From: a virus
DNA length: 24,021 bases
IMG/VR virus record: IMGVR_UViG_3300035698_010267
Location: 1 to 24,021 of that record
Direction: 5' to 3' (one strand)
A program made the translations under genes and the position numbers. Under the pieces are notes generated by a model. It saw only the letters and a list, made by a program, of their open reading frames with translations, was not told the origin of the DNA and did no database searches. This document shows, in pieces, positions 1-24,021 of the stretch (positions are counted from its first letter, which is position 1; every line of letters starts with the position of its first letter).

Positions 1-1
1 A

Positions 2-3000
2 GGGAGAGCCTTTATCAGGGATGTAGGGAGAGTATTCAATTACCCGTATTCAGATGTAGATAAAGCGGCGAAGTCTGTCGTCGTAAGAAAAATGGGAGAT
101 GACAGATCGGACTTTACCGTAGAGGATGCTTTTGAAACATTCGAAGATGGGAAAAACTTCAAGAAGAAATACCCGAAGGCGGCGAACATAGCGTCGAGGA
201 TAGAAGGTCAAGTACGAGGAGTCGGACAGCACGCCGCAGGGATATGTGTATCGGCAGAAAGTTTCAGAGAAGGAAAGCGATGCTCTCTCTGCATGAGGAA
301 AGGTGTCTCGGTAGCTGGCTGGGACAAACACGACGTAGAACATTTCGGATTGATGAAGCTTGACGTATTAGGTCTAAGCGCACTGAGCGTTTTATCAGAT
401 GCCAAGGAAGCGATCAAGAGAAACCACGGTGTCGATATTGTGTACGAAGAATTATCTCTGGACGACGAGAAAGTATTCAAGGAAATGTCCGGAGGTAATA
501 CAGTAGGAGCTTTTCAATTAAGTTCGTTCGGACTGAGAAAGTATTGTGCCGAACTTGGAATAGATAAGTTCGAAGATATAGTCGACGCCACGGCACTGTG
601 GAGACCCGGAACGCTTAGAAGTGGAATGACCGAAGAATTTAAGAAGAGGAAACACAAAGAGATAGAATGGAAGTACACTCATCCTGAAATGGAGAAGGTA
701 ACTGGGGACACGTTCGGCATCATTCTATATCAAGAACAGGTCATGAATATGGCTTACAGCCTAGCCGGTATGACATGGAAGAATTGCGACAACATAAGAA
801 AGGTTATCAGCAAGAGTCAGGGCGATGCTCTCTTCGCAAAGTATAAGGATATGTTCGTCGACGGATGCGAAGATCGAAAGACACTTGACCGGGAATCGGC
901 AGGAAAGATATGGGATGAACTGTCGTCGTTTGGCTGTCTCACTGGAGATACGATTATTTATAAGGTCTCCAGTAATCAATATTCGAAGAAAGAAATTAGA
1001 ATCGACGAGGCGTTTGAATACCAGACCAGTACGAATTTCAAAAGAAGAGGTCTAACGGTAATGTCGATGCATACCGATGGCTTTGTAAAATCTAACAAGA
1101 TACGAAGGATAATTGAAACGGGGACAAAGAAAGTCTATTACATTAGGACTTCGTCGAATAAAAATATAAGAGCGTCGGCCGAACATAGATTTTTGATAAA
1201 GGGAATATGGATGAAGGTAGGTGATATGGTTGTCGGCGACTGGATCCGAACGACCGATCTCAAACTCCCTCAGAAGCCCCATGGAAAGAGAACCGGCCAA
1301 GGCGCTCATGGAAAACCAAGCCCAAGACGGTCAAAGGGTAAAGGGGTCACGAACGAAAGGAAAAATAGAAAAGCGGAACTCATGCGAATACACTTTGGAA
1401 GATGTCAAGTGTGTCATATGGCGAATTCAAGAATGGAAATGCACCATAACGATGGGGACCAGGCGAATAATTCCGAAATCAATACTGTTTTGTTTTGCAG
1501 GCCGTGCCATAGGAAAGAACACAACCCTGAAATATATAAGAGATTCAGCCCGGGGTATTATACTCAGGATGAAGAAATCGTCGAGATAACCTTGATTGGA
1601 GAGAGAAAGACATATGATATCGAGATGGAAGAGGAGCCGAGGAATTTCATAGCGAACGGTTTTGTGTCGCATAATAGTTATGGATTCAATCGCTCACATT
1701 CAGTTGAGTATTCACTGATCACTTTCTGGGACATGTGGTTGAAGACTTATTACCCAGGCGAATTTCTAGCCGCTTCACTAACGCACGCTAACAATGATTT
1801 CAAAGATGAGCTAGTTAAGGAAGCAAGAAGACTTGAGCTGAAGATAGTCCCGCCAAAGATAGCGACTTCCGAACCATCCGACTGGGTGTGCAAAGGTAAG
1901 AATCTCATAATGCCATTGCTCGAGATTAAGGGTGTCGGACCAAAGGCATGTGACAAGATCAAGGAGCTTGGGAAGAAAAGAGATGGTAAAGGATTCTTCA
2001 AAGGCGAAGAGATAGACAAAGCACTTCCGTCGAACATAGTAAAATTACTTCGAAGGGTTAAAGCGTTTGACGAGAAGACTGAATTCGATGACGAGGAAGT
2101 TAAAGAGATAGCCGAACTTTTCGCATTCGATCTTTCGCAAGATCCTATGAGGGAAGTCAGAGGAATCAGGACGCTTCTCGATCCATATCTGTGCACCATA
2201 AAAGAAATAGCAAAAAGCAAGATCAATGATAAATCTTTGGCGATGGGAAGAATCGAACAGTTGAAGTATTCGTATCGCAAAAGTATTAAAGAATCTACAT
2301 CGAAGAAGAACAATGATTTCGGTGGAGTCTATGGATACTTAAGGGACGAGACTGGCATTCAGATGATAGCATTCTCCAGTGAACTTTACGGTAGGAAGAA
2401 AGATGAAATCGAACACTGCGATTCTCAATGGGTCGTGGCTGAAACGGTGAAGACAAAAACAGACATGCTTCAGTGCGATGAGTTATGGATAGAGGAAGAT
2501 CTGAAGACTGCGAATTTCGGAGATATGAATGTAGACGTTATTGAGCATGACGAGAATCCAGATATCAATAAGTTACTAGACGAGATCGAGCAATGTTCGG
2601 CATGTAGTTTATCGGACTCCTGCAATGGACCGGTTCCACCTAGCGTTGGAAAGATGAACATCATGATCGTAGGGGAGTCTCCGGGTGCAGAGGAAGATCG
2701 TTGCGGAAAAATGCTGGAAGGAAATCAGTTGAGACTCATGTGGAATATGCTATCCGAGGAGGGGATATCCAAGAAAGATTGCCACGTGACGACGGTAGCG
2801 AAATGCTTTCCGGGCATCAAGAAAAATCCAGGAGCAAAAGAAATAGCAACCTGTTCTAAGAAATGGCTCGACAAGGAAATAGAAATCATCGAGCCGGTAG
2901 TAATACTCGCTCTCGGTAACACCCCACTCCTGTGGATGAAGGGAAAGAAGTCTGGGATCATGGCTCTGAATGGAACGACCGAGTGGGATCCAGTAACGGA

Positions 3001-3454
3001 AGCTTGGATCTGCTGGTGCATACACCCCGCCTCGGCTCTCCACGTACCGGAGAACAGGCAGCTGCTTAAAATAGGCATAAGCAACCTAATTGGTACTTTG
3101 GACGCCGTAGGGGTCAACGTCGGAGTGTCTGGAAGGGTTCAGGACGATACCGAGGGAGAGAAAGAACGCAAACCTGGCGTCATGTCTAAATATAAGATAC
3201 TTGGGAAGGCTGAAAAGGGTAGTGCAGGGAAGCTGAAGCGCATAAGATTCGCAATGAAAACCAGATCATTGAATACCGGAGAGCCGGTCTCCGCTAACGA
3301 CGCTAGGAAGTGGGCCAAGAAGAACGACATCGAGCTTCCCGAAAAAACTTGGGGTGCAGTGTTCAATACAAAAGCATGGAAGATGGTCGGCCTAGAACCT
3401 AGCGACGAAGAGAGCCACCACAAGAATCGCGTATTTCGTTTCGTTCCGAAATGA
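2..3454 (+). CDS. dnaE: DNA polymerase III alpha (DnaE-type), 5'-partial, with intein and C-terminal family-4 uracil-DNA glycosylase fusion
   Basis: The frame is open from base 2 and matches DnaE just downstream of its PDFDxDF site (GRAFIRDVGRVF), so the true start and two catalytic Asp lie before the window. Residues here are counted from the Met at 92. DnaE hallmarks are GQVRGVGQHAAGI, the third catalytic Asp in KLDVLGL (D91, like E. coli D555), the PGTLRSGMTEEF region and YGFNRSHSVEY. An intein occupies 282-528. After it come a helix-hairpin-helix (IKGVGPKAC, about 612) and a probable OB fold (about 744). Residues about 828-1010 form a family-4-type UDG: GESPGAEED, a CSAC pair (C835, C838), the later Cys of AKCFPG and IATC as Fe-S ligands, and HPASAL. 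A tail of about 85 residues of unknown fold ends the protein. The protein should act in phage replication with built-in uracil removal (inference). The domain calls are firm; the exact ends are approximate. Confidence 0.93.
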   Translation, partial: GRAFIRDVGRVFNYPYSDVDKAAKSVVVRKMGDDRSDFTVEDAFETFEDGKNFKKKYPKAANIASRIEGQVRGVGQHAAGICVSAESFREGKRCSLCMRKGVSVAGWDKHDVEHFGLMKLDVLGLSALSVLSDAKEAIKRNHGVDIVYEELSLDDEKVFKEMSGGNTVGAFQLSSFGLRKYCAELGIDKFEDIVDATALWRPGTLRSGMTEEFKKRKHKEIEWKYTHPEMEKVTGDTFGIILYQEQVMNMAYSLAGMTWKNCDNIRKVISKSQGDALFAKYKDMFVDGCEDRKTLDRESAGKIWDELSSFGCLTGDTIIYKVSSNQYSKKEIRIDEAFEYQTSTNFKRRGLTVMSMHTDGFVKSNKIRRIIETGTKKVYYIRTSSNKNIRASAEHRFLIKGIWMKVGDMVVGDWIRTTDLKLPQKPHGKRTGQGAHGKPSPRRSKGKGVTNERKNRKAELMRIHFGRCQVCHMANSRMEMHHNDGDQANNSEINTVLFCRPCHRKEHNPEIYKRFSPGYYTQDEEIVEITLIGERKTYDIEMEEEPRNFIANGFVSHNSYGFNRSHSVEYSLITFWDMWLKTYYPGEFLAASLTHANNDFKDELVKEARRLELKIVPPKIATSEPSDWVCKGKNLIMPLLEIKGVGPKACDKIKELGKKRDGKGFFKGEEIDKALPSNIVKLLRRVKAFDEKTEFDDEEVKEIAELFAFDLSQDPMREVRGIRTLLDPYLCTIKEIAKSKINDKSLAMGRIEQLKYSYRKSIKESTSKKNNDFGGVYGYLRDETGIQMIAFSSELYGRKKDEIEHCDSQWVVAETVKTKTDMLQCDELWIEEDLKTANFGDMNVDVIEHDENPDINKLLDEIEQCSACSLSDSCNGPVPPSVGKMNIMIVGESPGAEEDRCGKMLEGNQLRLMWNMLSEEGISKKDCHVTTVAKCFPGIKKNPGAKEIATCSKKWLDKEIEIIEPVVILALGNTPLLWMKGKKSGIMALNGTTEWDPVTEAWICWCIHPASALHVPENRQLLKIGISNLIGTLDAVGVNVGVSGRVQDDTEGEKERKPGVMSKYKILGKAEKGSAGKLKRIRFAMKTRSLNTGEPVSANDARKWAKKNDIELPEKTWGAVFNTKAWKMVGLEPSDEESHHKNRVFRFVPK
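935..1675 (+). mobile_element. Intein with internal HNH endonuclease, inserted in the DnaE catalytic region
   Basis: This in-frame 247-residue insertion splits the conserved DnaE stretch FG/SYGFNRSHS. It starts with Cys1 (CLTGDTII, block A), has a block-B-like segment (IRASAEHRFLI), and ends with a block F/G region (KTYDIEMEEEPRNFIANGF then VSHN). The +1 extein residue is Ser, so canonical class 1 splicing (Cys1, terminal His-Asn, Ser+1) is expected. Between blocks lies an HNH nuclease: CQVC, MEMHHNDGD and FCRPCHRKEH (about residues 430-480 counted from the Met at 92). HNH inteins are less common than LAGLIDADG ones. The site is two residues N-terminal to that of the cyanobacterial split DnaE inteins. 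Splicing should restore an uninterrupted polymerase. Confidence 0.92.
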
Positions 3455-3463
3455 CCCCAAGAT

Positions 3464-3497
3464 ACTATAATCAATTAGAGGGAATAGAGATTGTGAA
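3464..3497 (+). promoter_or_regulatory. Promoter/leader-like repeated element, copy 1
   Basis: The 20 nt at 3464-3483 (TATAAT, then CAATTAGAGGGA) recur exactly at 17143-17162. Similarity continues for about 14 nt through the start codon with only a few substitutions. The element offers a consensus -10 hexamer (3466-3471) and a Shine-Dalgarno-like AGAGGGA (3477-3483) placed 9 nt before the GTG at 3493. No good -35 box is visible, so a promoter is only one reading. It could equally be a conserved translation-initiation leader. Confidence 0.5.
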
Positions 3498-4023
3498 CAT
3501 TACGAAAAACTGGGCCGGGATTATTCCATTGGCATGCGAGACCTGCGATAATGCACTCGCAGATTTTTTCAACGATGGAAAGACTAAAGATGGGCCATGG
3601 GCCATTATGTGTGATGACTGCCTTCCGATATACGGAGTTGGACTTGGTGTAGGTAGAGGGCGGAAGTTTAATGCGTTAGGCGAGGGAGTAACAGTGAGCG
3701 ATAAACCAGACGAAAGAATACACCTGAAGGCAGAAGACAGAGAAGCGATTACAGAGAAAGTCGGAGAGGGTTTTTGGGAGGTTCTCGAATTGGCCATGAA
3801 GATCCGAATCAATCGGAGAGAGCAGTACGGAGATACGTATCAAGATGACGAGTTGACATTCCTTTATTATCAGATCAGAAATAAGTTGAAACGGTTTCGG
3901 TCTCAACTTCAGATCGACGGACTAACAGAGAAGATAAAAGACGAAGAGGTGGCGATAGATTCATTGGTGGATCTTATATGCTACTCGGCTTTCGCTATCG
4001 AGAATATCAAAGGGAAAAAATAG
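3493..4023 (+). CDS. Zinc-ribbon plus Nmad1/DUF1599-like nucleotide-modification-associated protein
   Basis: The 176-residue protein has two parts. The N-terminal half has CETC and CDDC pairs, likely a zinc ribbon, followed by a glycine-rich GVGLGVGRGRKF segment. The C-terminal half (REQYGDTYQ, YYQIRNKLKRF, DSLVDLICYSAFAIENI) resembles the all-alpha DUF1599 family, named nucleotide modification associated domain 1. That family was linked by comparative genomics to phage base-modification loci. I chose the GTG at 3493 because it follows a Shine-Dalgarno sequence inside the repeated leader. An in-frame ATG at 3451 overlaps the dnaE stop but has no ribosome site. It opens a cassette with a flavoprotein and two thymidylate-synthase-like genes. 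The family match is by motif recall only, and the catalytic role is unknown. Confidence 0.68.
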   Translation: MNITKNWAGIIPLACETCDNALADFFNDGKTKDGPWAIMCDDCLPIYGVGLGVGRGRKFNALGEGVTVSDKPDERIHLKAEDREAITEKVGEGFWEVLELAMKIRINRREQYGDTYQDDELTFLYYQIRNKLKRFRSQLQIDGLTEKIKDEEVAIDSLVDLICYSAFAIENIKGKK

Positions 4024-4024
4024 A

Positions 4025-5293
4025 ATGGACAGGCGAAAGAAATATATCGTTGGAGGAGGTCTATCTGGATTGATTTACGCTCACTATAATCCAGACTTCC
4101 AGATCATATCCCCGGACGTAGGTGGAAGATTTTTGTCGAACGAATCAGCCCTTTCGAATATCATCTTTGCTCACGTCAATGAACAGACAAAAAATATGCT
4201 GGATGAACTCAAGATTGAATACGTAAAATCTACTCGGCACATCTCCTATGTTAAGGAAGGAGAACTCTGCGATGAAATTTCCGAAGACGATAAGATCGCA
4301 GTCATCAGGAAGAAGGTTGACATCCCGGACTTCCAACCAAAGGATCTCAACCTGAGTACTGACGATTATTATATCGAGACGTACGAATTTTCTTTTCAGG
4401 AATTGATCAGGGAACTCTCGCAGGGGAAACGGATTATCAAAGAGAAGGTTATCAGGATCACAGAAGGCACTATCGTGACGAACTCAACGAGCTACGATTA
4501 CGATTCGCTTGTCTCGACGATACCTGCAGATATCTTCTGGAAATTGTACAAGGGAGGAACCGACGTCGAACTAGAGAGCGAAGCTACAACTTTCGCACTG
4601 GTCGATAAGGTTCCGGACGAGTTGAACGGAGTCGCATTCAATATGGCATACTTCGTCGACTTCAATATTCCTTACGTTCGCATATCTAAAAAAGATCAAT
4701 TGAGCGATGGTCCATATCTCTACGAGTTCCCGGGTCACTTTTCATGCGACACTTGGAAATCGAAACTGCCAGAGGGTTCAAAGGTGGATAGAGCTTGGGT
4801 CGATGAAAGAAGTATTGTGATTACCAACAAGAATAATGTACCACCGAAGAACGTTCTATTCGTAGGAAGGTTCGCAGCATGGGATCACTCTGTTAAGATT
4901 GGCGACGTAATACAGCAGACGAGGTTTGACTGCGACTTCAGGATGATATGGAATAGGCAGATGAAGTTTTCGGGAAAGTTCTATGACTTCAATAGATTGA
5001 GCGAGCAGGGATACAAGGAAGATATAACAAAAAATCTCATGCTCCTTATATACCCTGAAATTTCAGAGATACTCGACGAATTGAATTACAAGGTGCACAG
5101 AAGTGAAAAGGTCGTCAGTGTCGACAGGATTAAGATGGAGATCGTGGATGTATTCAAATACGTACTGAACCTGATGATCGTTTGGGGTATTGCGCCAGAG
5201 GAGTTATTCGAACTGTTCAACAAAAAATCGACAATCGTAGAGCAGCGATATGAAAAAATGATGATGGAACGACAAGCTGATGGGGGCAAATAA
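4025..5293 (+). CDS. FAD-dependent oxidoreductase, UDP-galactopyranose mutase/protoporphyrinogen oxidase-like
   Basis: The 422-residue protein opens with a dinucleotide-binding Rossmann motif (YIVGGGLSGLIYA). Near residues 270-300 it has the segment NVLFVGRFAAWDHSVKIGDV, typical of the second FAD-binding region of UDP-galactopyranose mutase-like flavoproteins. The middle (YDYDSLVSTIPADIFW) matches the domain switch-back of that superfamily. It starts 1 nt after the preceding stop, behind an AAAGGGA site, and ends overlapping the ThyX-like gene by TAATG. This implies coupled expression. Its true substrate is unknown. Next to two thymidylate-synthase homologues it may act on a nucleotide or on a sugar attached to DNA, but that is inference from position. 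Confidence 0.72.
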   Translation: MDRRKKYIVGGGLSGLIYAHYNPDFQIISPDVGGRFLSNESALSNIIFAHVNEQTKNMLDELKIEYVKSTRHISYVKEGELCDEISEDDKIAVIRKKVDIPDFQPKDLNLSTDDYYIETYEFSFQELIRELSQGKRIIKEKVIRITEGTIVTNSTSYDYDSLVSTIPADIFWKLYKGGTDVELESEATTFALVDKVPDELNGVAFNMAYFVDFNIPYVRISKKDQLSDGPYLYEFPGHFSCDTWKSKLPEGSKVDRAWVDERSIVITNKNNVPPKNVLFVGRFAAWDHSVKIGDVIQQTRFDCDFRMIWNRQMKFSGKFYDFNRLSEQGYKEDITKNLMLLIYPEISEILDELNYKVHRSEKVVSVDRIKMEIVDVFKYVLNLMIVWGIAPEELFELFNKKSTIVEQRYEKMMMERQADGGK

Positions 5294-6171
5294 TGAACAT
5301 AGAAGATATCAAGAAAAGATTCGGGATCAAGAGGGGTGAAAAACCAAAGACGAAATTCATAGACAATCTGGATGCTGTCGGAGTTGAGATGATCGACTGG
5401 CCAGATCCTGATCGTTTGAAAAAGGTGCTCGTCAATATGTCCCAGGCATCTTGGTTCAAAGATTTTTGTCGCGAGGCGAATCATGAGGGAGTCGAAGAGG
5501 CGACGCATGATCTTCTATCTGGAAAAGTTCTTGGTCAAGGAATGGAACATGCAAAGTTTTGTTTTGTAGTCAGTGGTCTCAGCTTGCATGGAACGCATGC
5601 ACTTGTCAGGAATAGAATCAGCGTATGTTACATGCAACAATCCCAAGCAGTGAAAGACTTTCGACACAGCGACGTATTAGTTCCTAGAGCATACACAAAA
5701 CACCCCGACTTACTCAAACGATACGAGCAGTGGGTTCTGGATGGGAAGCAACTTTATTCTCACCTGCTCGATACCGGAGACATTGCCAATACAGATGCTA
5801 GGTTCAGTCTGCCGAAGACGATACCGAGTTGGTGCTATGTCAGCTGTTCTCTTCCTACGCTCCTCGCAATTTATGGAAAGAGATCGGACTCGCAGGAGGA
5901 ACACCCGGAGATGAATAAGATGGTAGAGCTGATGCGAGTTCTTGTTGTCAACAAATTTCCTTACATGAAAAAGTATTTTGTATCACATGACGATAATGGA
6001 AAGTGCCTGCATCTTCAACCTGGATACTCTGCTAATTGTATATTTGCGAGAGATGGAAAACATTCTATCGGGGGTATGGCCAAAGCCGTTTATGACGAAT
6101 GGACTCTGCACGATAAGACGAAAGAAGAATTGATGCTAAACGCGGAACCTTACAAGACGAAGGAAGTGTAA
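5293..6171 (+). CDS. Divergent ThyX-like (flavin-dependent thymidylate synthase family) protein
   Basis: The 292-residue protein resembles ThyX in its core: GLSLHGTHALVRNRISVCYM then QQS corresponds to the signature RHRx7S. DARFSLPKTIPSW, SLPTLLAIYGKRS and EMNKMVELMRV correspond to the later substrate-binding helices. ThyX methylates dUMP using methylene-tetrahydrofolate, FAD and NADPH. Here the signature His is Asn, the spacing to the Ser is one residue longer, and the usual Asn-x-Arg is absent (SLP). The enzyme may therefore have altered chemistry or substrate, such as a different one-carbon transfer to a pyrimidine. It is encoded directly between a flavoprotein and a ThyA-like gene. Family membership is likely; ordinary dTMP synthesis is uncertain. 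Confidence 0.72.
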   Translation: MNIEDIKKRFGIKRGEKPKTKFIDNLDAVGVEMIDWPDPDRLKKVLVNMSQASWFKDFCREANHEGVEEATHDLLSGKVLGQGMEHAKFCFVVSGLSLHGTHALVRNRISVCYMQQSQAVKDFRHSDVLVPRAYTKHPDLLKRYEQWVLDGKQLYSHLLDTGDIANTDARFSLPKTIPSWCYVSCSLPTLLAIYGKRSDSQEEHPEMNKMVELMRVLVVNKFPYMKKYFVSHDDNGKCLHLQPGYSANCIFARDGKHSIGGMAKAVYDEWTLHDKTKEELMLNAEPYKTKEV

Positions 6172-6172
6172 C

Positions 6173-6658
6173 ATGGCTTACGAGATTATTGATCAGTGCT
6201 ACGATCGTATTCGTAATGACATCGACAAATTTGGAAAGGAAAATATCGTCGACGGAAAGAAAGTAATCGAGTGCCTTGATACTCTTTATAGCTTCGATGA
6301 ATTTGTATCGTATGATGCTATCGGTCAAGAAGAGCGCGACTACGTGGCGGGGAAACTGAAAGACAATCGACTCGGACTGGAGAGGGTTAAGGGGATACTG
6401 AGAAAAGATATAAATTCACGAAGAGCAGTAATGATTTTTTCTCAAGAATTGTCAAAGCCGAATTGCACAGTGTCGGTTCAATTTCAGATCAGAAACGAAA
6501 GGGTGCGACTCTCTGTGTTTCAAAGATCTCAAGACATAAAAATGTTTAAGAAAGATTGCGAGACATACAATCGTCTTGCACGTAGCGTATGCAATGAATT
6601 TTCAATAGACGGATATGACGTTAGTGTAATGGTCGGAAACATGCACCTGCATGTATGA
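6173..6658 (+). CDS. Short ThyA-like (thymidylate synthase / hydroxymethylase superfamily) protein
   Basis: The protein has 161 residues against about 264 for bacterial ThyA. The second half fits the ThyA core: RRAVMIF, KPNCTVSVQFQIRN (position of the catalytic Cys in APCH), LSVFQRSQD (the RSxD phosphate/substrate motif) and VGNMHLHV (position of THLY). The GLPFN loop with its substrate-binding Asn is replaced by MFKKDC, so pyrimidine recognition should differ. The N-terminal folate-side region is reduced to about 80 residues. Start ATG follows GAAGGA. The gene directly follows the ThyX-like gene. It could be a modified-pyrimidine synthase or a non-catalytic partner; degeneration is less likely because the frame is intact. 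Confidence 0.68.
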   Translation: MAYEIIDQCYDRIRNDIDKFGKENIVDGKKVIECLDTLYSFDEFVSYDAIGQEERDYVAGKLKDNRLGLERVKGILRKDINSRRAVMIFSQELSKPNCTVSVQFQIRNERVRLSVFQRSQDIKMFKKDCETYNRLARSVCNEFSIDGYDVSVMVGNMHLHV

Positions 6659-6669
6659 AAGGGAGTATG

Positions 6670-6876
6670 ATGAAAGTCAATTCGGTAAGATGGATAACAT
6701 GCGGGGAGACGTTGATTGGTTTCGTTTCAGGTGTAGATGATATAACAGGAGAAAAGAAAATATATGCCGGGTTAGGATTAGGTATTTCAGAGGGAGATGA
6801 TATCAATCGTATTCTCAAAATAGGTGGGAAGGTAAACGCGAAAGAGATGGCAGAATTTTTCGCCGACGCAATCTAA
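6670..6876 (+). CDS. Small hypothetical protein
   Basis: This is an unrecognised 68-residue protein. Three in-frame ATGs lie at 6655, 6667 and 6670. The AAAGGGAG at 6658-6665 best fits the last one, although 6655 would overlap the preceding stop. The sequence (RWITCGETLIGFVSGVDD, GLGISEGDDINRIL) suggests a small beta-rich fold with a helical end. No membrane segment or metal site is visible. It sits between the nucleotide cassette and the recombination genes. Confidence 0.7.
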   Translation: MKVNSVRWITCGETLIGFVSGVDDITGEKKIYAGLGLGISEGDDINRILKIGGKVNAKEMAEFFADAI

Positions 6877-6891
6877 CGAAAGGGAGAAGAC

Positions 6892-7407
6892 ATGGAAGAC
6901 AGCGAATACAAACAAGACTTGAAGATCGACACCGAAGCTCTTGAATTCGAATGGAGGGATCAGTCAGAACTATTCATGAAATATTCTGAGCTGTCGGCAC
7001 TGGCTAAGAAAACAGCGAAGAAGATAATCGAGAGAACGAAGATACTTCGTTCAGAACTGATACTTGAAGCAAGACAATCAGGGGAGGCGAAGAATGCATC
7101 TCAGGAGGAGGCATACTATAGGGGGAAACCTGATTATCAAAAGGCAATAGAGTTACAGATCGAAGCAGAGTTCGAGGCCGACATATTAGATGGAGCTGTC
7201 TTCGCTTTTCATCAACGCAAAACTGCACTGGAAAATCTAGTCAGGCTGGCGGCGCAGAGCTACTTCGCGACACCAGAGGTTCCAAGGGATCTTGGTATCG
7301 AGGGAGAGAAGTTTGAAAACTCAAAGAGAAAGAAGACAGTAGGCGACATTAAAAATCGCAGAAAGAAAGGGAGGCGCACGAGAAGAGAGGAGAGTGAAAA
7401 AGAATGA
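6892..7407 (+). CDS. Putative UvsY-like recombination mediator
   Basis: This 171-residue, highly helical, charged protein opens with YKQDLKIDTEALEFEWRDQS. That pattern (acidic DLKID plus a helical bundle) is shared with phage UvsY-type mediators, which load the recombinase on gp32-coated ssDNA. The segment ALENLVRLAAQSYFATPEVP also matches proteins seen at this place in phage replication loci. The C-terminus is strongly basic (KRKK, RRKKGRRTRR). A clear AAGGGAGAAG site precedes the ATG. Position just upstream of the ssDNA-binding and RecA-like genes supports the call. The assignment rests on resemblance and context, not on a catalytic motif. Confidence 0.55.
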   Translation: MEDSEYKQDLKIDTEALEFEWRDQSELFMKYSELSALAKKTAKKIIERTKILRSELILEARQSGEAKNASQEEAYYRGKPDYQKAIELQIEAEFEADILDGAVFAFHQRKTALENLVRLAAQSYFATPEVPRDLGIEGEKFENSKRKKTVGDIKNRRKKGRRTRREESEKE

Positions 7408-7562
7408 GTATCGAGATCCTAACAAGAGGTGTGATAATACTTCTTGCCCTTTGGGGAATATGGATCATATTCAGATTAGCGGGTCGTGCGTTTGCACGAA
7501 GCTGGAAAGAAGAGATGGAAACGAAAAAGGAGAAAGAAGATGGTAGCGAAGAGCAAGGTTAA
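7404..7562 (+). CDS. Small single-pass membrane protein
   Basis: This 52-residue ORF starts with an ATGA overlap on the previous stop and ends inside the next gene. Residues about 9-25 (GVIILLALWGIWIIF) form one hydrophobic helix, followed by a positively charged turn (RLAGRAFARSWK) and a charged tail. The expected topology is N-terminus out, cytoplasmic tail in. Its placement inside the recombination operon could tether or merely accompany replication proteins. No known family was recognised. Confidence 0.65.
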   Translation: MSIEILTRGVIILLALWGIWIIFRLAGRAFARSWKEEMETKKEKEDGSEEQG

Positions 7563-8712
7563 CAAGAAGCATCAAGCACTACGTCGCAAGGCGGAGCGAG
7601 GTGGAAGGTCGTTCGGTGGAGGAAACTATATCGCAGTTCCAGAGGACATGGAATTTTTCAGTCCAAAGGACAACACGTACAGCATCGAGATACTTCCGTA
7701 TATCATAACGGACGAGAAACATCCTGACGATGTAGATACCGGAGAGACTTGGTACACTCGGCCGTTCATGCTTCATAGGAATGTCGGAGTCAACAACGAG
7801 AGGGTCGTATGTCCTCGTAGCGTCGGTATGCCTTGTCCTATATGCGAAGAGGCAGAAAGGATTAATAAAGATCCTGAGTCAGGTAAGGACGCAACCAAGG
7901 GACTATGGCCATCGAATCGTTCTATCTACAACGTCGTTGACGTATCGGAAGACGAGCCGGTTGTTAAGTTGTTCGACTGTTCCACGTTTCTGTTTGGCGA
8001 ACTCTTGGAGAAGAGAGTCGCGCAGGATCTTGAAGAAAGAGGAGATTTCTTCGAGGCCGAAAACGGATGTACATTGATATGTGCATTTGACGAAGACAAG
8101 AGGGGCGGATTCACTTCGTTTCCTTGCGTCAGTATTGACTTCAAATCGAGGGAAGATTACGACGACGAGATCTTCGATCAGGTAGCACCTCTCGATGAAA
8201 TATTGATCGTTCCTTCCTACGAAGAGATCGAGGCAAAGTTCCAAGGCATCAGTGAAGAAGATGTAGGGACAGGCGAAGAGGAGAAGGAAGAGAAGAAATC
8301 AAAGCGCACAACCCGTCGCAAGAAGAAAGATGACGAAGGCGGTGAAGATGGCAAGGCCGACGACGATAAGAAAGATGACGGAGAGAAGAAGGAAGATGAA
8401 GAAGGATCAAAACCAGGACGAAGGGGAAGAAGGCGTCGACAGGAACCTAAAGAAGACGAGAACAAAGACGACGATAAGAAAGAAGACGGAGAAAAGTCAG
8501 GAGAAGATAACGGAGGCGTAACAGAAGAGGACGTGCCTGATGGTTATGAACTCTGTCATGCCTGTGAAGGAGCAGGGGTGAATACTAAGGGACGGGAATG
8601 CCGCATCTGTAAGGGAGACGGCTATATCAAGAGTGACGACGATGGTGGCGAAGAGGAAGAGAAGAAACCAGCGGCCGGTCGCAGGAGAAGGACGAAGAAG
8701 GGAAACGACTAG
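7540..8712 (+). CDS. gp32-like single-stranded DNA-binding protein with acidic linker and DnaJ-type zinc repeats
   Basis: Start ATG 7540 lies 7 nt after AAGGAG; an upstream in-frame GTG at 7486 has no such site. The 390-residue product begins with a basic segment. It then has an OB-type core with H79 and a C91/C99/C102 set (CPRSVGMPCPIC), the zinc site typical of phage gp32-like ssDNA-binding proteins. Residues about 250-330 are a low-complexity acidic/basic linker rich in Asp, Glu, Lys and Arg. Acidic tails of such proteins recruit replication partners. Unusually, residues 339-362 hold two CxxCxGxG repeats (CHACEGAG, CRICKGDG), like the DnaJ cysteine-rich domain, followed by another charged tail. 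The gene overlaps the small membrane ORF and lies directly upstream of the RecA-like gene. Confidence 0.85.
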   Translation: MVAKSKVNKKHQALRRKAERGGRSFGGGNYIAVPEDMEFFSPKDNTYSIEILPYIITDEKHPDDVDTGETWYTRPFMLHRNVGVNNERVVCPRSVGMPCPICEEAERINKDPESGKDATKGLWPSNRSIYNVVDVSEDEPVVKLFDCSTFLFGELLEKRVAQDLEERGDFFEAENGCTLICAFDEDKRGGFTSFPCVSIDFKSREDYDDEIFDQVAPLDEILIVPSYEEIEAKFQGISEEDVGTGEEEKEEKKSKRTTRRKKKDDEGGEDGKADDDKKDDGEKKEDEEGSKPGRRGRRRRQEPKEDENKDDDKKEDGEKSGEDNGGVTEEDVPDGYELCHACEGAGVNTKGRECRICKGDGYIKSDDDGGEEEEKKPAAGRRRRTKKGND

Positions 8713-8713
8713 A

Positions 8714-9817
8714 GTGCCAAGAAAGAATAAAGTTAACGAGATCGCGAAACAGGTTCGCGACCACTCTAAGGAAGAGGAGCCGGCGGAGGAATCCCGCTGG
8801 CTCTGCCTCCCGACAGGTAGCACCCTGTTAAACCTCGCCGTGTCTGACGATGCGAACGGAGGTTGGGGGGCCGGCAAGGTTGTTAATCTTGTCGGAGACA
8901 GCAACACTGGAAAAACCTTGATTGCACTTACCGGACTGATGGAAATGTCACTCGATGAAAAATGGGATCACTACAGGTTCATCTACGACGATGCGGAAAA
9001 TGCACTGGAGATGGATGTCGAGAATATGTTCGGCCCGAGGTTAGCGGAACGGCTTGAAGATCCTTGGGGATCAGAGTACGGAGAGAAGAGTTTCAAGTCG
9101 AGCATAACAATAGAGGACTTCAGGAACAATGTCTGGGAAGCTCTCAAGGAAGACGAGCCGTTTGTCTACATCCTAGATAGTTACGATGGACTGACTAGCA
9201 GAGACGAAATCAAACGTCAGGAGAAGGAGTCAAGCGGAACAGAAAAGAACAGGGACTTCCCTCGTGGACCAGGCGTATTGAACGAAGCTCTTCGTAAGAT
9301 TACAGCTAAGTTGAAGGAGACAGATTCACTTGTAATAATAATCAGTCAGACTAGAGACTCGATGAGCCCAATGACTTTCGCTGCACAGAAGAGAAGGGCT
9401 GGCGGGAAAGGCCTGAAATTCTTTTCTTCGCATGAGGTTTGGCTAGCGATCAAATCTTCTCTTACGAGAGAGGTTCATGGTAAAGCGAGAACGATAGGAT
9501 GGAACGTCAGAGCCAGGAGCGAGAGAAGTAAACTCACCGGGAAGAAGAGAGACGCCGAACTTCTAATATACACCGAGTACGGCGTTGATGATATCGGTTC
9601 CTGCATCGAATGGATGATGACTAATAAAATGTGGGGAGGGAGTAGAGCCAAGATAAATACGAAGGGGTTTGTCAAAGAACATATCAGCAAGGTAAAGTTG
9701 ATACAGGCTATCGAGAACGACGACAGGAAACTTGCGAAGCTGAAGAGGGAAGTTCAGGAGGCTTGGAACGACATCGAGAATGCCCTGAAACTTGGGAGAA
9801 AGAAGAGGTATGAGTGA
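8714..9817 (+). CDS. RecA/UvsX-like recombinase ATPase
   Basis: The 367-residue protein has a Walker A of RecA type (GDSNTGKT, residues 61-68), a Walker B strand (VYILDSYDGL, 151-160) and a LVIIISQTRDS strand typical of the RecA/RadA core. It should form filaments on phage ssDNA for recombination-dependent replication and repair. GTG 8714 begins 1 nt after the ssb stop and follows GAAGG. A longer ATG version at 8633 lies inside ssb and would add only basic residues encoded in the wrong context. The C-terminus is charged and helical. The neighbours (ssb, UvsY-like protein, exonuclease) fit this role. Confidence 0.87.
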   Translation: MPRKNKVNEIAKQVRDHSKEEEPAEESRWLCLPTGSTLLNLAVSDDANGGWGAGKVVNLVGDSNTGKTLIALTGLMEMSLDEKWDHYRFIYDDAENALEMDVENMFGPRLAERLEDPWGSEYGEKSFKSSITIEDFRNNVWEALKEDEPFVYILDSYDGLTSRDEIKRQEKESSGTEKNRDFPRGPGVLNEALRKITAKLKETDSLVIIISQTRDSMSPMTFAAQKRRAGGKGLKFFSSHEVWLAIKSSLTREVHGKARTIGWNVRARSERSKLTGKKRDAELLIYTEYGVDDIGSCIEWMMTNKMWGGSRAKINTKGFVKEHISKVKLIQAIENDDRKLAKLKREVQEAWNDIENALKLGRKKRYE

Positions 9818-10767
9818 CTACCCTTATTTTGGATTGCAATTATTTAGCTCACACCATGTTTCACACTCTTGGAGATCTGTCTAACGAAGGTCTCGCAACA
9901 GGAGTCATCTACGGATTCTTGAGTCGAGTCGTTTCGCTAGGTCATAAATTCAATACTAACAAGTTCATGTTCTGTTGGGATTCTCGCTATAGTTTTCGCA
10001 GGGAGATAGAACCCAATTACAAAGCGAACAGAAGGGAGAAAAGTCCGGAGGAGCAGGAAAGGTATTCGGTTCTATTCGAGCAGATAGATACGTTGAAGTT
10101 TCATGCTCTTCCCAAGATTGGATTCAGGAACATATTCGAACAGAGGGGTATCGAAGCAGATGATATTATCGCAGCATTGGCATGGCTCTGTTATACGAAA
10201 GACAAAGAGTCAATGGTGGTATCATCGGACGAGGATTTATTTCAATGCCTTGAACATGGTGCAGAAGTTTACAACCCAAGTTCCAAGAAGATATGGACAT
10301 ATAATTCTTTCAGGGAACACTACGGGATCTTACCTAGCGAATGGGTAGATGTCAAGGTCATAGCCGGATGCTCAAGTGATAACGTCAAAGGAGTAGAAGG
10401 GGTCGGAGAAAAGACAGCGATCAAGTGGTTGAAAAATGAACTGAAAGAGACTACCAAGAAATACAAAGATATCCACGAGATGGAGGATGCACTGTACAAG
10501 GCCAACGTTCCACTTGTGAAGATTCCTATTGCGATGACTACTACTCCGATAATCAGGGAAGACAAACTCTCTCTCGGTGGACTGATGAAGATCGCCGAGC
10601 AGTTTGGAATGACTAGCGTACTCGAGGAGAAGACACTCGACCGATGGGATGACCTCTTCCACGGCGAGTTCAATTGTTCGGAGGATTTCTCAGGAACAAA
10701 AAGACAAGAACGCAAGGGCGTAGTAAAGGGTATCAGGGAACGGCGAAAGAGGAGGAAGCGAAAGTGA
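9814..10767 (+). CDS. FEN-type 5'-3' exonuclease
   Basis: The 317-residue protein matches the 5' nuclease family. It has LDCNYLAH (D7), WDSRYSFRREIEPNYKANRR (D56, with the YKANR helix), GIEADDIIAAL (E114, D116, D117), SSDEDLF (D139, D141) and a helix-hairpin-helix (GVEGVGEKTAIKWL). Such enzymes remove RNA primers and flaps in phage replication. Family members carry GDxxDN before the hairpin; here it is GCSSDN (185-190), so one usual metal-binding Asp is Cys. GTG 9814 overlaps the recombinase stop (GTGA) behind AGAAGAGG. The C-terminal tail is very basic (RERRKRRKRK). Confidence 0.88.
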   Translation: MTTLILDCNYLAHTMFHTLGDLSNEGLATGVIYGFLSRVVSLGHKFNTNKFMFCWDSRYSFRREIEPNYKANRREKSPEEQERYSVLFEQIDTLKFHALPKIGFRNIFEQRGIEADDIIAALAWLCYTKDKESMVVSSDEDLFQCLEHGAEVYNPSSKKIWTYNSFREHYGILPSEWVDVKVIAGCSSDNVKGVEGVGEKTAIKWLKNELKETTKKYKDIHEMEDALYKANVPLVKIPIAMTTTPIIREDKLSLGGLMKIAEQFGMTSVLEEKTLDRWDDLFHGEFNCSEDFSGTKRQERKGVVKGIRERRKRRKRK

Positions 10768-11354
10768 AAAATCTAGCGGGAAATAAGGAATGCGACGAAT
10801 ATATAAGAGACGAATTGATGAGAGCACAGATAGATGTTATAGAAGTAGAACCTAGTATCGGAGAAGTTCCCTATTCTCTCGAAGGACGACTCGGAGCGAT
10901 AAAATTCAGTAGAGCATGGTATTACTGGGTTGCAATAGGAAAAGTCCCATTGTCGATAGCTGAAAAACTTTACGACCACCCAGAAGGTAAAAATACAGTG
11001 AGAGTAACGGGGAATTGTACTTGTCCTCCTCCTGAAAAATGCATTGAATGGTTTAACGAAGACGGAAAACAATTGATGCTTAAATCAAAATACGAAGAGG
11101 AGAAAGAGAGTGCAAAAGATTCTACTTTTTTGAACGAGATACTTGACCGAATGCCAGAAAAATACGATATTGTCAATGTTTATGAGGAAAACGGAAAGCC
11201 CTTTATAACCTCCTACCATATAGACAGTCAGGCAGGACTACTTTTGTTCGGTATGAAATTAAAAGAATACTGTCAAAATACAAACTCTTGTTGTACCGAC
11301 GAAAGACGAAGCATGAACGGAGGATGCGTTAGCTGCGGAGATCCTTGTCTATAA
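10764..11354 (+). CDS. Conserved hypothetical phage protein (GRLG...RAWYYW...CPPPE type)
   Basis: The 196-residue protein starts at GTG 10764, 8 nt after AGGAGG and overlapping the exonuclease stop (GTGA). It contains SLEGRLGAIKFSRAWYYWV, GKVPLSIAEKLYDHPEG, VRVTGNCTCPPPEK and YHIDSQAGLLLF. I recall this series from an uncharacterised phage family but cannot attach a function. The C-terminus is cysteine-rich (about residues 176-196, CC, C, CVSCGDPC), which may bind a metal. No catalytic motif was recognised. Confidence 0.8.
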   Translation: MKNLAGNKECDEYIRDELMRAQIDVIEVEPSIGEVPYSLEGRLGAIKFSRAWYYWVAIGKVPLSIAEKLYDHPEGKNTVRVTGNCTCPPPEKCIEWFNEDGKQLMLKSKYEEEKESAKDSTFLNEILDRMPEKYDIVNVYEENGKPFITSYHIDSQAGLLLFGMKLKEYCQNTNSCCTDERRSMNGGCVSCGDPCL

Positions 11355-11387
11355 GAGAATACGAACCCTAAAGAGGAGGAAGGGAAA

Positions 11388-11591
11388 ATGAAAAAACTTT
11401 ACTCGATACAGTTTTACGATATGAAAGAAGAGGCGAAGAAACTTCTACCAGAAGATGCGGAGATAATCGAGGAAAGGTTAAGATTCATCGTCCTGAAAAC
11501 AGAAGAGAGTTTCGATGCCTTGAGAAAATTATACGACGGGGTAGCTCTTGTAGCGAAAAGAAATCCAGATTTCAAGGGAGGGAAAAGATGA
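11388..11591 (+). CDS. Small hypothetical protein
   Basis: This 67-residue protein has a strong ribosome site (AAAGAGGAGGAAGGG) before the ATG. It looks like a compact alpha/beta protein (YSIQFYDMKEEAKKLL, RLRFIVLKTEESFDALRKLY). Its stop overlaps the next ATG by 4 nt. No family was recognised. Confidence 0.75.
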   Translation: MKKLYSIQFYDMKEEAKKLLPEDAEIIEERLRFIVLKTEESFDALRKLYDGVALVAKRNPDFKGGKR

Positions 11592-11965
11592 GCACGTACA
11601 TACTGAAGGTGATAAAAGACGAGACGGAGACTTTGTCCCCCAGTGAACTAGATGGAGAACCTACGGTCGTCGAGAAAGAAACAGAGATGTATTCCCAAAG
11701 GTTCGAAATAGAGAATATCTCACGAGGACATGGTCACGATAACGAAAGGTTCAACGGGTGGCTTGGAGATCTAATCTTGTTCATGAATGGCAAAGCGCTG
11801 AACAGAAAGATATCTGATATCAAGACATACATGAACGAAAGATTCAGCAACGAGTACGCGAGTGTCAAGCTGTTTATTCAGGAATGTAAAGAAGAGGTAA
11901 TGGAAGTAATCAAACCGAAAAATTACCACCAAAAAAGAAGAGGACAACAAGATGAGCGGAATTAA
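11588..11965 (+). CDS. Hypothetical protein
   Basis: This 125-residue soluble, acidic protein has no recognised motif. It starts at ATG 11588 in an ATGA overlap behind AAGGGAGGG. A beta-rich N-terminus (STYILKVIKDE) is followed by helical segments (NGWLGDLILFMNGKAL, KLFIQECKEEVMEVI). It belongs to the accessory block between the exonuclease and the resolvase. Confidence 0.75.
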   Translation: MSTYILKVIKDETETLSPSELDGEPTVVEKETEMYSQRFEIENISRGHGHDNERFNGWLGDLILFMNGKALNRKISDIKTYMNERFSNEYASVKLFIQECKEEVMEVIKPKNYHQKRRGQQDERN

Positions 11966-12176
11966 AACAGCAAGGGAAGCTTTTCAAAGAGCGTTCAAAG
12001 ACGATCCAGGTTTCAGAATGGGATACCAAGCCAACATCGCTATGCTGATCTACGACGATCAAACTTCAATGAAACAAGGACGATCTGAAAGGCCTCCTTA
12101 TGATCTGGGAAAGGTCGAAGGATGTAATGCTATAGCCGATAAGATGATAACGATGTTATTCGAAAGAGACTTCTGA
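11952..12176 (+). CDS. Small hypothetical helical protein
   Basis: This 74-residue protein overlaps the previous gene by 14 nt and has GAAGAGGA upstream of its ATG. It reads as an amphipathic helical protein (TAREAFQRAFKDDPGFRMGY, CNAIADKMITMLFE). The pattern is common among small phage proteins of unknown role. No metal site or membrane segment is visible. Confidence 0.72.
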   Translation: MSGIKTAREAFQRAFKDDPGFRMGYQANIAMLIYDDQTSMKQGRSERPPYDLGKVEGCNAIADKMITMLFERDF

Positions 12177-12203
12177 AAGAACTCGAACGAAAGGAGAAAT
12201 AAA

Positions 12204-12371
12204 ATGGGTGAATTTTTATACGGCAAGTTTTTAGACGAGGAAGTCGAGAACCTTCAGGAAGTATTGACAGCACACGGGGCGATCGGATTACTGAGTGCAT
12301 TCGAAATATGGCTTAGAAGTAAAGGCCACGTCCGGGACGAGAAGAAGGAAGAGTCAAGCAAAGAGGATTGA
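12204..12371 (+). CDS. Small hypothetical protein
   Basis: This 55-residue ORF has an excellent AAGGAG site 7 nt before its ATG. The product is one probable amphipathic helix (ENLQEVLTAHGAIGLLSAFEIWL) followed by a charged tail. The overlapping frame that begins at 12295 is used only from 12376 onward, so the two genes are in tandem. Confidence 0.65.
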   Translation: MGEFLYGKFLDEEVENLQEVLTAHGAIGLLSAFEIWLRSKGHVRDEKKEESSKED

Positions 12372-12375
12372 TCTT

Positions 12376-12588
12376 ATGTCAAGAGAAGAACAAAAAGAAC
12401 GATGGGAAGATCGCAAGGCAAAGCGTAGGAGGTACGGACTCAACATCAGGGAAAAGAAACCAACGAAGAAAGGTGAATCCAAAGGAGCGTTCGGAATCTG
12501 CAGGCACATCTTAGATCCTAGACCGGCACTGAGACCGGCGGCAATGAAAGCGCATGCAGAAGAGATGAAGAAGAAGAGGTTGATATGA
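12376..12588 (+). CDS. Small basic hypothetical protein
   Basis: This 70-residue, Arg/Lys-rich protein has N-terminal and central basic clusters (EDRKAKRRRYG, REKKPTKKGE), consistent with nucleic-acid binding. The start at ATG 12376 follows a GAGG 9 nt upstream. An earlier in-frame ATG at 12295 would lie inside the preceding gene. The stop overlaps the next ATG (ATGA). Confidence 0.65.
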   Translation: MSREEQKERWEDRKAKRRRYGLNIREKKPTKKGESKGAFGICRHILDPRPALRPAAMKAHAEEMKKKRLI

Positions 12589-12947
12589 AAACGAGTACAC
12601 GAACACGAATCCTAGCATTACTGGGCGGTCTGTGCGTGGATGTAGTGATAAGTATGATTCGAGGAGATAAGGAAACTCCTGAACCAGAAATAGAAACGGA
12701 GTCGGTAATACAAGTCATCACCAATGAAACATATATTTGTCAAGTTACAAATAAGCTTGAGATAATCACCTATGCTGAACCTGTGAAGAACACCATTGTC
12801 ATTGGATATTCAAACAAACCGAAGCGCGTAGTCTGCACCCAATCATATGAATTCGTATTGTGCTGTGGAGATGGATACATATACAAGACGATCATGACGC
12901 CGGAAGAGTATGAGATTATATACAGAGTAGTGAAGAGAGCAAAATGA
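12585..12947 (+). CDS. Membrane-anchored hypothetical protein
   Basis: The 120-residue protein begins with basic residues and a moderately hydrophobic stretch (ILALLGGLCVDVVISMI), likely a weak membrane anchor or signal. An acidic, beta-rich outer region with several Cys (TYICQV, VVCTQ, LCCGDG) follows. It starts by ATGA overlap and ends by ATGA overlap with another membrane-anchored gene. The two may therefore act together. No family was recognised. Confidence 0.68.
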   Translation: MKTSTRTRILALLGGLCVDVVISMIRGDKETPEPEIETESVIQVITNETYICQVTNKLEIITYAEPVKNTIVIGYSNKPKRVVCTQSYEFVLCCGDGYIYKTIMTPEEYEIIYRVVKRAK

Positions 12948-13282
12948 AAAAATTTATATTTTTTGGGATTATGATTATCGTTTCGTTTTGCTGCGTTGCG
13001 TTCTATTTGCAAGATCCTCTTACAACATATAAACTTAAAACGAAACGGTCAATAAGATATTACAAGATGACCATCGAAGAGTTGGCAATTGATTTACACA
13101 AAAGGCATAACAGTATTCATATCTATTCGACTTCGACCGGCGAATATACAGTACTGACAAGCAGTGGAATGACATGGGGGAAAACTAACACGTTGGAAGG
13201 TGCTCGTAAAATCGTTGACGAATATTACCTTAAGTGGGCAAAGACTTTAAAACCAACACTACCTGAAGGGTTTATAGAATGA
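12944..13282 (+). CDS. Hypothetical protein with N-terminal signal/membrane segment
   Basis: The 112-residue protein has KK at the N-terminus and then FIFFGIMIIVSFCCVAFYL, a clear transmembrane or signal-peptide core. A Cys pair at its end could suggest lipidation, but no LxxC box is convincing. The remaining soluble part is a small alpha/beta domain (MTIEELAIDLHKRHN, GEYTVLTSSG, LEGARKIVDEYYLKW). It overlaps both neighbours by ATGA. Confidence 0.7.
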   Translation: MKKFIFFGIMIIVSFCCVAFYLQDPLTTYKLKTKRSIRYYKMTIEELAIDLHKRHNSIHIYSTSTGEYTVLTSSGMTWGKTNTLEGARKIVDEYYLKWAKTLKPTLPEGFIE

Positions 13283-13782
13283 CTTTCATAGGAATAGACA
13301 ACGGAGTCTCTGGCAGCATCGGTATAATATCAACCGACGAGGAAGAGGATACATACTTCGTCAAGACACCAGTTCTGGAACCGCAACAAAATTATACCAA
13401 AAAGAAAGGTAACGTCACTCGCATAAATTACAGTAGATTGAGATCGTTTTTGAAGAACTTTCCAGGTGCGCATGTGATGATGGAAAGGCCGCTTGTAAAT
13501 CCAGCTTTATTTAAGGCGACGACGAGTGCGCTAAGAGCAATGGAAGCGACACTGATTGCTGTAGAGAGTTTGAAACTATCGAAGGTGTGGGTAGATTCTA
13601 AAGAATGGCAAAAGAAACTTCTTCCTTCTGGGATCAAAGGATCTACGGAACTGAAGAAAGCAAGTCTCGACATAGGCATTCGAATGTTCCCTCAGCACGA
13701 AGCGATGATAAGGAAACAAAAAGATGCTGACGGAATTCTTATGGCACATTATTACCTTCTAAAATATACTGGACATCAATGA
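13279..13782 (+). CDS. ruvC: RuvC-like Holliday junction resolvase
   Basis: The 167-residue protein has the RuvC RNase H-fold acidic set: FIGIDNGVSGSIG (D7), HVMMERPLV (E69), and KDADGILMAHYYLL (D149 and D151). WVDSKEWQKKLLP and KKASLDIGIRMFP match the helices of phage RuvC-like resolvases, which cut four-way junctions during recombination and before packaging. Length is close to bacterial RuvC. It starts by ATGA overlap behind GAAGG and overlaps the HNH gene by ATGA. Confidence 0.87.
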   Translation: MTFIGIDNGVSGSIGIISTDEEEDTYFVKTPVLEPQQNYTKKKGNVTRINYSRLRSFLKNFPGAHVMMERPLVNPALFKATTSALRAMEATLIAVESLKLSKVWVDSKEWQKKLLPSGIKGSTELKKASLDIGIRMFPQHEAMIRKQKDADGILMAHYYLLKYTGHQ

Positions 13783-14573
13783 ATAACAAAGAGAATATGT
13801 CTGGCAAGACTAGGGTAGCTCCCGAAAGGATGGTCACGATCACCATCCTGTCTTGTCTCGTCTTGATCGTAACAGCTGAGATCGGAGTTGCTATGAGAAT
13901 CAAATCCAAGAATCTACCACGACCAAAATGTGCTTGCGGATGTGGTGAATATGTTAATCGGAGTAAGGTCAAATCAGTTTGGAATACATATGTTAATCGT
14001 CATAGTCAACGAGGCGCGACCATGACAGAAGAGCATAAATCAAAACTTCGGAAAGTCTGGATAGGTAGAAAGCACACAGAAGAGTCAAAAAAGAAGATGT
14101 CCAATAGTGCGATCGGAAGGAAACTCAGCGAAGAACATAAAGAGAAAATTTCAAAAAGTCTTCAAGGGCATCATGGATACTGGAAAGGTAAGAAACATTC
14201 TGAAGAATACAAATTGAAAATGTCTCTTAGTCATCGTGGGGAAAAAGGATCTGGATGGAAAGGTGGGATTTCGATTCTTCCATATTCGAAAGAATGGACC
14301 CGTCGGCTGAAGGATGAAATCAGAGAACGAGATGATCGTAAATGTTGTAATCCAGAATGTCAAGGTGGATCTAATTTACTCGACGTTCATCATATCAATT
14401 ACGATAAAGAAAATTGTGATCCTTCCAATTTAATATGTCTTTGTAGAAGTTGTCATACGCAATCAACCGCTGGCGATAGAGAATATTGGAAGAATTATTA
14501 TCAAAAAATTATGAAAGAAAGAAACCTATTGCTGCGGCGTGTATGTGGAAGGAGAAGAGATGATCAACTATAA
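13779..14573 (+). CDS. NUMOD3/HNH homing-type endonuclease with a fused membrane-segment N-terminus
   Basis: The 264-residue protein is a free-standing homing endonuclease from about residue 45. It has CACGCGEYVN, then NUMOD3 repeats (MTEEHKSKL, GRKHTEESKKKMS, GRKLSEEHKEKIS, GKKHSEEYKLKMS) for DNA binding. The HNH domain has Cys 189/190 and 194, VHHINYD (H204, H205), and CLCRSCH (C220, C222, C225, H226). Residues 1-40 do not belong to this family and hold a membrane-like stretch (TITILSCLVLIVTAEIGVAM). The start at 13779 keeps the ATGA overlap with ruvC, but an ATG at 13893 behind CGGAG could start the nuclease alone. Two sequence lines inside it count to about 32-33 percent GC, below neighbouring genes, as expected for a mobile element. 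Confidence 0.88.
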   Translation: MNNKENMSGKTRVAPERMVTITILSCLVLIVTAEIGVAMRIKSKNLPRPKCACGCGEYVNRSKVKSVWNTYVNRHSQRGATMTEEHKSKLRKVWIGRKHTEESKKKMSNSAIGRKLSEEHKEKISKSLQGHHGYWKGKKHSEEYKLKMSLSHRGEKGSGWKGGISILPYSKEWTRRLKDEIRERDDRKCCNPECQGGSNLLDVHHINYDKENCDPSNLICLCRSCHTQSTAGDREYWKNYYQKIMKERNLLLRRVCGRRRDDQL

Positions 14574-14751
14574 GGAAACTGAATTCGGATTTGAATTTGG
14601 ATCAGCGAAGGTTAACCGTATGTGTTCTAACGAAGATAAGAAATGGGTAATCGTTGGAATCGAATCGCCAAAAAAGAAAATACAGGTTTATGTTACCAAG
14701 ACAGGAAAGATCCGAATCTATAGTGAAGGAAAGGAATGGTTTCAGAAGTGA
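14560..14751 (+). CDS. Small hypothetical protein
   Basis: This 63-residue protein starts at ATG 14560 behind GGAAGGAGAAGAG and overlaps the HNH gene by 14 nt. It looks beta-rich (YKETEFGFEFGSAKV, KKWVIVGIE, KKIQVYVTKTGKIRIY), perhaps a small barrel. No family was recognised. An earlier GTG at 14539 lies inside the HNH gene and is not preferred. Confidence 0.7.
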   Translation: MINYKETEFGFEFGSAKVNRMCSNEDKKWVIVGIESPKKKIQVYVTKTGKIRIYSEGKEWFQK

Positions 14752-15122
14752 CATACGAACGGAGAAAACTTCCCGCGACAAGAAACAGCATTGCACATAG
14801 GGCTGTGATAGGCGATAGGAAGGTTTATATAATCGTTGGCCTATTTGAAGATGGGAGTCCCGGGGAACTATTCATCAAGGTAAACAACGAAGACGATCAG
14901 GGGTGGTGTAATTCAATTGCTATACTCGTATCGATAATACTCCAAGCCGATGTACCACTGAAAACAATATGCAAGCATTTGTCGTATCAGCATTTCGACC
15001 CAAGCGGATGGACCCAGAACGAAGACATCGGATATGCGAAGAGTGTCGTTGATTACATTGGTAGGTGGCTCCTTCTGATGTTTGGGGAAAAGGAAACAGA
15101 ACCAAAGGAGAAAGGGACATGA
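14736..15122 (+). CDS. TSCPD-domain protein (stand-alone homologue of the NrdJ C-terminal domain)
   Basis: The 128-residue protein aligns by eye with the C-terminal TSCPD region of B12-dependent ribonucleotide reductases. It has RKLPATRNSIAHRAVIG, VYIIVGLFEDGSPGELFI, SIILQADVPLKTICKHLSYQ, HFDPSGW and AKSVVDYIGRWL. In NrdJ this part follows the catalytic barrel. Stand-alone copies occur in phages and bacteria with no settled role. No reductase catalytic subunit lies in this window. The start at 14736 has GAAGGA 5 nt upstream, and GTG 14748 is possible. It fits a nucleotide-supply theme shared with the 3493-6658 cassette. Confidence 0.78.
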   Translation: MVSEVTYERRKLPATRNSIAHRAVIGDRKVYIIVGLFEDGSPGELFIKVNNEDDQGWCNSIAILVSIILQADVPLKTICKHLSYQHFDPSGWTQNEDIGYAKSVVDYIGRWLLLMFGEKETEPKEKGT

Positions 15123-15526
15123 ATATAGACGGGCTAGGAAAATATTCCATCAATGACCTCAGAGCGAAATTGTTCAGTCAAGGTTATGACGTAACAAAAC
15201 GGGATCCGTCAATACCGTCCTGTAGAGTAAAAGAAATTGCTAAACAAGATGTTATCGTTTCCGGAATACTTTTGAGAGGAGGATCAACCGAAGATTGTGT
15301 CGAAGCCTTATCGAACCAGAATAGAATTCTCACGGATAAACTTATAGAATTACAAGGAACAGCTCCATTCAGAATACAAGAAAAAGATGGACGAATACTA
15401 ACATGGCGCTGTCCCAATAATCTTATTCCCATAAGGGAAACGTACCTGACAGAACCGGGAAAAGAAGAAAACAAAACAAAGGAGAAAGATTATGTCGAAG
15501 AAGAAGAAAGTAATGTTGAAGGCTGA
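15119..15526 (+). CDS. Hypothetical protein
   Basis: The 135-residue protein starts at ATG 15119 (ATGA overlap, AAGGAG 8 nt upstream); a longer frame from 15065 lies within the TSCPD gene. The middle is helical (TEDCVEALSNQNRILTDKLI), and the C-terminal 25 residues are highly charged. The last 35 nt overlap the next gene. No function was recognised. Confidence 0.7.
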   Translation: MNIDGLGKYSINDLRAKLFSQGYDVTKRDPSIPSCRVKEIAKQDVIVSGILLRGGSTEDCVEALSNQNRILTDKLIELQGTAPFRIQEKDGRILTWRCPNNLIPIRETYLTEPGKEENKTKEKDYVEEEESNVEG

Positions 15527-15680
15527 TTTGTTGAAAGAGTGTCAGAAGGAACTACAAGCTGACAAAGTCATCATGGCGAAAGAAGAGATCAAGGATAGAC
15601 TCATAGAGATTGAAGCGGGCGAAGCTATCCTGAAAGAGATGAAGGGCCAGCTAGAAGATATGCTGAAAGAGAAAGTGTAA
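15492..15680 (+). CDS. Small helical hypothetical protein
   Basis: This 62-residue Lys/Glu-rich protein is predicted almost entirely helical (a coiled-coil-like heptad run from residue 10). AAAGGAGAAAG precedes the ATG, and the stop overlaps the next ATG by TAATG. It overlaps the previous gene by 35 nt, which is unusual here but well supported by the ribosome site. Confidence 0.65.
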   Translation: MSKKKKVMLKADLLKECQKELQADKVIMAKEEIKDRLIEIEAGEAILKEMKGQLEDMLKEKV

Positions 15681-16033
15681 TGTCGGCTATCGTCAATGGG
15701 AAATCCCAATTAATATTCGGGAGTAATAAGGGGATGTTTGTCACGATGGGTGATCAGACATTCCACCTTAAGGAACCTTATATTCAGGGAGTCCATATCA
15801 ATAACAGTTGCGAGACCGGAGAAGTCAGGTCGTTGGATGGATCCGTAGGATGCATGTTGAAAAGTAATCTCTACACCTTCGAGATAAGTGGAATAGCTCT
15901 TGAAGGTGTAGAGATCGTTGATTCGGATTCGGTGAAGCCTACGCTCCTTCAGGAAGCAACTATCGGAGAATTACTGAAAGAGGTAGAGGCTAAACTGGGA
16001 AAGAGGAAAAAGAAGAGGAAGAAAAGAAAGTGA
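15680..16033 (+). CDS. Hypothetical protein with basic tail
   Basis: The 117-residue protein is beta-rich in its first 85 residues (QLIFGSNKGMFVTMGDQTF, NLYTFEISGIALEGVEIV). It ends in a helix plus a strongly basic tail (GKRKKKRKKRK), suggesting contact with DNA or RNA. It starts at the TAATG overlap. No family was recognised. Confidence 0.7.
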   Translation: MSAIVNGKSQLIFGSNKGMFVTMGDQTFHLKEPYIQGVHINNSCETGEVRSLDGSVGCMLKSNLYTFEISGIALEGVEIVDSDSVKPTLLQEATIGELLKEVEAKLGKRKKKRKKRK

Positions 16034-16263
16034 AAGAAGCATGCAAAATGAAAGTTACTGGAATATACCCCGCTGGTGGCGATGAACATTGGTTATCGGG
16101 TTTCTGGTATGGACATATGGAAGTTGGTAAAATGTTGATTAGTATAGCGGAACATAGTGCTTATACTAAGTTCTCGGAAAAATGGATGCCAGACGGAGAT
16201 ACGGCCGGAGTGATAGTGAGAGTACCGATAAAATTTGTCAGGCTCACTTGTCAGGAAGGATGA
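16030..16263 (+). CDS. Small hypothetical protein
   Basis: The 77-residue protein starts at GTG 16030 in a GTGA overlap. An internal ATG at 16048 lacks a ribosome site. Aromatic and His residues are frequent (GGDEHWLSGFWYGHMEV). No function can be assigned. Confidence 0.65.
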   Translation: MKEACKMKVTGIYPAGGDEHWLSGFWYGHMEVGKMLISIAEHSAYTKFSEKWMPDGDTAGVIVRVPIKFVRLTCQEG

Positions 16264-16264
16264 A

Positions 16265-16423
16265 ATGAACGAAAGAAAAATCATTGCCGGAAAAACCTGC
16301 AAGAGATGCGGAGCTGCAATGAACTTCACGACATCCGATATGAGAAATGGCCGTTCCCTATTAGACCTCCGTTGTAAGTGTTGGACAAAGAAGTGTAGAG
16401 AAGGAAGGGAGGCAGGGGGATGA
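16265..16423 (+). CDS. Small zinc-ribbon-like protein
   Basis: The 52-residue protein has KTCKRCG and LRCKCWTKKC, which could form a four-Cys zinc site. GAAGGA precedes the ATG at 16265; a longer frame from 16235 lies within the previous gene. The stop overlaps the next ATG. Such small ribbon proteins are common in phages and often lack a known role. Confidence 0.65.
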   Translation: MNERKIIAGKTCKRCGAAMNFTTSDMRNGRSLLDLRCKCWTKKCREGREAGG

Positions 16424-16674
16424 CAGTATCTGAATTGATCGAGCATTTACAGAAACTCAACCCAGACCTTGACGTAGTGGAATATTGTGATGAACAGGGC
16501 TGTTATGGGGATAAGCACCAGCGTCCCATAGAGCAAGATATAGTGAGGTCCAACGGTTGTTTTAGCTTTGATGGAGAAAATTGGGTTGAAGACCATGGCT
16601 ACAAGAGCGGAGATTACGATGGGACTGGAGAAGGATATGAGGTGTATGAGCGGCGCAAGGTGGTTGTTTTATGA
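16420..16674 (+). CDS. Hypothetical protein (MTVSELIEHLQ type)
   Basis: The 84-residue protein begins with TVSELIEHLQKLNPDLDVV, a start widely seen in small phage proteins of unknown function. An acidic Cys/Gly-containing body follows. It overlaps the preceding gene by ATGA behind AGGGAGGCAGG. No function was recognised. Confidence 0.72.
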   Translation: MTVSELIEHLQKLNPDLDVVEYCDEQGCYGDKHQRPIEQDIVRSNGCFSFDGENWVEDHGYKSGDYDGTGEGYEVYERRKVVVL

Positions 16675-16696
16675 AGAAGGTGAAGAAGGTTGCAGA

Positions 16697-16900
16697 ATGG
16701 CAAGACCATACATAACCTTATCGACGAAGCTTATAGATTGCGAGGCCGACGGATCTAAATGTATTGGGTGTGGCGATATGGTATTTCTTCAAGGGGTAAG
16801 GTTTGGTATATTTCATAACGGCAGGCGTTTCGGACAGAGCGAAGGGATGCTATGTCAGTCATGCGGAGAGATTGCGAAGGAGAGAAGCAAGGATGAGTAG
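16697..16900 (+). CDS. Small putative zinc-binding protein
   Basis: The 67-residue protein has KCIGCGD and LCQSCGE, a likely four-Cys zinc ribbon around GVRFGIFHNGRRF. ATG 16697 follows GAAGG by 7 nt. The frame is open further upstream, but there it lies inside the previous gene. Function is unknown. Confidence 0.62.
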   Translation: MARPYITLSTKLIDCEADGSKCIGCGDMVFLQGVRFGIFHNGRRFGQSEGMLCQSCGEIAKERSKDE

Positions 16901-17108
16901 CGGCAACGGTATAGGCAGCAAGAGGCTGGCGAGATTTATAGAGGAGATGTGCGAGAATAGCGAGAGAGCCGAAGAGATGTCCAACGAGAAGCTGGCCGAG
17001 ACGTTGAAACTTGGCCTATGGGCTAGTCTGGACATGAGTACTTATGACTCATGCTTGCTTGGAGAGGCTATTCATCGGCTTGACAGAAACGGGAAAGTGA
17101 AAGAATAA
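16893..17108 (+). CDS. Small hypothetical protein
   Basis: The 71-residue helical protein starts at ATG 16893 behind AAGGAG and overlaps the previous gene by 8 nt. The sequence (SKRLARFIEEMCENSERAEEM, ETLKLGLWASLDMSTYDSCL) suggests a helical bundle. It is the last gene before the 68-nt gap that carries the repeated leader. Confidence 0.65.
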   Translation: MSSGNGIGSKRLARFIEEMCENSERAEEMSNEKLAETLKLGLWASLDMSTYDSCLLGEAIHRLDRNGKVKE

Positions 17109-17142
17109 CCGAAATACTTTGGCCATGAAACACCACTCACTG

Positions 17143-17176
17143 ACTATAATCAATTAGAGGGAGTAGAGGTTATGAA
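17143..17176 (+). promoter_or_regulatory. Promoter/leader-like repeated element, copy 2, with Met-Lys-stop mini-ORF
   Basis: The 20 nt at 17143-17162 are identical to 3464-3483, and similarity runs on for about 14 nt. A TATAAT hexamer lies at 17145-17150 and an AGAGGGA ribosome-site-like run at 17156-17162. The codon matching the GTG start of copy 1 is here ATG 17172, but it reads ATG AAG TGA and stops at once. The next gene then begins at GTG 17177, overlapping that stop. This is the longest intergenic gap in the window (17109-17176). Confidence 0.55.
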
Positions 17177-17368
17177 GTGAAATTAGAACTGACGAAACTA
17201 GAAGTGGAGCACCTAAAGAATTTGATGGAGATCAATTGTCGTACTGGAGTTTTCTTTGGTACTAAGAAACGGTATTGGAATAGACACCACTACATACTTA
17301 TGAAGTTTGAAGATGCTCTGTTCGAGAATACTACCAAGCACATAGAGAAGAGAAAGAAAATCGCATGA
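17177..17368 (+). CDS. Small hypothetical protein
   Basis: The 63-residue protein starts at GTG 17177, overlapping the stop of the Met-Lys mini-ORF, with TAGAGG 7 nt upstream. It is basic and probably helical (LELTKLEVEHLKNLMEINC, YILMKFEDALFE). Its stop overlaps the ATG of the Rad50-like N-half. It may belong to that complex by position only. Confidence 0.65.
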   Translation: MKLELTKLEVEHLKNLMEINCRTGVFFGTKKRYWNRHHYILMKFEDALFENTTKHIEKRKKIA

Positions 17369-18432
17369 TAGAAAGCTTAGAGATCAGAAACTTCCAATCG
17401 CACCGTGACACTTTCCTCGAATTTGATAAGGGTATTAACATTATCGGTGGGACTAGTGACTGCGGAAAGACATCGATCCTACGTGCGTTGAATTGGGTAT
17501 GTTTCAATAAGCCCGGGGGTGAGGCGTTTAGATCTACATGGGGAGGGGATACATCCGTCATTCTCAATCTTGATGACTATGTAGTCGAGAGGTCGAAAGG
17601 GAAACCCGGAAACATATACAGACTCGACGATGATGTATTCAAGGCGTTCGGTCAAGGGGTTCCCGAGGAGATAAAGACTGCAGTTGACATAGGTGAAATC
17701 AATACGCAATCTCAAATGGATTCGCCCTTCCTTCTCTCCGAGAGCGCGGGAGAAGTTGCCAGGGTATTAAACGAGACTATTAACCTCGAGAAGATAGACT
17801 CTTCGCTTTCGAATATCGGCAGGGGATTAAGGGAAGTTTCAAATGACCTTAAGTATGCGATAGAGATTGCTGGTGATCTTGAAAAGCGGCTATCGACGTT
17901 TGACTATCTCGCATCGCTGGAAAGCGATATTGAATTTATCGAGATGAGGGAAAAGCAGAGGGATGAACTTTGCAAGAAGGCCGAAGAGATCGAAGGGCTG
18001 GTTCAAGGGATAAGCGACCAGAAGAAAAAGCTGGAGAGGTTCAATGGAATAATAGGAATCGAAAGTCAGGTCAGTACGATACTCAGACTGCTGGAAGCAA
18101 AAGAGAAGGCCGTACAAGAAAGGGATTCGATCGATGGGATTTCAGCAGACATAGACGATCAGAAGAAAGAGCTGAAAGTATTCGACAAGATAATAGCAAT
18201 AGAGGGTCAGGTCGATTTAATCCTCGGGCTGGAAAAGAAAACAGATATACTCGAACGGGAAAGGGATTCGATCGATGAAATTTTATCGGATATACTGGGA
18301 CAGAAAGAAACTAACGCAACGACGAATGAAAAACTGAAAGATATGGAAGAAGAGTTCACAGAGGGATTCCCAGACGTATGTCCACTATGTGGACAGGAGG
18401 TCGAAGATGCCGAGAAAAAAGAAACCAACTGA
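17365..18432 (+). CDS. Rad50/SbcC-like ATPase, N-terminal half (split protein)
   Basis: The 355-residue protein starts IESLEIRNFQSHRDTFLEF and has Walker A GTSDCGKT (residues 29-36). It has a Q-loop region INTQSQMDSPFLLSES (Q115) and a long coiled coil (about 150-330). A CPLC motif (C339, C342), the zinc-hook signature of Rad50/SbcC, sits close to the C-terminus. The protein ends just after the hook, so the returning coil, ABC signature and Walker B are missing. Those lie in the gene at 20161-20769. Together they should form the ATPase partner of the Mre11-like nuclease encoded next. Length is about one third of a full SbcC. The coiled coil is built of near-repeats about 47 residues long. Confidence 0.88.
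   Translation: MIESLEIRNFQSHRDTFLEFDKGINIIGGTSDCGKTSILRALNWVCFNKPGGEAFRSTWGGDTSVILNLDDYVVERSKGKPGNIYRLDDDVFKAFGQGVPEEIKTAVDIGEINTQSQMDSPFLLSESAGEVARVLNETINLEKIDSSLSNIGRGLREVSNDLKYAIEIAGDLEKRLSTFDYLASLESDIEFIEMREKQRDELCKKAEEIEGLVQGISDQKKKLERFNGIIGIESQVSTILRLLEAKEKAVQERDSIDGISADIDDQKKELKVFDKIIAIEGQVDLILGLEKKTDILERERDSIDEILSDILGQKETNATTNEKLKDMEEEFTEGFPDVCPLCGQEVEDAEKKETN
18119..18277 (+). repeat. Internal coiled-coil repeat in the Rad50-like N-half
   Basis: An exact 18-nt word (AAAGGGATTCGATCGATG) occurs at 18119-18136 and 18260-18277, exactly 141 nt (47 codons) apart. At protein level the unit ERDSIDGISADIDDQKKEL recurs as ERDSIDEILSDILGQKE. A weaker earlier copy starts about 54 codons before, sharing QKKKLERFNGIIGIESQV with QKKELKVFDKIIAIEGQV. 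This looks like growth of the coil by in-frame duplication. Confidence 0.75.
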
Positions 18433-19336
18433 AATGCCGACGGCAATATTGGTAGCGGATCTTCATGTTCGCGAGGACCAACCTATTTGCAGGACAGATG
18501 ATTATTTTTCCGCACAAGGGTTCAAGATGGAATTCTTGAGAAGAGTTCAGATCGATAATAATATGGCACCTGTGATTATGGCCGGAGATGTTTTCAACAA
18601 TTGGAAACCGAGTCCGTTCCTTTTATCCTGGACGCTTGATCACTTGCCACTCGGTAAGAGTTACGCAATCTATGGTCAACATGATCTCCCACAGCACAAT
18701 ATGAATTTGCTGAACAAGTCAGGGCTCAACGTATTGGATTCGGCTCAACGAGTAACAGTCCTCAAAGAAGATACAATCTTGCCACTAGAAGAAGGGAGTA
18801 TCGAGCTGTATGGATTCTCTTACGGATCTGATATTCCAAAGGTGAAGAGAAAGAGAGGAGTAAAGAAGGTAGCCGTGTGTCACTTCCTGACATACTCCAA
18901 AGAAAAGCCTTTCCCAGGTTTCACATCTGACGACGCTAACAGAGTACTACGAAAGATGTCTGGATTTGATCTGATCGTCGTAGGGGATAACCATAAAAAC
19001 TTTGTAATACAGGATGACGAAGGAAGGTTGTTAGTCAGTACCGGAAGCATGATGAGATCGGATGCGGATCAAGTTGACCACAGGCCGAGGGTATATCTCT
19101 GGTATGCGAAGACAATGAAGATCGAGCCAGTCTATTTTCCTATCGAAGACGGAGTGGTCAGCAGGGAGCATATAGATTCGAAGGAGGAGAGAGATACAAG
19201 AATCGATGCGTTCGTCAAAAGACTGAAGGATGATTGGTCGGTAGGATTAGACTTCGATAAAAATATGGAAGCTTTCCTGAAAAAGAACAAAGTCAAGAAA
19301 GAAATAGTTGATGCGATATGGGAGGCGATGGAATGA
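18407..19336 (+). CDS. Mre11/SbcD-like metallophosphoesterase nuclease
   Basis: The 309-residue protein carries the calcineurin-like nuclease motifs in order: VADLHV (D18, H20), IMAGDVFN (D61), IYGQHDLP (H92), AVCHFLTY (H159) and VVGDNHKNF (H196). With the Rad50-like halves it should process DNA ends and hairpins during phage recombination, as T4 gp47/gp46 and bacterial SbcD/SbcC do. Two motifs vary: the usual GNHD is GQHD, and GHxH is GDNH. ATG 18407 follows GGAGG and overlaps the N-half gene by 26 nt. The C-terminal 60 residues are charged and helical, a likely ATPase-contact region. Confidence 0.87.
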   Translation: MPRKKKPTEMPTAILVADLHVREDQPICRTDDYFSAQGFKMEFLRRVQIDNNMAPVIMAGDVFNNWKPSPFLLSWTLDHLPLGKSYAIYGQHDLPQHNMNLLNKSGLNVLDSAQRVTVLKEDTILPLEEGSIELYGFSYGSDIPKVKRKRGVKKVAVCHFLTYSKEKPFPGFTSDDANRVLRKMSGFDLIVVGDNHKNFVIQDDEGRLLVSTGSMMRSDADQVDHRPRVYLWYAKTMKIEPVYFPIEDGVVSREHIDSKEERDTRIDAFVKRLKDDWSVGLDFDKNMEAFLKKNKVKKEIVDAIWEAME

Positions 19337-19587
19337 GATCAATACAAGATCTAACGAAACTGAAAGAAAGGATTGAATCCGCTAAGAAGAATAAGGCAGA
19401 GGGAGATGGAGTTGTTAAGCAACTTCAAAAGCAACTGAAGGATGATCACGGTTGTAGTTCGACAAAGGAGGCGGAAAAGAAGATAGATGGAATCGACTCG
19501 AAGATAGAAGAGTACGACGGAGAGTTGGAAAAGGCGAGTGCGAAGCTGGAAAAGAAACTGGAAACGATAAACGAAGAGGAGGGATAA
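19333..19587 (+). CDS. Small coiled-coil protein in the split Rad50 locus
   Basis: The 84-residue protein is almost wholly heptad-like (LTKLKERIESAKKN, KEAEKKIDGIDSKIEEYDGE, LEKASAKLEKKLETINEEEG). It starts in an ATGA overlap with the nuclease gene, behind GGGAGG. It resembles a piece of SMC/Rad50 coil and may bridge or extend the split ATPase (inference). The DNA for its last residues is duplicated downstream at about 19855-19882, where it encodes EELKTINEEEG plus a stop with no gene attached. Confidence 0.75.
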   Translation: MRSIQDLTKLKERIESAKKNKAEGDGVVKQLQKQLKDDHGCSSTKEAEKKIDGIDSKIEEYDGELEKASAKLEKKLETINEEEG

Positions 19588-19589
19588 TT

Positions 19590-19844
19590 ATGAGTACGGG
19601 ACAGGTGAGCGGAATAGGAGCTACCGAAACCTTGGTAGAAAATTTATCTGCACTACAAGAGCATGCGAGAAACGTTTGCCAATCGGCGGTAGTCAAAAAA
19701 GATTGTCTTCTGGGTGCGGAGCCGATGCCAGACGATGATGAGAAAACCCTTGTACCGGAGGCTATGTTCGATCGGATGAATGCCATGATAAGGGATGTCA
19801 CCAATAGCCTTGAAGTTATAGAGAAAATAATCGGAAGACTCTGA
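19590..19844 (+). CDS. Small hypothetical protein, paralogue A
   Basis: The 84-residue helical protein contains ETLVENLSALQEHARNVCQS, MFDRMNAMIRDVTNSLEVIE and a final GRL. It is clearly homologous to the next gene, which shares VxNLSxLQExAxxVCxS, GAE, MFD and IExIxGRL. GAGGAGGG precedes the ATG. No outside family was recognised. Its location between two halves of a Rad50-like ATPase suggests a role in, or at least co-expression with, that complex. Confidence 0.75.
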   Translation: MSTGQVSGIGATETLVENLSALQEHARNVCQSAVVKKDCLLGAEPMPDDDEKTLVPEAMFDRMNAMIRDVTNSLEVIEKIIGRL

Positions 19845-19885
19845 GCCGAAGAATTGAAAACGATAAATGAAGAGGAGGGATGATT

Positions 19886-20161
19886 ATGAGTGAAAAACAA
19901 AATGACAGCAGGGCGGAAGTAGCAAAAGAAATGGGAGCTGTCGAAAATGTAGTCGACAATCTATCTTTGCTACAAGAGCGTGCATCAGACGTATGTCGGA
20001 GTTTGGTCCAGAAGAAAAATAATCTTTTCGGAGCAGAGGAGAATATCGAAGAAAGTGTGAAGGGCAGAGAGCCAATAGGTATGTTCGATAAGATAGAGAT
20101 TGCAACGAGAGGTATTCGCACTAGTCTCGATACTATAGAAGCGATTACCGGAAGACTCTGA
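19886..20161 (+). CDS. Small hypothetical protein, paralogue B
   Basis: This 91-residue protein is a tandem paralogue of the preceding gene: AVENVVDNLSLLQERASDVC, NLFGAEE, MFDKIEIATRGIRTSLDTIE, then GRL. An in-frame ATG lies at 19880, but homology to copy A and the GAGGAGGG spacing point to ATG 19886. Its stop overlaps the ATG of the Rad50-like C-half (TGATG), so translation is probably coupled. Preserved frames in both copies suggest both are functional. Confidence 0.75.
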   Translation: MSEKQNDSRAEVAKEMGAVENVVDNLSLLQERASDVCRSLVQKKNNLFGAEENIEESVKGREPIGMFDKIEIATRGIRTSLDTIEAITGRL

Positions 20162-20769
20162 TGGAAGCTGTAGACTTCAGAGCGGAACTCGAGAGGAGGA
20201 AGGGGGAGAGGCGACAGGTCGAACGCTCCCTCTCGGACTTTACCGAAAAGGTGGCGAACCTAGAAGAGAAGGCGAAACAACTCCAGAAGGCTCAGGTGAT
20301 CATCATGAAGGTAGCTCAGATCACCCAGGAGGAGCTTGAGTACCATATCTCGGAGTTAGTCAGCCTTGCGCTCGCATCGGTCTTCCTACGGCCGTATAGG
20401 CTCAGGCTGGATTTCGTCCTGAAGAGGGGGAAGAGCGAAGCAGAGTTATCATTTACCCGGAAAGGGAAAGACGAAAGGATAAACCCGATGATGGCTTCCG
20501 GGGGTGGAGCAGTTGACGTAGCATCGTTCGCTCTCAGGGTGGCTCTCTGGAGCCTTGGTCGGCCAAGGAACAGGAACGTGCTCGTTCTCGACGAACCGCT
20601 CCGCTTCTTGAGCAAGGATCTACAAGAGAGAGCATCATTGATGTTGAAGGAAATCTCTGATCGTCTCGAACTACAAATGATAATCGTAACTCATGAGGAT
20701 ACGCTTACTTCGCACGCCGACAAAGTATTCTCAGTGAGTAAGAGAAGGGGAGTGAGTATCGTAAAATGA
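20161..20769 (+). CDS. Rad50/SbcC-like ATPase, C-terminal half (split protein)
   Basis: The 202-residue protein starts with a coiled coil (residues about 5-60). It then has the ABC signature-like SGGGAVDVASFALRVALW (113-130), Walker B NVLVLDEPLRF (D144, E145) and the switch His in MIIVTHEDTL (H178). It lacks Walker A, so it cannot hydrolyse ATP alone. It should pair with the N-half at 17365-18432 across a dimer interface. I recall similar short proteins from other phages. The coding DNA is somewhat richer in G and C than the neighbouring small genes. ATG 20161 overlaps the preceding stop by one base. Confidence 0.88.
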   Translation: MEAVDFRAELERRKGERRQVERSLSDFTEKVANLEEKAKQLQKAQVIIMKVAQITQEELEYHISELVSLALASVFLRPYRLRLDFVLKRGKSEAELSFTRKGKDERINPMMASGGGAVDVASFALRVALWSLGRPRNRNVLVLDEPLRFLSKDLQERASLMLKEISDRLELQMIIVTHEDTLTSHADKVFSVSKRRGVSIVK

Positions 20770-20825
20770 AAACGATCATAGCAGGAAGCAGGACGATAAG
20801 TGCCTTGGGATACTACCGGGCGTGA
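20766..20825 (+). pseudogene. Truncated DUF2493/SLOG-like N-terminal fragment
   Basis: This 19-codon ORF starts by ATGA overlap with the Rad50 C-half and reads KTIIAGSRTI, the usual start of DUF2493 (SLOG/YspA-type nucleotide-binding) proteins. It then runs out after SALGYYRA. The rest of the family's fold, about 120 residues, is absent. It is probably a remnant left by a deletion fused to the next gene. The match covers only about ten residues, so it could be chance. Confidence 0.4.
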
Positions 20826-20947
20826 TGAACGCCTGCTGTGGACATGGAGAATCTAAACTGGCATATGTGCAGTTTGAGAATGGACTCGACATACAGGGCG
20901 AAGAGGCAAGAACTTGGATTCTAATTGAGAAAGGTAGAATGCGATGA
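20825..20947 (+). CDS. Small CCGHG-type hypothetical protein, possibly N-terminally shortened
   Basis: The 40-residue ORF begins at ATG 20825 (TGATG with the previous stop) and contains NACCGHGESKLAYVQFENGL. I recall a CCGHG motif followed by AYVQ from small phage proteins of unknown function. The same frame stays open upstream (CLGILPGVMNACCGHG), which hints that the ancestral protein was longer at its N-terminus. It ends in an ATGA overlap. Confidence 0.5.
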   Translation: MNACCGHGESKLAYVQFENGLDIQGEEARTWILIEKGRMR

Positions 20948-21339
20948 GCGAACCTTACGATGACGATAGTGGAGTTCCGTTATGGAAAAATGTCCTGATA
21001 AGTTCAGTCATTGTAACCATAGGGTTTATCTCATACGAAGGCCTGTATCTCGACTGGGGTCACTTTAGGATTCCGGCACCTTGGCTAGATCCTATATCGG
21101 CCGAGGAGATTACAGAGTCTCCTGAGCTACCAAAACCGCCAGTCGTTACCGAACCTCGAATAATGGTATTCGTTATGCATGGTCAACAATATGTAACTAC
21201 CAATAGATTTGATGAAATTCTCGTAAAGAAACCTGACGGCTCTGTATGGATTCGTCCAGGGGCTATGTCGAAAATATTCAAGGGGACGAAAGAAGATTTC
21301 GTAAAACAATGGAAAGCGAAGTTGGAGGCAGGGGAATGA
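20944..21339 (+). CDS. Single-pass membrane protein of unknown function
   Basis: The 131-residue protein has an acidic N-terminus and a transmembrane helix (about residues 15-33, NVLISSVIVTIGFISYEGL). A Pro-rich linker (SPELPKPPVVTEP) and a soluble C-terminal region (IMVFVMHGQQYVTTNRF, VWIRPGAMSKIF) follow. The layout resembles tethered phage proteins, but no family was recognised. ATG 20944 overlaps the previous stop by 4 nt. Confidence 0.7.
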   Translation: MSEPYDDDSGVPLWKNVLISSVIVTIGFISYEGLYLDWGHFRIPAPWLDPISAEEITESPELPKPPVVTEPRIMVFVMHGQQYVTTNRFDEILVKKPDGSVWIRPGAMSKIFKGTKEDFVKQWKAKLEAGE

Positions 21340-21566
21340 GACTACAAGATCGAAAGAATCTGGTAACTGCAATAGGCGAGTACATACGAACTGAAGGCTG
21401 TGGTGGTGTTATCACTGGCCATCAGGAAGTGGAAGGCGTGTTGGCTAAAATACTTGATGTGCCGAGGTTCACTGATGGGCATGGGTGGAACTGGTGGATA
21501 TACAAGGCTCAGGCAGAAGGGCCAACTGCGGATGCGCTGCTAAAGTCTATGGGTGAATGTAGATGA
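21336..21566 (+). CDS. Small hypothetical protein
   Basis: The 76-residue protein starts at ATG 21336 in an ATGA overlap, behind GGAGGCAGGGG. It has an amphipathic first helix (RKNLVTAIGEYIRTEGC) and an aromatic patch (HGWNWWIYKAQAEG). Its stop overlaps the radical SAM start by 4 nt. Function is unknown. Confidence 0.65.
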   Translation: MRLQDRKNLVTAIGEYIRTEGCGGVITGHQEVEGVLAKILDVPRFTDGHGWNWWIYKAQAEGPTADALLKSMGECR

Positions 21567-23056
21567 AGGTATTGCTGGTATACGCCAATAGCATGATGGA
21601 TAATCTCATTCCGCTTGGGGTGTCTTATCTGTCAGCGGCACTCAAGTTGGTCGGACACGAAGTGAGTCTTTTCGATACAACCTTCTACCGGACTCGCGCT
21701 GAGACTGGTGATGAGGTCAGGGAAAGAAATCTTCAGGTCAAGCCAACCCGCCTCAAGGATGCAGGAATCATCGAGAAGACAGATTCCGAGAAGGATTTAA
21801 GGGAGCTGCTCCGGAAAGACCCGCCCGACCTTGTTGCGTGTTCGGTCATAGAGATAACGTACAAACTAGGACTTCGCCTTCTGGGTGTAGCTCACGGTAT
21901 GGGGTTCCGTACTCTGATGGGCGGCGTCCATGTAATGCTTTGTCCTGACGAGGTGATATCGGAACCAGCAGTGGATATGATTTGCGTCGGCGAGGGTGAA
22001 GAGGTAATAGTTGAGCTATGTTCATCCCTGGAGTCTGGGGATGATGGCATCGGGGTTCCGAACATCTGGTTGAAACAAGGTGATGTAATCCGGTGTGGTC
22101 CAGTCAGGTGCCTGACCGATCTCAACGATGTCCCCTTTCAGGACTGGTCTATTTATGATCCGAAGCGTTTCTTCAAGCCGATGGGTGGGAAGATATTTAG
22201 GATGGGTCCGATTGAGTTCAATCGTGGTTGCCCGTACAACTGTCATTTCTGTGGAGCGGCCGCATTGAATGAGTTGGCAAAGAAGTCCGGGGCTGGCCGT
22301 TCATGGTACAGGCAGAGATCTGTTGCGGTGGTTCTTGAGGAAATGCGCAGTAAGCTGGAGACATACGAACTTGATTACTGGTATTTTGTTGCCGAAAGTT
22401 TTCTGACAATGTCTGGACGGCGATTTGATGAATTTGAGGCTGGATACCGGGACATAAAAATCCCCTTCTGGATAGAGACAAGGCCAGAATCTATCGATGC
22501 CGATAAGGTCAGGCGGATTGAACAGCTTGGGTGCGAAGGCATAAGTATCGGCGTGGAACATGGTGATGATGATTTCAGGCGCGAGTACTTGAACCGTCAA
22601 GTGGACAATGACTTAATTATCAATGCGTTTGACACAATAAGAAACAACAGCGACATAAGGGTCAGCGCAAACGTCATCATCGGCTTTCCGGAAGAAACCA
22701 GAAAGCACACATTTGCGACGATAGAACTTTGTAGAAGGCTCAACTGCAAACCCGTGGTGAATATTTTCAATCCTTATCGTGGCACTTATCTCTATAATTA
22801 TTGTATCGAGAAGGGCTACATTGACGCTGGGGCGATGACGGGTGACTATCGTGGAGATGTTGCTTTGCGGCATCCGTTCTTCTCAGAGGATGATATCAAG
22901 GGACTACAGCGAACGTTCCTGATGTATACAAGTTTCCCGAAGGCGCGTTGGCCGGAGATCGAAGTGGCCGAGAAGTTCAGCGAGAAGGGGAACGAAAAGT
23001 TTGCCGAGTTACGGGAAGAGTATTTGTCACAAGGCGAGGGGAAGGTGGGGATATGA
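21563..23056 (+). CDS. B12-binding-domain radical SAM enzyme
   Basis: The 497-residue protein has an N-terminal cobalamin-binding-type Rossmann domain (about 1-155: VLLVYANSMMDNLIPLGVSY, MGGVHVMLCPDE, CVGEGEEVIVEL). A radical SAM barrel follows, with CxxxCxxC as GCPYNCHFC (C223, C227, C230) and GCEGISIGVEHGDD and SANVIIGFPEET strands. Such enzymes perform methylations or rearrangements on unactivated carbons; the substrate here is unknown. Two sampled 60-nt lines count to 53-55 percent GC, against 48 percent for one line in the RecA gene, suggesting recent acquisition. It may be an auxiliary metabolic or host-modifying gene, or act on nucleotides. ATGA overlap joins it to the operon. Confidence 0.87.
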   Translation: MKVLLVYANSMMDNLIPLGVSYLSAALKLVGHEVSLFDTTFYRTRAETGDEVRERNLQVKPTRLKDAGIIEKTDSEKDLRELLRKDPPDLVACSVIEITYKLGLRLLGVAHGMGFRTLMGGVHVMLCPDEVISEPAVDMICVGEGEEVIVELCSSLESGDDGIGVPNIWLKQGDVIRCGPVRCLTDLNDVPFQDWSIYDPKRFFKPMGGKIFRMGPIEFNRGCPYNCHFCGAAALNELAKKSGAGRSWYRQRSVAVVLEEMRSKLETYELDYWYFVAESFLTMSGRRFDEFEAGYRDIKIPFWIETRPESIDADKVRRIEQLGCEGISIGVEHGDDDFRREYLNRQVDNDLIINAFDTIRNNSDIRVSANVIIGFPEETRKHTFATIELCRRLNCKPVVNIFNPYRGTYLYNYCIEKGYIDAGAMTGDYRGDVALRHPFFSEDDIKGLQRTFLMYTSFPKARWPEIEVAEKFSEKGNEKFAELREEYLSQGEGKVGI

Positions 23057-23352
23057 CAAACATAATAGCAACGATCATAATATCAGTGGTGACGAACGTA
23101 AGCACAAACTTTACTCATGAGATGTTTAGTGGTGGACCTACGTCGTGTCCAGAGGGGCGCGTTGGTTGCCTTGTGTACCATTATAAGCACATTAAGGGTG
23201 ACGTTATAGGCAAGACGGAAACCGCAACGGTCACTGAGGTCAAGACGCTCACATTCGATTGGGACGGTAGGCCATACAGTGCGGAGCATAAACGTGTCTT
23301 GTCCGCGAAGGTAAAGACGTGGAAGAAGAAAGAGGATTGGGTGCAGCAATGA
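23053..23352 (+). CDS. Hypothetical protein with N-terminal hydrophobic segment
   Basis: The 99-residue protein starts at ATG 23053 (ATGA overlap). Its first 18 residues (TNIIATIIISVVTNVSTNF) are hydrophobic and may be a signal or weak anchor. The remainder is a small beta-rich domain (CLVYHYKHIKGDV, TLTFDWDGRPYS) with a basic end. No family was recognised. A longer frame from 22948 lies inside the radical SAM gene. Confidence 0.65.
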   Translation: MTNIIATIIISVVTNVSTNFTHEMFSGGPTSCPEGRVGCLVYHYKHIKGDVIGKTETATVTEVKTLTFDWDGRPYSAEHKRVLSAKVKTWKKKEDWVQQ

Positions 23353-23432
23353 TATTATACATACTCATAGGAATTGGCTGTCTTTTTGTCGGATACTGTT
23401 GCGGGATAGCTGTGCTTTATTATGCGGATTAA
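23349..23432 (+). CDS. Tiny single-helix membrane peptide
   Basis: This 27-residue ORF (ATGA overlap at its start) is nearly all hydrophobic: ILYILIGIGCLFVGYCCGIA. It is the first of a chain of very short one-helix ORFs. Overlap phasing and hydrophobicity support it, but its length gives little statistical weight. Confidence 0.42.
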   Translation: MILYILIGIGCLFVGYCCGIAVLYYAD

Positions 23433-23535
23433 GATGAAACATCCAAGAGACTACGACCTTCTTGAGATGTATCTGGCTACGATGTTGGCTGTGGTTGTGG
23501 TTATGGGAATAATTCAGTTGATCGGAGTGGAATAA
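23422..23535 (+). CDS. Tiny single-helix membrane peptide
   Basis: This 37-residue ORF (start ATG 23422, or internal ATG 23434) has a charged N-terminus (KHPRDYDLLEMYL) and one hydrophobic helix (ATMLAVVVVMGIIQLIG). It overlaps the preceding ORF and joins the next by TAATG. Confidence 0.45.
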   Translation: MRIKMKHPRDYDLLEMYLATMLAVVVVMGIIQLIGVE

Positions 23536-23636
23536 TGACATATATGCTCGTCGGGATAGTTTGTTTTGCTGTTGGATTTTTGTGGTCGGTAGTCTTTAAT
23601 GTTCACCTTATACACAGGCACAAGGAGTTAGGATGA
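23535..23636 (+). CDS. Tiny single-helix membrane peptide
   Basis: This 33-residue ORF starts in the TAATG overlap. It has one hydrophobic helix (MLVGIVCFAVGFLWSVVF) and a basic, His-rich C-terminus (HLIHRHKEL). It ends with an ATGA overlap at 23633. Confidence 0.45.
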   Translation: MTYMLVGIVCFAVGFLWSVVFNVHLIHRHKELG

Positions 23637-23657
23637 GTGAGCTTGAAATGTTTCAAC

Positions 23658-23741
23658 ATGCCAACAGCACTACAGCTCGCAGCAATAACCGTGATAGCCT
23701 TGGCGCTGTTGCTGCTGGCTACTAATGGGGAGTGGATGTGA
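23658..23741 (+). CDS. Tiny single-helix membrane peptide
   Basis: This 27-residue ORF (ALQLAAITVIALALLLLA) is strongly hydrophobic and ends in a one-base overlap with the next ATG (TGATG). A competing 30-residue ORF in another frame (23633-23725) starts by ATGA overlap but is polar and low in complexity. The membrane version seems more likely; both could be translated. Confidence 0.38.
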   Translation: MPTALQLAAITVIALALLLLATNGEWM

Positions 23742-23947
23742 TGAAACGAATAAAACTTATAATTGAAGGAGAGCTGTTAGTACACTGGGCACACCCATTG
23801 ATGTTATTTGAATATTCACTTTGTGGAGATGCTATTACTGGTGATGCTGATCTGATGATGAGCAATGGAATTTTTACCAGCGATACAGTTACGTGTGAAC
23901 GATGCAGGGAAATGGTACGAAAGATCAAAGCAACAACAGCCCGGTGA
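23741..23947 (+). CDS. Small Cys-containing hypothetical protein
   Basis: The 68-residue protein starts at ATG 23741; a GTG at 23732 is also in frame. It holds a CERC pair near the C-terminus plus an upstream Cys and His (HWAHPLM, SLCGDA) that may form a zinc site. The stop overlaps a GTG that opens the last frame of the window. Confidence 0.58.
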   Translation: MKRIKLIIEGELLVHWAHPLMLFEYSLCGDAITGDADLMMSNGIFTSDTVTCERCREMVRKIKATTAR

Positions 23948-24021
23948 CGCAGGAAACTGACACGGTGCATCGCAAGCGTGCCGCTCTAACTGGCTGCGGT
24001 TTTATACGGCGAGCGGGTTAT
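23944..24021 (+). CDS. Possible gene start cut by the window end
   Basis: A frame opens at GTG 23944 in a GTGA overlap and stays open for 26 codons to the last base (TQETDTVHRKRAALTGCGF). The overlap pattern matches the rest of the operon, but the fragment is too short to identify. Confidence 0.33.
   Translation, partial: MTQETDTVHRKRAALTGCGFIRRAGY

Follow-up and report, generated by a model that had tools for sequence, protein, structure and literature searches.

A divergent ThyX and a shortened ThyA-like protein at the core of a recurrent phage module with a possible role in cytosine modification

The stretch of viral DNA analysed here (the window, 24,021 nt; IMG/VR record IMGVR_UViG_3300035698_010267) carries a candidate pyrimidine-modification cassette, in which four co-directional ORFs were confirmed at 3451..6658 on the plus strand, as are all features given below. 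The first ORF opens with the ATG at 3451 and not at 3493, where the initial annotation had placed the start of the cassette, the latter position being an internal GTG. Upstream lies the gene of a DnaE-type DNA polymerase III alpha fragment (92..3454) with an HNH-type intein (935-1675) and a C-terminal UDG domain (Pfam DNA_pol3_finger, 1.7e-43; Intein_splicing, 2.3e-13; UDG, 2.9e-20), and a 73-aa ORF to which no function was assigned (6655..6876) overlaps the stop codon of the last cassette gene. The tight packing claimed earlier was confirmed; from the polymerase gene to the 73-aa ORF the junctions were, in order, a 4-nt overlap, a 1-nt gap, a 1-nt overlap, a 1-nt gap and a 4-nt overlap. A repeated promoter-like element said to lead the cassette was not supported, as 4 sigma-70-like matches were found against 7.1 expected from shuffles, and the repeat search returned short two-copy repeats only. 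No TMPK-like gene adjoined the cassette and no HhH-GPD domain was found in the window, which is a 24-kb fragment. The nearest relative of the polymerase (68% in the best segment) is encoded on contig L012, which stops short of the cassette.

The first gene (3451..4023) encodes a 190-aa protein, in which an N-terminal stretch with two CxxC motifs, similar to phrog_29767 (E 2.4e-9), is followed by a helical domain resembling DUF1599/Nmad1. Its earlier designation as Nmad1-like holds as a resemblance only, the Pfam match to Nmad1 (DUF1599, PF07659) being sub-threshold (13.9 bits vs a cut-off of 25, E 0.07); a similar gene, encoding a 105-aa counterpart, was found at the same position in contig L046 (6456-6773). 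Judged from these similarities, the 190-aa protein is probably a nucleotide-pool enzyme. The second gene (4025..5293) encodes a 422-aa FAD/NAD-type flavoprotein, for which the earlier description as UGM-like is less secure than stated, being supported by the dinucleotide motif GGGLSG and by phrog_4828, which was matched weakly (E 0.0053); its structure model reached a pLDDT of 45, and a PDB sequence search with the flavin part gave no match. Full-length homologues, 39-54% identical, are encoded upstream of ThyX in L046, L049 and L050, and phrog_4828 flavoproteins immediately 5′ of ThyX in the Xanthomonas Carpasina and Luteibacter Pluto phages. The flavoprotein is fused to a C-terminal dUTPase_2-like, all-alpha NTP-PPase domain that had previously been missed (aa 333-407; 5021..5245). 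This domain matched Pfam dUTPase_2 (PF08761) with E 0.0011, at 19.7 bits below the curated cut-off of 22.9, and the PDB profile of YpjD with E 0.0058; it was found in 4/4 members of the flavoprotein family (best E 4.8e-6). The NTP-PPase metal-site pattern ExxE...ExxD was present (EISE ... EIVD), with E345, E348, E372 and D375 invariant in this four-member family.

The remaining two genes represent unrelated thymidylate synthase families lying side by side, both with altered signature residues, as had been noticed at the outset. The third gene (5293..6171) encodes a 292-aa divergent ThyX that is not of the canonical type; it passed the curated cut-off of Pfam Thy1 (PF02511; E 1.1e-19, 71.5 vs 24.8 bits) and has homologues in L046 (72%) and L049 (66%). 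In its motif region (5608..5652, RNRISVCYMQQSQAV), H79 is replaced by N, R90 by A and Y91 by V while S88 is kept (T. maritima numbering), and the catalytic motif RHRxxSxxxxSxRY with S88/R90/Y91 was not matched in the window. In studied ThyX enzymes, Ser88 and Tyr91 are strictly conserved and critical, and Arg90 is conserved too (PMC8316439, PMC11940539). R90 and Y91 were lost in all 41 divergent ThyX sequences examined and S88 was changed to Cys in 36 of the 41, while R78, R80, R147 and R174 were kept. The divergent forms made up a single clade (33/33 tips, support 0.993). They share fold and family with canonical ThyX, but differ from it also in an extra C-terminal region and in adjoining a ThyA-like gene; moreover, some of the phages that encode them have another thymidylate synthase as well. 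The ThyX-like proteins of the actinophages Dryad and Onyinye were considered as members and rejected, since they keep S and R (HQQSQR/HQQSMR), were not placed within the clade and are encoded next to a gene that is not a TS.

The fourth gene (6173..6658) encodes a 161-aa protein of the TS fold, called mini-ThyA here, in which the N-terminal half is shortened and none of the residues could be confidently matched to a folate site. It was matched by the PHROG thymidylate synthase family phrog_160 (E 1.6e-9) and scored slightly below the cut-off of Pfam Thymidylat_synt (PF00303; 21.4 vs 24.3 bits). Its AlphaFold model (pLDDT 85.7) matched TS-fold enzymes at Z 13-15, among them 9iqu ('phage HY126 dCMP hydroxylase-AfhB', Z 15.0), MilA (14.9), 9iqc ('Monooxygenase dependent on riboflavin with dCMP and FAD', 14.5) and human TS (14.2), and the Foldseek and VIA rankings did not separate hydroxymethylase, hydroxylase and TS. 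In the PDB profile search the best match was T4 dCMP hydroxymethylase (gp42; E 2.1e-7), and 9iqc was matched with E 1.8e-5 and the same Asp aligned. In the alignment with E. coli TS, Arg83 (6419..6421) corresponds to R126′ and Arg118-Ser119 (6524..6529) to R166-S167, both of the phosphate site, Cys98 (6464..6466) to the nucleophile C146, and His158 (6644..6646) to H207 of the substrate 3′-OH site; all were kept in 17/17 mini-ThyAs. Asn177 of dUMP-specific ThyA is replaced by Asp, the dCMP-type residue, in the same 17 (Asp128 in the window; 6554..6556). Exchange of Asn177 for Asp in TS is a known switch from dUMP to dCMP (PMC8670742), and the counterpart of this specificity Asp in T4 is Asp179 (PMC6400193). 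Mini-ThyA shares with dCMP hydroxymethylase of the T4 gp42 type the TS fold, Asp at 177/179 and the Cys nucleophile, and the presence of Asp in all mini-ThyAs points to cytosine rather than uracil.

Scans of IMG/VR with ThyX, flavoprotein and mini-ThyA of the window as single proteins gave no matches, and a ThyX-relative profile was required instead. The divergent ThyX was found in 40 distinct contigs, including the cultured Geobacillus phage GR1, and a mini-ThyA gene lay directly 3′ of it in 19 of these (GR1 included), mostly overlapping or a few nucleotides apart. Three more contigs carried mini-ThyA elsewhere, fused to a thymidylate-kinase-like domain (TMPK::mini-ThyA); in the other 18, many of which are fragments, no mini-ThyA was detected, so that, as far as the present data go, neither protein strictly requires the other. 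Near the 21 control ThyX loci (L023-L043) there was no mini-ThyA. All four genes stand in the same order in L046, and in the nearest relatives of the window mini-ThyA is fused to an MBD4-like glycosylase. Flavoprotein genes adjoin the pair in the window and in L046-L050, as does a gene for a nitroreductase family protein in GR1. Sugar-nucleotide epimerase-like genes adjoin TMPK::mini-ThyA and a glycosyltransferase gene lies near the GR1 pair, neighbours that would be compatible with later glycosylation. NDT-like genes accompany many module loci. The gene 3′ of ThyX in the Carpasina and Pluto phages was considered as a mini-ThyA and rejected, its product being a HAD/PNK-MazG-like protein. A separate thymidylate synthase was present in 8 of 31 records with the module (ThyX in G001-3, G007, G009 and G016; Asn177 ThyA in G019 and G024), and the ThyX/mini-ThyA pair is therefore not needed for dTMP there; a second synthase was undetected in the other 23, most of which are fragments. 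Judged from sequence and gene order, the four genes are members of a module that recurs among phages, is absent from database annotation and has as its core the divergent ThyX followed by mini-ThyA. No description of this pair, or of the kinase and MBD4-like fusions, was found in the literature searched.

The recurrent gene order, the kinase and glycosylase fusions, the loss of catalytic residues in ThyX, the invariant Asp and the co-occurring thymidylate synthases lend strong support, of a comparative kind, to the non-standard pyrimidine pathway suggested at first, with the expected substrate shifted from dUMP/thymine to dCMP/cytosine and the promoter argument removed. On balance, we favour the reading that the cassette contributes to a nucleotide-stage pathway by which the phage makes a C5-substituted dCMP for viral DNA; the substituent may be methyl, hydroxymethyl or hydroxy. 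The NTP-PPase domain, perhaps together with the Nmad1-like protein, would convert dCTP (and dUTP) to dCMP/dUMP and thus deprive the polymerase of normal dCTP. Mini-ThyA would then bind dCMP via R126′, R166, S167, H207 and Asp177, and covalent attack of its C146 on C6 would activate C5. The divergent ThyX would act as the flavin and one-carbon partner of mini-ThyA, giving 5-methyl- or 5-hydroxymethyl-dCMP, and the product would be phosphorylated by a TMPK-like kinase, which relatives encode next to mini-ThyA or as a fusion with it. Finally, deaminated or unmodified bases would be excised by UDG and by the MBD4-like glycosylase that the closest relatives carry joined to mini-ThyA. The lack of a TMPK-like neighbour and of an HhH-GPD domain in the window speaks against this reading, as do the 18 contigs in which no mini-ThyA was detected, although the window and many of these contigs are fragments. 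Less probably, the divergent ThyX and mini-ThyA are the two components of a single enzyme, in which two unrelated thymidylate synthase folds would have divided the reaction between them and whose C5-modified dCMP would replace cytosine in phage DNA, mini-ThyA holding and activating dCMP via its Cys and the ThyX-like partner carrying the flavin and one-carbon chemistry.

The module reads best as analogous to T4 genes 56, 42 and 1, but made of different enzymes. Like the hydroxymethylcytosine pathway of T4 (gp56 dCTPase, gp42 dCMP hydroxymethylase and gp1 dNMP kinase), it would combine an NTP-PPase, a TS-fold enzyme with the specificity Asp and a dNMP kinase. Unlike gp42 with its 246 aa, mini-ThyA has about 150-160 aa and is paired with ThyX; the NTP-PPase is fused to a flavoprotein, and the kinase resembles TMPK and forms one protein with mini-ThyA in three phages. 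MilA and MilB of mildiomycin biosynthesis (CMP hydroxymethylase and N-glycosidase) are similar in that a TS-fold cytosine-type enzyme is involved and NDT-like genes occur at many module loci, but they belong to a ribonucleotide, antibiotic pathway without ThyX. Nucleotide-modification neighbourhoods with Nmad proteins and flavoproteins were reportedly described by Iyer and colleagues in 2013, and the present locus resembles these in that a DUF1599/Nmad1-like domain and oxidoreductases adjoin TS-like genes.

A different route to modified cytosine, which we regard as rather unlikely, is flavin-dependent 5-hydroxylation, in which mini-ThyA would be related to, but shorter than, the TS-fold dCMP hydroxylase (AfhB/5-hydroxy-dCMP synthase) and reduced flavin would come from either the ThyX-like protein or the flavoprotein encoded upstream, the resulting 5-hydroxy-dCMP being glycosylated later. 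The phage 5-hydroxy-dCMP synthase belongs to the TS superfamily (PMC13390438), AfhB was the best structural match, 9iqc was matched in structure and profile with its Asp aligned, and the system shares with these enzymes a phage origin and neighbouring flavin chemistry, including the flavoprotein and nitroreductase genes described above. However, the scores of MilA and ordinary TS (~14) lie less than 1 Z from that of AfhB, so that structural scores do not distinguish it from other TS-fold enzymes, and by sequence profile T4 hydroxymethylase outscores the AfhB type. Moreover, the TS fold of AfhB is full-size, and a ThyX partner, or a need for one, is not known for AfhB-type enzymes from the present evidence.

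It is improbable that the locus serves ordinary dTMP supply, in which case the divergent ThyX would have remained a thymidylate synthase and mini-ThyA would be a remnant, either degenerate or regulatory. Clear Thy1 homology, the 23 of 31 records (mostly fragments) without a detected second synthase, and dUTPase-like, HD and NDT-like neighbours would be compatible with it, but every divergent ThyX lacks R90 and Y91, eight records have a separate ThyX or Asn177 ThyA, and the specificity position of mini-ThyA is invariantly Asp. In addition, the six residues for substrate binding and catalysis are all retained in mini-ThyA although its sequences are very diverse, a pattern unlike decay. Least probable is a uracil-based hypermodification (5-hydroxymethyl-dUMP or similar) instead of a cytosine-based one, for which dUMP as the classical ThyX substrate, the retained R174, the suitability of TMPK-like kinases for 5-substituted dUMP and the activity of MBD4-like glycosylases also on thymine and 5-hydroxymethyluracil mispairs could be quoted. 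Against it stands the Asp at the Asn177 position in all mini-ThyAs (PMC8670742, PMC6400193).

ThyA and ThyX are the textbook case of unrelated enzymes substituting for one another, and a conserved phage module with altered forms of both next to each other would be unexpected. If the C5-substituted dCMP reading is true, the module would offer a novel pair of enzymes to nucleotide chemistry and a metagenome marker for phages with restriction-resistant DNA, and the presence of the module in one cultured thermophilic phage makes it immediately testable. It would then also be a further way, new and widespread among uncultured phages, in which modified cytosine comes to be part of DNA.

The cassette lies directly behind a DnaE-type DNA polymerase III alpha gene (92-3454) in the 24,021-base IMG/VR virus record, and all five genes run in the same direction. 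Family searches found an intein and a uracil-DNA-glycosylase (UDG) domain in the polymerase, and in the first cassette gene (3451-4023) a two-CxxC stretch together with a sub-threshold DUF1599/Nmad1 match. The second gene (4025-5293) encodes a flavoprotein with a GGGLSG motif and a C-terminal dUTPase_2-like NTP-PPase domain whose metal-site pattern is retained, the third (5293-6171) a ThyX (Thy1, E 1.1e-19), and the fourth (6173-6658) a short ThyA-like protein, called mini-ThyA here. The polymerase overlaps the first cassette gene by 4 nt and the second gene overlaps the third by 1 nt; a single nucleotide separates the first from the second and the third from the fourth. The repeated promoter-like element that the initial annotation placed ahead of the cassette showed no excess over chance.

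Several other features of the window were recorded. The intein (935-1675, aa 282-528 of the polymerase) has an HNH-type endonuclease region, and the polymerase relatives of loci L012 and L049 are without an intein at this site. The UDG domain (2654-3055), joined to the polymerase in its C-terminal region, is also found in L049. The protein of 7486-8712, with CxxC pairs and a long charged C-terminal region, is SSB-like by position and had no PHROG match; L049 has a similar gene. An HNH homing-endonuclease-like gene (13779-14573) follows a Holliday-junction-resolvase-like gene, and an ORF at 21563-23056 resembles a B12-binding radical SAM enzyme, with a similar gene in locus L013; in L049 a radical SAM/SPASM gene immediately precedes the flavoprotein.

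An IMG/VR search with a ThyX profile gave 38 loci, partly the same as the 30 of an earlier scan. In the nearest ThyX relatives (L046-L048, 72%; L049, 66%) the flavoprotein/NTP-PPase gene either adjoins ThyX on its upstream side or is separated from it by one small ORF. L046, with a DUF1599-sized gene ahead of the flavoprotein, reproduces the window's gene order. The synteny of L049 with the window extends past the cassette, to polymerase-UDG on the upstream side and to UvsY-like and SSB-like genes on the downstream side. L050 carries flavoprotein/NTP-PPase, ThyX, a TMPK-like gene, mini-ThyA and a UDG-family gene. The 41 aligned divergent ThyX represent 40 distinct contigs, since one stretch is present twice, as two loci. 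Mini-ThyA stands immediately 3' of ThyX in 19 of these 40, among which near-identical phages make the independent cases fewer; 15 came from the automatic list, and four adjoining cases had been missed through the 10-nt overlap limit (L017, L018, L019) or an upstream alternative start (L064). Three further contigs have a TMPK::mini-ThyA fusion elsewhere, and no mini-ThyA was seen at any of the 21 control ThyX loci (L023-L043). Divergent ThyX at eight loci (L014, L051, L053, L054, L056, L057, L061, L062) often occurs with HD-domain (YfbR-like), NDT-like, TMPK-like and MazG-like genes, a nucleotide-pool set that recalls other base-replacement phages.

Six residues are invariant across 17 distinct mini-ThyAs, free-standing or fused: R83, C98, R118, S119, D128 and H158 of the window, equal to E. 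coli TS R126', C146, R166, S167, position 177 and H207. Enzymes acting on dUMP have Asn at position 177; Asp in its place turns the specificity to dCMP and serves as a marker of modified contigs in metagenomes (PMC8670742); the dCMP determinant of the T4 enzyme is Asp179 (PMC6400193). The window protein has a one-residue gap around this position, and ungapped members place Asp exactly at it (FPWD, FITD, FPHD). Against the PDB, the first thymidylate synthase matched by the window protein was the L. casei N229D/dCMP mutant 1njc, at a weak E of 0.78, and the family profile matched T4 dCMP hydroxymethylase best (E 2.1e-7). We rate a C5-substituted dCMP, formed by one-carbon chemistry, as the most likely product, at somewhat better than even confidence. 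A good AlphaFold model (pLDDT 85.7) matched 9iqu (the phage dCMP hydroxylase AfhB, Z 15.0), MilA (14.9), 9iqc (14.5) and human TS (14.2), scores which are ties. 5-Hydroxylation as the reaction is a less likely rival.

L046-L049 encode mini-ThyA as a fusion with an HhH-GPD domain, which was recognised by Pfam in L049 (4.3e-7) and by a PDB match to MBD4 in L046 (E 7.5e-10). MBD4 excises bases derived from deaminated 5-substituted cytosine, and the fusion fits a modified cytosine. In records G007, G017 and G021 a TMPK-like domain is fused to mini-ThyA, with a sugar-nucleotide epimerase-like gene next to it.

The flavoprotein family occurs in the window and L046-L050. In the cultured Xanthomonas phage Carpasina and Luteibacter phage Pluto, whose ThyX fall outside the divergent clade, ThyX is immediately preceded by a member of a related family, phrog_4828; in both (2318-5185 and 1834-4989, respectively) this flavoprotein is followed by ThyX, which bears the motif RTR...ETSRA, and then by a HAD-MazG-like protein. 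Flavin reduction for the ThyX-like enzyme, or oxidation of the product, are our guesses at the flavoprotein's role.

The ThyX tree held 68 sequences, and its 33 divergent members formed a single group with no exception (local support 0.993). All 41 aligned sequences retain R78, R80, R147 and, where covered, R174 (T. maritima numbers, carried over by our own mapping through an ungapped M. tuberculosis alignment), and all have R90 replaced by Gly or Ala and Y91 by Asp, Glu or Val; position 88 holds Cys in 36 sequences and Ser in the other five, the window being one of these five. In characterised ThyX enzymes Ser88 and Tyr91 are strictly conserved and critical, and Arg90, next to Tyr91, is also conserved (PMC8316439, PMC11940539). 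Judged from these replacements, the usual acid pair presumably cannot play its customary part in the divergent clade.

A second thymidylate synthase was found in 8 of 31 records, or about six independent cases, G001-G003 being apparently one phage kind; most of the 31 are fragments, so its lack in the others says little. It is a ThyX retaining S88 and R90 in G001-G003, G007 and G009, a more divergent ThyX (ESQRYV) in G016, and a full-length ThyA with Asn177 in G019 and G024. At least in some phages, the divergent ThyX/mini-ThyA pair is probably not the phage's thymidylate synthase, and plain dTMP supply by the module is improbable. A uracil derivative as product is more doubtful still. Apart from its cassette, L046 carries a second nucleotide set (13186-14548), in which a further DUF1599-like gene and an NDT-like gene accompany a ThyX keeping S88 and R90.

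The pair also occurs in the cultured Geobacillus phage GR1, found by tblastn of phage records, whose ThyX is 25% identical to that of the window and is overlapped directly by a 151-aa 'hypothetical' protein with ThyA landmarks; a profile of this protein and its relatives connects it to the window mini-ThyA. A word search of one GR1 paper for restriction, methylation and thymidylate came up empty.

With a C5-substituted dCMP as product, the NTP-PPase would supply dNMP while reducing normal dCTP, and mini-ThyA, as a TS-fold protein of the dCMP type, would act paired with the altered ThyX. A dNMP kinase is linked to this set by fusion, and glycosylases by fusion or adjacency. That ThyX and mini-ThyA form one two-component enzyme is a tentative proposal. 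T4 genes 56, 42 and 1 embody the pathway logic to which we liken the cassette; the phage module would follow the same logic with different enzymes.
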